Source: Neotamlana nanhaiensis (GTDB lineage Bacteria > Bacteroidota > Bacteroidia > Flavobacteriales > Flavobacteriaceae). Taken from it: a DNA stretch of 64,000 bases. Under the pieces are notes generated by a model. The model made no database searches. It had not been told where the DNA came from and saw only the letters and a list, made by a program, of their open reading frames with translations. Location: assembly GCF_000943555.1 (NCBI RefSeq), contig NZ_JTDV01000001.1:310001-374000 (forward strand), in the 5' to 3' direction. A program made the translations under genes and the position numbers. This document shows positions 1-64,000 of this stretch, in pieces. How positions within the stretch are numbered: the stretch's first letter is position 1; every line of letters starts with the position of its first letter.

Positions 1-119
1 ACTTTAAATAGTTCATCTGTAAAATACTGGAGCATTCACTATGCCAAAATTACTAATTTACACTCTGGAAAACATTTTTTTTCTATTTATATTATTATTT
101 TAGTGCAAAACTTTATTAA

Positions 120-1208
120 ATGACAAGCAAAAGCATACTGAATGAAAAGTCTATGGACTTTTTAGAAAAATATTTGAATAATGCTGCTCCAACAGGTTAT
201 GAATGGACGGGGCAAAAACTATGGATGGATTACCTAAAACCTTATGTAGATGAGTTTATTACCGATACCTACGGTACTGCCGTTGGTGTTATAAATCCAG
301 ATGCAAAATACAAAGTGGTTATCGAAGGACATGCTGATGAGATTTCGTGGTACGTGAATTATATTTCGGATAATGGTTTAATTTATGTGATTAGAAATGG
401 CGGTAGCGATCACCAAATTGCACCTAGTAAAGTGGTTAATATTCATACTAAAAACGGCATTGTAAAAGGTGTTTTTGGATGGCCAGCGATTCACACACGT
501 AGCCGAACTAACGAAGAACCACCAAAACCAGACAATATAACCATTGATGTTGGTGCCAAGGATAAAGCCGAAGTAGAAAGTATGGGCATTCACGTGGGTT
601 GTGTTATTACTTATCCTGACGAATTCCATATTTTAAACGGTGATAAATTTGTTTGTCGCGCTTTAGATAACCGCATGGGCGGATTCATGATTGCAGAAGT
701 AGCGCGCTTACTTAAAGAAAACAACAAAACCTTACCATTTGGACTTTACATCACCAATTCGGTACAAGAAGAAATAGGATTACGCGGTGCGGAAATGATT
801 ACCCAAACCATTAAACCTAACGTAGCAATTGTTACCGATGTTACGCACGATACGACAACACCAATGATTGAAATGAAAAAAGAAGGTCATTTAGAAATTG
901 GTAAAGGTCCTGTTGTTGCTTATGCGCCTGCAGTACAACAAAAATTACGCGATTTAATTACCGATACGGCTGAAGCTAAAGACATTCCTTTTCAACGTTC
1001 GGCATTATCGCGCGCTACCGGAACCGATACCGATGCTTTTGCTTACAGCAATGGCGGTGTAGCTTCGGCACTTATTTCATTGCCACTACGCTACATGCAT
1101 ACTACCGTAGAAATGGTACACAAAAGTGATGTTGAAAACGTGATAAAATTAATTTACGAAACGCTGCTTAACATTAAAGACGGCGATACGTTTAGTTATT
1201 TTGAATAA
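120..1208 (+). CDS. M42-family metallo-aminopeptidase
   Basis: A 362-residue cytosolic protein of the M42 (co-catalytic dinuclear zinc) peptidase family, which trims N-terminal residues from peptides. Metal and catalytic residues are visible in order: H71 and D73 in the GHADE stretch, D183 in RALDNRMGG, the glutamate pair E217/E218 in QEEIGLRGA, an aspartate in VTDVTHD, and a C-terminal histidine in the YMHTTVE segment. The length is normal for the family. No signal peptide is seen. It is followed by a good intrinsic terminator, so it is probably transcribed alone. Some members are labelled endoglucanase, but the motifs fit a peptidase. Substrate specificity cannot be read from the sequence. 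Confidence 0.93.
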   Translation: MTSKSILNEKSMDFLEKYLNNAAPTGYEWTGQKLWMDYLKPYVDEFITDTYGTAVGVINPDAKYKVVIEGHADEISWYVNYISDNGLIYVIRNGGSDHQIAPSKVVNIHTKNGIVKGVFGWPAIHTRSRTNEEPPKPDNITIDVGAKDKAEVESMGIHVGCVITYPDEFHILNGDKFVCRALDNRMGGFMIAEVARLLKENNKTLPFGLYITNSVQEEIGLRGAEMITQTIKPNVAIVTDVTHDTTTPMIEMKKEGHLEIGKGPVVAYAPAVQQKLRDLITDTAEAKDIPFQRSALSRATGTDTDAFAYSNGGVASALISLPLRYMHTTVEMVHKSDVENVIKLIYETLLNIKDGDTFSYFE

Positions 1209-1215
1209 CATTTAA

Positions 1216-1242
1216 ATTCCCGCGAAAGCGGGAATCTTTTTT
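1216..1242 (+). terminator. Intrinsic terminator after the M42 peptidase gene
   Basis: A perfect 8-bp stem (ATTCCCGC / GCGGGAAT) closed by a GAAA tetraloop is followed by CTTTTTTATT, 8 nt past the stop codon. The GNRA loop makes this an unusually stable small hairpin for such AT-rich DNA. Confidence 0.9.
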
Positions 1243-1328
1243 ATTGGAACTTATCTTATCAACAAACAATAGAACATCAAAAGAACTTTATTAAGTTTCT
1301 TAACAAGGTTCTAACTGATTCAATTTAC

Positions 1329-1883
1329 ATGGACGAACTCATAGACATCGTAGACCAAAACGGCAACCCAACTGGCGAAACTGCATTAAAATCGGTTATT
1401 CATGCCAAAGGGTTATTTCACAATACGGCGCATTTATGGCTTTACACAAAAAACGGCGATATTTTATTATCGCAACGCAGTGCTAAAAAACTTATTTGTC
1501 CGTTACTTTGGGATGTTTCGGTTGCTGGACATATAGATGCGGGCGAAACTGCAGAACAAGCCACCGTTAGAGAAACTCATGAAGAAATAGGTTTAAAGAT
1601 AAACGAAGCCGATTTAGAAAAAATTGGTGTTTTTGAATGTTTTCAATCGTACGATAACGGTATTCAAGACAACGAATTCCACAACACCTTTATAGCCGAA
1701 TTTACTTCAACCCTAAATCAACTTACTCCACAACCCGAAGAAGTCGATGCCTTAAAACTGGTTACACTTCAAGAATTTAAAACCTTAATAAAAACATTAG
1801 GCAATAACGACAATCATTTTGTTCCTAGTAACAAAAAATACTACGAACTTGTTTGTCATAAAATTGAAGAAAAACTTAGCTAA
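1329..1883 (+). CDS. Nudix hydrolase of the IPP-isomerase-like (YfcD) group
   Basis: A 184-residue Nudix protein. The Nudix box is complete: G67, five residues, E73, seven residues, then R81-E82-T-H-E85-E86-I-G88, which binds the divalent metal and cleaves a nucleoside diphosphate linked to another group. The N-terminal part (DELIDIVDQNG) and the HNTAHLWLY segment resemble the IDI/YfcD subgroup, whose substrates are mostly unknown. The stop codon is directly followed by the ATG of the PrsW-like gene, so the two are probably co-transcribed. The N-terminal similarity does not make it an isopentenyl-diphosphate isomerase. Confidence 0.88.
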   Translation: MDELIDIVDQNGNPTGETALKSVIHAKGLFHNTAHLWLYTKNGDILLSQRSAKKLICPLLWDVSVAGHIDAGETAEQATVRETHEEIGLKINEADLEKIGVFECFQSYDNGIQDNEFHNTFIAEFTSTLNQLTPQPEEVDALKLVTLQEFKTLIKTLGNNDNHFVPSNKKYYELVCHKIEEKLS

Positions 1884-2564
1884 ATGAGTTTATTACTTAC
1901 GGCCATCGCTCCTATTTTTGTTATTATAATCTACATTTATACCCGCGATTTATACGAAAAAGAGCCAACAAAACTCTTAATTATTAGTTTTCTATTCGGA
2001 GCTATCGCCAGTATTATAATTACCACAATACTGTATTATGCCTTCAATATTGTGTTACCACTAACCAATGAGACGAGCATTATCCAGCAATTTATTCAAG
2101 CCTTTTTTGTTGTTGGTTTAAGTGAAGAATTTAGCAAATACATTATTGTACGCTACTATGCACAGCCTAAACCCGATTTTAACGAACCTTTTGATGGCAT
2201 TGTTTACGCTGTAATGGTTTCTATGGGTTTTGCAGCTACCGAAAATGTATTCTATGTTTTAGAAGGTGGTTACCAAGTGGCATTTTTAAGAGCATTCACA
2301 GCAGTACCTGCGCACGCAACCTTTGGTATTTTAATGGGCTTTTTAATGGGCAAAGCGAAGTTCTCTAAAAACCGAATTCTATTGAATTTAAGCGGGTTAT
2401 TTCTTGCTGTATTATTTCATGGTGCTTACGATTTCTTTTTGTTTATAGACTTTGTTCCTGGTATTTGGGTGGGCGTATTTATATCGCTTTTTATTGGGAT
2501 TTTGCTTTCGCGGAAGGCTATAAAACAACATCAAAAAAATTCAAATTTTAAAGATGTCATTTAA
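1884..2564 (+). CDS. PrsW-family intramembrane metalloprotease
   Basis: A 226-residue multi-pass membrane protein of the PrsW/CAAX-protease-like group. The putative active-site residues lie in membrane segments: E81-E82 in GLSEEFSKY, E120-N121 in ATENVFY, H144 in PAHATFG and H179/D183 in FHGAYDF. In Bacillus PrsW cleaves the anti-sigma factor RsiW; the substrate here is unknown and no anti-sigma gene is nearby. The gene starts at the base after the Nudix stop codon, which suggests translational coupling. Confidence 0.87.
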   Translation: MSLLLTAIAPIFVIIIYIYTRDLYEKEPTKLLIISFLFGAIASIIITTILYYAFNIVLPLTNETSIIQQFIQAFFVVGLSEEFSKYIIVRYYAQPKPDFNEPFDGIVYAVMVSMGFAATENVFYVLEGGYQVAFLRAFTAVPAHATFGILMGFLMGKAKFSKNRILLNLSGLFLAVLFHGAYDFFLFIDFVPGIWVGVFISLFIGILLSRKAIKQHQKNSNFKDVI

Positions 2565-2637
2565 ATTCAAAGGCATCTTATTTTGCCCTATTTTTTTTCA
2601 TATATTTATAATTATCAACTTCTTACTATTATAAAAC

Positions 2638-3201
2638 ATGAAAAAATTACTTTTCTCAATGGTATTAGTACTTTTCTGTATTAATACTTTTTCGCAAACC
2701 CAAGAAGAAATGGAAGCATGGCAAAAAAACATGACTCCCGGAAAATACCACGAATGGTTATCAACTATGAATGGTGAATGGCATGCTAAAATAAAAATGT
2801 GGATGGACCCTACGCAACCAGCAACAGAATCGGAGGCTTCAACCACAAACGAAATGATTTTAAATGGTTTGTACCAACGCTCTAGCCATAGTGGCGAAAT
2901 GATGGGAATGCCTTTTATGGGTGAAAGCATTACTGGTTACGATATTGCTAAAAAAGAATTTATTGCAACCTGGATTGATAACTTTGGAAGCAGCATTATG
3001 CTTATGAAAGGCCAGCTAGATGAAGCAACAAACACCTTAGTACTCGAGGGAGATATGTTCGATCCGGCTAGCGAACAAACCATAAAAGTGAAAGAGGTTT
3101 TTAAAATTTTAACCGAAGATTCTCATAAATTTGAAATGTTTATGATTATGGACGGACAAGAAATTAAAAACATGGAAATTTTATATTCCAAGAAAAAGTA
3201 A
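2638..3201 (+). CDS. DUF1579-family exported protein
   Basis: A 187-residue protein with an N-terminal signal peptide (MKKLLFSMVLVLFCINTFS, cleavage near residue 20) and a DUF1579-like body: the stretch LSTMNGEWHAKIKMW followed by repeated beta-strand segments such as ITGYDIAKKEFIATWIDNFG. The family is predicted to form a small beta-barrel of lipocalin or heme-carrier type, but its function is not established. It is convergent with yceI and shares a bidirectional hairpin with it. Likely periplasmic. Confidence 0.8.
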   Translation: MKKLLFSMVLVLFCINTFSQTQEEMEAWQKNMTPGKYHEWLSTMNGEWHAKIKMWMDPTQPATESEASTTNEMILNGLYQRSSHSGEMMGMPFMGESITGYDIAKKEFIATWIDNFGSSIMLMKGQLDEATNTLVLEGDMFDPASEQTIKVKEVFKILTEDSHKFEMFMIMDGQEIKNMEILYSKKK

Positions 3202-3210
3202 TTAAACTAA

Positions 3211-3242
3211 AAAAGAGTTCTCACGCATTTGAGAACTCTTTA
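3211..3242. terminator. Bidirectional hairpin between DUF1579 and yceI genes
   Basis: An 11-bp perfect stem (AAAGAGTTCTC / GAGAACTCTTT) with an 8-nt loop lies between the two convergent stop codons. A-rich and T-rich flanks let it act as an intrinsic terminator in either direction. Confidence 0.85.
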
Positions 3243-3271
3243 AAGAGAGAGTAGTTTGTACAACGTTGCTA

Positions 3272-3841
3272 TTAAAATTGTAAATCGGCTACTAAATCGA
3301 ATTCATCGTAAATAGCTTTATCTTTTAAATCGTCGAAAAAGCTTGTAGAACCGTAACGTACATCGTATTTAGTTCTATCTACTTTTAAAGCCGCTGTAGC
3401 TTTACTACCATAAATTGATATTTTAAAATCAACTGGATTAGTTTTTCCTTTAATGGTTAAATCACCTTTTACTTCGTAAGCATTTTTACCAGAGGCTTTT
3501 ACTTTTGTAAATACTAAAGTTGCTGTTGGGTGTGCTTCTACTCCAAAGAAATCATCAGATTTTAAGTGACCATCTAATTGTCCTTTATAGTCACCTTCTA
3601 AATCTGTTGCACCAATAGTAGTCATATCTACCACAAACTCGCCACCTACTAATTTATCTGCTTCAAAGGTTAACGAGCCTGATTTTATGGCAATTGTTCC
3701 TTCGTGAGAACCGGTAACTTTGTAACCTTTCCACACTAATTGGCTTTCATCGGTTTTAATTGATTTTTTTTGTGCTTGCACAGAGAATGTAGCAAAAGCA
3801 ACTATAACAAATGCTGTTAAGCTTTTAACTGAATGTTTCAT
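3272..3841 (-). CDS. YceI-family periplasmic lipocalin-like protein
   Basis: A 189-residue exported protein: signal peptide over residues 1-23 (ends SVQAQ), then the YceI beta-barrel opening with QLVWKGYKVTGSHEG and later DLTIKGKTNPVDFKI. YceI proteins bind amphiphilic isoprenoid-like molecules in a long hydrophobic pocket; a specific role here is unknown. It lies 106 bp downstream of, and in the same direction as, the Crp/Fnr regulator gene, a frequent pairing in Flavobacteriia that suggests regulation by that protein (inference). Confidence 0.9.
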   Translation of the reverse strand: MKHSVKSLTAFVIVAFATFSVQAQKKSIKTDESQLVWKGYKVTGSHEGTIAIKSGSLTFEADKLVGGEFVVDMTTIGATDLEGDYKGQLDGHLKSDDFFGVEAHPTATLVFTKVKASGKNAYEVKGDLTIKGKTNPVDFKISIYGSKATAALKVDRTKYDVRYGSTSFFDDLKDKAIYDEFDLVADLQF

Positions 3842-3947
3842 TTTTTATAGGTTTAAAATGTATTAAAATTTATATGGCAAAGATGCAACCATTGTACAAC
3901 CTATAAAATGAAGTAGATTATTAAATAATATTAAACTAGTTTAACTT

Positions 3948-4532
3948 TTATTGTTCTAATAGTATTTGGCTTTTTATTTTACTGAGGAATTCCTTAGTAA
4001 TACCAAGGTATGAAGCTAACATATACTGCGGAATACGTTGTTCTATTTTAGGGTACTGATTTCTAAAATACAAGTAACGTTCTTTAGCAGGAAGGCTAAA
4101 ATTACGTATTAATCGTTTTTGAAGTGATACGAAACCGCGCTGAATTATAATCCTAAAAAAACGTTCTAATTTTGGAATTTCTTTGCACAAGGTTTCCATA
4201 TCATGATAATCGAACATAGCCACTTGGGTTTTCTCTAAACATTGTACATTAAAATCGGCGGCAGTTTGTGTGATAAAACTACCCATATCCGATGCCCACC
4301 AATCTTCAATAGAAAACATCATAATATGTTCTTGCCCATCATCATCGGCATAAAACGTTTTGGTACAACCCGAAATTACAAAACATTGAAATTTACAAAC
4401 ATCACCTTGCTGTATTATAAACTGATTTTTTAAATACGTTCTAAAAATTACTTTCTGCGTTAGTAATGCTTCTTCGTCTGGAGTAAGATCTATTTCCTTT
4501 TTTATATAATTTAGAAGTGGTTGTATTTCCAT
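3948..4532 (-). CDS. Crp/Fnr-family transcriptional regulator
   Basis: A 194-residue regulator: an N-terminal cyclic-nucleotide-binding-type beta-roll (residues about 15-115, with FIIQQGDVCKFQCFVISG) and a short C-terminal helix-turn-helix (YMLASYLGITKEFLSKI). The canonical cAMP phosphate-cassette arginine is not obvious, so the ligand may not be cAMP, as in many Bacteroidota paralogues. Its ATG lies 4 nt after a perfect TATCTTTG -7 box, which predicts a leaderless mRNA. It is divergent from the Bcr/CflA transporter gene and upstream of yceI, both plausible targets. Confidence 0.88.
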   Translation of the reverse strand: MEIQPLLNYIKKEIDLTPDEEALLTQKVIFRTYLKNQFIIQQGDVCKFQCFVISGCTKTFYADDDGQEHIMMFSIEDWWASDMGSFITQTAADFNVQCLEKTQVAMFDYHDMETLCKEIPKLERFFRIIIQRGFVSLQKRLIRNFSLPAKERYLYFRNQYPKIEQRIPQYMLASYLGITKEFLSKIKSQILLEQ

Positions 4533-4536
4533 GTTC

Positions 4537-4566
4537 CAAAGATAGTTTAAGTATCAAATTTACCAA
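4537..4566 (-). promoter_or_regulatory. Promoter of the Crp/Fnr gene
   Basis: On the minus strand, TTG (4566-4564), 19 bp, then TATCTTTG (4544-4537): a perfect Bacteroidota housekeeping promoter. The last G of the box is separated from the ATG (4532) by only GAAC, so transcription should begin at or next to the start codon. Confidence 0.8.
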
Positions 4567-4600
4567 TTATAAGATTATGTTAATAAATGACAAATATGAT

Positions 4601-4628
4601 TTTGGCTAAAGTATTTAATCTAATTTTG
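4601..4628 (+). promoter_or_regulatory. Promoter of the Bcr/CflA transporter gene
   Basis: TTTGG at 4601-4605 (the -33 TTG), a 16-bp spacer and TAATTTTG at 4621-4628 match the Bacteroidota consensus. The spacer is a little short. The ATG is at 4633, 4 nt after the box, again predicting a leaderless transcript. It sits back to back with the Crp/Fnr promoter within a 100-bp gap. Confidence 0.7.
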
Positions 4629-4632
4629 CCGC

Positions 4633-5844
4633 ATGCAAAAACCTCAAGAATTTAAGTTTGAATTTGTGGCCTTAATGGCTTCATTAATGTCTATCGTTGC
4701 CCTATCTATTGATGCCCTTTTACCTGCAATTCCTGAAATAGGTAATACTTTAAATGTAACCGACCCAAGTAAAAATCAATTATTAATTACCATGATTTTT
4801 TTAGGTATTGGTTGCGGACAATTAGTTTTAGGGCCATTATCGGATAGTTTTGGACGAAAACCCATAGTTTACGTGGGATTTGTAATTTTTATAATTGCCA
4901 GTATTTTTTGTTTAACTACCGAAAGTTTTACGATAATGATTATTGGACGAACCTTGCAAGGGTTTGGTTTAGCTTCGGCACGAACTATTAGTATTTCTAT
5001 GGTTCGCGATCAATTTGAAGGTGATTATATGGCTAAAATCATCTCGATTATCGTTATGTTTTTTCTACTAATTCCAGTAATAGCACCAACTTTGGGCCAG
5101 TTCTTATTTCATTTATTTAATTGGGAATCTATATTTTATTTCAACCTCATATTTGGTGTTGGTATTATGGTTTGGTTTTGGTTAAGACAACCTGAAACAT
5201 TAGCAAAAGCAAATCGTATTAAGTTTTCGTCGAGTCTATACATCGATGGTACAAAAAAGTTTTTTAAAAGTGGAGAAGCTGTGGCTTACACCTTTATTTC
5301 TGGTTTTATTACAGGATCGTTTATGGTGTATTTAAGTACGTCGCAACAAATCTTCCAAGAACAATATAAACTGGCAGAAATGTTCCCTTATATTTTTGCG
5401 AGTTTAGCTATTTCTATTGGTTTAGCCACCTTTTTAAACAGTCGTTTGGTAGAGCGTTTTGGTATGTTTAATATCGCTTTTAAAGCTTGTGTTGCTTATG
5501 CTGCAATTTCATTATTATTTGTAGTATTATTTTTTAATGGCAACAACCCCAATATTTATATTTTAATTGGCTTTTTTGCTTTACAATTTTTTGCTGTAGG
5601 TTTCCTTTTTGGAAATTTACGCGCCTTAGCAATGCAACCACTTGGGCATATTGCTGGCATTGGTGCAGCTGTAAATGGTTTTTTATCTACCGTGTTAGCA
5701 GTGCCTATCGCTAATTTTATTGGTACTTATGTAAAAACATCGGTGTTACCTTTATTTTTAGGGTTTTCCTTTTTCGGAATCTTATCGGTACTTGTTTTTT
5801 TAGGCTTAAAAAGAAAGCAAAAAAGAGCTTTAGCTAACGCTTAA
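4633..5844 (+). CDS. Bcr/CflA-family multidrug efflux MFS transporter
   Basis: A 403-residue, 12-helix major facilitator antiporter of the DHA1 Bcr/CflA type. The loop 2-3 motif A is clear (GPLSDSFGRKP, about residues 73-83), as are the helix 1 stretch SIDALLPAIPEIG and the helix 4 segment GRTLQGFG. The family exports bicyclomycin, chloramphenicol, sulphonamides or small metabolites using the proton gradient. The actual substrate cannot be predicted. Divergent from a Crp/Fnr regulator that may control it. Confidence 0.9.
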   Translation: MQKPQEFKFEFVALMASLMSIVALSIDALLPAIPEIGNTLNVTDPSKNQLLITMIFLGIGCGQLVLGPLSDSFGRKPIVYVGFVIFIIASIFCLTTESFTIMIIGRTLQGFGLASARTISISMVRDQFEGDYMAKIISIIVMFFLLIPVIAPTLGQFLFHLFNWESIFYFNLIFGVGIMVWFWLRQPETLAKANRIKFSSSLYIDGTKKFFKSGEAVAYTFISGFITGSFMVYLSTSQQIFQEQYKLAEMFPYIFASLAISIGLATFLNSRLVERFGMFNIAFKACVAYAAISLLFVVLFFNGNNPNIYILIGFFALQFFAVGFLFGNLRALAMQPLGHIAGIGAAVNGFLSTVLAVPIANFIGTYVKTSVLPLFLGFSFFGILSVLVFLGLKRKQKRALANA

Positions 5845-5896
5845 AATTACCTTTATTTATTACTTTTATGATTTAAAAACAATTAAACTTTAAATC

Positions 5897-6511
5897 ATGA
5901 AAATAATAGGTATTGGAAAGAACTACGTTAATGATAAATCTGAAATTGATGCTGTAAAAACGGGGTTTCAAACCATTTTTGTAAAAGCCAATTCTACTTT
6001 AGTAACCAATAACGCCGATATTCCTTTTCCAGCCATAACAGAACAATTAGCTTATGAAGTTGAGCTTGTTGCGAAAATAGGAAAGCAAGGAAAAAATATT
6101 TTAGAAGCTGATGCAGAATCATACATTTCTGAAATAGCCGTTGGTATCGATTATACTGCTAAAGATGTTCTAGCCAAAAGCAGGGAAAGTAAAGGGCCTT
6201 GGGCACTAGCAAAAGGTTTTGATGGAGCTTCACCAATATCGAACTTTAAACCTATTAGCGCATTTCCTGATTTAAATAATATAAATTTCGATTTAAAAAT
6301 TAATGGTGAATCAAAACAAATAGGTAATTCTAGCTTAATGATTTATAATTTTAGCGAAATTATTTCTTTTGTTTCTCAATATATGACTTTAGAACCTGGT
6401 GATATTATATTTTCTGGAACGCCAGCTTCAGGAGCTGGTTTAAACATAAAAGGCGACCAATTACAAGCTTCAATTGAAGGCGAATTATTACTAGATTTTA
6501 AATTAGTTTAA
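5897..6511 (+). CDS. Fumarylacetoacetate hydrolase-family protein
   Basis: A 204-residue single-domain FAH-fold enzyme. Metal-binding acids are visible: YEVELV (two glutamates, about residues 52-54) and GIDYTAKD (aspartate near 89). The substrate-loop segment KSRESKGPWALAKGFD and the C-terminal LEPGDIIFSGTPASG are typical. Such short proteins hydrolyse or decarboxylate 2-oxo acid or beta-diketone substrates (acylpyruvase, oxaloacetate decarboxylase and similar), so the reaction stays open. It lies 24 bp before the DUF294 gene and may be in the same transcript. Confidence 0.88.
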   Translation: MKIIGIGKNYVNDKSEIDAVKTGFQTIFVKANSTLVTNNADIPFPAITEQLAYEVELVAKIGKQGKNILEADAESYISEIAVGIDYTAKDVLAKSRESKGPWALAKGFDGASPISNFKPISAFPDLNNINFDLKINGESKQIGNSSLMIYNFSEIISFVSQYMTLEPGDIIFSGTPASGAGLNIKGDQLQASIEGELLLDFKLV

Positions 6512-6535
6512 TACCTTTCAGTTTAGAATGTCATT

Positions 6536-8452
6536 ATGAAAAACTCTATTGCAGAGCGTGTAGCCGATTTTTTTAATAAGTATCCGCCCTTTAATATGAT
6601 TAATACTTCCGATTTACTAAAAATCGCTTCCGAAGTCAATATCATGTATTTAGAAAAAGGCGATACAGTGTTTAATCAAGGAGATCATTTTAACGAACAT
6701 TTCTACATGGTTAGAGATGGTGCCATCACATTGCATTACAATCTTAATGGCGTTGAAAAAAACTTAAACATAAACGATGTGGGCGATGTTTTTGGCGTTC
6801 GCCCACTTATTGCCAAAGAAAATTATAAACTAACAGCAACCGCTAACGAAGAATCTATTGTGTATGCCGTACCAATTGCGATTTTTCAATCGGTAACAGA
6901 TAACAACGCAAAAGTTTATAAATATTTAATTACAGCCTTCGCTACAAATGCTTACGACCCTTATACCGCTGAAGAAAACGCCGAAGTTTTTGTAGATTAT
7001 ATACCTACCACATCCAACGATATTGTTAATTTTCAAACTGCAGAATATACCAAGAACCCAGTTACCTGCAAAGAAAATACTATTATTCGTGATGCCGCTA
7101 TTAAAATGAGTACGCTAAAAATTGGTTGTATTATTGTAACGAACAGCAAGAAGCATCCGGTTGGTATGATTACAAATAGCGATATAAAAAATAAAATTGC
7201 TACTGGTAAATTCCCTATTGAAACTGTGGTTACCGATATTATGACTTCGCCCGTTATAACCAGTAAACCCGACATTACTGTCGCCGATGGCCAATTACAA
7301 ATGATTAAAAATAGTATTGGGCATTTATGCATTACAAAAGATGGTACTACAAATTCTGAGGCTATAGGTATTTTAACACATCATGACGTGTTAGTTACCT
7401 TAGGAAATAATCCTTCGGTGATTTTAAAAGAAATTAAACGTGCTAACCGAACTAAAAAACTAAGAACAGCGCGCTTAAAAGCAAATACGCTCCTTAAAAG
7501 TTATTTAGAGCAAAACATACCTATTTCGCATATTGTGAAAATTATGGCGCAAATTAACGATGCTGTAACCCACAAAGCCATTGAAATTGCCGTAAGTAAA
7601 ATGGCTACAGAACCACCAGTTTCGTTTGCGTGGTTAGCATTAGGTAGCCAAGGGAGACGTGAACAATTATTGTTTACCGACCAAGATAACGCTTTAATTT
7701 TTGAAGATGTTCCTGAAGCCGATTACGAAAAAACTAAAACCTATTTCTTAGAACTTGCCAAACGTGTTACCGAACGATTAAATAAAATTGGATTTGAATA
7801 TTGTGAAGCTGATATGATGGCAAGCAACCCCGAATGGTGTAAATCGGTTAGCGAATGGCAAGAGCAATTTAAAAATTGGATTTTAGAACCCGATGAAAAG
7901 GCGGTACTGCTTTCATCTATATTTTTCGATTATAGTTATATTTATGGAAACGACACCTTAGTTGATACTTTAACTGATACTATTTTTGAAACCATCGATC
8001 AAACCTCTTTATTTTTTAAATATTTAGGAAGAGATGCCATAAAAAGTCCGTCGCCAGTTGGTTTCTTTAAACAATTTTTGGTGGAGCAAAACGGCGAGCA
8101 AAAAGATTTATTTAATATAAAAAACCGTGCTTTAATGCCACTTATTGATTCGGCAAGATTACTTGTTTTAATAAATAAAGTAAAAGGTATTAACAATACG
8201 GCAGAACGTTACGAAAAAATGGCAGAATTAGAGCCTGAAAACAAAGAACTCTATCACTCCTGCTCTTATGCTTTTAAAGCGCTTTCAAAATTTAAAGCCA
8301 GACAAGGTTTATTGCATAAAAACTCTGGAAAGTTTATTGAATTAGAAAGTTTAACAAAAGAAGAAAAACTAAAACTACGCCGCTGTTTTAAACCCATTAA
8401 CGAAATACAAGAAACCTTAAAATTTAAATTCGATTTAAAAAACTTTGGCTAA
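6536..8452 (+). CDS. cNMP-binding / CBS-pair / DUF294 nucleotidyltransferase-like signalling protein
   Basis: A 638-residue cytosolic protein with four parts: a cyclic-nucleotide-binding-like beta-roll (about 15-130), two CBS repeats (about 170-300, with DAAIKMSTLKIGCIIV and a second NSIGHLCI segment), a DUF294 nucleotidyltransferase core (about 345-480, with GSQGRREQLLFTDQDNA, the GS-x-x-R-x-E and D-x-D signature related to GlnD) and a DUF294 C-terminal helical domain. It probably transfers a nucleotide to a partner in response to adenylates or a cyclic nucleotide (inference). It is followed after 2 bp by the exonuclease gene and is near acs and a VC_2705-type symporter, its usual companions. 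Confidence 0.88.
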   Translation: MKNSIAERVADFFNKYPPFNMINTSDLLKIASEVNIMYLEKGDTVFNQGDHFNEHFYMVRDGAITLHYNLNGVEKNLNINDVGDVFGVRPLIAKENYKLTATANEESIVYAVPIAIFQSVTDNNAKVYKYLITAFATNAYDPYTAEENAEVFVDYIPTTSNDIVNFQTAEYTKNPVTCKENTIIRDAAIKMSTLKIGCIIVTNSKKHPVGMITNSDIKNKIATGKFPIETVVTDIMTSPVITSKPDITVADGQLQMIKNSIGHLCITKDGTTNSEAIGILTHHDVLVTLGNNPSVILKEIKRANRTKKLRTARLKANTLLKSYLEQNIPISHIVKIMAQINDAVTHKAIEIAVSKMATEPPVSFAWLALGSQGRREQLLFTDQDNALIFEDVPEADYEKTKTYFLELAKRVTERLNKIGFEYCEADMMASNPEWCKSVSEWQEQFKNWILEPDEKAVLLSSIFFDYSYIYGNDTLVDTLTDTIFETIDQTSLFFKYLGRDAIKSPSPVGFFKQFLVEQNGEQKDLFNIKNRALMPLIDSARLLVLINKVKGINNTAERYEKMAELEPENKELYHSCSYAFKALSKFKARQGLLHKNSGKFIELESLTKEEKLKLRRCFKPINEIQETLKFKFDLKNFG

Positions 8453-8454
8453 AT

Positions 8455-9126
8455 ATGGTGTTCAATTGGTTTAAGAGAAAAAAAAATGAGGTGAATTATC
8501 CCGACTTTTGGTTGGAATATTTAAACACATTCAAATCAAAAAAAAGAGGTATTATACAAGAAACGCGTTTTGTTGCTTTCGATACTGAAACTACTGGTTT
8601 TGATTCAAAAACCGATCGTATTTTATCAATTGGAGCCGTTTCTATAACGGGTAAAACAATTCAAGTCAATCAAAGTTTAGAAATATACATAGAACAAGAT
8701 GTTTTTAAACCCGAAACTGTTAAAATTCATGGTTTACTAAAAAAAGGATCGTTACAAAAAATAACTGAAATCGAAGCTATAAAACTATTTTTAGACTATA
8801 TAAAAGATGCTGTTCTAGTCGCGCATCATGCGGGTTTCGATAAAAAAATGGTAAACGAAATGCTAATAAGAAACGGTTTAGATAAACTAAAAAACCGTTT
8901 TATAGACACGGGTATTTTATACAACAAATCGAAACATATTATTTATCGCGATAATTTAAAGGAACACTATAGTTTAGACGATTTATCTGATGAGTTAAAC
9001 GTAACCAAAGAAGATAGGCACACCGCCAGTGGCGATGCGCTTATTACTGCTATGGTATTTTTAAAAATTTTAGCGCGCTTAGATAAACGTAAAAATCTAA
9101 AATGGGGCTATTTATTGGGGCGCTAA
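8455..9126 (+). CDS. 3'-5' exonuclease, DnaQ-like (DEDDh)
   Basis: A 223-residue exonuclease-fold protein. ExoI motif FDTETTGFD (about 42-50), ExoII HHAGFDKK (about 123-130) and ExoIII HTASGDALIT (about 189-198) give the DEDDh set that binds two metals. An N-terminal extension of about 40 residues precedes the fold. It is too short for a full polymerase III epsilon and is encoded with the DUF294 protein, so a regulatory role, for example processing nucleotide signals or removing a nucleotidyl tag, is as likely as DNA proofreading (inference). Its stop codon abuts the acs stop with no spacer. Confidence 0.87.
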   Translation: MVFNWFKRKKNEVNYPDFWLEYLNTFKSKKRGIIQETRFVAFDTETTGFDSKTDRILSIGAVSITGKTIQVNQSLEIYIEQDVFKPETVKIHGLLKKGSLQKITEIEAIKLFLDYIKDAVLVAHHAGFDKKMVNEMLIRNGLDKLKNRFIDTGILYNKSKHIIYRDNLKEHYSLDDLSDELNVTKEDRHTASGDALITAMVFLKILARLDKRKNLKWGYLLGR

Positions 9127-11034
9127 TTACAACGCCTCATCCATTATACCTTGAACAATTTCAGGGTTTAGCAAGGTACTTGTATCGCCTAAATTACTGG
9201 TATCTTTACAAGCTATTTTGCGCAGAATACGACGCATGATTTTACCACTTCGGGTTTTAGGTAAACCTGCTGTAAATTGTATTTTATCCAATTTGGCAAT
9301 AGGTCCAATTTGCTCTGTAATTAATTGATTAATTTCCTTACGCAAGTTATTTTGATCTCTACTTTCTCCCGTTTCTTTTAAAGTAACATAGCCGTAAAGG
9401 GCATTACCTTTAATGTCATGAGGAAAACCAACAATAGCACTTTCTGCAACTGCTGGATGCTCGTTTATAGCATCTTCAATTGGTGCGGTTCCTAAATTAT
9501 GGCCAGAAACAATAATAACATCGTCAACACGACCTGTAATACGATAATAACCAACTTCGTCGCGTAGTGCGCCATCACCCGTAAAATATTTATTTTCAAA
9601 CGCTGAAAAATAGGTGTCTTTGTAACGTTGATGATTCCCCCAAATGGTTCGTGCCATACTTGGCCAAGGGAACTTAACACACAAGCGTCCATCGACTTGA
9701 TTACCTTTAATTTCTTGCCCGTTTTCATCCATTAAAGCAGGCTGAATACCAATAAACGGCAAAGTTGCATAAGTTGGTTTCGTTGGTGTTACAAACGGAA
9801 TTGGAGAAATCATTATGCCTCCTGTTTCGGTTTGCCACCACGTATCAACTATTGGTGATTTTTTCTTTCCAACGTTATCGTCGTACCAATGCCATGCTTC
9901 TTCATTAATTGGTTCACCTACTGTTCCTAGAACTTTCAATGAGGTTAAATCATGCTTTTCTAAATGGTCAACACCTTCCTTGGCTAAAGCACGAATAGCT
10001 GTTGGTGCTGTGTAAAATTGATTGACTTTGTGTTTCTCGACAATTTCCCAAAAACGACCAAAATCTGGGTAACTTGGCACGCCTTCAAACATAACAGACG
10101 TAGCACCGTTACATAAAGGCCCGTAAACAATATAACTATGGCCTGTAATCCAGCCAATATCTGCAGTACACCAATACACATCTTTTTCGCGGTATTGAAA
10201 TACGTTTTTAAATGTATAAGCGGTATAAACCATATAGCCAGCAGTGGTGTGTACCATACCTTTTGGTTTTCCTGTAGAACCGGATGTATAAAGAATAAAC
10301 AACGGATCTTCAGCATTCATAATTTCGGCTTTACATACATCGCTAGCGTCATCTAAAAGTGGTTGTAACCAGTGGTCTCGACCTGCTTTCATTTCAATTT
10401 CTGAATGGATACGTTTTGCTACTAAAACCGAATTTACACCTTGGCAATCTTCTAAGGCATCATCTACAATACCTTTTAAATCGATGGTTTTAGAGCCACG
10501 ATACGATCCATCACTAGTAATAACCATTTTACAATCGCTATCGTTAATTCGTGTGGCTAATGCCGATGATGAAAATCCTGCGAACACAACCGAATGAATA
10601 GCTCCAATTCTAGCACAAGCTAATACTGAAATTGCCAATTCAGGAATCATTGGTAAATAAATACAAACGCGATCGCCCTTTTTAACACCTTGAGATTTTA
10701 AAACATTAGCGAATTTACAAACACGCTGATGCAACTGACTGTAAGTTATATGTTCGGCTTCTTCATCTGGATTATTGGGTTCAAATAAAATCGCTGTTTT
10801 ATCGCCTCGAGTGGCTAAATGCCTATCGATACAATTTTCGGTAATGTTAAGCTGTGCACCTTCAAACCATTTTACTTCGGGTTTACTAAAGTCCCAACTT
10901 AAAACCTTGTCCCATTTTTTACGCCACATAAAATGCTCTTCGGCTATTTCTTCCCAGAAGTTTTCTGGCTCTCTTATTGATTTTCTGTAGACTTGATAAT
11001 ACTCTTCTAAGTGCTTTATGTGGTAATTACTCAT
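9127..11034 (-). CDS. acs: Acetyl-CoA synthetase (AMP-forming)
   Basis: A 635-residue adenylate-forming ligase that converts acetate, ATP and CoA to acetyl-CoA. Seen: the P-loop-like YTSGSTGKPKGMVHT (about 262-276), VDTWWQTETGG (about 398-408), the hinge TGDGALRD and the C-terminal GLPKTRSGKIMRR, whose lysine is the catalytic residue controlled by acetylation in Acs enzymes. The length is typical. It follows the DUF779 gene by 37 bp on the same strand. With the aldehyde dehydrogenase and symporter nearby it completes an aldehyde, acetate, acetyl-CoA route. Confidence 0.96.
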   Translation of the reverse strand: MSNYHIKHLEEYYQVYRKSIREPENFWEEIAEEHFMWRKKWDKVLSWDFSKPEVKWFEGAQLNITENCIDRHLATRGDKTAILFEPNNPDEEAEHITYSQLHQRVCKFANVLKSQGVKKGDRVCIYLPMIPELAISVLACARIGAIHSVVFAGFSSSALATRINDSDCKMVITSDGSYRGSKTIDLKGIVDDALEDCQGVNSVLVAKRIHSEIEMKAGRDHWLQPLLDDASDVCKAEIMNAEDPLFILYTSGSTGKPKGMVHTTAGYMVYTAYTFKNVFQYREKDVYWCTADIGWITGHSYIVYGPLCNGATSVMFEGVPSYPDFGRFWEIVEKHKVNQFYTAPTAIRALAKEGVDHLEKHDLTSLKVLGTVGEPINEEAWHWYDDNVGKKKSPIVDTWWQTETGGIMISPIPFVTPTKPTYATLPFIGIQPALMDENGQEIKGNQVDGRLCVKFPWPSMARTIWGNHQRYKDTYFSAFENKYFTGDGALRDEVGYYRITGRVDDVIIVSGHNLGTAPIEDAINEHPAVAESAIVGFPHDIKGNALYGYVTLKETGESRDQNNLRKEINQLITEQIGPIAKLDKIQFTAGLPKTRSGKIMRRILRKIACKDTSNLGDTSTLLNPEIVQGIMDEAL

Positions 11035-11071
11035 GAATTATTTAGTTTTTATTTCGCTAAAAATAGCATTT

Positions 11072-11428
11072 CTATTTCTTACTAAAAAATGTTTCTTCTT
11101 CGGGTGTTAATAATCTAGAATGAATAATAAAACGTAAGCCTAAAGGTATTTCTAAAGAAAAACTGGCGCCACGGCCTTCTGTAATGCCTACCGTTAAATG
11201 TGTGTGTTTCCAATATTCAAATTGATCTTTATTCATATAAAAATTCACACCTTCAAGTGTACCTAAAAACACATCACTTTCATCTAGATACATATCTTCT
11301 TTTTCAAAAATCATGGGTGAAGATCCATCGCAACAACCTCCACTTTGATGAAAAATTAATGCACCGTGTTTTTCTTTTAATTGCTTAACTATTTCGGCTG
11401 CTTCTGCTGTAATTGCAATACGTTCCAT
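11072..11428 (-). CDS. DUF779-domain protein
   Basis: A 118-residue protein with the DUF779 hallmark SGGCCDGSSPMIF (about residues 29-41), whose adjacent cysteines could bind metal or be redox active. DUF779 genes are usually found beside aldehyde dehydrogenases of the ExaC/AldB type, as here; the biochemical function is not known. It lies between the aldehyde dehydrogenase terminator and acs, so it is probably the first gene of a DUF779-acs transcript. Cytosolic, no signal peptide. Confidence 0.85.
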   Translation of the reverse strand: MERIAITAEAAEIVKQLKEKHGALIFHQSGGCCDGSSPMIFEKEDMYLDESDVFLGTLEGVNFYMNKDQFEYWKHTHLTVGITEGRGASFSLEIPLGLRFIIHSRLLTPEEETFFSKK

Positions 11429-11529
11429 ATTATTAAATTAATAAAGTTTTTTTATATAATTGATTCAATTTTAGCTTTTAATAAATAATTATGTTTTCAT
11501 TTGGTTTGAAGGGAAAACTTTTTGAAAAA

Positions 11530-11562
11530 TAAAAAAGGCTGAACGAAAATATTCAGCCTTTC
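11530..11562 (-). terminator. Intrinsic terminator after the aldehyde dehydrogenase gene
   Basis: On the minus strand, a 10-bp stem AAAGGCTGAA / TTCAGCCTTT with an 8-nt loop is followed by a run of T. It lies about 80 nt beyond the stop codon and separates the dehydrogenase transcript from DUF779-acs. Confidence 0.88.
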
Positions 11563-11640
11563 CAACCATAATAAACCAAAACCTAAAATAGAGGATTTAA
11601 TAAATTTACTGTCAACAATTCTTAATCGTTTTAAATACTA

Positions 11641-13137
11641 TTAAAAGAATCCTAATTTGTTTTTATCGTAAGAAATTAACATGTTTTTGGTTTGGCGATA
11701 ATGGTCTAACATCATCACATGATTTTCTCTACCAAAACCAGACTTTTTGTAGCCACCAAATGGCGCATGAGCTGGATACGCATGATAACAATTCACCCAC
11801 ACTCTACCCGCTTTTATAGCTCGCGGTATTTGATATAATTGATGTGCATCACGGGTCCAAACACCAGCACCTAAACCATATAGCGTATCGTTTGCAATTT
11901 CTATGGCTTCTGCTTCATCTTTAAACTTTGTAACACAAACTACAGGCCCAAAAATTTCTTCTTGAAAGACTCGCATTTTATTATGGCCTTCTAAAATTGT
12001 TGGCTTAATAAAATATCCATTTGCTAAATCGCCATCCTTATTAGCACCACCACCACATAGTACTTTGGCACCTTCTTCTTTACCAATATTTATGTACGAT
12101 TGAATTTTTTCGTATTGGTCGTTTGAGACTTGCGCACCAACCATACAGCTTGAATCGTATGGACTATTTTGAACTATGGCTTCGGTTCGAGTCACAACAC
12201 GTTCCATAAACTTGTCGTAAATATCTTCTTGAACTAAAATACGCGACGGACAAGTACAAACTTCTCCTTGATTAAAAGCGAATAACACAGCGCCTTCAAT
12301 AGCTTTATCCAGATAAGCATCATCGGCATCCATAACACTATTAAAGAAAATATTTGGCGATTTACCACCCAACTCCATAGTTACCGGATTTAGGTTTTTA
12401 GAGGCATATTGCATAATTAGTTGTCCTGTGGTAGTCTCGCCTGTAAAAGCCACTTTATCAACCCTAGAACTTGATGCTATGGGTTTTCCAGCTTCTGGAC
12501 CAAAGCCATGTACAATATTTATAACACCTGGAGGGAATACATCGGCTATTTTTTCCATTAATAAGGTAGCAGAAGATGGCGTTTGTTCTGCAGGTTTTAA
12601 CACCACGCAGTTACCAGTAGCCAAAGCTGGGGGTAATTTCCAAGAGAGCATTAATAATGGAAAATTCCAGGGAATAATTTGGCCAACTACCCCCAATGGC
12701 TCTTTAATATTCATTGATAATGTATTGGAATCTAACTCGGTTGCGCTACCTTCTTCGGCACGAATACAAGCTGCAAAATAGCGCCAATGATCTACACAAA
12801 GAGGAATATCTGCATTTAAAGTTTCGCGAATAGGTTTACCGTTATCGCAGGTATCAACTAATGCAAATTCTTCTAAATTGGCTTCAATAATATCGGCAAC
12901 TTTATTTAGCAAAGCAGCACGTTCTGTAGCCGAGGTGTTACCCCAACTTTCTTTAGCCGCATTCGCCGCATCTAATGCTAATTCAACATCTTCTTTTTGT
13001 GATCTTGGGTATTTTGCTATTAACGATTTATCTATAGGCGACGTGTTTTCAAAATACGCGCCTCCAATTGGATCGACAAATTTTCCGTTTATAAAATTTC
13101 CGTAGGAAGCTTTAAATTCTGGTTTAGAATAACTCAT
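11641..13137 (-). CDS. NAD(P)-dependent aldehyde dehydrogenase (acetaldehyde type)
   Basis: A 498-residue ALDH-superfamily enzyme oxidising an aldehyde to its acid. Visible: IPWNFPLLM (about 153-161), the cofactor segment [10 protein letters not shown] (about 230), the general base E in [11 protein letters not shown] (about 262) and the nucleophile in [12 protein letters not shown], cysteines about 301 and 303. The N-terminal [14 protein letters not shown] and the C-terminal [14 protein letters not shown] match the ExaC/AldB acetaldehyde dehydrogenase group. Divergent from an AraC-family gene that very probably regulates it. Confidence 0.93.
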
Positions 13138-13290
13138 TTTTTCTTATTTATTTTAGTTTAACATGAATTACTAACTGATGATTTTAGAATAATTAATACG
13201 TTAACATTTTTTAACAAATCTCATTTTTACACCTAAAAACATAGTTAATTTGTAATTTTTATAAAGATATTTTATTAAATTGTGAAAAAC

Positions 13291-13318
13291 TTGAACAGAA
13301 TTATTATTGAGTTGAACA
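13291..13318. promoter_or_regulatory. Candidate AraC-regulator operator: two TTGAACA repeats 21 bp apart
   Basis: TTGAACA occurs at 13291-13297 and again at 13312-13318 in the same orientation, 21 bp start to start (two helical turns), between the divergent aldehyde dehydrogenase and AraC genes. AraC-family proteins typically bind such direct repeats. The assignment to this regulator is inference. Confidence 0.5.
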
Positions 13319-13365
13319 TATCTATCATTTAAAAAATTACTACCTAAAATTTAGTATTATTGTTT

Positions 13366-14286
13366 ATGAGCCAACTACTACGTCATCATATTAACAACCG
13401 AAAACTCACTACTTTGGTTGAGAATCGAACCACTTACAATGCCGATTATGCTGAGTTAAACATTTATGAAACTCATAAATACGCCGAAAAAGTATCGTTA
13501 ACATTTAACTTTCCTGTAATAGCAAGTATGTTGTCTGGACAAAAAGTAATGCATTTAGATGGTATGCCCTCTTTTGATTTTTTTCCAGGTGAATCGGTAG
13601 TCATGCCAACCAATAAAGAAATGGTAATTGATTTTCCGGTAGCAACTCTAGAGCACCCAACACAATGTTTAGCACTTGGTATAGATAGTACTAAAATTAA
13701 TGAAGTGGTCGATAAATTTAATAATCATGTTGCCATTGAACGCGAAAACAACAATTGGAAACTAAGTAATAAAGCATCTCATTTAATAAATAATACCGAT
13801 GTTAACCATCTTGTTGAGCGTTTAGTTTACACATTTACGAGAAATACAACATCAAAAGATGTTCTGTTAGATTTAATGATTCAGGAATTAATTGTGCGTT
13901 TACTGCAAACAAAGGCAAAGGCTTTTTTACTTAACGATACCGATGGTGTTTTTAATGATACGCGCATTGGATATGTTATTAAATACATCAAAAAAAATCT
14001 AACTAATAAAGATATAACTGTTGATTTGCTTGCTGAAAAAGCATGTATGAGTGCCTCGCATTTTCATAAGAAATTTAAAAATACCCTTGGCGTTTCTCCT
14101 ATTGATTATATAAATTCTGAAAAGATTAAGTTTTCAAAAAAACTTATTAAAGAAACTAAAAACTTACGTATCTCTGAAATCGCCTATAAATCTGGGTTTA
14201 ATAATACGAGTTATTTTAACAGACAATTTAAAAAGATGGAATTGATGACTCCACAACAATTTAAAGCGTCTGTTTCGACGAAGTAA
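13366..14286 (+). CDS. AraC-family transcriptional regulator
   Basis: A 306-residue regulator, counted from ATG 13366 rather than the TTG at 13360. The N-terminal part (about 1-195) looks like the AraC_binding_N type found next to aldehyde dehydrogenase genes (VSLTFNFPVIASMLSGQKVMH). The C-terminal double helix-turn-helix runs from about 205 to 303, with TVDLLAEKACMSASHFHKKFK and the signature IAYKSGFNNTSYFNRQFKK. It is divergent from the dehydrogenase gene and probably activates it in response to an aldehyde or alcohol (inference). A 21-bp-spaced direct repeat lies just upstream. Confidence 0.9.
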   Translation: MSQLLRHHINNRKLTTLVENRTTYNADYAELNIYETHKYAEKVSLTFNFPVIASMLSGQKVMHLDGMPSFDFFPGESVVMPTNKEMVIDFPVATLEHPTQCLALGIDSTKINEVVDKFNNHVAIERENNNWKLSNKASHLINNTDVNHLVERLVYTFTRNTTSKDVLLDLMIQELIVRLLQTKAKAFLLNDTDGVFNDTRIGYVIKYIKKNLTNKDITVDLLAEKACMSASHFHKKFKNTLGVSPIDYINSEKIKFSKKLIKETKNLRISEIAYKSGFNNTSYFNRQFKKMELMTPQQFKASVSTK

Positions 14287-14340
14287 CAGATGCTTTTTAA
14301 AGTTTTTAGGTAAAACTTGCTTTAAACAGTAAATATTTTT

Positions 14341-16077
14341 TTAATGATTTACCGCCTCGCCTGCTCCACTTGGTATTCTAATATTTTCTACAATTTCTTG
14401 TACTTCTTCTGGCGGATTTGGTGTAAACTTCATAATAACAATAGAAACAATAAAGTTTAAAACCATAGCAACCGTACCAAAGCCTTCTGGCGAGATGCCA
14501 AACCACCATTCGCTTTTATCGGGTAAGGTGTCATCAAACCAACCGAGTTTGTATTTAATCATATACAACAGCATCGCGGTTATACCAACCACCATACCTG
14601 CAATGGCGCCTTCTTTATTCATTTTTTTATAAAAAATTCCTAAAATAATGGCAGGGAAAAATGACGCTGCCGCTAAACCAAACGCTAGAGCAACCACTGC
14701 AGCAACAAACCCTGGCGGATTGATGCCAAAATAACCTGCCACACAAACCGCGCCTACTGCTGATAAACGCGCTGCGATCAATTCACCTTTTTCCGATATA
14801 TCTGGTTTTGCAATTTTTTTGATTAAATCGTGCGACACTGAGGCAGAAATAACCAATAATAATCCGGCAGCAGTTGATAAAGCCGCGGCTAAACCACCAG
14901 CTGCAACCAAAGCAATAACCCAATTAGGCAATTTTGCAATTTCTGGATTGGCAAGCACCATAATATCTCTATCTACTGTTAATTCGTTTTCCGATTCGTT
15001 GGCTACATATTTTATTAAGCCATCGTTGTTTTTATCGGTAAATGAAATTAGCCCTGTGGTTTCCCATTTTTTAAACCATTCTGGAACATTGTCGTATGGT
15101 TGATTTGACACGGTTTCAATTAAGTTTGTTCTCGCAAATACCGAAACTGCTGGTGCTGTGGTGTATAATATAACGATAAGTAGCAAGGCTAATCCTGCAG
15201 ATTTTCTGGCATCTTTTACGCGTTTTACAGTAAAAAACCGAACAATAACGTGCGGTAATCCTGCTGTACCAACCATTAATGCTAAGGTAATTGCAAACAC
15301 ATCGATGGTGGTTTTTGAACCTTCGGTGTATTCGCTAAAACCAAGCTCGGTGCTTAATCCGTCTAATTTATCTAATAAATAGGTTCCAGAACCATCGGCC
15401 AAGGTACTACCAAAACCTAATTGTGGTACTGGATTTCCCGTCATTTGAATAGATATAAAAATGGCAGGCACCATAAAGGCAAAAATAAGCACGCAATATT
15501 GCGCTACTTGCGTATAGGTGATGCCTTTCATACCGCCTAAAACCGCATAAAATAACACAATAATCATCCCAATGATTACGCCTGTGTTAATATCGACTTC
15601 TAAAAATCTAGAGAATACAATGCCCACGCCACGCATTTGTCCTGCGACGTATGTAAAGGATACCAATAACGCACAAAATACGGCGACTAATCGCGCTGTT
15701 TTTGAGTAATAACGATCGCCAATAAAATCGGGAACGGTAAACTTTCCGAATTTACGCAAATAAGGCGCTAACAATAAAGCGAGTAGCACGTAACCACCTG
15801 TCCATCCCATTAAATACACAGCACCATCATATCCTGCAAAAGAGATAATTCCAGCCATGGAAATAAAGGAAGCGGCACTCATCCAATCGGCAGCAGTTGC
15901 CATTCCGTTAGCTAATGGGGATACGCCACCGCCAGCAACGTAAAATTCTTTGGTAGAACCTGCTCTGGACCAAATGGCGATGCCTATATAAATAGCGAAT
16001 GTAATTCCTACTAAAATGTACGTCCAGTTTTGTACACCTAAGCCTTCAGCAAACAAAAAACTACTCATCATAACCAT
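14341..16077 (-). CDS. Sodium:solute symporter, VC_2705/ActP-like (probable acetate or short-chain acid uptake)
   Basis: A 578-residue SSS-family transporter with about 13 membrane segments. SSS features include ATAADWMSAASFISMAGI (about 60-77), DFIGDRYYSK and GLAAALSTAAGLLLVISASVSHD (about 395-417). It has an insert of about 60 residues between helices, as in VC_2705-type members. The partner DUF4212 protein is encoded immediately upstream and overlaps it by 17 bp. Near acs and aldehyde dehydrogenase, acetate or a related monocarboxylate is the likely substrate (inference). Start alternatives are ATG 16077, 16071 and 16068. Confidence 0.9.
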   Translation of the reverse strand: MVMMSSFLFAEGLGVQNWTYILVGITFAIYIGIAIWSRAGSTKEFYVAGGGVSPLANGMATAADWMSAASFISMAGIISFAGYDGAVYLMGWTGGYVLLALLLAPYLRKFGKFTVPDFIGDRYYSKTARLVAVFCALLVSFTYVAGQMRGVGIVFSRFLEVDINTGVIIGMIIVLFYAVLGGMKGITYTQVAQYCVLIFAFMVPAIFISIQMTGNPVPQLGFGSTLADGSGTYLLDKLDGLSTELGFSEYTEGSKTTIDVFAITLALMVGTAGLPHVIVRFFTVKRVKDARKSAGLALLLIVILYTTAPAVSVFARTNLIETVSNQPYDNVPEWFKKWETTGLISFTDKNNDGLIKYVANESENELTVDRDIMVLANPEIAKLPNWVIALVAAGGLAAALSTAAGLLLVISASVSHDLIKKIAKPDISEKGELIAARLSAVGAVCVAGYFGINPPGFVAAVVALAFGLAAASFFPAIILGIFYKKMNKEGAIAGMVVGITAMLLYMIKYKLGWFDDTLPDKSEWWFGISPEGFGTVAMVLNFIVSIVIMKFTPNPPEEVQEIVENIRIPSGAGEAVNH

Positions 16078-16315
16078 ATTTTTTATCCAGTTTATTCATC
16101 AGGCGAACATAAACAAAAATGAGTAGCACAAACACGTACATAGACCCTTGCTGCGCAAACCAAAACCCGACTTTAAATCCTCCAAGGCGAAATTGGTTTA
16201 GTTCATCCTTAAATAAAATTCCGGCACCGTAAGACACCAGAAACCAAATGGATAATAAAATAATGAGATACCTAATGTTTTCTTTCCAATAGGCTTTCGC
16301 TTTGTTTTTTGTCAT
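16061..16315 (-). CDS. DUF4212 small subunit of the sodium:solute symporter
   Basis: An 84-residue protein with two membrane helices (about 14-34 and 50-70) and the DUF4212 pattern YWKENIRYLIILLSIWF and FRLGGFKVGFWFAQQGS. This family accompanies VC_2705-type SSS symporters and is taken to be a small subunit. The start codon lies inside the 3' end of the AGCS gene (44-bp overlap) and the stop lies inside the start of the SSS gene (17-bp overlap). The overlaps suggest translational coupling of all three. Confidence 0.9.
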   Translation of the reverse strand: MTKNKAKAYWKENIRYLIILLSIWFLVSYGAGILFKDELNQFRLGGFKVGFWFAQQGSMYVFVLLIFVYVRLMNKLDKKYGYDE

Positions 16316-17690
16316 GTTTTTTTAGTTTTTGTTGGTTTATTTTAAAAATGTAGCGTTTAAATTCTTGTATAACTTGTGGCGCAAGAATTAAGGTTGCTAA
16401 CATAGTTGGTACTGCCATGAGCGCAAAAACACCATCAATTAAATTTAACATGGTGGCAAATGGTGTTGTTGCTGCTAAAACAATACTAATTATATAAATG
16501 TAATTGTAATAATGCTTATGGTTTGCTCCTACTAAAAAGGACAAACATTTGGCACCATAATAAGCGTATGAAAATAAGGAAGATACGCTAAATACCAAAA
16601 CGCAAATCATTAATAAATATTTTCCATAAACGGGAATGGCGTAATCGAATGCATTTGCGGTTAAACTCACACCATTACTTTCGGTTGTTTCCCAAACGCC
16701 TGTAACCAAAATGGCAAGCGCTGTTAACGTGCACACAATTAGTGTATCGATAGCTGGCCCAAGCATAGCCACTAAGCCTTCGCGAATGGGTTCGCTTGTT
16801 TTTGCTGCACCATGCGCTAAAGGTGCTGTACCAATACCTGCTTCGTTTGAAAATGCACCGCGACGGATACCAAGCAAAATTAACCCGCCTAAAACTCCGC
16901 CATAAAACGCATCACCATTATAATTTTTTCCTGAAAAGGCATTCTCAAAAATCATAATGAAATAACGTGGCACTTCTTGATAATTCGATATTAAAATAAA
17001 AAGCACCAACACAAAATAAAGCAACACCATACTTGGTACCATTTTGGAAGCGGCATTACTTATACGTTGTAATCCGCCAAGGATAATTAGTGAAGTAAAA
17101 ACAACTAGAATCAATGCTAAAATAAGATTGGATTTTAATCCGACTTCGACGCCGTTTGGTGTTAAAACAATATCATTTACCGCTTGGGTTAATTGGTTTA
17201 CGTTAACTACTGGCAACGCACCTATCATTCCGAAAAGGCTAAACATAACGGCTAAAGGTTTCCAGTTTTTCCCTAATCCTTCGGTTATAAAATACATCGG
17301 GCCACCTTGAAGGCTTCCATTAGAATCTTTTCCGCGAAACATTACCGCCAATGAACAGGTGAAAAATTTAGTAGACATACCAACTACGGCACTTACCCAC
17401 ATCCAGAACATGGCACCAGGACCACCAACTGAAATGGCAACTGCAACTCCGGCGATATTTCCCATACCAATTGTAGATGACAATGCGGTTGTTAAAGCTT
17501 TAAAATGACTTATCTCGCCTACATCTTCGGGGTTATCGTACTTGCCGCGTAATACTTGAATAGCATGACCTAAATACCGAAATGGTAAAAATTTTGAAAG
17601 GAAAATTAAATACAAGCCGCCACCAATAAGTAAAATTACCAAGGGTAAGCCCCATGCGTAATTAGAGAATGTTTTTATAATCTCATTCAT
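16272..17690 (-). CDS. Alanine/glycine:cation symporter (AGCS/AlsT family)
   Basis: A 472-residue sodium-coupled amino acid symporter with about 10-11 membrane helices. Family segments are clear: STIGMGNIAGVAVAI (about 72-86), GGPGAMFWMWVSAVVGMSTKF, GGPMYFI and the GAFSNEAGIGTAPLAHGAA region near residue 280. The last 14 codons overlap the first codons of the DUF4212 gene. Sharing a transcript with an acetate-type symporter is uncommon and would link uptake of alanine or glycine with that of short organic acids. Confidence 0.92.
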   Translation of the reverse strand: MNEIIKTFSNYAWGLPLVILLIGGGLYLIFLSKFLPFRYLGHAIQVLRGKYDNPEDVGEISHFKALTTALSSTIGMGNIAGVAVAISVGGPGAMFWMWVSAVVGMSTKFFTCSLAVMFRGKDSNGSLQGGPMYFITEGLGKNWKPLAVMFSLFGMIGALPVVNVNQLTQAVNDIVLTPNGVEVGLKSNLILALILVVFTSLIILGGLQRISNAASKMVPSMVLLYFVLVLFILISNYQEVPRYFIMIFENAFSGKNYNGDAFYGGVLGGLILLGIRRGAFSNEAGIGTAPLAHGAAKTSEPIREGLVAMLGPAIDTLIVCTLTALAILVTGVWETTESNGVSLTANAFDYAIPVYGKYLLMICVLVFSVSSLFSYAYYGAKCLSFLVGANHKHYYNYIYIISIVLAATTPFATMLNLIDGVFALMAVPTMLATLILAPQVIQEFKRYIFKINQQKLKKHDKKQSESLLERKH

Positions 17691-17794
17691 AAAAATTAAT
17701 CGCGAATCCGTTTTGTGAAAATTTGATAATATTGTACCAAGATAAAGTTTTTAATTATTAAAAAGTATATTTAACCCTAATAAACTAACCAACA

Positions 17795-18883
17795 TTGCAA
17801 GCAAACCGACTATACTTTATTGATGCCGTTCGTGCATTTGCGATTTTAATGATGCTTCAAGGGCATTTTATAGATACATTGCTTGCCCCAGTTTACAGAG
17901 ATACAACAAACTCAATTTACAATACTTGGAGTTATTTTAGAGGCATAACAGCGCCTGTGTTTTTTACCATTTCGGGGTTGGTATTTACCTATTTACTTTT
18001 ACGCGCTTTTGAAAAAGGAGATGATAAAATTCGTATAAAAAAAGGATTATTTCGAGGCTTACTATTAATTGTTTTAGGCTACAGTTTACGAATTAATATA
18101 TTAAACTGGATAAATGGTTATTTTAGTAATTATCTTTTAGTTATTGATGTATTACAATGCATAGGATTATCACTAATTATATTAGTATTACTCCATATAC
18201 TACTAAAAAAGCATCAACTAGTATTTTCTTTGCTATTATTGGTTGTTGGCTGTTTAATTTTTGTAACCGAACCACTTTATAGAACATTAACTCTAAATAA
18301 CATACCACTATTTTTTTCAAATTATTTATCGAAAGCAAACGGCTCTATTTTTACCATGTTGCCGTGGTTTGGTTATACTGCTTTTGGAGCTTTTTTATCT
18401 ATCATATTTTTTAACTATGCTCATAAATCAAAATTCAAAGTGTATGCTATCATCGCATTTTTTATTTCTGGCGGATTTTTAATTTATTTATCGAGTTGGT
18501 TTTTAATTGAATTAAGCCATATAACGGGTATCGAGTTATTAAAACTAAGTGCAAACTACAATTATTTGTTTTCCAGACTTGGTAACGTATTTATTTTATT
18601 TGGTTTATTTTATGCTTTAGAGCAATTTTTAAAACAATCATTAATAACCAATATTGGTAAAAAAACATTATCGATATATGTTATTCATTTTATTTTACTT
18701 TACGGAAGCTTTACAGGATATGGAATAAAGCGCTATTTAACCAAATCGTTAGAACCTATTGAAGCAGTAATTGGGGCTGTAGTTTTTATGATAGTAGTCT
18801 GTTTTATTGCATTTTATTATGTTAAAACCAACACCTTTATTTACAATTTAATACGAAAACTGGTAGATAAAATAAAAGGCTAA
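17795..18883 (+). CDS. DUF1624 / acyltransferase-like multi-pass membrane protein
   Basis: A 362-residue membrane protein with about 10 helices. The start RLYFIDAVRAFAILMMLQGH and the following FFTISGLVFTYLL segment fit the heparan-alpha-glucosaminide acetyltransferase-like (DUF1624) or acyltransferase-3 group, with the RAF and GH residues of helix 1 conserved. These proteins move acyl groups across the membrane to sugars or peptides; the acceptor is unknown. The start appears to be TTG at 17795, with no in-frame ATG before the conserved first helix. A TATATTTA -7-like box lies at 17766-17773. Confidence 0.75.
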   Translation: MQANRLYFIDAVRAFAILMMLQGHFIDTLLAPVYRDTTNSIYNTWSYFRGITAPVFFTISGLVFTYLLLRAFEKGDDKIRIKKGLFRGLLLIVLGYSLRINILNWINGYFSNYLLVIDVLQCIGLSLIILVLLHILLKKHQLVFSLLLLVVGCLIFVTEPLYRTLTLNNIPLFFSNYLSKANGSIFTMLPWFGYTAFGAFLSIIFFNYAHKSKFKVYAIIAFFISGGFLIYLSSWFLIELSHITGIELLKLSANYNYLFSRLGNVFILFGLFYALEQFLKQSLITNIGKKTLSIYVIHFILLYGSFTGYGIKRYLTKSLEPIEAVIGAVVFMIVVCFIAFYYVKTNTFIYNLIRKLVDKIKG

Positions 18884-18893
18884 AATTTATCTT

Positions 18894-19646
18894 TTAACAG
18901 AATGGATTTCCATCATTCGAATTATCAATAAAAACTTCTTCTAAAAACCCAATCCCCAACAAATAATGTCCTAAATGATACGATATACCAATACCTATTA
19001 ATTGAAAATCTACAAAACCACCAAAAAAGAATAGTAATACTAAAGCATCGCTTACATACAACGATATAATACCACATAATATGGTTAAGTAATTTGCTTT
19101 AGTTACAATACCTTTTCGTAAATAAGCAAATACGATAAAAATTAGTGACACATAAAACCAAATAAAAATAATTTGAAAATAATCACCCAAGGCGGGATAA
19201 ATGGTTTTAAAAAGTAAAAAAGTTACAATACTATAAATTAAAATAAACAGCAGTATTCTGGTTAAATTAAAATCTATAATTTTTCCCATTTTAATACTAA
19301 TCAATAACCTCCCTACTATAATTAAAGCTATTGAAGCATAAGGAAAATCTGATTTATCGATAGCGTATAGCGTAGTAACACCTCCAAGCGCGAAAAAGCA
19401 GAACCCAAGTAAAATATAATTTTTACCTACCGCTGCGGGTTTTGTTTTAAACCAAAAATATAGTATTAATAATATAATTACCGAGCACTTAGTTGTAAAT
19501 CGTAACCAAAATAGGTTGGTAAACGTTTTTACTAAAATATCTATTACCGATAACAGAAAGTAACTTAAAGAAAATAATAAATGATAGGCAATAGTAATTA
19601 TTACAGATTGAAAAAATACTTTTCTACCTAGCAATGGAAAACACAT
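18894..19646 (-). CDS. YhhN/TMEM86-family membrane protein (lysoplasmalogenase-like)
   Basis: About 250 residues with 8 predicted helices. Conserved polar positions in helices (YAIDKSDFPYASIALIIVGR, ALVLLFFFGGFVDFQLIGIGISYHLGHYLLGIGFL) resemble the YhhN family, which includes vertebrate lysoplasmalogenase. I prefer ATG 19646 over the TTG at 19652, because a TTATTTTG -7-like box (19657-19650) overlaps the TTG. Convergent with the DUF1624 gene, with a 10-bp gap and no terminator between. Enzyme activity is not established. Confidence 0.62.
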   Translation of the reverse strand: MCFPLLGRKVFFQSVIITIAYHLLFSLSYFLLSVIDILVKTFTNLFWLRFTTKCSVIILLILYFWFKTKPAAVGKNYILLGFCFFALGGVTTLYAIDKSDFPYASIALIIVGRLLISIKMGKIIDFNLTRILLFILIYSIVTFLLFKTIYPALGDYFQIIFIWFYVSLIFIVFAYLRKGIVTKANYLTILCGIISLYVSDALVLLFFFGGFVDFQLIGIGISYHLGHYLLGIGFLEEVFIDNSNDGNPFC

Positions 19647-19652
19647 GGCCAA

Positions 19653-20045
19653 AATAATCCACTATTTATTAATTTGATAGTTTCTATTGCGTGTAATCTA
19701 TTCTTATATAAATAATTAGAAATATTATAACCATTGCTTTTAGATAGTACTCTTAAACAAATTACAGCTGAAGAAACCTAAAAAAATAACATCAATTCTA
19801 GTTAAAACAAATTAAAGTAAGAGAAAAAGTATTTTTTTTCTTTACAAAGCTAACACCTATAAACGTTAATTAAGAACAGAATATCAAAAATTAAAAAAAC
19901 TCTCTCAAAATAAATGAGAGAGTTCTTAATCCCAAAGCTAAATATGTAATAACTTAAAAAAGCTATTAATAATAACCTCTTAATTTCGTAATTGCTAAAA
20001 ATCAGTTAATTAAAAAGGTTATGCGGGTATATTGCAAAAGCAATA
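19653..20045. other. 393-bp AT-rich intergenic gap
   Basis: No coding sequence or RNA gene is visible. It holds the promoter-like region of the YhhN gene at its left end, and on the right the long 3' region of the CAP-domain gene with a terminator hairpin (19892-19925) and a small hairpin ATATTGC-AAAA-GCAATAT (20029-20046) at that gene's stop codon. Confidence 0.6.
19892..19925 (-). terminator. Intrinsic terminator of the CAP-domain lipoprotein gene
   Basis: Read on the minus strand: a 9-bp stem AACTCTCTC / GAGAGAGTT with a 9-nt loop, followed by seven T. It lies about 120 nt after the stop codon, so this mRNA has an unusually long 3' tail. Confidence 0.85.
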
Positions 20046-20543
20046 TTATTTTTTAATAAATATGTTTGTGAAATACCAGCGACCATCGGCATTGGTTTCA
20101 GCCGAAATATCGAAGTTTGTAAAATCGCCTTCTAGATTTTCTTTGTGAGATTCGCTTCGTAACCATGCTTTTACAACAGCTTCTGCCGAACTATAACCAT
20201 AGGCTACATTTTCGGTTACTTTGGTTGCACCGGCATGTTGTTTTAAGTAATTACTACGGGTATAAAAATTGGCATGAGAAACCTCATCATTAACAACCAT
20301 ATAATCGGTATGACTATAAGCTACCGATTTTACAACATCCAAATCGTTTAAAGGTGTTAAACCTATAGATGTACGATGGTTATTAATTAAATTTAATATT
20401 TCAATTTCAATATCTTTGGCATCAAGAGTATTTTGGGGCAACTCTAGTGATGCGCTTTCGGTATCCATGCTATCTGTTGTACAAGAAGACAACGTAATAA
20501 TAGCCATAAACACCAAAAATGGTAGTTTGTTAAACAATTTCAT
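20046..20543 (-). CDS. CAP-domain (SCP-like) lipoprotein
   Basis: A 165-residue lipoprotein: signal peptide with lipobox LSSC (cysteine at 21), a short linker, then a CAP/SCP domain from about 42. Domain features are LINNHRTSIGLTPL, VAYSHTDYM (histidine), SHANFYTR, TENVAYGYSSAEAVVKAWLRSESHKENL (glutamate and histidine of the CAP cavity) and the closing WYFTNIFIKK. Bacterial CAP proteins are extracytoplasmic and mostly of unknown function. Probably anchored in the outer membrane. Confidence 0.88.
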   Translation of the reverse strand: MKLFNKLPFLVFMAIITLSSCTTDSMDTESASLELPQNTLDAKDIEIEILNLINNHRTSIGLTPLNDLDVVKSVAYSHTDYMVVNDEVSHANFYTRSNYLKQHAGATKVTENVAYGYSSAEAVVKAWLRSESHKENLEGDFTNFDISAETNADGRWYFTNIFIKK

Positions 20544-20635
20544 TTGTAGGTTAAGTTTTGTAGGTTTGGGATTGTAAAACTACAAGCCTTATACCGAACA
20601 AGTTGTTAATGAAATGTTAAAATCGACAACAAACA

Positions 20636-20708
20636 TGTATTTCAGCGATTTTTTATGTTTTTAATCGTTGAAATGCATTTAGATCTCAAAAAAACAAGTA
20701 TTTCAGCG
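20636..20708. repeat. Long hairpin plus third repeat copy downstream of pdxH
   Basis: TGTATTTCAGCGATT (20636-20650) pairs with AATCGTTGAAATGCA (20663-20677) over 15 bp with two G-U pairs and a 12-nt loop. An extra direct copy of GTATTTCAGCG lies at 20698-20708 beside the pdxH stop. It could serve as a transcript end or be a small dispersed repeat. Confidence 0.6.
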
Positions 20709-20713
20709 TTAAA

Positions 20714-21361
20714 TTAAGGAGATAGTCGGTTTTTACACCAATTATAATCGGGCTGAAGTTTATATTGAATTCTATCATGCAATCGGTTTGGTCGCCCTTG
20801 CCAGAATTCAAATTCAACAGGTTTTACAATATAACCGCCCCAATGTTTTGGTCTAGAAATTGTTTTGCCCTCAAGTTCTTGTTGTAGCCTTTCAAGTTTT
20901 TTATCAATAAAATCTCTACTTTCAATAATTTCACTTTGATTTGATACTAATGCACCCAATTGGCTTCCCCTAGGGCGCGACTCGAAGTATCCGTCGCTTA
21001 AATTTTCAGCAATTTTTTCCGCTTTGCCTTTAATTATAACTTGTCGTTCGGCGCCATGCCAAAAAAAGGATAAGCAAACGTTGGGGTTATTTGCTATGGC
21101 TTGTCCTTTTTCGCTATTATAATTGGTGTAAAAAATAAAACCTTCAAAAGTATATTTTTTTAAAAGAACCACCCTATTTTTAGGAAATCCATCCAAACCT
21201 ATGGTCGAAATGGTCATGGCATTAGTTTCATCTTCAACAAAAAATTTATCAACTTCGTAAAACCATTTTTGGAATAATTCCATAGGGTTTTCGGGAGTTT
21301 CATTAATTAATAAAGCCCCTTTTTCGTAAGATTTTCTGTAATTACTTAAATCTGTATTCAT
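20714..21361 (-). CDS. pdxH: Pyridoxamine 5'-phosphate oxidase
   Basis: A 215-residue FMN-dependent oxidase that turns pyridoxamine or pyridoxine 5'-phosphate into pyridoxal 5'-phosphate. Typical segments: NAMTISTIGLDGFPKNRVVLLKK (FMN binding, about 44-66), FYTNYNSEKGQ, LSFFWHGAERQVIIKG, SRPRGSQLGA (about 128-137), the QSEII segment and the C-terminal EFWQGRPNRLHDR. Length and motifs are canonical. Single gene, divergent from the unknown gene at 21448. Cytosolic. Confidence 0.96.
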   Translation of the reverse strand: MNTDLSNYRKSYEKGALLINETPENPMELFQKWFYEVDKFFVEDETNAMTISTIGLDGFPKNRVVLLKKYTFEGFIFYTNYNSEKGQAIANNPNVCLSFFWHGAERQVIIKGKAEKIAENLSDGYFESRPRGSQLGALVSNQSEIIESRDFIDKKLERLQQELEGKTISRPKHWGGYIVKPVEFEFWQGRPNRLHDRIQYKLQPDYNWCKNRLSP

Positions 21362-21447
21362 AAATACAAAATAACTAAAATAATTTATTGAAAATAAATA
21401 TTTTATTGTAATAAAAATCTTAATTTTGTAGCCCCTAAGTTACTAAT

Positions 21448-21870
21448 ATGAAATTCGAAGATTCTCCCTTTTACATGGTTGAGAGTCCTCACAAACTGTT
21501 GCTACCTTTTGGTACATTTTACTTAACTAAACGTTATGTTGTTGCCGAAGTGTATGAAGGTGAACATTTTGACTGGAAAAAGGTTGAAATTTTAATTTGT
21601 GAGCTACTCGACCATTACAACACTAAACCAAAATTGGCTTATATAACAAATCGGGTTAACGACTACTCTGTTAATCCTCAAATTTGGGTCAAATGGCGAT
21701 CTCATTACAGTTTTATTGTAGCTAGCGCTATTGTTATTTACAACAATAATACGCTAATGAATGCTTCGATTGAAAGTGTGTTTGCCAGCAACAATTTAAA
21801 CCGATTTAGCTGTTTAAAAGACGCCATTGCCTGGGCAAATAATATAGAGGCATTAAAGACTAGAAATTGA
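21448..21870 (+). CDS. Conserved hypothetical protein, possible SpoIIAA-like fold
   Basis: A 140-residue soluble protein that I do not recognise. The pattern of alternating strands and helices (RYVVAEVYEGEHFDWKKVEILICELLDHY, then KLAYITNRVNDYSV and a second half with HYSFIVASAIVIYNNN) resembles SpoIIAA/STAS-like small folds seen in Flavobacteriia, but this is only a guess. It is divergent from pdxH, has TAATTTTG at 21421-21428 as a likely -7 box, and its 3' end overlaps the rnz stop region by 11 bp. Confidence 0.7.
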   Translation: MKFEDSPFYMVESPHKLLLPFGTFYLTKRYVVAEVYEGEHFDWKKVEILICELLDHYNTKPKLAYITNRVNDYSVNPQIWVKWRSHYSFIVASAIVIYNNNTLMNASIESVFASNNLNRFSCLKDAIAWANNIEALKTRN

Positions 21871-22765
21871 AAACTTTACCGTCTTCGCTAAGCTTTACGT
21901 TTTTAAAAACTGTTTTAGCTTCATTTTTAAATACCGATAAATCATCATATCGTGTGGAATAATGCCCTAAAAGTAAGGTTTTTGCACTCGCCATTTTAGC
22001 TATAGTTGCCGCTTGTTTTGCTGTAGTATGTTTTGTTTTTTCGGCATAATGCGCGTGTTTGTCTAAAAATGTAGATTCATGATACAGTACATCACAGTTT
22101 TTAATAATTGGCACAATTGCTTCTTTGTATTTGGTATCGCTACAAAAGGCATAACTTTTTGGCGCATTCGCAGGAAAGGTTACTGTTTTATTATCGATTA
22201 AAACACCATCTTCATTTTCAACATCAAAACCCTGTTTTAGTTTACGATAATACGCTACATTTATATTAGCTTCTTTTGCGGCATCAATATTTAGTTTACG
22301 CTCACCTTCTTTTTCTTTAAACAAATAACCATTGGTGTAAATTCTATGATCTAAAGGAATGGTGTGTACCTCTACTTTATCATCTTCAAAAATTAATTCT
22401 GATTTTTTTGATGTTAATTCATGAAAATATAGTTTATAGTTTGTCCATGAATCGGATAATTTAAGTTGCAAGGTAATCGCTTCTTTAATTCCCTTTGGGC
22501 CATAAATATGTAAATCGGCTTCACGTGTTAATAACCTAAAGGTTGAAATTAAACCAACCAAACCAAAAAAATGATCGCCATGTAAATGCGATATAAATAT
22601 GTGCTTTATCCTATTAAATTTTATTTTATGCTTGCGTAACTGTACCTGTGTGCCTTCACCACAATCAATTAAAAACATGTGATTGTTTATTTCTAACACC
22701 TGAGATGTGGTATTATTTAAAGTTCGTGGTGTGGCACTATAACAGCCTAAAATGGTTAACCTCAT
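21860..22765 (-). CDS. rnz: Ribonuclease Z
   Basis: A 301-residue metallo-beta-lactamase-fold endonuclease that trims tRNA precursors at the 3' end. Zinc-binding motif SHLHGDHFFGL (about 59-69), LIDCGEGTQVQLR (about 33-45), HIYGPKG, a later histidine in HTIPLDHR, FCSDTKY and the C-terminal LLGHYSTRY are all present. The flexible-arm region (about 150-195) is short and lysine rich. Last gene of the pyrR-pyrB-STAS-DUF3291-rnz cluster. It overlaps the DUF3291 gene by 4 bp at its start and the convergent unknown gene by 11 bp at its end. Confidence 0.95.
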   Translation of the reverse strand: MRLTILGCYSATPRTLNNTTSQVLEINNHMFLIDCGEGTQVQLRKHKIKFNRIKHIFISHLHGDHFFGLVGLISTFRLLTREADLHIYGPKGIKEAITLQLKLSDSWTNYKLYFHELTSKKSELIFEDDKVEVHTIPLDHRIYTNGYLFKEKEGERKLNIDAAKEANINVAYYRKLKQGFDVENEDGVLIDNKTVTFPANAPKSYAFCSDTKYKEAIVPIIKNCDVLYHESTFLDKHAHYAEKTKHTTAKQAATIAKMASAKTLLLGHYSTRYDDLSVFKNEAKTVFKNVKLSEDGKVFNF

Positions 22766-23238
22766 ATTTGCTTTAGAGGTTTATAATTAAGAAAATCGGT
22801 AATTGAAAATTTATCTTTAAAAGTAAACGCATAAGGCGAACTGCCATTTTCGTTTAAATAATCTAATTTATGCTTTGCGTCTTGCAAGGTCGGGATGTCT
22901 CCTTTAGGAATATACCAAAACGCCATATGACTCATTTCAATTTTTGAAAACCATTCTTTTTTTCGTTTGAAAATCTCGACATGACCTGATTTATAGGTAT
23001 AATTAAACAGTGCTTCTAAATTTTTCCAAACAGAGATATTTACAATAATTGAATCATCTTGAAAAACTTGAGCAACTTCATCTTTATCTTCGTCTTGCAA
23101 ACGCCAAATAAAGCCATCACTGTTATCTGCAATGGCATTAATTCTATCTACATTATTTACAAAATCTTGCATAATAGGATCGTCCATAGGTGCCAAACGT
23201 TTGGCTATATTTACTTGCGCGAGATAAAATTGTTGCAT
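22762..23238 (-). CDS. DUF3291-domain protein
   Basis: A 158-residue protein matching the DUF3291 family, an antibiotic biosynthesis monooxygenase-like ferredoxin fold: FYLAQVNIAKRLAPMDDP at the N-terminus, GFIWRLQDE, IIVNISVWKNLEALFNYTYKSGH, and the C-terminal AFTFKDKFS. No catalytic role is proven. Its start is 2 bp beyond the STAS gene stop and its end overlaps rnz by 4 bp, so it is translated as part of the same transcript. Confidence 0.82.
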   Translation of the reverse strand: MQQFYLAQVNIAKRLAPMDDPIMQDFVNNVDRINAIADNSDGFIWRLQDEDKDEVAQVFQDDSIIVNISVWKNLEALFNYTYKSGHVEIFKRKKEWFSKIEMSHMAFWYIPKGDIPTLQDAKHKLDYLNENGSSPYAFTFKDKFSITDFLNYKPLKQI

Positions 23239-23240
23239 GT

Positions 23241-23573
23241 TTAAAAACCTAAATCGCGTTCCATTTCTTCCATTTCAATAATATCGTAAGCCTCTTGAAG
23301 TGTGGGTACAATAATTATTTCATCGGGTGTTTTATCAACATCTATGCCTTGATTTACAATAACAAACGAATGTTTTGCTCCGCGATGTTTATTTGAAAGC
23401 TGTAAAAACTCAATAATTTTTTCTAAAGGAATAGCTTTTAAGGTATTTAAATTAACAATTATATTGTCGTTTTTAAATTTTGGGTATAAGCTTTCTATTT
23501 TTTTAACCAATTCGATAACCGAAGCATTTTCTTGGGTTATTAAGGTTGTGTTTTCATTTTTATCTATAATCAT
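23241..23573 (-). CDS. STAS-like small protein (anti-sigma antagonist-like) upstream of rnz
   Basis: A 110-residue protein with a beta-alpha pattern like STAS domains: NTTLITQENASVIELVKKIESLYP, DNIIVNLNTLKAIPLEKIIEFLQLSNKHRG, then KHSFVIVNQGIDV and a C-terminal helix rich in D and E. The serine phosphorylated in SpoIIAA-type proteins is not obvious. Such genes sit before rnz in many Flavobacteriia and are often mislabelled as ribonuclease Z. It starts 4 bp after pyrB stops. Confidence 0.7.
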   Translation of the reverse strand: MIIDKNENTTLITQENASVIELVKKIESLYPKFKNDNIIVNLNTLKAIPLEKIIEFLQLSNKHRGAKHSFVIVNQGIDVDKTPDEIIIVPTLQEAYDIIEMEEMERDLGF

Positions 23574-23577
23574 AGCC

Positions 23578-24507
23578 TTATTGTTTAATTTTTGAAGCTA
23601 ATAAATAAATAACAGCCATCCTAACGGCAACACCATTTTGTACTTGGTCTAAAATTATAGATTGACTAGAATCGGCCACATCGCTAGTAATTTCCACGCC
23701 ACGATTTATTGGACCAGGATGCATAATTGTAATCTCTTTATCTAAACTATCTAGCAACGCTTTGTTAACCCCAAATTGTTGGGTATATTCCCTTGTTGTT
23801 GGAAAATAACTAATATCCATGCGCTCGTTTTGTACACGAAGCATATTGGCCACATCGCACCAATTTAAGGCTTTACGCAAATTAGTTTCTACTTTAACGC
23901 CTAATTTATCGATGTATTTTGGTATTAATGTTTTTGGGCCACAAACCATAACTTGAGCACCTTGTAATTGCAACGCAAAAATGTTAGATAAGGCCACGCG
24001 ACTATGCAAAATATCGCCCACAATAACCACTTTTTTTCCTTTAACTTCGCCTAATTTCTCGCGAATAGAATATGAATCGAGTAAAGCTTGTGTTGGGTGT
24101 TCGTGCGCACCATCGCCAGCATTTACAATACTCGCATTAACATGCTTAGACAAAAACACACCTGCTCCAGGATTAGGATGACGCATAACCACCATATCGA
24201 CCTTCATCGATAAAATATTATTTACCGTATCTATTAAAGTTTCGCCTTTTTTAACAGATGATTGGGCTGAAGAAAAGTTTATAACATCGGCAGATAAACG
24301 CTTTTCGGCCAATTCAAAGGACAACTTGGTTCGTGTTGAGTTTTCAAAAAATAAATTGGCTATTGTTATATCGCGCAGCGAAGGGACTTTTTTAATTGGC
24401 CGATTTATAACTTCTTTAAAATGATCGGCAGTTTCAAAAATAAGTTTAATATCTTCTTTGTTAAGATACTTTATTCCTAATAAGTGATTGACACTTAATT
24501 CGCTCAT
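23578..24507 (-). CDS. pyrB: Aspartate carbamoyltransferase, catalytic subunit
   Basis: A 309-residue enzyme of pyrimidine synthesis that joins carbamoyl phosphate and aspartate. The carbamoyl-phosphate site FENSTRTKLSFE (about 54-65) and the 80s-loop SSVKKGET are intact, as are MRHPNPGAG, HEHPTQALLD (about 137-146), and the C-terminal IMHPGPINRGVEI. No pyrI-type regulatory subunit is present in this cluster. It has its own promoter and a 150-nt leader after pyrR. Confidence 0.96.
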   Translation of the reverse strand: MSELSVNHLLGIKYLNKEDIKLIFETADHFKEVINRPIKKVPSLRDITIANLFFENSTRTKLSFELAEKRLSADVINFSSAQSSVKKGETLIDTVNNILSMKVDMVVMRHPNPGAGVFLSKHVNASIVNAGDGAHEHPTQALLDSYSIREKLGEVKGKKVVIVGDILHSRVALSNIFALQLQGAQVMVCGPKTLIPKYIDKLGVKVETNLRKALNWCDVANMLRVQNERMDISYFPTTREYTQQFGVNKALLDSLDKEITIMHPGPINRGVEITSDVADSSQSIILDQVQNGVAVRMAVIYLLASKIKQ

Positions 24508-24511
24508 GTTT

Positions 24512-24545
24512 AAGTTAAAAGTTGATAAGTTAAAAGTTAAAAGTT
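24512..24545 (-). repeat. Near-tandem repeat in the pyrB leader
   Basis: AAGTTAAAAGTT occurs at 24512-24523 and 24527-24538, 15 bp apart, followed by a third partial copy AAAAGTTG, just upstream of the pyrB ATG. In the mRNA this is a pyrimidine-rich CAACTTTTAACTT repeat. Confidence 0.6.
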
Positions 24546-24561
24546 GCTTCTGCTTACTTTA

Positions 24562-24622
24562 AACTAAACTTTAGTTAATCATTTTTGTTTTACAAGATTA
24601 GATTTCACTCAACCTGATACAA
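24562..24622 (-). promoter_or_regulatory. pyrB promoter with adjacent palindrome
   Basis: On the minus strand: TTG (24622-24620), 19 bp, TAATCTTG (24600-24593), one mismatch from TAnnTTTG. A perfect palindrome AACTAAA-C-TTTAGTT (24562-24576) lies about 10-25 nt downstream of the predicted start site and could be an operator or a weak hairpin. No terminator/antiterminator pair is seen. Confidence 0.55.
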
Positions 24623-24658
24623 AACTTCAAGCTACGAGTTTCTATCTTAAACCTTTAT

Positions 24659-25198
24659 TTATTTTTCAATTAAGTAAACCGAATCTTCTTGATCGCGTTC
24701 TTTCCAATTTACTCTAACCTTTTCTTCGTTTATAACATCTACTTGCCTACCTCGGTAATTAGGTTGTATTGGTAAATGCCTACTAAAACGCCTATCTATT
24801 AAGGTTAATAACTCTATTTCGTTTGGTCTTCCAAAAGATTGAATAGCTGTTAATGCCGCACGAATGCTTCGTCCAGTATATAAAACATCATCAATAAACA
24901 CAATATTTTTATCTTCAACTAAAAAGTTTATTTTTGTTTTATTGGCTTCAAGTGGTTTATCACCGCGGCGAAAATCATCTCTAAAAAAAGTGATATCTAA
25001 ATAGCCTAAAGGGATGTTTTTTATTTTGTAATCTTCGGATAAAATTTTTGCTAATCTATCGGCTAAAAATATACCTCTTGGTTGTAAACCAATTAAAACC
25101 GTGTTCTGAAATTTGTGATGTTTTTCAATAAGTTGACAAGCCAATCGATGAAGAATGATGTTTACCTCTTTTTCGTTAAGTAACACTTTTTGACTCAT
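24659..25198 (-). CDS. pyrR: PyrR, pyrimidine regulator / uracil phosphoribosyltransferase
   Basis: About 179 residues from ATG 25198 (MSQKVLLNEKEV). Type I phosphoribosyltransferase fold with the PRPP loop KNIVFIDDVLYTGRSIRAA (about 91-109), GLQPRGIFLADRLA and LIDRRFSRHLPIQPNYRGRQV, as in PyrR. PyrR makes UMP from uracil and, in Firmicutes, binds pyr mRNA. Two upstream in-frame ATGs are rejected: a TACCTTTG -7 box at 25233-25226 overlaps the first and the second lies in a leader hairpin loop. pyrB follows 151 bp downstream. Confidence 0.92.
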   Translation of the reverse strand: MSQKVLLNEKEVNIILHRLACQLIEKHHKFQNTVLIGLQPRGIFLADRLAKILSEDYKIKNIPLGYLDITFFRDDFRRGDKPLEANKTKINFLVEDKNIVFIDDVLYTGRSIRAALTAIQSFGRPNEIELLTLIDRRFSRHLPIQPNYRGRQVDVINEEKVRVNWKERDQEDSVYLIEK

Positions 25199-25201
25199 AA
25201 T

Positions 25202-25233
25202 TTTTCCAAACATATATTTGGAAAACAAAGGTA
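25202..25233 (-). promoter_or_regulatory. pyrR -7 box and leader hairpin
   Basis: TACCTTTG (25233-25226, minus strand) matches the -7 consensus; no good TTG is seen at -33. Immediately downstream TTTTCCAAA pairs with TTTGGAAAA over 9 bp (25202-25225, loop of 6), so the mRNA should begin with a hairpin ending 3 nt before the ATG. Confidence 0.55.
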
Positions 25234-25265
25234 ATGTAAAAAACTTGAAGTGAAAACCTAGAAAT

Positions 25266-25300
25266 AAAAAAAGCCTCGCAATTTGCGAGGCTTTTTAATT
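25266..25300 (-). terminator. Intrinsic terminator after rpsA
   Basis: A 13-bp stem (AAAAAGCCTCGCA / TGCGAGGCTTTTT) with a 3-nt loop and T-rich tail, about 18 nt beyond the rpsA stop codon, separates rpsA from pyrR. Confidence 0.92.
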
Positions 25301-25317
25301 TTATAAAATTTGGTAAA

Positions 25318-27150
25318 TTAAGCTTTACCGTCCATTTTATCTTTTAATGCTTGTAAAGCATCGTTTGCATCACCTAAAGTTGGTTTAGCTTCGGCAGCTG
25401 CAGCTTCTGCTTTTCTTACCGCTTGCTTAACTATTTTAGCTTCTTCAGCTTTAAATACAGCAGTATGAGATGCTACTACACGTTTAAATTCTTTGTTAAA
25501 TTCAATGATTTTAAACTCTGCGCTTTCACCTTTTTTAAGTTTACTTCCGTCTTCTTTCTCTAAGTGACGAGAAGGAATAAATGCAACGATATCTTCGTTA
25601 AACTCAACAGTTGCTCCTTTGTCTACTAATTCAGAGATTTCAGCAGTATGAACAGATTCTAAAGCGAATTCAGTTTCATACTTATCCCAAGGATTCTCGG
25701 TAGTTTGTTTATGACCTAAGCTTAATTTACGTCCTTCAACATCTAATTCTAATACAACAACGTCTAACTTATCGCCAACTGCACAGAACTCGCTTGGGTG
25801 CTTAATTTTCTTAGTCCAAGATAAATCTGAAATATAAATTAATCCATCAATACCTTCTTCTAATTCAACAAATACACCAAAGTTTGTAAAGTTACGTACA
25901 ACACCAGTATGCTTAGAACCTAATGGGTATTTAGTTGTAATATCTGTCCATGGATCTGGGTGTAATTGTTTAATACCTAGAGACATTTTACGCTCTTCTC
26001 TATCTAAAGTTAAGATAACCGCTTCAACCTCGTCGCCAACAGCTACGAAATCTTGCGCCGAACGTAAATGTGTAGACCATGACATTTCAGATACGTGAAT
26101 TAATCCTTCAACACCATCAGCTACTTCAATAAATGCACCATAATCTGCAATTACAACAACTTTACCTTTTACTTTATCACCAACAGCAACAGTATCAGCT
26201 AAAGCTTCCCATGGGTGCTTGCTTAATTGTTTTAAACCTAATTGGATTCTTGATTTATCTTCATCAAAATCAAGGATTACCACGTTAAGTTTTTGGTCTA
26301 ATTCTACAATCTCGTTAGGGTGGTTAATACGAGACCAAGAAAGGTCTGTAATATGGATTAAACCATCTACGCCACCAAGGTCGATAAATACACCGTAAGA
26401 AGTGATGTTTTTCACAACACCTTCTAATACTTGACCTTTTTCTAACTGACCAATAATTTCTTTCTTTTGCTCTTCGATATCAGCCTCGATAAGTGCTTTA
26501 TGAGACACAACAACGTTTTTAAATTCGTGGTTAATTTTAACAACCTTGAATTCCATTGTTTTATTAACGTACTGATCGTAATCGCGAATTGGTTTTACAT
26601 CAATTTGAGAACCTGGTAAGAATGCTTCGATACCGAAAACATCTACAATCATACCACCTTTAGTTCTACATTTAACAAAACCGTTAACGATTTCTCCAGT
26701 TTCGTGAGCTTTATTTACGCGATCCCATGCTTTAATTACACGAGCTTTACGGTGAGATAATACTAATTGTCCTGTTGCATCTTCACGTACATCAATTAAT
26801 ACCTCAACCTTATCTCCAACTGCTAAGTTAGGATTGTAACGAAATTCGTTTAATGAAATTACACCTTCAGATTTTGCGTTAATATCGATGATAGCATCGC
26901 GATCTGTAATGTGAATTACGGTACCTTCAACAACTTCGTCGTCTAAAGTATCAACAAAATTTTCAGCTACTAATTTTTCAAATTCTTTTAATTGTAAATC
27001 GTCAACCTCATCAATACCTTCTTGGTAATTGTGCCAGTTAAACTCTTTTAAGAATTTTTCAGGGTTTGCTTGAGCTTCAGATACTACTGGAGCTTCTTCT
27101 TTTTTAGCTTCAGTAGATTCTACTTGAGCGTCTTGTGCTTTTTCAGCCAT
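25318..27150 (-). CDS. rpsA: 30S ribosomal protein S1
   Basis: A 610-residue mRNA-binding ribosomal protein. Six S1 OB-fold repeats can be followed; the central four are well conserved (for example GVVKNITSYGVFIDLGGVDGLIHITDLSW, about 240-270, and similar units about 327, 413 and 500). An acidic, alanine-rich N-terminal extension of about 30 residues and a charged C-terminus (KQAVRKAEAAAAEA) are typical of Bacteroidota S1. Single gene with a long structured leader and a strong terminator. Confidence 0.97.
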   Translation of the reverse strand: MAEKAQDAQVESTEAKKEEAPVVSEAQANPEKFLKEFNWHNYQEGIDEVDDLQLKEFEKLVAENFVDTLDDEVVEGTVIHITDRDAIIDINAKSEGVISLNEFRYNPNLAVGDKVEVLIDVREDATGQLVLSHRKARVIKAWDRVNKAHETGEIVNGFVKCRTKGGMIVDVFGIEAFLPGSQIDVKPIRDYDQYVNKTMEFKVVKINHEFKNVVVSHKALIEADIEEQKKEIIGQLEKGQVLEGVVKNITSYGVFIDLGGVDGLIHITDLSWSRINHPNEIVELDQKLNVVILDFDEDKSRIQLGLKQLSKHPWEALADTVAVGDKVKGKVVVIADYGAFIEVADGVEGLIHVSEMSWSTHLRSAQDFVAVGDEVEAVILTLDREERKMSLGIKQLHPDPWTDITTKYPLGSKHTGVVRNFTNFGVFVELEEGIDGLIYISDLSWTKKIKHPSEFCAVGDKLDVVVLELDVEGRKLSLGHKQTTENPWDKYETEFALESVHTAEISELVDKGATVEFNEDIVAFIPSRHLEKEDGSKLKKGESAEFKIIEFNKEFKRVVASHTAVFKAEEAKIVKQAVRKAEAAAAEAKPTLGDANDALQALKDKMDGKA

Positions 27151-27318
27151 TTAATTAATTTTTGCAGATTTTTCTTTAATATTTAAAGTTGAACCTACAT
27201 TTTGTATTCTGTATGCTACGGAAGATTTAAGCGACTGACACACAGAAGCGTTATCATTTATTTTAAATCAGATTCCTTTTATCTTTTCCGTCGATTCGCT
27301 AAAAGGAGTGCAAAAATA
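27151..27318 (-). promoter_or_regulatory. rpsA promoter and structured 5' leader
   Basis: A TATTTTTG -7 box (27318-27311, minus strand) implies a leader of about 155 nt. It contains a stem CCTTTT / AAAAGG enclosing AGCGA and ACGGAA, and a 9-bp stem TTCTGTGTG / CATACAGAA (27247-27239 with 27215-27207) whose loop carries TCGCT and TTCCGT, complementary to the first loop. This could be an autoregulatory S1 site (inference). Confidence 0.5.
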
Positions 27319-27477
27319 CAAACATTAAACTTAATTACCTAATTATGAGAAGATAAATTATTTGTGACTTTTTTAAGTTTTGTGTGTCTTAAAGGTGAGA
27401 ACAAAGTTAAAATACAATTAATAAGTTCTTGTAAAAAAATTATTATCTTTAAACATAAATTAATTAAAACTTACAAC

Positions 27478-27858
27478 ATGGCAGTAAAAGAAAAATACCA
27501 ACCAGTTCTAGATTTAGGTGAAGCGTTAAACATTCAAAATGGCGACGTTTGGGTTGAAGGCGATATTTTAAAAGTAAAAGGTATGGCTAAAACCCAATAC
27601 GAAAAAAACATTATTTGGGATAAAATAAAAGAAATTGGTGGCGAAAAACCAACCGATATTAAAGCAAACATAACTGTTGAAGACGAAACGGTTTACCACA
27701 GACATATTGTTGCTAGCGGAGAAACTTTAGGAAAAATAGCTAAACACTACTACGGTGATGCTATGAAATACAAAGAAATTTTTGCTGCGAATACCGATAT
27801 ATTAAAAAACCCAGATTTAATTCACCCAGATCAAGTATTGGTGATTCCAAACTTATAA
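27478..27858 (+). CDS. BON/LysM-domain protein, Kbp (YgaU)-like
   Basis: 126 residues from ATG 27478 (MAVKEKYQPVLDLGE); the GTG upstream at 27364 would add an unlikely lysine and isoleucine-rich extension. The N-terminal half resembles a BON domain (DVWVEGDILKVKGMAKTQYEKNIIWDKIKEIGG), the C-terminal half is LysM (HIVASGETLGKIAKHYYGDAMKYKEIFAANTDILKNPDLIHPDQVLVIP). The E. coli counterpart Kbp binds potassium. No signal peptide, so it is probably cytosolic. Confidence 0.87.
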   Translation: MAVKEKYQPVLDLGEALNIQNGDVWVEGDILKVKGMAKTQYEKNIIWDKIKEIGGEKPTDIKANITVEDETVYHRHIVASGETLGKIAKHYYGDAMKYKEIFAANTDILKNPDLIHPDQVLVIPNL

Positions 27859-27882
27859 ATAATAAAACTTATAGTTTTTATG

Positions 27883-27915
27883 AAGACGAGCCATTTGGGT
27901 TCGTCTTTTTTTTAT
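27883..27915 (+). terminator. Intrinsic terminator after the BON/LysM gene
   Basis: Stem GACGAGCC / GGGTTCGTC with one G-U pair and an ATTT loop, followed by a run of eight T, 25 nt after the stop codon. Confidence 0.85.
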
Positions 27916-27984
27916 GCATTCACCTTATTATTTCATGCATAAACCGCAATTTCTTTCTCGTAACCCCAAATATTAATAGGTTTG
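27914..27984 (+). promoter_or_regulatory. lytS-type gene promoter with 21-bp direct repeat (candidate LytTR site)
   Basis: ATGCATTCACCTTA (27914-27927) and ATGCATAAACCGCA (27935-27948) are direct repeats offset by 21 bp. Their ACCGCA box ends 28 bp before a perfect -7 box TAGGTTTG (27977-27984). The neighbouring dioxygenase gene has the same layout. Binding by the co-encoded LytTR regulator is inference. Confidence 0.55.
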
Positions 27985-28000
27985 TAGCAACATTAAACTC

Positions 28001-29071
28001 ATGACAAGCATTTTAAAAAACAAACCTTTACTAGTAAACCTACTAATAGGGATTGGTTTAATTAGTATTCCTTTTTTAGCATCACCAGATTTAAGCTCTG
28101 GTTTTGATATGCTTAGCGTAAAAGGATTTCAACAAAGTTTACTCAGCTACACGTTACTAGTCATTTTTTTCTATGTGAATTATTATGTCATTATTCCTAA
28201 ACTTTACATCACTAAAAAATGGCTTTTATTTGCGCTTACTATGATTGTTTGTTATCTCATTATTTTAAAATTACCTCAGGCTTTAATTCAAGATTTTAAT
28301 GCTCCACCTTTCAACCCGCCAGTAAATAATCCATTTCAAAATACACCTCCGCCAGTTAATGGTTTTAAAAAGCATCCTTTTGTAGGTTTACTGTCGCGCG
28401 ATAATTATGTATTTCAGTTTTTTGGAGTTTTTATTTTGTCCTTATTCTTGAAATTTAATGAGCACTTAAATGAAATTAAAAATGAAAAATTAACAACCGA
28501 AGTTTCGTATTTAAAAGCGCAAATTAATCCGCATTTTCTCTTTAATACTTTAAATAGTTTGTATGCGTTGGCTTTAACAAAATCTGATAAAGCACCTAAC
28601 GCTATTTTAAAACTATCCGATTTAATGCGCCACGTCGTGTCTGAAAGCAATAAGGATTACATCTCCTTAGAAAAAGAAATAAAATATATTAAAAATTTTA
28701 TCGATTTACAGCAGCTACGTTTAAACGAAAACACAAAACTCATTACAAATTTTAAGGGTGATTTTAATAGATGTAAAATTGCACCTTTGTTACTCATTTC
28801 ATTTATTGAAAATGCTTTTAAATATGGCGTAAACACCACCGAATCGTCACAAATTTTTATTAATATTGAAGTAGACCACACTAAATTATTAACTTTAAAC
28901 GTTGAAAATACTATTGTTGCTGTTGCTAATTCTGAAGTGAATAAACCAACCGAAAAAGGATTAAAAAACACTAAAAAACAACTCAAGTATTTATACCCAA
29001 ACAAACACGATTTATTAATTTCGAAAGAAGCTGATAAATTTAGAGTACATTTAACCATTCAATTAGAATAA
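28001..29071 (+). CDS. LytS-family sensor histidine kinase
   Basis: A 356-residue kinase with four N-terminal membrane helices (about 12-30, 48-66, 76-94, 135-150), a proline-rich periplasmic loop (about 100-125) and a His_kinase domain. The phospho-acceptor is H178 in INPHFLFNTLNSL, the N box is in PLLLISFIENAFKYG (about 266-280), and the G box is reduced to KGLKNTKKQLKYLYP. This is the common 5TM-less LytS type of Flavobacteriia. Its stop abuts the response-regulator ATG. The signal is unknown. Confidence 0.92.
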   Translation: MTSILKNKPLLVNLLIGIGLISIPFLASPDLSSGFDMLSVKGFQQSLLSYTLLVIFFYVNYYVIIPKLYITKKWLLFALTMIVCYLIILKLPQALIQDFNAPPFNPPVNNPFQNTPPPVNGFKKHPFVGLLSRDNYVFQFFGVFILSLFLKFNEHLNEIKNEKLTTEVSYLKAQINPHFLFNTLNSLYALALTKSDKAPNAILKLSDLMRHVVSESNKDYISLEKEIKYIKNFIDLQQLRLNENTKLITNFKGDFNRCKIAPLLLISFIENAFKYGVNTTESSQIFINIEVDHTKLLTLNVENTIVAVANSEVNKPTEKGLKNTKKQLKYLYPNKHDLLISKEADKFRVHLTIQLE

Positions 29072-29755
29072 ATGATTAAAGCCATTGCCATAGACGACGA
29101 ACCTCTTGCCCTTCAAATAATAGACGTTTATTGCAATTCTTCTTCCGTAGTTCGTTTAGAAAAAACCTTTTCCGATTTAACTAATGCCAAGAAATACCTC
29201 AACAAATTCCCTATTGATGTTATTTTTTTAGATATAGAAATGCCCAAAACTAACGGCATCGAATTTTATAAAAGTTTAAACAGAGAAATCAAAGTTATTT
29301 TCACCACAGCTTACGACCACTACGCAGTTGAAGGTTTTAATGTAAATGCCGTAGATTATTTACTAAAACCTTTTTCTCTTGAACGCTTTAACGAAGCTAT
29401 TGACCGTGTACAGAAACTAAAAGCTTCAGAACATAATAATCCTGAAGAAAACACACATTTATCTATTCGTGCTAACTATAAACTTAATCGTATTCCGTTG
29501 GAAACTATCTTATATATTGAAGCTATGGACGACTATGTTAAAATTCATATTAAAGATGAAAAAACCATTGTAGCACGATCAACCATGAAAGGTATTTTAG
29601 AAAACTTACCCGAAAATCAATTCATCCGCATTCATAAATCTTATATTATTCCTTCAAAAAATATTAAACACATCTCTACAAGCGAAATATCGTTAGGATA
29701 CATTAGTCTTCCGTTGGGAAATAGTTATAAAAAAATGTTAGAAAACTTACTTTAA
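29072..29755 (+). CDS. LytTR-family response regulator
   Basis: A 227-residue regulator: a receiver domain (1-120) with acidic pair D8/D9, phosphorylation site D54 in IFLDIEMPKTNG and the lysine of LLKPFS near 104, then a LytTR DNA-binding domain (about 130-227) with LNRIPLETILYIEAMDDYVKIH and FIRIHKSYIIP. LytTR proteins bind short direct repeats about 21 bp apart. Such repeats precede both this operon and the next gene, making that dioxygenase gene a probable target. Confidence 0.94.
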   Translation: MIKAIAIDDEPLALQIIDVYCNSSSVVRLEKTFSDLTNAKKYLNKFPIDVIFLDIEMPKTNGIEFYKSLNREIKVIFTTAYDHYAVEGFNVNAVDYLLKPFSLERFNEAIDRVQKLKASEHNNPEENTHLSIRANYKLNRIPLETILYIEAMDDYVKIHIKDEKTIVARSTMKGILENLPENQFIRIHKSYIIPSKNIKHISTSEISLGYISLPLGNSYKKMLENLL

Positions 29756-29764
29756 TTCATTTTT

Positions 29765-29827
29765 ACCGCAAATTTTAGATAACAAACCGCATAAAATTCT
29801 TTATCAATAACCTATTAGATACATTTA
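29765..29827 (+). promoter_or_regulatory. Dioxygenase-gene promoter with 21-bp ACCGCA direct repeat (candidate LytTR site)
   Basis: ACCGCA at 29765-29770 and 29786-29791, exactly 21 bp apart, lie 28 bp before a TACATTTA -7-like box (29820-29827). The distance is identical to that in the lytS promoter. The -33 TTG is missing in both, which fits activator-dependent promoters (inference). Confidence 0.55.
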
Positions 29828-29851
29828 CTTTAATATGAAAAACTAATAGCT

Positions 29852-30574
29852 ATGAAAAGAAAAGATTTTTTTAAAAAAGGATTAGCAGGTCTTGGCACTA
29901 TTGTGGCGGTTCCTGCATTATTATCGGCATGTTCAACTGAAGATTCTGAAGACATTAAAAATACAAACGACAGCAATGATACTGGCAGTGAAACCGATGG
30001 CGACTGCTCACTATCGCCAAGTGAGACTGCGGGTCCGTTTCCAATTAAGACTCCTTCCGATTTAGTTAGAGAAAACATTATTGGCGATCGCTCTGGTGTA
30101 GCCTTATTAATTACACTAACCATACAAGACCAAAGCGACGATTGCGAGCCTCTTTCTGGAGTTTATGTTGATTTATGGCATTGCGATGCTCAAGGCGATT
30201 ACTCCGAATATGGCGGCACAGGGATGCAAAGCACAAATTACACCAACAACCACTTTTTAAGAGGAAGACAAACTACCGATGCCAACGGGCAAGCTTCATT
30301 TATTAGCATTTTTCCTGGTTGGTACAATGGTAGAGCACCACACATACACATTGAAGTTTTAGATCAAAACGAAAACTCTATTCGCGTAACACAAATAGCT
30401 TTTCCTAAAGATATTTGCGACACAGTTTATGCAACATCCGATTATAACGGAGAAGCCAATACTTTAAATGAAAGTGACAATGTTTTTTCCGATAGTTTGG
30501 ACGGAAATATGCTAGACTCAATTACTGGCAACACTACCGACGGATACACTCTTTTAAAAACAATTACTGTATAA
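29852..30574 (+). CDS. Intradiol ring-cleavage dioxygenase-like lipoprotein
   Basis: A 240-residue exported protein. Residues 1-27 form a signal peptide ending in lipobox LSAC; the KRK start lacks the twin arginine of a strict Tat signal. A serine/aspartate-rich linker leads to an intradiol dioxygenase domain with SPSETAGPFP, GVYVDLWHCDAQGDYSEYG and FPGWYNGRAPHIHIEV. Tyrosines and the HIH histidines supply the Fe(III) site, as in catechol 1,2-dioxygenases. Extracytoplasmic members are known in Bacteroidota, but substrates are not. Probably controlled by the adjacent LytS/LytTR pair. Confidence 0.87.
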   Translation: MKRKDFFKKGLAGLGTIVAVPALLSACSTEDSEDIKNTNDSNDTGSETDGDCSLSPSETAGPFPIKTPSDLVRENIIGDRSGVALLITLTIQDQSDDCEPLSGVYVDLWHCDAQGDYSEYGGTGMQSTNYTNNHFLRGRQTTDANGQASFISIFPGWYNGRAPHIHIEVLDQNENSIRVTQIAFPKDICDTVYATSDYNGEANTLNESDNVFSDSLDGNMLDSITGNTTDGYTLLKTITV

Positions 30575-30637
30575 ATATTTACCCTGAGTTTGGGTTAATA
30601 GCTTTTTTTTTGATTGATTTAATTTGAATTGTTTTTA

Positions 30638-30668
30638 GAGGCTCTGCTTGAAAAAGTAGAGTCTTTTT
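30638..30668 (+). terminator. Probable intrinsic terminator after the dioxygenase gene
   Basis: GGCTCTGC pairs with GTAGAGTC (two G-U pairs) around an A-rich loop, followed by TTTTTT, reaching the stop codon of the convergent cmk gene. Confidence 0.6.
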
Positions 30669-31369
30669 TAGGTCTCACTATTTTGTTTTATAGCAACCTC
30701 AACTAACTGAAGAATTTTAGTAAACTGCTCTTCTAAAGTCATTTTAGAATTATCTATTTCTATAGCGCCTTCTGCTTTTACAAGCGGGGAATCTTCACGG
30801 TTAGAATCGATATAATCACGTTCTTGTACGTTTTTTAAAACTGCTTCGTATTCAATATTATCTCCACGCTCAATCAATTCGTTGTAACGTCTTTCTGCTC
30901 TTGTCTCAGGTGACGCTGTCATGAACAATTTAAGTTCAGCATCAGGAAAAACCACGGTTCCAATATCGCGACCATCCATTACAATACCTTTATCCTGCCC
31001 CATTTTTTGCTGCTGCTCTACCAGTTTTTTTCTAACTTCAGATATAGCCGCAACTTTACTTACAAAACTCGATACTTCTAAAGTTCTAATTTGCTTTTCT
31101 ATGTTTTCACCATTAAGATACACTTCAGCAAAACCTTTCTCTGGATTAAATTTAAAACCGATTTCAATTTTAGGTAAATCCGTTACTAATCCATCAACAT
31201 TAAAATTCGATGCATCGATAAAACCATTTTGCATAGCATAATACGTAACAGCACGGTACATAGCGCCCGTATCTACATACACATAACCCAAATGTTTAGC
31301 GAGTTGTTTGGCGACTGTACTTTTTCCTGTTGACGAAAATCCGTCTATAGCTATGGTGATTTCTTGCAT
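30668..31369 (-). CDS. cmk: Cytidylate kinase
   Basis: A 233-residue (d)CMP kinase. The P-loop GFSSTGKST (9-17), DTGAMYRAVTYYA (about 33-45), the substrate-binding arginines in MDGRDIGTVVFPDA (about 136-149) and the lid segment RAERRYNEL, RDYIDSNREDSPL are complete. It follows porQ and lon on the same strand (lon, porQ, cmk order of transcription), a neighbourhood repeated in many Flavobacteriia. Confidence 0.96.
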   Translation of the reverse strand: MQEITIAIDGFSSTGKSTVAKQLAKHLGYVYVDTGAMYRAVTYYAMQNGFIDASNFNVDGLVTDLPKIEIGFKFNPEKGFAEVYLNGENIEKQIRTLEVSSFVSKVAAISEVRKKLVEQQQKMGQDKGIVMDGRDIGTVVFPDAELKLFMTASPETRAERRYNELIERGDNIEYEAVLKNVQERDYIDSNREDSPLVKAEGAIEIDNSKMTLEEQFTKILQLVEVAIKQNSET

Positions 31370-31487
31370 TATAAAACTGACGTAATTACCTTAAATATTT
31401 AAAAGTTTGAAGTGGCAAAAATACTTAAATTAAAACGAATTGAAAGTGTAAAAATAACAATGAAAATTTAAAACTATAGATTATCTA

Positions 31488-32507
31488 TTATTGCAAATCT
31501 ATCTGCAAGCCCAAAAAGTTAGCATTGGCGGCACTGGTGTATTTGGCATGAGTATAACTAAATCGCAAGCGGTTCATTTTTAAACCTACACCTACCGAAA
31601 TACCAGAAAAGTTACGTTGCTCTAAAACACGAAGCTCCTCGCCTCGCCTAAAATTATATCCAACTCTTATGTTAAAACCGCCTTCTGGAAAAATTTCAGC
31701 GCCTAAAATGGTATGTCGAATAATTTCACCTAAAAACCCCACTTTCTCTTCGGTTTCATTTCCATTTAAATCGCTTGTGGTTCGTGAGGGATTTGAAAAC
31801 GCAATTGGCCATTGCTGTAAATTCTCGAAAGTAACATGCCAACGAATAGGCACATTTTCAAGTTTTTGAGATAAACCTAAAGCAACCTCAAATGGCAGTG
31901 ATTCTTGTAAACCTGCATAAGTAGTAATTTGTGAACCTAAGTTTCTAACGACTAATGCTGCATTAAAATCTAAATTTTCATCAATATAAATTAAACCTAA
32001 ATCTACCGCAGCTCCAAACGAGGTGTATTCTTCGAGTTTAGAAGTAATTAATTTTAAATTTCCTCCAAAATAAAAATCGGAATACCCTATTTGCGTCGCA
32101 TAACCAAGAGATAATGCAGTTTCGCCTCCAGAGAATGTTCCTGTGGAGTTACCATCTTCATCATAGCCATCAAATTTCCCGTAATTTATATAAGTTACCC
32201 CAGCATGAAAAGTTTGTGTACGTCTATCTACAGTATATGCATATGCCGCTGTACCATAACCAATACCACCTAAATAACTCGTGTAGTTTAAGGCCAATTG
32301 GTTATCCATATCTACATTTATTGTGGCTGGATTGTAAAGCGCTTGGGTAACATCGTAATCTACATTAGTTAACACCTTACCGCCTAAAGCTGCTTGCCGT
32401 GGAGCAGAAATTAAATTTAAAAATTGATAGGTATGTTCGCCTCCTATTTGAGCATAGGACACATAACCAATAACAACAATTAAAAGTAGGACAGTTTTTC
32501 TTAGCAT
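31488..32507 (-). CDS. porQ: Type IX secretion system protein PorQ
   Basis: A 339-residue outer-membrane beta-barrel protein with signal peptide (residues 1-20, ending YAQ). The opening GGEHTYQFLNLISAPRQAALGGK and the NPATINVDMDNQLALNY segment are characteristic of PorQ, a FadL/PorV-like component of the type IX secretion machinery. In Porphyromonas, PorQ forms part of the attachment complex with PorU, PorV and PorZ that links cargo to lipopolysaccharide. It lies between lon and cmk. Confidence 0.92.
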   Translation of the reverse strand: MLRKTVLLLIVVIGYVSYAQIGGEHTYQFLNLISAPRQAALGGKVLTNVDYDVTQALYNPATINVDMDNQLALNYTSYLGGIGYGTAAYAYTVDRRTQTFHAGVTYINYGKFDGYDEDGNSTGTFSGGETALSLGYATQIGYSDFYFGGNLKLITSKLEEYTSFGAAVDLGLIYIDENLDFNAALVVRNLGSQITTYAGLQESLPFEVALGLSQKLENVPIRWHVTFENLQQWPIAFSNPSRTTSDLNGNETEEKVGFLGEIIRHTILGAEIFPEGGFNIRVGYNFRRGEELRVLEQRNFSGISVGVGLKMNRLRFSYTHAKYTSAANANFLGLQIDLQ

Positions 32508-32667
32508 ATTTACAGCGCAAAGTAAATAAATCTATCTTAAAACGGCGATAAACAGCATTTATTTTAATTAAATAATGTCATTTTAAACTAATTTGAAATA
32601 CTCATTTCTAGAGTAGAATTTTCATTAAATTTAAAATGACATTTAAAGTATTTATAGCTTTATAAAA

Positions 32668-35118
32668 CTAGAGTTTTTTAGCATTTTGCACCTTTTGATT
32701 GGTCAAAGCTATTTTAATAACATCGCTCATATCGCTAACATAGTGGAAGGTTAAACCTTTTAAATATTCTGGTTTAATCTCCTCGATGTCTCTACGGTTA
32801 TCTTCGCAAAGTAAAATTTCTTTTATTCTAGCACGTTTTGCTGCTAGAATTTTTTCTTTAATACCACCAACAGGCAACACTTTACCGCGCAGCGTAATTT
32901 CGCCAGTCATGGCTATGCTTTTCTTCACTTTACGTTGTGTAAATAACGATACCAACGAGGTTAACATCGTTACACCAGCACTTGGCCCATCTTTTGGAGT
33001 GGCTCCTTCTGGCACGTGAATATGTACGTTATATTTATCGAAAACCGAAGCATCAACACCAAAAGCATCAGCATTTGCTTTGATATATTCCATCGCAATG
33101 GTTGCAGATTCACGCATCACCTTACCAAGATTCCCTGTAATAGTTAATGCACCTTTTCCTTTAGATAAAATCGATTCAATAAATAAGATATCGCCACCAA
33201 CACGCGTCCAAGCTAAACCTGTTACGACACCAGCAACATTATTATTTTCGTATTTATCGCGTTCTAATTTTGGACCACCTAAAACCTCAACAACATCTTC
33301 GTTGGTAACTTTTATGTTGTAATCCTCTTCCATGGCAATATTTTTGGCCGCAAAACGCACCATTTTTGCTATTTGCTTATCAAGACCACGCACACCCGAT
33401 TCGCGTGTATAACCTTCAACTATTTTTTCTAGTTGAGCTTTACCTATTTTTAAATCTTTAGTAGATAAACCGTGCTCTTTAAGTTGCTTTGGCAATAAAT
33501 GACGTTTCGCAATTTCCATTTTTTCTTCAATGGTATAACCGGTAACGTTAATAATTTCCATACGGTCTAACAACGCAGGTTGTATGGTTGATAAACTATT
33601 TGATGTGGCAATAAACATCACTTTAGAGAGGTCGTAACCCATTTCTAAAAAGTTATCGTAAAACTCGCTGTTTTGTTCTGGATCTAAAACTTCTAACATC
33701 GCTGACGACGGATCGCCTTGATGCGAGTTTGATAATTTATCTATTTCATCTAAAACAAAAACTGGGTTTGATGTTCCTGCCTTTTTTAAACTTTGAATGA
33801 TACGCCCAGGCATAGCTCCAATATAGGTTTTACGATGCCCGCGAATTTCAGCTTCGTCACGTAAACCACCCAACGAAATGCGCACATACTCGCGCCCTAA
33901 AGCTTCTGCAATAGATTTTCCTAAAGATGTTTTACCAACACCTGGAGGGCCGTAAAGACATAAAATAGGCGATTTCATATCGTTACGTAGCTTTAAAACC
34001 GCTAGATATTCAATAATGCGACGTTTTACATCTTCTAAACCAAAATGATCGCGATCTAGAATTTTCATGGCACGTTTTAGGTCGAATCTATCTTCGCTAA
34101 ACTCATTCCATGGTAAATCTAAAAACAGCTCCAAATAGTTACGTTGGATAGAATATTCAGCAACCTGCGGATTCATACGTTGCAGCTTACCAATTTCCTT
34201 TTCGAAGTGTTTCTCAACCTCTTCATCCCATTGCTTATCTTTAGCTTTGAGCTTCATCTCCTCAATTTCTTGATCGTGACTAACGCCTCCCAATTCTTCT
34301 TGAATGGTTTTCATTTGTTGATGCAAGAAATACTCACGTTGCTGCTGGTTCATATCCATTTGAACTTTGGATTGAATATCGTTTTTCAATTCTAATTTTT
34401 GAAACTCAACATTCATAAACTTTAAAGTTGCCAAAGCACGACGCTTAAGGTCGTCCATTTCTAGTAACGACTGTTTTTCTTCAACCGACAAATTCATGTT
34501 AGATGACACAAAATTCACTAAAAACGAGTTGCTTTCAATGTTTTTAATGGCGAATGAAGCTTCACTAGGAATGTTCGGGCTTTCTTTAATAATATCGAGC
34601 GCTAAATCTTTTATAGAATCGATAATTGCCGAAAACTCTTTGTTTTTTACAGCAGGTTTTGCTTCGGGTAAATCGCGAATCGTAGCATTCATGTAAGGTT
34701 CTTCGGTTAAAACCTCAGCCACTTTAAAGCGTCGTTTTCCTTGAATAATAACGGTTACATTACCATCAGGCATTTTTAAAACACGTAAAATACGGGCAAC
34801 TGTACCAGTTTTGTGAATTTCTTTAGCTGATGGATTTTCGACAGCTTCATCCTTTTGAGCAACAACACCTATAACTTTTCCACCTTTATTGGCATCATTA
34901 ATAAGCTTGATAGATTTATCTCTACCCGCCGTAATTGGAATAACTACACCTGGAAACAACACCGTATTTCTTAAAGAAAGAATGGGTAAAGTCTCTGGTA
35001 ATTCTTCATTATTTATCGCTTCTTCGTCTTCAGGTGTCATCAATGGAATTAATTCTGCATTTTCATCAAAATCTTGAAGTGACAAACTGTCAAGCGTTGT
35101 AAATTTAGATTTCTTCAT
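32668..35118 (-). CDS. lon: ATP-dependent protease Lon
   Basis: 816 residues from ATG 35118 ([16 protein letters not shown]); the upstream ATG at 35154 gives an unlikely cysteine- and tyrosine-rich extension. Domains: LON substrate-binding N-domain (about 45-240, [19 protein letters not shown]), AAA+ ATPase with Walker [14 protein letters not shown] (about 392) and Walker [11 protein letters not shown], and a C-terminal protease with the serine in [10 protein letters not shown] and the lysine in [10 protein letters not shown]. Degrades misfolded and regulatory proteins in the cytosol. Confidence 0.96.
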
Positions 35119-35293
35119 ATATACATAGCAGGTCAATCTGTCATTAAAAAACAAAACTGACTCTTATTTTTATTTCTAGTAAAACAATTAAATATACTGA
35201 ATTTCAATCACTTAAAAAACGCAAATCATTCAGTAACACAAGTATAAAGTCAATTGCTGTGCCATTTTAGAAACAATACCGAAAATTCATTTT

Positions 35294-35944
35294 TTACATC
35301 TTCCCTGTTTTCTTCAAAACGAGTAAAACAAGAATAGGAATGGCTAAAAGAACAACCATTAACAAATTAGTGCTAAAAAGCCAAGGTGATAATAAAAGTG
35401 TTATTAAATACCCGCCAACGGCACCACCAAAATGCGCATCGTGACCAATGTTTCCAATTTGTTTTTTCATACCATAAATGGAATACAATAAATAGCCTAC
35501 ACCAAAAATATAAGCGGGAATTGGAATTGGTATCATAAAAAACATCAATTTCATACCAGGTTGCAATAAAATAGCCGAATAAATAATACCCGAAACGGCG
35601 CCACTAGCACCAACCGCACTGTAATGATATTCGTTTTTATGAAAATAAACCGATAACAAGCTTCCTAAAACCAAACTACCAAAATACACGATTAAAAACT
35701 TAACATTACCTAAGTGCATTAAAACCACATCGGCAAAAAAGTAAAGCGATAACATATTAAACAACAAATGTTGCATATTAGCATGTAAAAAACCAGAACT
35801 TACCAAGCGTATTTGCTCGCCTTTGTTTATGGGGTCAACTTGCAACTTATATTTTTCAAAAAAATTATAATCATTAAACCCTTTGTATGAAATTAATACG
35901 TTAGCTCCTATTAAAATTACTGTTATTAAATCTATTTTGCCCAT
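35294..35944 (-). CDS. Rhomboid-family intramembrane serine protease
   Basis: A 216-residue protein with six membrane helices. The catalytic serine S114 is in VGASGAVSG and the catalytic histidine H171 in HDAHFGGAVGGY; the helix 2 HANMQHLLFNMLSLYFF segment is also conserved. Rhomboids cleave membrane proteins within or close to the bilayer; the substrate here is unknown. Divergent from the acyltransferase gene, which shares an 87-bp intergenic region with it. Confidence 0.92.
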   Translation of the reverse strand: MGKIDLITVILIGANVLISYKGFNDYNFFEKYKLQVDPINKGEQIRLVSSGFLHANMQHLLFNMLSLYFFADVVLMHLGNVKFLIVYFGSLVLGSLLSVYFHKNEYHYSAVGASGAVSGIIYSAILLQPGMKLMFFMIPIPIPAYIFGVGYLLYSIYGMKKQIGNIGHDAHFGGAVGGYLITLLLSPWLFSTNLLMVVLLAIPILVLLVLKKTGKM

Positions 35945-36031
35945 AATTTTATGCTTTTACTTTGTAAGCTTTCATCTTAATTAAAATGAAAATTTGCTGT
36001 ATTTTTGCATGCACAAATCTAAAACTTATTC

Positions 36032-36916
36032 ATGCAATTTATAGCATATATTCTTATTTATCCATTTTTATGGCTAGTCTCTATTTTACCGTTTAGATTA
36101 CTTTATTTGTTTTCCGATGGACTTTACATTTTGCTATACCTCATTTTTGGATATCGAAAAAAAGTAGTTTTAAGTAACTTAAAATTGGTTTATCCAGATA
36201 AATCGGAAAAAGAAATACAGCGTATTACCAAAGTATTTTATCATCATTTATGTGATATGATAGTGGAATCTATAAAATCGATGTCCATTTCAACTGCCGA
36301 AATGAAAAAGCGTTTTGCATTTACCAACGTCGAGCTAATCCAAAGTTTTGAAACAAAAAACCAAAGTATTATTTTAATGTGCGCACACTATGCTAGTTGG
36401 GAATGGATTTTTATTTTACAAACATACATTAATGCTCGTGGCAATGCAGTTTATAAGCAGCTTGCAAATAAATATTTTGATAAACTTGTAAAACGTATTC
36501 GTGCGAAATACAACAGCTATTTAATTACGACAAAAGATATTATCCCAACTTTAATTGAAGAAAAAAAACAAGGCATATTATCGGTGAACGGGTTTGCTTC
36601 CGATCAATCTCCAAAACGTGATAAAGCATACCATTGGCAAAATTTTATGGGCATTGAAGTTCCCGTACACACAGGTGCCGAAATGCTTGCAAAAAAACTA
36701 GATATGGCGGTTGTTTTTATGAAAGTAAAAAAAGTAAAACGCGGTTTTTACGAATGTACTTTTGAAACCATAACCGAAACCCCAAAAGATTTTAAAGATT
36801 ACGATATTACCGACCAGTTCTTAAAACTTGTTGAAAACCAGATTAACGAAGCTCCAGAATATTATTTATGGACTCACAAACGCTGGAAGCACAGAAATAA
36901 AAAAGAGGCTGTCTAA
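36032..36916 (+). CDS. LpxL/HtrB-type lipid A acyltransferase
   Basis: A 294-residue inner-membrane acyltransferase with one N-terminal helix (about 4-35). The catalytic H-x4-E is in CAHYASWEWIF (about 116-126), followed by ASDQSPKRDKAYHWQNFMG (about 190-208) and a C-terminal YLWTHKRWKHR, as in lipid A late acyltransferases. A TATTTTTG box at 36000-36007 is a likely -7 element. The last four codons and the stop lie inside the left arm of a 131-bp inverted repeat. Confidence 0.92.
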   Translation: MQFIAYILIYPFLWLVSILPFRLLYLFSDGLYILLYLIFGYRKKVVLSNLKLVYPDKSEKEIQRITKVFYHHLCDMIVESIKSMSISTAEMKKRFAFTNVELIQSFETKNQSIILMCAHYASWEWIFILQTYINARGNAVYKQLANKYFDKLVKRIRAKYNSYLITTKDIIPTLIEEKKQGILSVNGFASDQSPKRDKAYHWQNFMGIEVPVHTGAEMLAKKLDMAVVFMKVKKVKRGFYECTFETITETPKDFKDYDITDQFLKLVENQINEAPEYYLWTHKRWKHRNKKEAV

Positions 36917-37034
36917 AAAGTAACATTGTTGTCAATCTGAACTTGTTTCAGATTCTTATATATTTAGAAATCAATTATTTAATATTCTGAAACGAGTTCA
37001 AAATGACAGATTTCACACTTTTTAAACAGCCTCT
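36904..37034. repeat. 131-bp nested inverted repeat (MITE-like or large terminator)
   Basis: Outer arms AGAGGCTGTCTAAAAAGT (36904-36921) and 37017-37034 match at 17 of 18 positions. Inner arms, 36930-36953 and 36985-37008, match with about four mismatches and contain a CTGAACTTGTTTCAGA-like core. The element lies between convergent genes, has no open reading frame, and encodes the stop codon of the acyltransferase gene. Confidence 0.75.
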
Positions 37035-37063
37035 AATTTATATTTTTTATTTAAAAGGTTGTT

Positions 37064-38452
37064 TTAAGCCTTAGCTATCTCACCCAATTCTTTTATAAAC
37101 TTATCTGCTAAACCATCTGCAATTTCTTGGGTTTTGGCTTCGGTGTAAATTCTAATGATGGGTTCGGTATTACTTTTACGTAGATGCACCCAATTATCTG
37201 GGAAATCTATTTTTACGCCATCAATCGTGGTCAGTTGTTCGTGCTGATAACGGGTTTCTATTTCTTGTAAAATAGCATCAACATTTAATTCTGGTGTTAA
37301 TTCTATTTTCTTTTTACTCATAAAATAATTCGGATACATTTTTTTAAGTTCACTAACAGTCATTTTCTTTTCAGCTAGTAAACTTAAAAATAAAGCAACA
37401 CCAACTAATGCATCACGTCCGTAGTGCGCATCTGGATAAATAATGCCGCCATTACCTTCGCCACCAATAACCACATTATTTTTCTTCATAAGTTGTACTA
37501 CATTAACTTCGCCTACTGCGCTTGCTTCATAAATTCCGCCATGTTTTTCGGTTACATCTCGTAAAGCACGTGTAGAACTCATGTTACTTACTGTATTTCC
37601 TGGTGTGTGGCTCAACACATAATCGGCACAAGCCACAAGCGTATATTCTTCACCAAACATCTCGCCATTTTCATCCATAAAGGCTAAACGATCTACATCA
37701 GGATCGACCACAATTCCGAAATCGGCATTATGTTTTTGTACTGCTTCAGATAAATCGGTTAAATGTTCTTTTAAAGGTTCTGGGTTATGTGGAAAGTGTC
37801 CGTTAGGTTCACAATATAATTTTATCACATCTACACCTAATCGCTCCAATAATAACGGGATAGCAATCCCTCCAGTTGAGTTTACACCATCGAAAACCAC
37901 TTTAAAATTAGCTTCCTCTATGGCATTAACGTTTACCAGATCTAAATCTAAAACCTCAATAATATGTAAATCAATATAGGCTTTGTTTTTGGTAATCGTT
38001 CCTAAACTATCTACATCGGCAAAATTTATGTTATCGCTCTCTGCAATGGCTAATATTTTTGCACCTGCTTCAGCATCTAAAAATTCACCTTTTGCATTGA
38101 GCAATTTTAACGCATTCCATTGTTTTGGGTTGTGGCTTGCTGTTAAAATTATACCGCCATCGGCATGCTCCATTGGCACAGCAACTTCAACTGTTGGTGT
38201 GGTAGAAAGTCCCACATCAACCACGTCTATTCCCATACCAATCAAGGTATTCGTTACTAAATTCTGTATCATTTTACCAGAAATTCGTGCATCACGACCA
38301 ACAACTACCTTGTAGTTATCTTTTTGACGTTGTTGTTTAACCCAAACCCCGTAAGCCGAAGCAAATTTTACCGCATCAATAGGCGTTAAATTATCACCTA
38401 CATTTCCGCCAATGGTTCCGCGAATTCCTGAAATAGATTTTATTAATGTCAT
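37064..38452 (-). CDS. glmM: Phosphoglucosamine mutase
   Basis: 462 residues from ATG 38452 (MTLIKSISGIRGTIGG). Alpha-D-phosphohexomutase with the phosphoserine loop LTASHNPKQWNALK (serine near 103), metal loop DPDVDRLAFMDENGE (about 237-251), sugar loop GGEGNGGIIYP and C-terminal phosphate loop RKSNTEPIIRIYTEA. It makes glucosamine-1-phosphate for cell wall synthesis. A TATATTTG -7 box at 38482-38475 lies downstream of the alternative ATG 38491, which therefore cannot be the start on that transcript. Confidence 0.93.
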   Translation of the reverse strand: MTLIKSISGIRGTIGGNVGDNLTPIDAVKFASAYGVWVKQQRQKDNYKVVVGRDARISGKMIQNLVTNTLIGMGIDVVDVGLSTTPTVEVAVPMEHADGGIILTASHNPKQWNALKLLNAKGEFLDAEAGAKILAIAESDNINFADVDSLGTITKNKAYIDLHIIEVLDLDLVNVNAIEEANFKVVFDGVNSTGGIAIPLLLERLGVDVIKLYCEPNGHFPHNPEPLKEHLTDLSEAVQKHNADFGIVVDPDVDRLAFMDENGEMFGEEYTLVACADYVLSHTPGNTVSNMSSTRALRDVTEKHGGIYEASAVGEVNVVQLMKKNNVVIGGEGNGGIIYPDAHYGRDALVGVALFLSLLAEKKMTVSELKKMYPNYFMSKKKIELTPELNVDAILQEIETRYQHEQLTTIDGVKIDFPDNWVHLRKSNTEPIIRIYTEAKTQEIADGLADKFIKELGEIAKA

Positions 38453-38529
38453 AAAAGTTTTATTTAGTTGTTCACAAATATAGTATTTCAAAATCGGAAT
38501 AATTATTAAGGAATTTGTAAATTTCCAAA

Positions 38530-39129
38530 ATGAACTACCTTGCGCATATTTATCTATCGGGTAACAACCACCTCGTTACAATTGGCAATTTTATGGCCGA
38601 TGGTATAAAAGGTAAAAACTATAAAAAATACCAACGCGAGCTTAAAATTGGCATTCTTTTACATCGCCATATCGATACATTTACCGACGCGCATCCAGTG
38701 GTTAGGCAAAGCACCAAAAGGCTTCACAAGAAATACGGGCATTATTCGGGCATTATTGTAGATATTTTATACGATCATTTTTTAGCTAAAAACTGGCACC
38801 ATTATTCCAACAAACCGTTGCCGAATTATGTCGACGATTTTTACAATGCTTTAAAAACACATTACAATATTTTACCAACCCGAATACAAAAAATGATGCC
38901 GTATATGATTGCCGATAATTGGCTACTAAGTTACGCAAGTATTGAAGGCATTTCGCGTGTACTTAACGGCATGAATAAGCGTACACAAAACCGATCTGGG
39001 ATGAATGAAGCCGTAAAAGAGCTGGAAGATTTTTATGATGATTTTGAACGTGAGTTCACAACTTTTTTTGAAGCTTTACAACAATCTTCTAAAGAAAAAT
39101 TAAACGAATTAAACCAAACCATTATATGA
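38530..39129 (+). CDS. acpH: Acyl carrier protein phosphodiesterase
   Basis: A 199-residue AcpH-family (DUF479) enzyme that removes 4'-phosphopantetheine from ACP. Motifs: MNYLAHIYLSG, GNFMADGIKG (about 20-29), LHRHIDTFTDAHP (about 42-54) and the metal-binding DILYDHFLAKNW (about 76-87). The length is typical. It is divergent from glmM and overlaps the ggt start by 4 bp (ATGA), so the two are co-transcribed, although no functional link is obvious. Confidence 0.92.
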   Translation: MNYLAHIYLSGNNHLVTIGNFMADGIKGKNYKKYQRELKIGILLHRHIDTFTDAHPVVRQSTKRLHKKYGHYSGIIVDILYDHFLAKNWHHYSNKPLPNYVDDFYNALKTHYNILPTRIQKMMPYMIADNWLLSYASIEGISRVLNGMNKRTQNRSGMNEAVKELEDFYDDFEREFTTFFEALQQSSKEKLNELNQTII

Positions 39130-40817
39130 AGCATTTTATTTGCCTTTTTACAATATTAACCATTTACTCTTGCAAAGAAACTATTCCGTTTAAAGCCCCA
39201 ACAAGAGGCTTAATTACTAAAAATGCAATGGTAGTTACCGCTCGCGTAGAAGCCTCGAAAATAGGTAGTGATATTTTAAAACAAGGTGGTAATGCTTTTG
39301 ATGCTATGGTTGCCACAGAACTCGCGCTTGCCGTAGCTTACCCATACGCTGGGAACCTTGGCGGTGGCGGATTTATGGTTTATAGAAAAGCTAATGGCGA
39401 CATTGGTACACTCGACTACCGCGAAAAAGCTCCTCTTGCCGCTACAAAAAATATGTATTTAGACAGTTTAGGCAATATTATTCCCGAAAAAAGCACACTT
39501 GGTGCTATGGCTGTTGGCGTGCCTGGAACGGTTGCTGGCGTTTTTGAGGTACATAAAAAACTTGGCTCATTACCCATTGAAACCATTTTACAACCTGTTA
39601 TTGATTTAGCCAAAAAAGGAGTAATTGTTACCCAAAAGCAAGAAATTCGCATTAAAAAATATCAACCGTTATTTAAAAAAGCTAATAAAGATTCCATTAT
39701 TTTAGATTACCCTTGGAAACACAACGACACTATAAAATACCCCAAATTAGCCCAAACTTTAGAACGTATTATGATTGGTGGTCGTGACGAATTTTATAAA
39801 GGTGAAACGGCTAAAACACTAGCTGCATTTGTTCAAGATAATGGTGGTATTATTACTGAAGAAGATTTAGCGCTTTACGAAGCCAAATGGCGAAAGCCAA
39901 TTACGTTTACTTATGATGATTTAAAAGTAATTTCTATTGCACCACCTTCGAGCGGAGGTATTTGTTTGGCGCAAATTATGAAGATGATTGAACCTTATAA
40001 TTTAAATGAATATGGGCATAATTCACTAAAAACCATTCAAGTTATTACCGAAGCAGAACGACGCACTTATGCCGATAGAAGTCATTTTTTAGGTGATCCA
40101 GATTTTGTAAATATCCCTATCGATTCTCTTGTAAACACGAGCTATTTAAATAACCGTATGTCTAATTTTTCATTTGAAAAAGCAACTTTGTCTAGCGATG
40201 TTTCGCATGGTAATATTGAAGTTATAGAAAGTGATGAAACCACGCATTACTCCATTGTAGACCAATTTGGTAATGCTGTTGCAGTCACTACAACCATTAA
40301 TGGCGCTTATGGATCGAAATTATATTGTCAAGAATTAGGATTCTTTTTAAATAATGAAATGGACGATTTTAGTAGCAAACCTGGTGAACCCAATATGTTT
40401 GGTTTAATTGGTGCCGAAGCCAACAGTATTGCACCACAAAAACGTATGCTAAGTGCCATGACGCCTACTATTGTTGAAAAAAATGGTGAATTGTACATGG
40501 TTGTTGGTACGCCTGGTGGTTCAACCATTATAACTTCGGTGTTGCAAACTATTTTAAATGTACATGAATTTGGTATGACCATACAGGATGCTGTGAACGC
40601 ACCTAGGTTTCATCACCAATGGTTACCCGATGAAATTCGATTAGAAAAAAATGGTTTTGATGAACCTTTAAAAAATCAACTTGAAAGTTTAGGATATTCA
40701 ATTAACGAAAACCGCTCTCCTATTTTAGGTAAAGTTGATGCTATTTTGGTTTTAAACGATAAAACTTACGAAGCTGGTGCCGATTATCGAGGTGACGATA
40801 CGGCTGTCGGATTTTAA
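39126..40817 (+). CDS. ggt: Gamma-glutamyltransferase (lipoprotein)
   Basis: A 563-residue Ntn-hydrolase proenzyme that cleaves the gamma-glutamyl bond of glutathione. Signal with lipobox YSC (cysteine 17), large-subunit segments GGNAFDAMVATELALAV, GNLGGGGFMVYR, DYREKAP, and the autocleavage nucleophile T373 in ETTHYSIVD, followed by small-subunit GNAVAVTTTIN and the GTPGGSTII motif. Probably anchored in the periplasm or outer membrane to salvage amino acids. Confidence 0.95.
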   Translation: MKHFICLFTILTIYSCKETIPFKAPTRGLITKNAMVVTARVEASKIGSDILKQGGNAFDAMVATELALAVAYPYAGNLGGGGFMVYRKANGDIGTLDYREKAPLAATKNMYLDSLGNIIPEKSTLGAMAVGVPGTVAGVFEVHKKLGSLPIETILQPVIDLAKKGVIVTQKQEIRIKKYQPLFKKANKDSIILDYPWKHNDTIKYPKLAQTLERIMIGGRDEFYKGETAKTLAAFVQDNGGIITEEDLALYEAKWRKPITFTYDDLKVISIAPPSSGGICLAQIMKMIEPYNLNEYGHNSLKTIQVITEAERRTYADRSHFLGDPDFVNIPIDSLVNTSYLNNRMSNFSFEKATLSSDVSHGNIEVIESDETTHYSIVDQFGNAVAVTTTINGAYGSKLYCQELGFFLNNEMDDFSSKPGEPNMFGLIGAEANSIAPQKRMLSAMTPTIVEKNGELYMVVGTPGGSTIITSVLQTILNVHEFGMTIQDAVNAPRFHHQWLPDEIRLEKNGFDEPLKNQLESLGYSINENRSPILGKVDAILVLNDKTYEAGADYRGDDTAVGF

Positions 40818-40876
40818 TCGCTTTTTTTCAGCAAAACAACAACGTTTAATACTTTAGAGCAGAATTAAATTATTTA

Positions 40877-41599
40877 ATGTCTAAAAGAGTAAAAAAAACG
40901 TTTAAAATAGTAGTTGGGGTTGTTATATTTTTAACCTTACCTAGTTTGTTATTTTTCGGGTTTTTATTTTTTAAGTACAACGAAAATTTACCCATAGGAA
41001 CACCAGGGAAACAAGCCGATGCTTTAGCCACAAAAATGCTTAAATCCTTAAACTACGACGCTTATAAAAACACCCATTATATTGAGTGGACTTTTAAAAA
41101 AAGACACCACTTTAATTGGCATAAAAAAAATAACATCTGTGATGTATTTTGGCGCAATAACAAAGTTATTTTAAACTTTAACAATCCTAACAAGAGTAAA
41201 GCTTTTACAAACAATATACCGCAATCTGGAGAAAACGCTACCGAACTTATAAAAAAGGCAACCGCTCTTTTTAATAACGATTCCTTTTGGTTGGTTGCGC
41301 CTTTTAAGGTTTTTGATGTTGGCGTAGAGCGTCGTTTGGTTAAAACTGAAACTCATGGCGACGCCCTTTTAGTAACTTATACCCAAGGCGGCAGTACTCC
41401 AGGAGATTCTTATTTATGGCTATTTGATGAAAATGGAAAACCAAAAGCCTTTAAAATATGGGCTTCAATATTACCAATTAAGGGTTTAGAAGCTTCTTGG
41501 ACCGATTGGAAAACCACCGAAACTGGCGCAGAATTACCAACCTTTCACAAGTTATTGGTTTTAGGCTTAGAGCTCGACGATATTCGTGCGTTTAACTAA
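40877..41599 (+). CDS. Conserved hypothetical membrane-anchored protein
   Basis: A 240-residue protein with one N-terminal membrane helix (about 9-33) and a periplasmic domain that I do not recognise. The domain has lysine-, histidine- and tryptophan-rich strands (YIEWTFKKRHHFNWHKK, DVFWRNNKVILNF) and a second half with LLVTYTQGGSTPGDSYLWLFDENGKPKAFKIW, which resembles LolA-like or lipocalin-like half barrels. It follows ggt by 59 bp and ends 3 bp from the convergent Tudor-like gene. No function is assigned. Confidence 0.72.
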   Translation: MSKRVKKTFKIVVGVVIFLTLPSLLFFGFLFFKYNENLPIGTPGKQADALATKMLKSLNYDAYKNTHYIEWTFKKRHHFNWHKKNNICDVFWRNNKVILNFNNPNKSKAFTNNIPQSGENATELIKKATALFNNDSFWLVAPFKVFDVGVERRLVKTETHGDALLVTYTQGGSTPGDSYLWLFDENGKPKAFKIWASILPIKGLEASWTDWKTTETGAELPTFHKLLVLGLELDDIRAFN

Positions 41600-41602
41600 C
41601 AT

Positions 41603-42127
41603 TTACTTACTACGTTGTCCAACAAACTTATGGTTATCCGATTTAAAAAGCACGTTAAAACTGGTTAAACTACCATAAATTCTAGTAATATATTGCTGTA
41701 AATCTATTTTTTGTTGTGCATCTAAATCACTAGCATTAACGCGTTGTTCCATAACACGCAAACGGTCTCTTACCATAGTAATTTTATGAAAAAACTTATC
41801 AATAGGTAATTCGTAAGGCTTCAAATTATCATCGGCAGGTTGTAATATTAATTTACCACCTTTGTACTTATCGGCAATTGGTACAATTTCGCTAGCGTCG
41901 CTCCACTTCTTCAAAATCTTAACTAAACTGGTTTCAACATCATATAAACTAATGGTATCTACTTCGTCGTGTGATGCTTCAATCACTTCAAAATCACTAT
42001 CTAAATCAATCGTTTCTAATCCGTTTTCAATAAAAGTCACCCAATAATGTTGCGATGTTACGTTGGTTACAACTCCTTTACCATATTCTGGATGATTTAT
42101 TCTTGAGCCTATTCCTAATAATTTCAT
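41603..42127 (-). CDS. Conserved protein with N-terminal Tudor/CarD-like domain
   Basis: 174 residues from ATG 42127 (MKLLGIGSRINHPEYGKG). The first 45 residues (GSRINHPEYGKGVVTNVTSQHYWVTFIENG) resemble the Tudor/KOW-type module at the C-terminus of UvrD/PcrA helicases, which contacts RNA polymerase. The rest is mostly helical and charged, including a conserved-looking KFFHKITMVRDRLRVMEQRVNAS. The upstream ATG 42193 lies before a TATACTTG -7-like box (42157-42150). Divergent from uvrA. A role in repair or transcription is speculation. Confidence 0.75.
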   Translation of the reverse strand: MKLLGIGSRINHPEYGKGVVTNVTSQHYWVTFIENGLETIDLDSDFEVIEASHDEVDTISLYDVETSLVKILKKWSDASEIVPIADKYKGGKLILQPADDNLKPYELPIDKFFHKITMVRDRLRVMEQRVNASDLDAQQKIDLQQYITRIYGSLTSFNVLFKSDNHKFVGQRSK

Positions 42128-42224
42128 TTTTAAATTTTTTAGTTGTTTACAAGTATAATAAATCCCAATATAAACTTCACAAGAAATTAACAACTAAAAT
42201 TGTAAATTAGCGGTTTTGTAATTT

Positions 42225-45056
42225 ATGAGCCATTTCGAAGATTTTATTGAAGTAAAAGGAGCACGCGTACACAATTTAAAAAATATTGATGTGTCTATTC
42301 CGCGCGAAAAACTTGTTGTAATTACAGGTTTATCGGGTAGTGGAAAATCGTCGTTAGCTTTCGATACTATTTATGCTGAAGGACAACGCCGTTACATTGA
42401 AACATTTTCGGCCTATGCGAGACAATTTTTAGGCGGATTGGAACGACCAGACGTTGATAAAATTGATGGCCTCTCGCCTGTTATTGCCATAGAACAAAAA
42501 ACAACCAACAAGTCGCCACGCTCTACCGTTGGTACTATTACAGAGATTTACGATTTTTTACGTTTGCTTTTTGCTCGCGCTAGTGATGCTTACAGTTATA
42601 ACACTGGTGAAAAGATGATTAGCTACAGCGACGAGCAAATTAAAGAACTCATCACCAAAGATTTTAACGGGAAACGCATTAATATTTTAGCACCTGTAAT
42701 TCGCTCCAGAAAAGGGCATTATCGCGAATTGTTCGAGCAAATTGCAAAGCAAGGTTTTGTAAAAGTGCGTACCGATGGCGAAATACGCGATATTGCTAAA
42801 GGCATGAAGCTGGATCGTTACAAAACACACGACATTGAAATTGTAATTGATCGATTAAAGGTTGATGATTCTGTAGATAACGATAAGCGCCTTACCGAAA
42901 CCATTAACACCGCCATGTATCACGGTGACGATGTGCTTTTGGTAATCGATCAAGATACCCAAGAAGCGCGCTATTTTAGTAGAAGTTTGATGTGCCCGAG
43001 TTCGGGAATTTCATACCCAAATCCGGAGCCTAATAATTTTTCGTTTAACTCACCAAAAGGTGCGTGTAGCAACTGCAATGGTATTGGTACTTTGTATCAA
43101 GTTAACGAAAGTAAAATTATTCCAGACCCAACATTATCTATTAAAAATGGAGCTTTAGCACCCCACGGACCAGAAAAAAAGAGTTGGATTTTTAAGCAAT
43201 TCGAAACCATTGCGCAACGCTTCGATTTTAAATTAACCGATGCTTACGAGGATATTCCCGAAGATGCCAAACAAATGATTTTGTATGGTGGCAATGAAAA
43301 ATTTTCGGTTGAAAGTAAAACACTTGGTGTAACCCGTGATTATAAAATAGATTTTGAAGGTGTTGCTAACTTTATCGAAAATCAGTACAACACTGCCGAA
43401 TCGACTTCACTTAAACGTTGGGCAAAAGATTATATGGATAAAGTGAAATGTCCGGTGTGTGAAGGTTCTCGTTTAAAAAAGGAATCGCTTTACTTCAAAA
43501 TCAATGAAAAAAACATAGCCGAATTAGCGAATACCGATATTGTTGAATTAGCAGATTGGTTTAAGGATTTACCCAATCATCTTTCTGAAAAACAATTACA
43601 GATTGCCGAAGAAGTTGTAAAAGAAATTAAAGCACGATTACAGTTTTTGCTAGATGTAGGTTTAAATTATTTATCATTAAACCGAAGCTCAAAATCGTTA
43701 TCTGGTGGTGAAGCGCAGCGTATTCGATTAGCAACTCAAATTGGTTCGCAACTGGTTGGCGTGTTGTATATTTTAGATGAGCCTAGTATTGGCTTGCATC
43801 AGCGTGACAACGAAAAACTCATTAATTCACTAGTGTCGTTACGCGACATTGGGAATTCGGTTATTGTGGTTGAGCATGACAAAGACATGATTGAGCGCGC
43901 CGATTTTGTAGTTGATATTGGTCCGAAAGCTGGAAAACATGGTGGTGAAATTATTAGTTTAGGCACTCCAAGCGAGCTAAAAACGCATCACACGCTTACC
44001 GCCGATTACTTAAATGGCTCTTTAGAAATTGAAGTCCCCAAAAAACGTCGCGACGGCAACGGTAATTTTTTAGAACTAAAAGGCTGCACGGGCAACAACC
44101 TTAAAAATGTATCTGTTAAATTTCCTTTAGGTAAAATGATTGGTGTTACTGGCGTTTCTGGTAGTGGAAAATCGACCTTAATAAACGAAACGCTCTACCC
44201 TATTTTAAACGCACATTACTTTAATGGTGTTAAAAAACCCATGCCATACAAAAGCATAAAAGGTTTGGAGCATATCGATAAGGTTATTGATATTAATCAA
44301 TCGCCAATAGGTAGGACACCACGAAGTAATCCTGCAACCTATACGGGTACATTTAGTGAAATTCGTGCGCTTTTCGCGAAAACACCAGAAGCCATGATTC
44401 GTGGTTACAAACCAGGTCGTTTTAGTTTTAATGTTAAAGGCGGACGATGCGAAACCTGCCAAGGTGGTGGTTTACGGGTTATTGAAATGAATTTCCTGCC
44501 AGACGTCTACGTCGATTGCGAAACTTGCCAAGGTAAACGCTTTAACCGAGAAACTTTAGAAATTCGTTATAAAGGAAAATCGATTAGTGATGTTTTAGAA
44601 ATGACTATTAACGAAGCGGTTGATTTCTTTGAGCATATTCCTAAAATTTTTAAAAAGCTAAAAACCATAAAAGATGTTGGCTTAGGCTATATCACCCTTG
44701 GGCAACAAAGCACAACCTTATCTGGCGGTGAAGCACAACGCATTAAATTAGCCACAGAACTATCAAAACGCGATACAGGAAACACTTTTTATATTTTAGA
44801 TGAACCAACTACGGGACTCCACTTTGAAGATATCCGCGTACTTATGCAAGTTTTAAATAAATTAGCAGACAAAGGAAATACGGTTTTAATTATAGAACAC
44901 AATTTAGATGTTATAAAAACCGTTGACCATATTATTGATATTGGCTACGAAGGTGGTAAAGGAGGCGGACAAGTAGTGGTTGAAGGCACTCCAGAACACG
45001 TTGCAAAACACCCCAAAAGTTACACCGCAAAATTTTTAAAGAAAGAATTAAATTAA
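42225..45056 (+). CDS. uvrA: Excinuclease ABC subunit A
   Basis: A 943-residue nucleotide excision repair ATPase. Two ABC modules: Walker [10 protein letters not shown] (about 35-43) with signature [12 protein letters not shown] (about 488), and Walker [10 protein letters not shown] (about 644) with a second [12 protein letters not shown] (about 832). Zinc-binding cysteine pairs are seen in [16 protein letters not shown] and [16 protein letters not shown]. Complete and canonical. It follows its own start after a 97-bp region divergent from the Tudor-like gene. Confidence 0.97.
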
Positions 45057-45101
45057 ACTATAAAACTATCGTTAAAAATACGATAGCTTAAAACATACAT
45101 T

Positions 45102-45791
45102 ATGAGAAAAGAACAACATCACAAAGGTTGGAACGAAATAAAAACAAACGATTCTTGGGCCATTTTTAAAATTATGGGTGAATTTGTAAATGGTTACGAA
45201 AAATTGAGTAAAATAGGTCCTTGTGTTTCTATTTTTGGTTCGGCGCGAACTAAACCAGACCACAAATATTACAAACTAGCCGAAAAAGTAGCAAACAAAA
45301 TTGTTGAAGCAGGTTACGGTGTAATCACAGGTGGCGGCCCAGGCATTATGGAGGCTGGTAACAAAGGTGCGCATTTAGGAGGCGGTACATCGGTGGGATT
45401 AAACATCGATTTACCTTTCGAGCAACACGACAATCCGTATATTGATTCTGACAAAAACTTAGATTTCGATTACTTTTTTGTTCGTAAAGTTATGTTTGTA
45501 AAATACTCACAAGGTTTTGTGGTGATGCCTGGAGGTTTTGGAACACTCGATGAACTTTTTGAAGCTATTACTCTTATTCAAACGCATAAAATCGGGAAAT
45601 TTCCAATAATTTTAGTTGGTACCGATTTTTGGGAAGGCTTAATGGATTGGGTAAAAAAAACACTTTTAGATGGCTTTGGCAATATTAGCCCAAAAGATTT
45701 GGATTTAATTCATTTGGTTGACACCGAAGATGAAGTAATTTCAATATTAGATAATTTCTATAAAGAATCTGGTTTAAGCCCAAATTTTTAA
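45102..45791 (+). CDS. LOG-family protein (TIGR00730-type, nucleoside monophosphate phosphoribohydrolase)
   Basis: A 229-residue Rossmann-like protein with the LOG active-site motifs GGGPGIMEAGNKGAH (about 79-93) and PGGFGTLDELFEA (about 146-158). Family members release the base from nucleoside 5'-monophosphates, including cytokinin precursors. The longer N-terminus (about 45 residues with DSWAIFKIMGEFVNGYEKL) is the Bacteroidota subtype. A 7-bp hairpin CTATCGT / ACGATAG (45066-45086) lies between uvrA and this gene. Confidence 0.9.
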   Translation: MRKEQHHKGWNEIKTNDSWAIFKIMGEFVNGYEKLSKIGPCVSIFGSARTKPDHKYYKLAEKVANKIVEAGYGVITGGGPGIMEAGNKGAHLGGGTSVGLNIDLPFEQHDNPYIDSDKNLDFDYFFVRKVMFVKYSQGFVVMPGGFGTLDELFEAITLIQTHKIGKFPIILVGTDFWEGLMDWVKKTLLDGFGNISPKDLDLIHLVDTEDEVISILDNFYKESGLSPNF

Positions 45792-45828
45792 TCATTTAAA
45801 GTATTTACTAACAAAACGGAATAGCTCC

Positions 45829-45836
45829 TTAATTTT
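45829..45836 (+). promoter_or_regulatory. -7 box upstream of the M1-like/beta-barrel gene
   Basis: TAATTTTG matches TAnnTTTG. It overlaps the first possible TTG start (45835), so transcription from here excludes that start and supports TTG 45889. The -33 element is not clear. Confidence 0.5.
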
Positions 45837-45888
45837 GTTATATTGCAATGCCTTAAATAATTTTTTAAATTTTAATGCTTTTTATAAG

Positions 45889-48714
45889 TTGAAGTTTCGC
45901 CTATTTATTTGTTTTATTCTCTCATCATTATATTTTTCGGCTTTTAGCCAAAATAAAATCGATTTGAAGGCTAACTTCAACTTACAAGAAAAGCAAATAC
46001 AAATTTCGCAAACTATTACGTATTACAACACCTCGCAAACGGTGTTGGATACTATTTATTTAAATAATTGGGCTAACAGTTTTTCATCAAAAAAAACACC
46101 ACTGGCTAAGCGTATTGCCGAAGAATATAAAAACGATTTTCATTTAGCAAAAAACGAAGATAGAGGCTATTCGGTAATTACTTCAATTAAAGAAAACAAT
46201 AGCGATGTATTTTTTCAAGAATTAAAAAATCACCCCGATGTTGTTAAAGTGGCTCTTAATGCGCCATTAAAACCCAATGAAGCCTATCAACTAAAATTAG
46301 AATATGTAGTACAAGTACCACATTCCAAATTTACAAGCTACGGCGTTACAAACGAAGGTGATTATAATTTAAAATATTGGTACATCACTCCTGCTGTTTA
46401 CGATACCGATTGGCAATATTACAGCAATAAAAATTTAGATGATTTATTTGTACCAAAATCCGATTTAAATTTCACCATTGAAATTCCAAAAGGTTACACA
46501 TTAATTTCAGAATTAGATACCGAAAACATTGCTGAAACTAGTTCTGGACAAACTATTAATTTAGAAGGTAAAAACCGCATAAACACAAAACTTTATTTAA
46601 CGCAAAAATCTACATTTAACACCATTCAAGATGGTAATTTAGCCCTAGTTTCAAATATTGCTGATAAAAATTTAGAAGTCATTGAGAAGGTTTTAATTAC
46701 CGAAAAAATAACTAAATATTTAACCAATAAGTTTGGAGTTTATCCGCACAAAAGGCTTTTAATTTCTCAAACCGACTATAATAAAGATCCGCTTTACGGA
46801 TTAAACTTTTTACCCAACTTTTTACGCGCTTACCCCAATAGTTTTGAGTACGAAATAAAACTACTTAAAATTGCTATTCGCAACTATTTAGAAAACACTT
46901 TGCTTATAAATCCTCGAAAGGAACAATGGTTGCTCGATGGTATTCAAACTTACTATTTAATAACTTATGTTGAAGAGCATTACCCAAACATGAAGTTTTT
47001 AGGCAACTTCGCCGATATTTGGGGCATTCGTACCTTTCATGCAGCCGATATGCATTTTAACGATAAGTATAACATTGCCTTTATGCTTATGGCGCGAACC
47101 AACCGCGACCAACCGTTAAGCATGCAAAAGGATTCTTTATTAAAATTTAATAGCAACATTGCAAACAAATATAAAGCAGGTTTAGGCTTAAAATATTTAG
47201 ATGATTTTGTAAACAGTAATATTGTTGAAAATAGTATTGAAGATTTTATTAAACAAAACAAGCTTCAACCTACAACTGCCAAAAATTTTGAGGTTTTTAT
47301 AAAATCGAAAACCAATAAAAACATCGATTGGTTTTTTACCGACTATTTAACGACTAGAAAAAAGTTAGATTTTAAAATAAAAAAAGTAGTTAAAACCGAC
47401 GATTCCATTACCGTAAGTATAAAAAACAAGCGCAATAACACCATGCCAGTTTCGTTATACAGCGTGAAAAACGATACTATTGTTTCAAAAATTTGGGTTG
47501 AAAATATTGATGATGTAAAAACACTAACCATTCCCAGAAACGAAGCAAATAAACTGGTTTTAAATTACAATAATAAAATTCCCGAAGTTAACGTTCGTGA
47601 TAATTGGAAATCGTTAAAAGGCCTTAGCAACAAACCTTTGCAATTTCGACTTTTTCAAGATGTAGAAGACCCATATTACAGTCAGGTATTTTTTATGCCC
47701 ATTGTAGAATTCGATAATATTTATGATGGTTTCACTCTAGGATTGAAAGCTTATAACAAAACCGTGTTACGCAAGCTTTTTAATTACAAAATTCAACCGC
47801 AATACGCGTTTAAATCGCAATCCCTTACTGGATCGATTTCACTTTTAAAAACACATTATTTTCAAAACAGCAACTTATATTATTTAAATTATGGTATTGG
47901 TAGTAGTTACACATCTTATGCCGAAGATTTATTTGCGCGCAAAATAACGCCTTCAATAGTTTTTGGCTTCAGAGAAAACAACGATTTCCGTTCCAACAAA
48001 CGTAAACTGCTTCAATTTAGATATATTGATATTCATCGTGATAAAGATGAAAACAATGCTTTTACGTCAACCGAACCTAATTATAGTGTTTTTAATGCGC
48101 GATTTATTCATTCCAACGACAATCTCCTCAATTTCAATAAATGGTACGCAGATTTTCAATTGGGTGCAAAGTTTAGTAAGCTCTCATTTAATTACGAATA
48201 CAGAAAACTTTTTGAAAGTAACCGGCAGTTAAACATTCGCTTTTTCGCAGGAACATTTTTAAAGAATAATACCAATTTAGCTTCAAACTATTTTAGTTTC
48301 GCCCTCGACAGACCAACCGATTATTTATTCGACTACTCATATTTAGGACGCTCGGAACAATCTGGAATTTTTAGTCAGCAGTATATCGATGCCGAAGGTG
48401 GTTTTAAATCAAAATTAAACACGCCATTTGCTAACCAATGGATAACAACTTTTAATACAAGTACCACCATTTGGAATTACATTTTAGCTTACGGCGATAT
48501 CGGCGTGGTTAAAAGCAAATATAATACTTCAAAATTTGTTTACGATTCTGGGATTCGCGTTAATTTAGTAACCGATTATTTCGAAATTTACTTCCCTGTT
48601 TATTCTAATCTCGGTTGGGAAGTAAGTCAAGCACATTACGCCGAAAAAATTCGATTTAAAATCACTTTAGCGCCTCAAGCCTTATTAGGATTATTTAGAC
48701 GAAGATGGTTTTAA
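45889..48714 (+). CDS. Degenerate M1 (gluzincin)-like protein fused to an outer-membrane beta-barrel
   Basis: About 941 residues from TTG 45889, giving signal peptide KFRLFICFILSSLYFSAFSQ. Residues about 25-270 resemble the N-terminal beta domain of M1 aminopeptidases. Where HExxH is expected the sequence reads L-K-I-A-I (about 326-330), and the WLxEG motif reads WLLDG (about 347-351), so the zinc site appears lost. From about 585 to the end, amphipathic strands (NKWYADFQLGAKFSKLSFNYEY) and a terminal phenylalanine suggest a beta-barrel. Probably a surface protein with binding rather than peptidase function (inference). Confidence 0.7.
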   Translation: MKFRLFICFILSSLYFSAFSQNKIDLKANFNLQEKQIQISQTITYYNTSQTVLDTIYLNNWANSFSSKKTPLAKRIAEEYKNDFHLAKNEDRGYSVITSIKENNSDVFFQELKNHPDVVKVALNAPLKPNEAYQLKLEYVVQVPHSKFTSYGVTNEGDYNLKYWYITPAVYDTDWQYYSNKNLDDLFVPKSDLNFTIEIPKGYTLISELDTENIAETSSGQTINLEGKNRINTKLYLTQKSTFNTIQDGNLALVSNIADKNLEVIEKVLITEKITKYLTNKFGVYPHKRLLISQTDYNKDPLYGLNFLPNFLRAYPNSFEYEIKLLKIAIRNYLENTLLINPRKEQWLLDGIQTYYLITYVEEHYPNMKFLGNFADIWGIRTFHAADMHFNDKYNIAFMLMARTNRDQPLSMQKDSLLKFNSNIANKYKAGLGLKYLDDFVNSNIVENSIEDFIKQNKLQPTTAKNFEVFIKSKTNKNIDWFFTDYLTTRKKLDFKIKKVVKTDDSITVSIKNKRNNTMPVSLYSVKNDTIVSKIWVENIDDVKTLTIPRNEANKLVLNYNNKIPEVNVRDNWKSLKGLSNKPLQFRLFQDVEDPYYSQVFFMPIVEFDNIYDGFTLGLKAYNKTVLRKLFNYKIQPQYAFKSQSLTGSISLLKTHYFQNSNLYYLNYGIGSSYTSYAEDLFARKITPSIVFGFRENNDFRSNKRKLLQFRYIDIHRDKDENNAFTSTEPNYSVFNARFIHSNDNLLNFNKWYADFQLGAKFSKLSFNYEYRKLFESNRQLNIRFFAGTFLKNNTNLASNYFSFALDRPTDYLFDYSYLGRSEQSGIFSQQYIDAEGGFKSKLNTPFANQWITTFNTSTTIWNYILAYGDIGVVKSKYNTSKFVYDSGIRVNLVTDYFEIYFPVYSNLGWEVSQAHYAEKIRFKITLAPQALLGLFRRRWF

Positions 48715-48824
48715 TGAAATTAAAAAATATTCATAAATATTAATTTTCATTAAAAATAATTCAATAAAAAATCCATTTTACTTTATTTTTTACGATATTT
48801 ACAAAATATCAGATAAAGTTTTAA

Positions 48825-48855
48825 TTGCAAAATAGTTCTGTTTTCACTATTTTTG
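48825..48855 (+). promoter_or_regulatory. Promoter of the fused E1 gene
   Basis: TTG (48825-48827), 20 bp, TATTTTTG (48848-48855): a full Bacteroidota promoter, with the ATG 25 nt downstream of the box. Confidence 0.75.
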
Positions 48856-48880
48856 CACAACCTAAAAAAGCATTTACCGC

Positions 48881-51292
48881 ATGCAAACCATACCCGATTT
48901 ACAAAACAATATTTCTTTTGACGATTTTAAAACCGAAGTTCTTGCCGACTACAAAATAGCCGTAGAAAGTAGAGAATGTAGTTTACTTGGTCGTAGAGAA
49001 GTGCTTACTGGAAAAGCTAAATTCGGGATTTTTGGTGATGGTAAAGAAGTGCCGCAACTAGCCATGGCTAAGGCATTTAAAAAAGGCGATTGGCGTTCTG
49101 GGTATTACCGCGACCAAACCTTTATGATGGCGATTGGTGAATTTACTAAAGAACACTTTTTTGCAGGTTTATATGCCGATACTGATATTAAAAACGAACC
49201 CATGTCGGCTGGTCGCCAAATGGGCGGGCATTTTGTTACCCATAGTTTAGATGATAATGGTAACTGGAAAGACCTAACAAAACAATACAATTCTAGTGCC
49301 GATATTTCGCCAACAGCTGCACAAATGCCGCGATTATTAGGTTTAGCACAAGCTTCTAAAATTTTCAGACATGTTGACGGTATTAACAAATCTAAATTTT
49401 CGATAAACGGAGACGAAGTTGCTTGGGGAACCATTGGTAATGCTAGCACTAGCGAAGGCTTGTTTTTCGAAACCATAAATGCTGCAGGTGTACTACAAGT
49501 ACCTATGGTTATTAGTATTTGGGACGACGAGTACGGTATTTCGGTACATGCTAAACACCAAACTACAAAAGAAAATATTTCTGAAATTTTAAAAGGATTT
49601 CAACGCGATAAAGACCAGAAAGGTTACGAAATTTTACGTGTAAAAGGTTGGGATTATGCCAATCTTGTGGCTACTTATCAAGAGGCTGGTGCCATTGCCC
49701 GCGAGGAACATGTGCCAGTAATTATTCACGTTACCGAAGTAACACAACCACAAGGTCATTCTACTTCAGGTTCGCATGAACGCTATAAAACTCCCGAACG
49801 TTTAGCTTGGGAAAAAGAGCACGATTGTAACTTAAAAATGCGCGAATGGATTATTGAAAGTGGTATTGCTACCGAAGAAACTCTAGTTGAAATTGAGCGC
49901 AATGCAAAACGCGAGGTTCGCGAAGCAAAAAAGAATACTTGGAATACCTTTTTAAAACCAATAACTAAAGAACAGCACGAACTGGTTTCAATTTTAAAAT
50001 CTATTGAAACTAAAAGTGCTAACGGTGTGTTTATTGCTAAACTTAAAAATAGCCTAGAAGCGATTGATGAACCTACAAGAAAAGATATTTTATCGCATGG
50101 TAGAAAGGCTTTGCGCTATATTTTAAATGAAACGTTTGAGGAAAAAACCAAACTTCAACAATGGATAAATCAGATCTTTGAAAATGTACAACCTAAGTTT
50201 AGTTCTCACATTTTTTCTGAAACCGAGCATGCTAATAGCCGCATAAAAGAAGTAAAACCAACTTATAGTGATGATGCCGAATTAGTTGATGGCCGAATTA
50301 TTTTACGAGATAATTTTGATGCCATTTTCAACAACATCCCTGAAGCTTTAGTTTTTGGTGAAGATTCTGGAAACATTGGTGATGTTAATCAAGGTTTAGA
50401 AGGCTTACAAGAAAAATATGGCGAACTACGAATTGCCGATGCAGGTATTCGTGAAGCTACCATTATTGGTCAAGGTATTGGTATGTCGCTACGCGGATTA
50501 AGACCAATTGCCGAAATTCAATATCTAGATTATTTTCTTTACGCTTTACAAATTATAAGCGACGATTTAGCAACCACGCATTACCGAACCGTTGGTAAAC
50601 AAAAATCACCCTTAATAATTCGTACTCGTGGCCACCGATTAGAAGGTATTTGGCATTCGGGCTCTCCAATGGGCGGTATTTTGCATTTAGTTCGTGGCGT
50701 TAATGTTTTAGTGCCAAGAAACATGACCAAAGCCGCAGGATTTTACAATACATTAATGCAAGGCGACGATCCTGCCATTGTTGTAGAATGTTTAAACGGT
50801 TACCGCTTAAAAGAGAAAATGCCTAACAATTTAGGCGCACTTAAAACACCTATTGGCGTTGTTGAAACCATAAAAGAAGGTAACGATATTACGGTCGTTT
50901 CTTATGGTTCTACATTACGTATAGTTGAGCAAGTAGCCAAAGAATTAATAGCTGTTGGTATTGACATTGAAATTATTGATGTACAATCATTATTACCATT
51001 CGATCTTAATCAAGATATTGTAAAAAGTGTTGAAAAAACAAACCGATTAATCATTATTGATGAAGATGTTCCGGGTGGTGCTTCAGCATATATTTTAAAT
51101 GAAGTGCTAAATAATCAAAATGCTTATGAATATTTAGATAGCGCTCCAAAAACATTAAGTGCCAAAGCGCATCGTCCAGCTTACGGAAACGATGGCGATT
51201 ATTTCTCAAAACCATCTGCCGAAGATATTTTTGAAGCTATTTATAACCTCATGCACGAATCGAACCCAACTAAACATCCAAAATTACGTTAG
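48881..51292 (+). CDS. 2-oxoacid dehydrogenase E1, fused alpha and beta subunits (branched-chain type)
   Basis: An 803-residue thiamine-diphosphate enzyme. The alpha part (about 20-400) has YRDQTFMMAIGE, GRQMGGHF, the TPP-binding NGDEVAWGTIGNASTSEG (about 169-186) and GYEILRVKGWD. After a linker, the beta part (about 455-803) has VFGEDSGNIGDVNQGLEGLQEKYG, GIREATIIGQGIGMSLRGLRPIAEIQYLDY and the C-terminal VSYGSTLRIVEQVA. It decarboxylates branched-chain or related 2-oxo acids for an E2 encoded elsewhere. The single-chain form is common in Bacteroidota. Followed by a clear terminator. Confidence 0.92.
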   Translation: MQTIPDLQNNISFDDFKTEVLADYKIAVESRECSLLGRREVLTGKAKFGIFGDGKEVPQLAMAKAFKKGDWRSGYYRDQTFMMAIGEFTKEHFFAGLYADTDIKNEPMSAGRQMGGHFVTHSLDDNGNWKDLTKQYNSSADISPTAAQMPRLLGLAQASKIFRHVDGINKSKFSINGDEVAWGTIGNASTSEGLFFETINAAGVLQVPMVISIWDDEYGISVHAKHQTTKENISEILKGFQRDKDQKGYEILRVKGWDYANLVATYQEAGAIAREEHVPVIIHVTEVTQPQGHSTSGSHERYKTPERLAWEKEHDCNLKMREWIIESGIATEETLVEIERNAKREVREAKKNTWNTFLKPITKEQHELVSILKSIETKSANGVFIAKLKNSLEAIDEPTRKDILSHGRKALRYILNETFEEKTKLQQWINQIFENVQPKFSSHIFSETEHANSRIKEVKPTYSDDAELVDGRIILRDNFDAIFNNIPEALVFGEDSGNIGDVNQGLEGLQEKYGELRIADAGIREATIIGQGIGMSLRGLRPIAEIQYLDYFLYALQIISDDLATTHYRTVGKQKSPLIIRTRGHRLEGIWHSGSPMGGILHLVRGVNVLVPRNMTKAAGFYNTLMQGDDPAIVVECLNGYRLKEKMPNNLGALKTPIGVVETIKEGNDITVVSYGSTLRIVEQVAKELIAVGIDIEIIDVQSLLPFDLNQDIVKSVEKTNRLIIIDEDVPGGASAYILNEVLNNQNAYEYLDSAPKTLSAKAHRPAYGNDGDYFSKPSAEDIFEAIYNLMHESNPTKHPKLR

Positions 51293-51315
51293 TAATATTC
51301 GATAATAAAAACAGA

Positions 51316-51345
51316 TAACCATCGCTTTTGCCGATGGTTTTTTTA
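51316..51345 (+). terminator. Intrinsic terminator after the E1 gene
   Basis: Stem AACCATCG / CGATGGTT (8 bp) with a 7-nt loop and seven T, about 24 nt beyond the stop codon. Confidence 0.88.
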
Positions 51346-51365
51346 TATTTATAAAAATCAAAATT

Positions 51366-51629
51366 ATGGATAAAGATTCGCCTTTAATTACTCGAGATTG
51401 GTTAGCAATAGAACGCACAAAACTTGCTAACGAACGTACATTTTTAGCGTATTTTAGAACCTTCATTGTATTTTTAGGTACAGGAATAACCGTACTAAAA
51501 TTAGAGTTTTTCGCCGAAATGAAACCTTTTGGCATTATTTTACTTCTAACTTCTCCCATTATTTTAATTATAGGTTTAGTTCGTCTTTTTGCGGTAAAAC
51601 GCACTATAAAAAAACATTACAAGGTATAA
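51366..51629 (+). CDS. DUF202-domain membrane protein
   Basis: An 87-residue protein matching DUF202: RDWLAIERTKLANERTFLAYFRTFIVFLGTGITVLK (about 10-45) and a second membrane helix (about 56-76) ending in basic residues. Members are small inner-membrane proteins (YidH-like); function unknown. Its stop is directly followed by the ATG of the next gene, so the two form one transcription unit. Confidence 0.85.
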   Translation: MDKDSPLITRDWLAIERTKLANERTFLAYFRTFIVFLGTGITVLKLEFFAEMKPFGIILLLTSPIILIIGLVRLFAVKRTIKKHYKV

Positions 51630-52100
51630 ATGAAAGCCGCTACTATAAAAGATATTAAAACCGAACTCAATGAGCTTTCAACTAAAGAATTACAAGATTT
51701 ATGTTTACGGTTATCACGTTTTAAATTAGAAAACAAAGAACTACTCACCTACTTACTTTTTGACTCACACAACGAATCGCAATACATTGAAAACGTAAAA
51801 AATTATATAGACACCGAATTTTTAGCCATTAACACCAAAAGTATTTTTTACATAAAAAAAAGTGTTCGTAAAATATTAAAAAACGTAAAAAAATATATCC
51901 GCTATTCACAAAACAAAGCCACCGAAGCGGAACTACTTATATATTTCTGCAAAAAGCTAAAACATTTTAAACCTAGCATAAAACGGAGTACACAGCTTCA
52001 AAATTTATATAACAGGCAATTATTACAAGCAAAAAAACGTATTGATACACTTCACGAAGATTTGCAATACGATTACAACTTACTTATTGAAAAACTGTAA
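51630..52100 (+). CDS. Conserved hypothetical, all-helical basic protein
   Basis: A 156-residue soluble protein that I do not recognise. It is strongly lysine rich and predicted all helical: IKTELNELSTKELQDLCLRLSRFKLENKELLTYLLFD at the N-terminus, a central KKSVRKILKNVKKYIRYSQNKATEAELLIYFCKKLK, and a C-terminal coiled-coil-like QLLQAKKRIDTLHEDLQYDYN. Starts at the base after the DUF202 stop. Basic charge and helix repeats could suit nucleic-acid or lipid-head contact, but nothing specific can be said. Confidence 0.72.
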   Translation: MKAATIKDIKTELNELSTKELQDLCLRLSRFKLENKELLTYLLFDSHNESQYIENVKNYIDTEFLAINTKSIFYIKKSVRKILKNVKKYIRYSQNKATEAELLIYFCKKLKHFKPSIKRSTQLQNLYNRQLLQAKKRIDTLHEDLQYDYNLLIEKL

Positions 52101-52146
52101 ATCTTAAAAAAAGCTGAAAAACTTAACATAGATTCACAATAAATTA

Positions 52147-52188
52147 ACACAATTAAATTTTACACAATTTAATTGTGTTTTAAATTTG
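52147..52188 (+). promoter_or_regulatory. OhrR operator and promoter
   Basis: ACACAATT-T-AATTGTGT is a perfect 17-bp palindrome (52162-52178); an extra half-site ACACAATT lies at 52147-52154. The palindrome is just upstream of the -7 box TAAATTTG (52181-52188), which is 4 nt before the ATG. MarR/OhrR repressors bind such AT-rich palindromes between the promoter elements. Confidence 0.75.
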
Positions 52189-52192
52189 TATC

Positions 52193-52618
52193 ATGGATGA
52201 TAAGTTAAAAATCAATCAGCAATTATGCTTTCCTATTTATCTTTTAGCAAAAGATATTATAGCACTTTATAGACCTCTGTTAAATGCCATAGGTTTAACA
52301 TATCCGCAATATTTGGTTATGCTTGTTTTATGGGAAAACCACAGTCAAACTGTTAATACAATAGGCAAAAAATTAAGTTTAGATAGTGGTACACTTACAC
52401 CATTATTAAAGCGATTACAGCAAAAAGAACTTGTTATAAGAACAAGAAGTAGCGAAGACGAACGTGTTGTGAATATTACCTTAACCAACAAAGGAGCGTT
52501 ATTAAAAAATAATGCGCAGTGTATTCCAGAACAAATGGTTGAAGCCATGAATGTATCGATTGAAGATTTAACATCATTAAAAGAACTAGTCATAAAAATT
52601 TTAAACAGTAAAAAATGA
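52193..52618 (+). CDS. ohrR: OhrR-type MarR-family peroxide-sensing repressor
   Basis: A 141-residue winged-helix regulator. The reactive cysteine C12 lies in the OhrR hallmark QLCFPIYLLAKDI; the DNA-binding region includes VNTIGKKLSLDSGTLTPLLKRLQQKELVIRTRSSEDERVVNITLT (about 56-100). Organic hydroperoxides oxidise the cysteine and release DNA. It overlaps ohr by 4 bp, and a perfect palindrome sits over its promoter, so autoregulation of ohrR-ohr-nitroreductase is likely. The predicted mRNA is leaderless. Confidence 0.93.
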   Translation: MDDKLKINQQLCFPIYLLAKDIIALYRPLLNAIGLTYPQYLVMLVLWENHSQTVNTIGKKLSLDSGTLTPLLKRLQQKELVIRTRSSEDERVVNITLTNKGALLKNNAQCIPEQMVEAMNVSIEDLTSLKELVIKILNSKK

Positions 52619-53040
52619 AAAAGATTTATAGCATTGGCGCAACAGCTACAGGTGGTAGAAATGGCCATGTAAAAAGTGATAATGGTATTTTAGATTTAGA
52701 AGTAAGGCACCCAAAAGCCTTAGGCGGAGAAAACGATAATTATGCAAACCCAGAAATGTTATTTGCAGCAGGATATTCTGCTTGTTTTGACAGTGCTCTA
52801 AATTTGGTAATTAATAACGAAAAAGCACAAACAGGTACAACAACTGTCACTGCAAATGTTGCTATTAGTAAATTAGATAATGGTGGATTTGGTTTAGCCG
52901 TAGAACTACAAATAAATGTGCCTAATGTTTCAATAGATTTGGCTCAAAATTTAGCTGACAAAGCGCATCAAATATGTCCTTATTCAAACGCTACAAGAAA
53001 TAATATAGATGTAAAATTAACTGTAACAAATAATAGTTAA
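52615..53040 (+). CDS. ohr: Organic hydroperoxide resistance protein
   Basis: A 141-residue Ohr/OsmC-fold thiol peroxidase that reduces organic hydroperoxides with lipoyl or other dithiol donors. Catalytic cysteines are C57 in GYSACFDSAL and C121 in HQICPYSNATRNN; the arginine and glutamate that steady the thiolate (near residues 15 and 39) are present. Overlaps ohrR by 4 bp and precedes the nitroreductase gene by 13 bp in the same operon. Confidence 0.95.
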   Translation: MKKIYSIGATATGGRNGHVKSDNGILDLEVRHPKALGGENDNYANPEMLFAAGYSACFDSALNLVINNEKAQTGTTTVTANVAISKLDNGGFGLAVELQINVPNVSIDLAQNLADKAHQICPYSNATRNNIDVKLTVTNNS

Positions 53041-53053
53041 AATTAATAGCAAA

Positions 53054-53689
53054 ATGAACTTAATAGAAAACTTAAACTGGAGGCATGCTGTAAAGGCTTA
53101 TAATCCAAACAAAAAAGTAAGTCAGGAAAATATCGATAAAATCGTTGAGGCTGCTCGTTTAGCCCCATCTTCATCAGGACTACAACCATTTCAAGTACTA
53201 GTGGTTACAAATCAAGATATAAAAGAAAAACTTGTTGAAGGGGCTCTAAATCCAGAATGTATGCGCGATTGTTCCCATGTTATTGTATTTGCAGCTTGGG
53301 ACAAATATACCGAAGAACGTATAGATACCGTTTACGACTTTACTACTGATGAACGCGGATTACCTCGTGGACGTTTTAGTAGTTATACTGACAAATTAAA
53401 AGAACTTTACTTAAACCAATCGGCTGATGAAAATTTTGCTCATATTGCACGACAAACCTATATTGCTCTCGGTTTAGCATTAGCTCAGGCCGCAGAGCTT
53501 AAAGTTGATACAACACCTGCTGAAGGGTTTAGTAACACCGTTGTTGATAAAGTTTTAGACCTAGACAAATTAGGTTTAAAAAGTGTCTCACTTATGTATG
53601 TTGGTTATGCCGATGATGAAAACAATTGGATGGCTTCAATGAAAAAAGTAAGAACTCCAAAAGAAGATTTTATAATAGAATATAAATAA
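53054..53689 (+). CDS. NAD(P)H-dependent nitroreductase-family flavoprotein (NfsB-like)
   Basis: A 211-residue FMN oxidoreductase: WRHAVKAYNPNKKVSQENIDKIVEAARLAPSSSGLQPFQVLVV (about 8-50, FMN phosphate and substrate loop), ARQTYIALGLALAQAAELKVDTTPAEGF (about 135-162) and a C-terminal VGYADDEN. Family members reduce nitroaromatics, quinones or flavins. Placement in the OhrR operon suggests a role in oxidative stress, for example handling reactive carbonyls or quinones (inference). A strong terminator follows. Confidence 0.9.
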   Translation: MNLIENLNWRHAVKAYNPNKKVSQENIDKIVEAARLAPSSSGLQPFQVLVVTNQDIKEKLVEGALNPECMRDCSHVIVFAAWDKYTEERIDTVYDFTTDERGLPRGRFSSYTDKLKELYLNQSADENFAHIARQTYIALGLALAQAAELKVDTTPAEGFSNTVVDKVLDLDKLGLKSVSLMYVGYADDENNWMASMKKVRTPKEDFIIEYK

Positions 53690-53710
53690 ATCAAAAACCA
53701 TATTATATAG

Positions 53711-53744
53711 GAAGCGAGCTAATCTCAAATAGCTCGCTTTTTTG
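53711..53744 (+). terminator. Intrinsic terminator of the ohrR-ohr-nitroreductase operon
   Basis: A 10-bp perfect stem AAGCGAGCTA / TAGCTCGCTT with an 8-nt loop and a run of T, 22 nt after the nitroreductase stop. Confidence 0.92.
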
Positions 53745-53867
53745 TTATTAGCTGTTTTACAATTGCTACAAATAAATCAATTAAATATAACGAAACAATT
53801 TAAAAGCATTGTTTGAATGCTTGCTGCAATATTTTATCTTTACACGCTCAAAATAGGAAATGATTTT

Positions 53868-56294
53868 ATGAAGATCTCGTATAATTGGTTAAAGCAATTT
53901 TTAAAAATTGATTGGTCTCCAGAACAAACAGGAGAATTACTAACAGATTTAGGACTAGAAGTTGAAGGTATAGATACTTATCAATCGGTAAAAGGCGGAC
54001 TTGAAGGCGTTGTTATAGGCGAAGTTCTTACTTGTGAAAAACACCCAAATGCTGATAAGCTTAAAGTAACAACCGTAAATATTGGCGCAGATACTCCTGT
54101 ACAAATTGTTTGTGGAGCGCCAAATGTAGCTGCTGGACAAAAAGTACCAGTAGCAACCATTGGAACCACTTTATACACTGAAGAAGGTGAAGCTTGGACC
54201 ATTAAAAAAGGAAAAATTAGAGGCGAAGAAAGCCATGGGATGATTTGTGCTGAAGATGAATTAGGCTTAGGAAAATCGCACGATGGTATTATGGTACTTA
54301 GTGACGATTTAATTCCTGGAACAGCAGCTGCCGAAATTTTTGAAATTGAAAACGATCAAGTTTTCGAAATTGGACTAACACCAAACCGCGCCGATGCTAT
54401 GAGTCATTGGGGAACCGCTCGCGATTTAAAAGCTGGATTACTTCAAAAAGACATTAATTTAGAACTCATTACACCATCGGTTAGTGCGTTTCATGTAGAT
54501 AGCCGTACTTTAAAAATTGATATCGATGTTCTTAATAAAGAATTAGCTCCTCGTTACTGTGGTGTTACACTATCTGGAATTAAGGTAAAAGCATCTCCTG
54601 CTTGGTTACAACACCGTTTAAAAGCTATTGGTTTAAGTCCAATAAATAACGTTGTTGATGCCACCAATTATGTATTACATGAATTAGGACAGCCGCTTCA
54701 TGCCTTTGACGCTTCAAAAATATCTGGAAATAAAATTGAGGTTAAAACTTTACCTACTGGAACCAAATTCACAACTTTAGATGGTGTTGAACGCGAACTT
54801 CATGAAGATGACTTAATGATTTGTGATGCCGAAAAACCGCTTTGTATCGCTGGTGTTTTTGGCGGATTAAATTCAGGTGTTTCAGAAACTACAACAAATA
54901 TATTTTTAGAGAGTGCTTATTTTAATCCTGTTAGCGTTCGTAAAACAGCCAAACGTCATGGTTTAAATACCGATGCTTCGTTTAGATTTGAACGTGGTAT
55001 CGACCCCAACACCACACAATATGTACTAAAACGTGCGGCACTTTTAATTAAAGAATTAGCTGGAGGCGAAATTACTAGTGATGTTTTAGATTTTTACCCC
55101 AAAAAAATAAAAGATTTTGAAGTACGTTTAAGTTTCGAAAATGCTAAAAAACTAATTGGCGAGGATATCCCTGAGGAAACCATAAAACGAATTTTATCAT
55201 CGTTAGAAATAAAAGTAAACAACGTTACCGAAGCTGGTTTAGGATTAACCGTACCTGCCTACCGTAACGACGTACAGCGTGAGGCTGATATTATTGAAGA
55301 AATTTTACGCGTTTACGGATATAATAATGTTGGCATTACCAAAAAGTTAAATGCTTCGATTGCAAGTACTTCAAAATTTGAAGATTATAAAATTCAAAAC
55401 ATTGTTGGTACGCAATTGGCATCAAAAGGCTTTTTTGAAATTATGAGTAACTCATTAACTTCTCCTGACTATATAAAGCTGGTAGATCAGTTAAAAGAAG
55501 AGCATAACGTTGCTATGTTAAATCCGTTAAGTAGCGATTTATCGGTTATGCGTCAATCGATGCTATTTTCTGGTTTAGAAGCAGTAGCCTTTAATATTAA
55601 TAGAAAGCGTGCCGATTTAAAGCTTTTTGAATTTGGTAAAACATACCACAGTTACAATGGCAATCGCGAAGAACTTAAACATTTAGCGCTTTTTGCTACT
55701 GGTAATCAATCTTACGAAAGTTGGTTATCATCAAACAGACAAAGTGAGTTCTTCTTTTTAAAAGGAACAATTGCAACTATTTTATCGCGTTTAGGAATAA
55801 GCAGATTTAACGAATCGGCTAGCAAAAACGATATTTTTAGCGAAGGTTTAAGCCTAGGATTTGGTAAAAATACTTTTGTTAATTTTGGATTGGTAAAGAA
55901 ATCTATTTTAAAACATTTCGATATTTCTCAAGATGTTGTGTATGCCGATTTTAATTGGGATACTATTTTAGAATTTGTAAAACACAACAAAATTAGTGTT
56001 AAACCAATTCCGAAATTCCCTGAAGTTAAACGTGATTTTGCGTTGTTATTAGATGATAGTGTAACCTTCGAGTCGATTAACACTATTGCAAAGAAAACCG
56101 AAAAGCAGCTTTTAAAAAGTGTAAATTTATTTGATGTTTATCAAGGTAAAAACTTACCTGCCGGTAAAAAAAGTTATGCTGTTAGTTTTACATTACAAGA
56201 CGAAAACAAAACCTTAACCGATAAGCAGATTGATAAAATTATGAACAAGCTTCAGCAAAATTTTGAAAACCAACTTGGTGCAGAACTAAGGTAA
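53868..56294 (+). CDS. pheT: Phenylalanyl-tRNA synthetase beta subunit
   Basis: 808 residues from ATG 53868 (MKISYNWLKQFLKID). Domains: tRNA-binding OB fold (about 40-150, GLEGVVIGEVLTCEKHPNADKLKV), B3/B4 editing domain (about 210-395, NVVDATNYVLHELGQPLHAFD), B5 (about 400-475), the B6-B7 catalytic-like core and a C-terminal anticodon-binding FDX domain (about 715-808, IPKFPEVKRDFALLLDDSV). It works with PheS, which is not in the window. A TATCTTTA box near 53836 is a likely -7 element, upstream of this ATG. Confidence 0.96.
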   Translation: MKISYNWLKQFLKIDWSPEQTGELLTDLGLEVEGIDTYQSVKGGLEGVVIGEVLTCEKHPNADKLKVTTVNIGADTPVQIVCGAPNVAAGQKVPVATIGTTLYTEEGEAWTIKKGKIRGEESHGMICAEDELGLGKSHDGIMVLSDDLIPGTAAAEIFEIENDQVFEIGLTPNRADAMSHWGTARDLKAGLLQKDINLELITPSVSAFHVDSRTLKIDIDVLNKELAPRYCGVTLSGIKVKASPAWLQHRLKAIGLSPINNVVDATNYVLHELGQPLHAFDASKISGNKIEVKTLPTGTKFTTLDGVERELHEDDLMICDAEKPLCIAGVFGGLNSGVSETTTNIFLESAYFNPVSVRKTAKRHGLNTDASFRFERGIDPNTTQYVLKRAALLIKELAGGEITSDVLDFYPKKIKDFEVRLSFENAKKLIGEDIPEETIKRILSSLEIKVNNVTEAGLGLTVPAYRNDVQREADIIEEILRVYGYNNVGITKKLNASIASTSKFEDYKIQNIVGTQLASKGFFEIMSNSLTSPDYIKLVDQLKEEHNVAMLNPLSSDLSVMRQSMLFSGLEAVAFNINRKRADLKLFEFGKTYHSYNGNREELKHLALFATGNQSYESWLSSNRQSEFFFLKGTIATILSRLGISRFNESASKNDIFSEGLSLGFGKNTFVNFGLVKKSILKHFDISQDVVYADFNWDTILEFVKHNKISVKPIPKFPEVKRDFALLLDDSVTFESINTIAKKTEKQLLKSVNLFDVYQGKNLPAGKKSYAVSFTLQDENKTLTDKQIDKIMNKLQQNFENQLGAELR

Positions 56295-56301
56295 TTTGTG
56301 C

Positions 56302-57150
56302 ATGCTAAAAAATAAATATGTTATAGTATTCGTAACTGTTTTTACTATTCAAGCAGGAATAAGTCAGAACAAATTATATACTATCGATCAAGATTCATCG
56401 TCGACCTGGAGTTTGCTTAAATACGATGTTAATACGACTTGGCACGGTGTAAAACATGCTTTTACCAGCCCTATTCGCTGGAAAGGTAAAGATTATGCTA
56501 AATTAGGTGGATTAATTATTGGTACAGCAACCTTATCGTTAGCCGATGAAAGTATTAATGAGTTTGCGTTAAGACAAAAAACCGACTACCCTTCTATAGC
56601 AAGAGATTTTGGTTGGTATTTTGGTAGCCCTCAAAACTATTTTATGGCTAATGCAGGTTTATATGGTTTTGGTTTGCTTACAAAAAACGAAAAGGTACGC
56701 TATACTAGTGTTTTAATAATATCGTCCTCGGTTACTTCTGGTTTTATACAATCGCTTGCTAAAAATGCTTTTGGGCGTGCACGTCCTGGAACCGATTTAG
56801 GTCCTTACGATTTTAAACCATTTTCAAAAGAAGGTGGACAACACTCGTTTCCTTCTGGTCACACAGTGTTATCAATAACTATGGCGCATGCCATTGCTAA
56901 ACAAGTTAAAAATCCTTGGTTAAAATCGGGCATTTATGCCATTGGTTCTATTCCTCCAATCTCTAGATTAATAGATAATGCGCATTGGTTTACCGATATC
57001 GCTTTTAGTACAGCTTTAAGCATTATTGTAGTAGATAGTATTGATGCCTTTTTAAAGAAAAACAATGCTCACGGTTGGCATAAAGACTCCCGTATTTCCT
57101 GGAATTTCACTTTTAGCGGTAATAAAATAGGACTCATTGGCTCCTTTTAG
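56302..57150 (+). CDS. PAP2-family phosphatase
   Basis: About 282 residues from ATG 56302, with signal peptide or first helix up to residue 20 (ends AGIS). The three phosphatase motifs are intact: KNAFGRARPG (motif 1), SFPSGHT (motif 2) and SRLIDNAHWFTDI (motif 3). PAP2 enzymes dephosphorylate lipid phosphates such as undecaprenyl pyrophosphate or phosphatidate. The gene begins 7 bp after pheT and may share its transcript. Confidence 0.92.
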   Translation: MLKNKYVIVFVTVFTIQAGISQNKLYTIDQDSSSTWSLLKYDVNTTWHGVKHAFTSPIRWKGKDYAKLGGLIIGTATLSLADESINEFALRQKTDYPSIARDFGWYFGSPQNYFMANAGLYGFGLLTKNEKVRYTSVLIISSSVTSGFIQSLAKNAFGRARPGTDLGPYDFKPFSKEGGQHSFPSGHTVLSITMAHAIAKQVKNPWLKSGIYAIGSIPPISRLIDNAHWFTDIAFSTALSIIVVDSIDAFLKKNNAHGWHKDSRISWNFTFSGNKIGLIGSF

Positions 57151-57240
57151 TTATCAACAATTGTTAATTATTCCTAAAAAGTTTTAAGGTAAGTTTTTTT
57201 TGACTATCTTTAAGAGGCAACCACTTAAAACTAAAACGTC

Positions 57241-59186
<1,946 letters not shown>

Positions 59187-59243
59187 TTATTTAATTAGCT
59201 AATATTTAACAACGCGTTAACAAGACTTTTTAATAACAAAGTA

Positions 59244-59251
59244 TATTTTTG
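59244..59251 (+). promoter_or_regulatory. -7 box upstream of the thioredoxin-fold lipoprotein gene
   Basis: TATTTTTG matches the -7 consensus and overlaps the region just before a TTG at 59253, which makes that start impossible and supports ATG 59298. No clear -33 TTG. Confidence 0.45.
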
Positions 59252-59297
59252 TTTGAAATTAATACATTTACATACAAATTACTCTCAAGACGGATTT

Positions 59298-60713
59298 ATG
59301 AAGGGGTTTCTCTCTATATTACTATTATCTCTAACTTTTTTAGGCTGTAAAAACGACAATAAAGACGACAACTACGCTTATTTAGGGGGAGAAATTATTA
59401 ACCCAACTACAAATTACATTATTTTAGAAAAAGATGGTGAAATAATTGATACGATTCCACTTGATGGTAGAAATAGATTTATTCACAAATTTGAAGGTTT
59501 AATTCCTGGATTCTATACCTTTAATCATGGCGGTGAAGAACAATTTGCATTGTTAGAACCTAAGGATAGTTTATTATTTAGATTAAACACCTTAGAATTT
59601 GATGAATCATTGGTATTTACAGGTTTAGGTGATAAAAAAAACAACTATTTTATTAATGATTTTATTGAAAATGAACTTAGAGAAAAGTACATTTTTAAAA
59701 TTTGCCAATTAGCACCCAAAACTTACCAAAAACATATCGATTCTTTAAATAGTATAAAATTAATTGCATTTAATAAGTTTAAAGAGAAATATGAAACCAC
59801 GGAGCTTTTTAATACAATAGCTGAAGCAAATATAAAATTTGCGCATTATTCGAATAAAGAAATCTATCCGTTTATTCATTACGGACAAAACAAAATTGAG
59901 ATTTTAAACTCGCTGCCGAAAGACTTTTATGCTTACAGAAAAAATATAGATTATAATGATGCTTTTTTTAGCGATAATTCTAATTACATACATTTTCTAA
60001 GAAGAAATTTAAGCAATATTTCCCTTACTATACACGACGAACACGCCGAAGAAAAAAAGTTTAATCACAGATCGTTGTGCTATAACCTAGATAGGCTACA
60101 GTTAATTGATAGTTTGGTTACTAACACTACTATTAAAGACGCTCTACTTTACCATTTTACCATAAAATACCTGTCTAAAAGTCAAGACGTTGAAAACAGT
60201 GAAAAACTTTTAAAATCGTATTTAAACAAAAGTACAAACGAAAAAGGAAAAGCTTTAATGTGCCGTTTAAACGAATCGATTAACCGATTACAAAGAGGTG
60301 CCAAATTACCTGATATTGCTGTTTTAAACTATAATAATATTTCAAATAATATTAGCGCGGTTATAAAGCAACCAACAGTTATAAGCTTTTGGGCACAATC
60401 GTTTTACGATCATTTTAATCACAGCTACAAAAAAATTAATGAATTAAAAGTAAAATATCCCGAAGTTAATTTTATCAGAATTAATATTGATGATTATGAG
60501 GTTGGCAAACCCAAAAAAATGCTAGCAAACCATAATTATAGCACGCAAAACGAATATACTTTTTCAAATCCAAAACAAGCCAAAGAAACATTGGCTATTT
60601 ATCCGCTTACCAAAACTTTTATTGTAGATAAAAACAATACTATTGTAAGCAGTAACTCTAATTTGTTTTCTATTAAGTTCGAGGAAGAATTGCTAGGATT
60701 AATTAATAGATGA
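59298..60713 (+). CDS. Thioredoxin-fold lipoprotein lacking CxxC (DUF4369/TlpA-like)
   Basis: 471 residues from ATG 59298, with signal and lipobox LTFLGC (cysteine 16). The N-terminal region (about 25-120) has a DUF4369-like beta domain (GGEIINPTTNYIILEKDGEIIDTIPLDG). A helical middle leads to a thioredoxin-like C-terminus (about 345-471) with PTVISFWAQSFYDHFNHSYKKINELKVKYPEVNFIRIN. The expected active-site WCxxC is replaced by FWAQSFYDH, with no cysteine, so it cannot act as a disulfide reductase. Ends 8 bp from the convergent SDR gene. Confidence 0.78.
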   Translation: MKGFLSILLLSLTFLGCKNDNKDDNYAYLGGEIINPTTNYIILEKDGEIIDTIPLDGRNRFIHKFEGLIPGFYTFNHGGEEQFALLEPKDSLLFRLNTLEFDESLVFTGLGDKKNNYFINDFIENELREKYIFKICQLAPKTYQKHIDSLNSIKLIAFNKFKEKYETTELFNTIAEANIKFAHYSNKEIYPFIHYGQNKIEILNSLPKDFYAYRKNIDYNDAFFSDNSNYIHFLRRNLSNISLTIHDEHAEEKKFNHRSLCYNLDRLQLIDSLVTNTTIKDALLYHFTIKYLSKSQDVENSEKLLKSYLNKSTNEKGKALMCRLNESINRLQRGAKLPDIAVLNYNNISNNISAVIKQPTVISFWAQSFYDHFNHSYKKINELKVKYPEVNFIRINIDDYEVGKPKKMLANHNYSTQNEYTFSNPKQAKETLAIYPLTKTFIVDKNNTIVSSNSNLFSIKFEEELLGLINR

Positions 60714-60721
60714 TTTATTTT

Positions 60722-61522
60722 CTACAATTTATAATGTTTAATTAGCAGCTTCTCATAAGTTTTATCGGGTAAAATAAATTTGAGTACAATTGAAAATTTC
60801 TGCATAAATGCGCCTACCTTATGATGAATTCTAGGAGAATTATTTTCAATAATCTTTTTAACCGCCTTAGCTACAGCAATGGGGTCGTCGCTATTATCAA
60901 CATCATCATCTATATTTTGTAACACCGATGGGTAAAGTTTATATGGCGAGGTATTTAATGCGGGCGCATGATAACGACCTGCCGCTATATTTGTCGCAAA
61001 ATCACCAGGAGCTAAATTGGTCATTTTTATATTAAAATCTTTCAATTCAATTCTAAAAGCCTCAGTAATTAATGATAAGGCTCCTTTGCTAGCACTATAA
61101 ACACCACGATAAGGCAAGCCCATATAACCCGCAATTGAGGTTACATTTATTATTAAACCCGAATTTTGCTTTCGCATTTGTGGCAGCACCGCTTTAATAA
61201 CATTAATAGGTCCAAAAAAGTTAGTATCGAAATTATTTTTAATCTCGGCTTCTGGAATTTCTTCAATAGGACCAGTAATACCAACACCAGCATTATTAAT
61301 TAATACATCAAGACGCCCTTCTTTACTAATAACCTCTGCAACACATGCGCAAATAGTATCGTTATTTTTAACGTCGAGGGCTAAAATGGGAAATTTACTG
61401 CGTTTGTATTTTTCTGGACTGCGACTTGTACCATAAACAATATAACCATTGCTTTGTAAAAACTCGCCAATAGCCTTTCCTATTCCAGAAGAACCACCGG
61501 TAATTAAAACAACTTTTAGCAT
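60722..61522 (-). CDS. Short-chain dehydrogenase/reductase
   Basis: A 266-residue classical SDR. NAD(P) motif TGGSSGIGKAIGE (8-20), NNAGVG (about 85-90), the catalytic serine in NVTSIAGY (about 135) and YSASK (about 151-155) are all present. A C-terminal basic extension (KFSIVLKFILPDKTYEKLLIKHYKL) could touch the membrane. The substrate is unknown. Arg in TSRSPEK after the second strand hints at NADP preference (inference). Confidence 0.9.
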   Translation of the reverse strand: MLKVVLITGGSSGIGKAIGEFLQSNGYIVYGTSRSPEKYKRSKFPILALDVKNNDTICACVAEVISKEGRLDVLINNAGVGITGPIEEIPEAEIKNNFDTNFFGPINVIKAVLPQMRKQNSGLIINVTSIAGYMGLPYRGVYSASKGALSLITEAFRIELKDFNIKMTNLAPGDFATNIAAGRYHAPALNTSPYKLYPSVLQNIDDDVDNSDDPIAVAKAVKKIIENNSPRIHHKVGAFMQKFSIVLKFILPDKTYEKLLIKHYKL

Positions 61523-61576
61523 TTAAAAAAAATTTTACAGCTTAAATATAAGAAAGAAATACTTACAATTGGGCAT

Positions 61577-61680
61577 AAAAAAAGGCAAGCTACCTACATC
61601 ACACCGCTACGACCATATACCTTTGCTTCGTTCCCGACCTGGAGGATTTTACAGGAGCTGGTTGTGTAGGACTTGCCGGG
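61577..61680 (-). ncRNA. ffs: Small signal recognition particle RNA (4.5S type)
   Basis: Minus strand, about 97 nt from near 61680 to 61584, then a run of seven T (61583-61577). The ends pair (GGCAAGTCCTAC with GTAGGTAGCTTGCC). The apical part has the conserved domain IV elements: CCAGGTCGGGAACGAAGCA, the GGAA-type tetraloop region and the asymmetric internal loop that bind Ffh. It lacks the Alu domain, as in most Gram-negatives. The exact 5' end is set from the promoter just upstream. Confidence 0.9.
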
Positions 61681-61682
61681 TG

Positions 61683-61712
61683 CAAATATACAATGTTTTA
61701 AAAATATCACAA
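61683..61712 (-). promoter_or_regulatory. ffs promoter
   Basis: On the minus strand: TTG (61712-61710), exactly 19 bp, TATATTTG (61690-61683). It is the best Bacteroidota sigma-factor promoter in the window and starts transcription a few bases before the ffs stem. Confidence 0.88.
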
Positions 61713-61766
61713 TGATTTTTTTAACCGATTTTAAATAAATATCTTGCTTTAAATATTTGCACATAA

Positions 61767-62798
61767 ATGAAAACTATCAAATACTTAACAATCATATTTT
61801 TAGGTGGATTATTAATCGCTTGCGGATCAAATTCGGGAAATAAAAAAAGTTACTTTTCTATTGAAACTAATGCCAAAAAAGGTAATATTTCGAATAATGA
61901 AACGCTAAAATTAGCTATTTCAAGCAAAAAAGACATCAAAATTGATTCTGTAAATTACACTTTAAACGGTGAAACATTTTCTGAAAATACCAGTCTTAAA
62001 AATTTTAAATTAGGCAAACAAACTCTCGAAGCAACCATATATTTTGATGGCGAAAAGCAAAGTATAAAATCACCTATTACCATTTTAAATAGTGAATTAC
62101 CAAAAGTGTATAAGTATAAAATTATAAACGAATACCCACACGATATTACTTCGTACACTCAAGGTTTAGAGTTTTTTAATGATACACTTTACGAAAGTAC
62201 CGGACAGTACAAAGAATCGAAACTGCGCAAAGTAAACTATAAAACTGGCGAAGTTGTTAAAAATATAAATTTAGACGATGAGTATTTTGGGGAAGGCTTA
62301 ACCATACTAAAAAACAAAGTGTACCAACTTACTTGGCAAAAAGGCACTGGGTTTGTGTATAATGTAGATACATTTGAAAAATTAAGTAGTTTTAAATACG
62401 GAAACAGTAAAGAAGGTTGGGGCTTATGCAATAACGATACGACACTTTATAAAAGCGACGGTAGTGAAAAAATTTGGCTTTTAAACCCCGAAACATTAGC
62501 CGAAGAAAGTTTTATACAGGTTTATACCAATAAAGGAAAAATTGTTGGTATTAATGAAATGGAATGGATTAACGGACAAATTTATGCCAACCGTTACCAA
62601 AAAGATGGTGTGGCTATTATTAACCCTAAAAACGGAGGTATTGTTGGTGTCATTGATTTTTCTCCGCTTAAAAAATTAGTTACTCAGCATGACGGACTTG
62701 ATGTTTTAAACGGCATCGCATACAACCCTAAAACAAAAACTATTTTTGTAACTGGTAAACGTTGGGATAAGCTTTTTGAAGTTGAAATTGTAGAGTAA
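61767..62798 (+). CDS. Glutaminyl-peptide cyclotransferase (plant-type, lipoprotein)
   Basis: A 343-residue lipoprotein (lipobox LIAC, cysteine 19) with an N-terminal linker or Ig-like region (about 30-110) and a five-bladed beta-propeller of the plant-type glutaminyl cyclase family: SYTQGLEFFNDTLYESTGQYKESKLRKV (about 130-157), GEGLTILKNKVYQLTWQ, and EMEWINGQIYANRYQ. These enzymes convert N-terminal glutamine to pyroglutamate. In Bacteroidota many exported proteins begin with Q after signal cleavage, a plausible substrate set. Confidence 0.9.
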   Translation: MKTIKYLTIIFLGGLLIACGSNSGNKKSYFSIETNAKKGNISNNETLKLAISSKKDIKIDSVNYTLNGETFSENTSLKNFKLGKQTLEATIYFDGEKQSIKSPITILNSELPKVYKYKIINEYPHDITSYTQGLEFFNDTLYESTGQYKESKLRKVNYKTGEVVKNINLDDEYFGEGLTILKNKVYQLTWQKGTGFVYNVDTFEKLSSFKYGNSKEGWGLCNNDTTLYKSDGSEKIWLLNPETLAEESFIQVYTNKGKIVGINEMEWINGQIYANRYQKDGVAIINPKNGGIVGVIDFSPLKKLVTQHDGLDVLNGIAYNPKTKTIFVTGKRWDKLFEVEIVE

Positions 62799-62811
62799 AT
62801 AAATTATAACA

Positions 62812-62856
62812 TAAAAGAGACTCCTAACCTTAGGTAAGATTAAGAGCCTCTTTTCA
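62812..62856. terminator. Probable bidirectional terminator
   Basis: AAAAGAGACTC pairs with GAGCCTCTTTT (one mismatch), with an inner CCTAA / TTAGG stem. It follows the cyclotransferase gene and is also downstream of the minus-strand genes to its right. Confidence 0.6.
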
Positions 62857-62877
62857 ATTTTTCATTATTATTTACTG

Positions 62878-62972
62878 TTATATTAATGAAAAACTAACAC
62901 CTTTTATAAATGTAGCTTCATCGAAATCCTCTAATTTAAACGATGCTATTTTTTAGATTTTTCAATTCCCAT
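62878..62972 (-). pseudogene. Possible 31-codon peptide gene or gene relic with a frameshift at an A6 run
   Basis: From ATG 62972 the minus strand reads MGIEKSKK and then stops. One base longer at the A6 run (62954-62949) the frame would continue as IASFKLEDFDEATFIKGVSFSLI to a stop at 62878. The acidic, protein-like composition of this second part in an otherwise AT-rich gap suggests past or present coding. It could be a relic, a sequencing slip or chance; I do not recognise a family. Confidence 0.25.
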
Positions 62973-63052
62973 CAAGATGTTAAGTACCTGCCTGCTGCTC
63001 TATTAAACCTTAATTTGTATTATTAAAAATTATGCAGAACTCAGGTTAATAC

Positions 63053-64000
63053 TTATAAAAATAAATTTTTAGCCGATTTATCTTTTAAATGCTTACTTCC
63101 TAATACAAAAAACAACAATAAACTAATAAGAGTTAAGGCTATGAAGTTAAACCAAACCTCGTTTTTTATTCTATTTTCATAATTAAACTGAGGCATAGAG
63201 CTATAATCTTCAAGCGTAAACTTTTCATTTTTAAATAGCATAGGCACCAAATAGTTTCTCCATCTAACCGAGAACTCAAATACTTGTTTTTTATAATCAT
63301 TATAGTGCTTTTCTGAAGTACCTGAAATATTATTTAATGCTTGCTGCATTAATATGGCTGGAGAAATGTACTTAAACGTACTTATTAAATGCTGCTGTTT
63401 TTTTAATTGAATATCGTAATCATTTAACAAAGGCTTGGTTTTTTCTTCCATAACCTTTTCTGATGCAAAATAATTATGCCAAAAACCAAAACGTTGCTCG
63501 TCGTTATTTTGTGCTAACTCGGGGTGAGTTCGCAAATAATCGTTCATTATTTCGTTTTGTTTTTCTTCATTTTCCTTTTTAATTAAACGTATTTCGTTAA
63601 TCATTTTTAAACGCGACGGTGTAGGGTAAAGAGCACTACCTATTTGATTTATAGTAGCAGGTATAACCATTACCAATAATAGCCAAACTCCTATTAACGC
63701 TAAAGCGTTTTTTGAAGAATTATTAATTTTAACATTAACAATAAAAGCTGCTACAAACCAAAATAAAACATAAGCCGCTATTATTAAAAACAGTCCTATT
63801 AAATTAGTAACTTGGGCTAAGGCGTTAACCGAAAAAAGTAACATTGTCAACAACACTATTATCCATGTTAATAATGTAATAATAACATATCGTATAGCTA
63901 ATTTTTGAAGCAACCAACTCATTATAGCAATAGGTTGAGCTCCTAGTAATTTAAGTGTACCTAACTCTTTTTCTTTAGATAAAATGTTATAGGTAAACGT
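63053..64000 (-). CDS. ABC-2 type permease, DUF3526-like, cut by the window edge
   Basis: The frame stays open through the window end: before the internal ATG at 63922 it reads FTYNILSKEKELGTLKLLG and continues into AQPIAIMSWLLQKLAIRY, the usual ABC-2 permease segment. At least 315 residues are visible: membrane helices near the left end (about 45-65, 75-100, 110-130 in the visible part), a long extracytoplasmic loop rich in K and E, and a last helix close to the C-terminus. Its ATPase partner should lie beyond the window. The substrate is unknown. Confidence 0.82.
   Translation of the reverse strand, partial: TFTYNILSKEKELGTLKLLGAQPIAIMSWLLQKLAIRYVIITLLTWIIVLLTMLLFSVNALAQVTNLIGLFLIIAAYVLFWFVAAFIVNVKINNSSKNALALIGVWLLLVMVIPATINQIGSALYPTPSRLKMINEIRLIKKENEEKQNEIMNDYLRTHPELAQNNDEQRFGFWHNYFASEKVMEEKTKPLLNDYDIQLKKQQHLISTFKYISPAILMQQALNNISGTSEKHYNDYKKQVFEFSVRWRNYLVPMLFKNEKFTLEDYSSMPQFNYENRIKNEVWFNFIALTLISLLLFFVLGSKHLKDKSAKNLFL

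Follow-up and report, generated by a model that had tools for sequence, protein, structure and literature searches.

AgrA, ComE and BtsR are LytTR-family regulators with LytS-type kinases. In the portion of PMC11347149 that was available, canonical LytTR sites are described as paired 9-bp direct repeats lying 10–13 bp apart, and the regulators as mostly binding upstream of the −35 element and activating. The locus studied here lies in a stretch of 64,000 nucleotides from Neotamlana nanhaiensis, hereafter the window, and resembles these systems in having a regulator with the same receiver and LytTR domains, a PF06580 partner kinase, and a pair of 9-bp direct repeats that are separated by 12 bp and lie upstream of the core promoter. 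In regulator type and site geometry, the system is an ordinary LytTR system. Unlike known LytTR systems, it has the box sequence TTTACCKCA (K = G/T), a Bacteroidota-type −7 promoter, and as its predicted target an exported ring-cleavage-type enzyme that is exchanged between lineages. A literature search over titles and abstracts, with most subscription journals outside its scope, listed no paper that appears to describe this module.

Our main reading, to which we assign a probability of about 0.87, is that a dedicated LytTR two-component system would switch on the adjacent exported enzyme, and that the enzyme is exchangeable while the operator is kept.

The kinase, the regulator and the dioxygenase-like protein

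The gene lytS (28001..29071, + strand) encodes a membrane histidine kinase (PF06580, E = 1.2e-25) and is followed by lytR (29072..29755, + strand), which encodes a response regulator with a receiver domain (PF00072, 4.2e-20) and a LytTR DNA-binding domain (PF04397, 1.4e-16). Of the features that define a LytTR two-component system, both regulator domains, the PF06580 membrane kinase, and 9-bp repeats with 12 bp between them were found. The best NCBIfam match was BtsR, far under its cut-off (111 of 246 bits). Hydropathy indicated three hydrophobic stretches in lytS, and a fourth helix appeared in a poor AlphaFold model (mean pLDDT 58.0); the loops are short, and no large extracytoplasmic domain was seen by hydropathy or in that low-confidence model. 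Given these stretches and short loops, the signal of the kinase is probably to be sought within the membrane or close to it. A likely terminator, a hairpin (AAGACGA...TCGTCTT) accompanied by a run of T, was noted by eye at 27883–27913, where the LysM gene is separated from lytS.

The third gene (29852..30574, + strand) encodes an intradiol-dioxygenase-like protein (PF00775), a putative lipoprotein whose export was judged by eye from the N-terminus. The PF00775 domain was matched in all 14 aligned members of the dioxygenase set A3, and Y117, Y158, H164 and H166, which we take to be the iron-binding Tyr and His positions of the intradiol dioxygenase family, were invariant in the alignment of the 14 members. 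The domain expected of an intradiol dioxygenase was therefore present, as were the two Tyr and the two His. The NCBIfam catechol 1,2- and protocatechuate 3,4-dioxygenase equivalogs scored 20–32 bits against cut-offs of 126–404, so that neither specific name can be assigned on this basis. By sequence profile, the closest solved chains were the spider-mite proteins 6bdj (E = 7.6e-33) and 5vg2. The window protein shares PF00775 and the two Tyr and two His with these and with the bacterial structures 4ilt and 4ilv, and, unlike the spider-mite type, is bacterial, has a lipoprotein-like N-terminus and is predicted to be under LytTR control. The AlphaFold model (mean pLDDT 51.3) was too poor for judging the active site. 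Judging from family membership, the exported enzyme probably opens aromatic rings or modifies phenols.

Boxes, promoter geometry and direction of control

Upstream of lytS, the + strand carries a distal box (27919..27927, TTCACCTTA), a proximal box 21 bp after it (27940..27948, TAAACCGCA) and, 28 bp after the proximal box, a −7 element (27977..27984, TAGGTTTG). The dioxygenase gene is preceded on the same strand by a distal box (29762..29770, TTTACCGCA), a proximal box at the same 21-bp period (29783..29791, CAAACCGCA) and a −7 element, again 28 bp on (29820..29827, TACATTTA). Both promoters follow the consensus arrangement TTTACCKCA-N12-TTTACCKCA, and in both the end of the proximal box is exactly 28 bp from a TAnnTTTG-type −7 element. 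The −33 and −7 elements are spaced 19 bp apart, and in the −33 stretches placed with this spacing neither of the two window promoters has a TTG. Direct reading thus confirmed what the original prediction had reported from the window: ACCGCA-type direct repeats with a 21-bp period at both promoters, one degenerate copy (ACCTTA, in the distal box at lytS), and equal 28-bp gaps. Its remark that a good −33 TTG was missing was likewise borne out. Since the −7 box lies at −12 to −5 in flavobacterial promoters according to the accessible part of PMC9723704, the boxes would span about −70 to −62 (distal) and −49 to −41 (proximal), with transcription expected to start near 27989 for lytS and near 29832 for the dioxygenase gene.

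Taken alone, the window evidence for the repeats is modest, and that for the lytS pair is weak. In 1000 dinucleotide shuffles of the respective 140-bp upstream regions, the box pairs had p = 0.008 (lytS) and 0.001 (dioxygenase), while ACCGCA-N15-ACCGCA with at most 2 mismatches had six window matches versus 2.07 expected. The original prediction had proposed a genome search for such repeats. Exact ACCGCA-N(13–17)-ACCGCA had two matches in the whole genome versus five for the reversed control and was set aside as uninformative by itself; the second exact match (contig C36) was dropped, being absent among the matches with a −7 element. Once a −7 element 28 bp on was required as well, the 4.02-Mb genome had a single site without mismatch, the dioxygenase promoter, and a single one with one mismatch, the lytS promoter. 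The case for the repeats being real comes from the −7 element and from conservation.

The geometry was scored over 21 promoters of a close set of 13 loci, comprising all 13 target promoters and, of the 13 kinase promoters, the 8 at which boxes are present. The mean −7 score was 5.1 of 6 at a gap of 28 and at most 2.86 at the other gaps from 8 to 44; 18 of the 21 promoters scored at least 5 of 6 at gap 28, and the G422 kinase promoter has a gap of 29. Two boxes of at least 7 of 9 occurred at the 21-bp period in 19 of 21 promoters, and no other single period between 10 and 32 had them in more than three. This count is partly circular because the eight kinase promoters were selected for carrying boxes and these same sequences supplied the consensus; the −7 consensus does not depend on the boxes. 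Among the 38 box sites of the larger set described below, a −7 score of at least 5 of 6 was found at gap 28 in 27 and at gap 27 in six. A TTG in the −33 stretch was absent in 18 of the 21 close-set promoters and present in three (G198, G143, G388 dioxygenase); consequently, the missing −33 element is not universal.

As the family assignments suggest, the kinase would sense a signal at or in the membrane and then phosphorylate the regulator, which would bind the two 9-bp repeats on one face of the DNA. With the proximal repeat ending 28 bp upstream of the −7 element, at about −41 from the start, the bound regulator could touch RNA polymerase and make up for the weak or missing −33 element, that is, activate. 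Because the −33 TTG is lacking in both window promoters and in most of the close set, activation by polymerase contact appears likeliest. We consider it improbable, though worth weighing, that the regulator binds the boxes and represses, with the signal relieving repression. The LytTR repressor CoxC, whose operator overlaps −35 according to the available part of PMC11347149, provides a precedent, and the proximal box is close to the −33 region, which carries a TTG in the three promoters named above. Against repression, the boxes lie wholly upstream of where a −33 element would be expected, at a nearly fixed distance, and the lack of the −33 TTG in both window promoters is the usual picture of activator-dependent promoters.

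Occurrence of the boxes across genomes

Dioxygenase relatives (E ≤ 1e-40) were found in 22 of 397 family genomes and the kinase subfamily (E ≤ 1e-90) in 8 of 397, the own genome included in both counts. Kinase, regulator and dioxygenase occurred together in ten genomes, namely the own genome, G287, G143, G388, G198, G247 and four Muricauda/Allomuricauda records. Upstream of the dioxygenase, the exact-motif score was 9–12 of 12 in the ten linked genomes and at most 8 of 12 in all 20 relatives without a regulator match in the fetched stretch. At one further locus (L048, G169), the regulator is more distant and the score was 7. For 15 of the 20 unlinked dioxygenases no LytTR pair was recognized; in the others, a different LytTR pair was adjacent (G270, G075) or distant, about 3 kb off (G247, G403, G106). 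With no boxes at these 20 relatives and no recognized LytTR pair at 15 of them, the dioxygenase does not need this switch. At L067, L070 and L137 (G169, G270, G075), a different LytTR kinase–regulator pair accompanies a dioxygenase and a kelch lipoprotein, together with DUF4907 at L067 and L070; Pfam was run on L070 only and the others were called by tblastn. The dioxygenases of these three loci have no boxes (7, 6 and 6 of 12).

More distant LytTR kinase loci were considered as carriers of the same boxes and rejected, as none of 27 scored over 9 of 12 upstream (start codons being uncertain in several), and the five own-genome relatives of the kinase that were examined scored at most 8 of 12. 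Searching 14 genomes for exact occurrences of both boxes with a −7 element 24–32 bp on gave 12 matches, all at a kinase or target promoter, versus one for the reversed pattern. With the gap fixed at 28 bp and at most one mismatch, 17 of 19 matches were at the module, the others being in G198 and G002. Patterns with up to two mismatches were discarded as mostly noise (nine matches in the own genome versus six in the control).

A wider kinase profile search (E ≤ 1e-85) gave hits in 23 of the 395 genomes sampled from the class and in 20 of the 395 from the order, the own genome being counted in each; together with the 13 close loci, this yielded 58 loci of the kinase subfamily. The next recognized gene after the regulator was the dioxygenase in 29, a DUF3500 gene in 6, an arylsulfotransferase-like gene in 9 and none in 13, with one locus not placed; the arylsulfotransferase-like calls are based on PF05935 at two loci and on tblastn at the rest. 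Boxes were counted at a threshold of at least 14 of 18 between the regulator and the next recognized gene at 56 of the 58 loci. G880 was left out because its regulator and kinase were unrecognized with the window queries, and G690 because its contig ends just after the regulator; G612 was scored on a shorter locus (L158).

Boxes were present at 27 of 29 dioxygenase, 5 of 6 DUF3500 and 6 of 9 arylsulfotransferase-like loci (0.21, 0.06 and 0.07 expected), that is, at 38 of 44 target-linked loci versus 0.34 expected from shuffles. None of the 12 evaluable loci without a recognized target had them (0.22 expected), over stretches about three times as long. Outside the 13 close loci that supplied the consensus, 25 of 31 target-linked loci had boxes, and the six of 44 under the threshold were G696, G800, G1009a, G499, G612 and G460. 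Box-bearing loci came from eight families (f1, f5, f36, f42, f43, f52, f56, f82) of what is probably the class Bacteroidia. The loci are not independent, as four are from Muricauda and two genera (g147, g38) supply many of the order-level loci; therefore, the counts are inflated. Conservation upstream of orthologues, on which the original prediction had let its case depend, was thus found in both close and wider loci. At L183 and L185 (G1022, G1128), the kinase has an outward-facing DUF3500 gene on the flank opposite the regulator, and no boxes follow the regulator.

The repeats are linked to the regulator by this co-occurrence and specificity across loci. The boxes might in principle be the site of another regulator, their closeness to lytSR being incidental, but this is very unlikely given that nearly all whole-genome matches with at most one mismatch sit at the module, while all 12 evaluable loci of the same kinase subfamily without a recognized target and all 20 unlinked dioxygenases lack boxes. 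It is extremely unlikely that the repeats arose by chance, or that one promoter was recently copied from the other: the lytS pair is unremarkable within the window alone, but the two promoters do not have the same 12-bp and 28-bp spacers, and many genomes show the same arrangement.

Under activation of the adjacent gene by the LytTR system, the target here would be the exported intradiol-dioxygenase-like protein and, here and in some relatives, the system's own operon. Judged from extrapolated start codons, the kinase promoter carries boxes and a −7 element in 13 of 58 loci, and 5 of the 13 close orthologues have no clear kinase boxes (G394, G001, G003, G143, G388; p 0.1 to 0.76). Feedback thus looks optional and target control the rule, so that of the two targets originally proposed, own operon and dioxygenase, the neighboring gene represents the general pattern and autoregulation does not. 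In G388, the target boxes are still present although the kinase is interrupted by a stop codon. Such a broken kinase gene with the target gene remaining was observed at L064/L114 (G388) and at L176 (G1009).

The gene behind the regulator and the putative signal

The dioxygenase holds as the predicted target in the window, but not everywhere, since the same kind of operator and regulator elsewhere precede a DUF3500 or arylsulfotransferase-like exported protein; with these amendments, the comparative evidence supports the original interpretation overall. DUF3500 (PF12006, including fungal AN10530) occupies the dioxygenase's place in G001 and G003, which are of the same genus, in G394 and at three further loci. 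In the three named genomes, it is the gene after the regulator and is preceded by paired boxes with the same 28-bp gap, box 2 being TTAATCGCA or TTTATCGCA. The G001 protein matched DUF3500 in Pfam with E = 2.2e-65 and shares 92% identity with the G003 protein and 65% with that of G394; Pfam was run on G001 and G1071, and the others were identified by profile search or tblastn. The Neotamlana nanhaiensis genome has no DUF3500 match. The G003 pair adjoins the same five genes as are found at 21860–25228 of the window (74–97% identity).

The regulator tree united the own row with G287, G394, G001 and G003 in a supported clade (100/99) that is nested among the dioxygenase-linked rows. Within this clade, G394 grouped with the own row (94/89) and the three DUF3500 rows were not grouped. 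Contrary to this, the joined kinase and regulator tree grouped the three DUF3500 rows (96/94). Under either tree, the inferred history is one in which the target changed at least once, with regulator and operator staying.

Further arrangements were observed behind the regulator. At L215 (G1071), the gene for a HupE/UreJ-type membrane protein sits between two DUF3500 genes, the second of which is preceded by a second paired box. At L199, L200, L203, L204, L206, L207 and L209, the arylsulfotransferase-like gene is followed by one for a protein of about 335 aa and then by the start of a third, apparently CotH-like gene; the Pfam search covered the three genes of L199 and, at L204, only the first.

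Arylsulfotransferases act on phenols. The spider-mite proteins related to the dioxygenase cleave numerous aromatic compounds of plants, as stated in the accessible part of PMC9167512, and an Aspergillus DUF3500 protein has been proposed to open the 1,2,3,5-tetrahydroxybenzene ring, a proposal quoted in the available part of a review (PMC12388069). The only solved relative of DUF3500 at E ≤ 1 was 9x86 'Amc20', for which nothing related by title was found among the literature matches listed. Because the three target families point to phenolics, the system might respond to extracellular phenolic or catecholic compounds, a role to which we give slightly less than an even chance. A pirin-like gene is next after the dioxygenase in six of the ten close loci (L037–L040, L068, L069), and all three pirin-like proteins tested by Pfam (L069, L037, L036) matched the quercetinase C-terminal cupin; these neighbors, with the target families, are consistent, if only indirectly, with a phenolic signal. 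At L036, the pirin-like protein is upstream of the dioxygenase.

More tentatively still, the module may be a class-wide LytTR polyphenol system, in which a single kinase–regulator subfamily and a single operator serve as a fixed socket for exported enzymes that modify phenols but are unrelated to one another (intradiol dioxygenase, DUF3500 ring-opener, arylsulfotransferase). The shared signal would then be a phenolic or catecholic compound, which a small membrane domain would sense without any extracytoplasmic sensor.

The analysis provides a predicted operator, a regulon of one or two promoters and a testable signal class for an uncharacterized LytTR subfamily, and the shared regulation suggests a role for DUF3500 proteins and exported intradiol dioxygenases. 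This bacterial group is known mainly for polysaccharide use. If the signal is phenolic, the module would be a sensor of plant or algal polyphenols and may serve as a compact reporter for such compounds.
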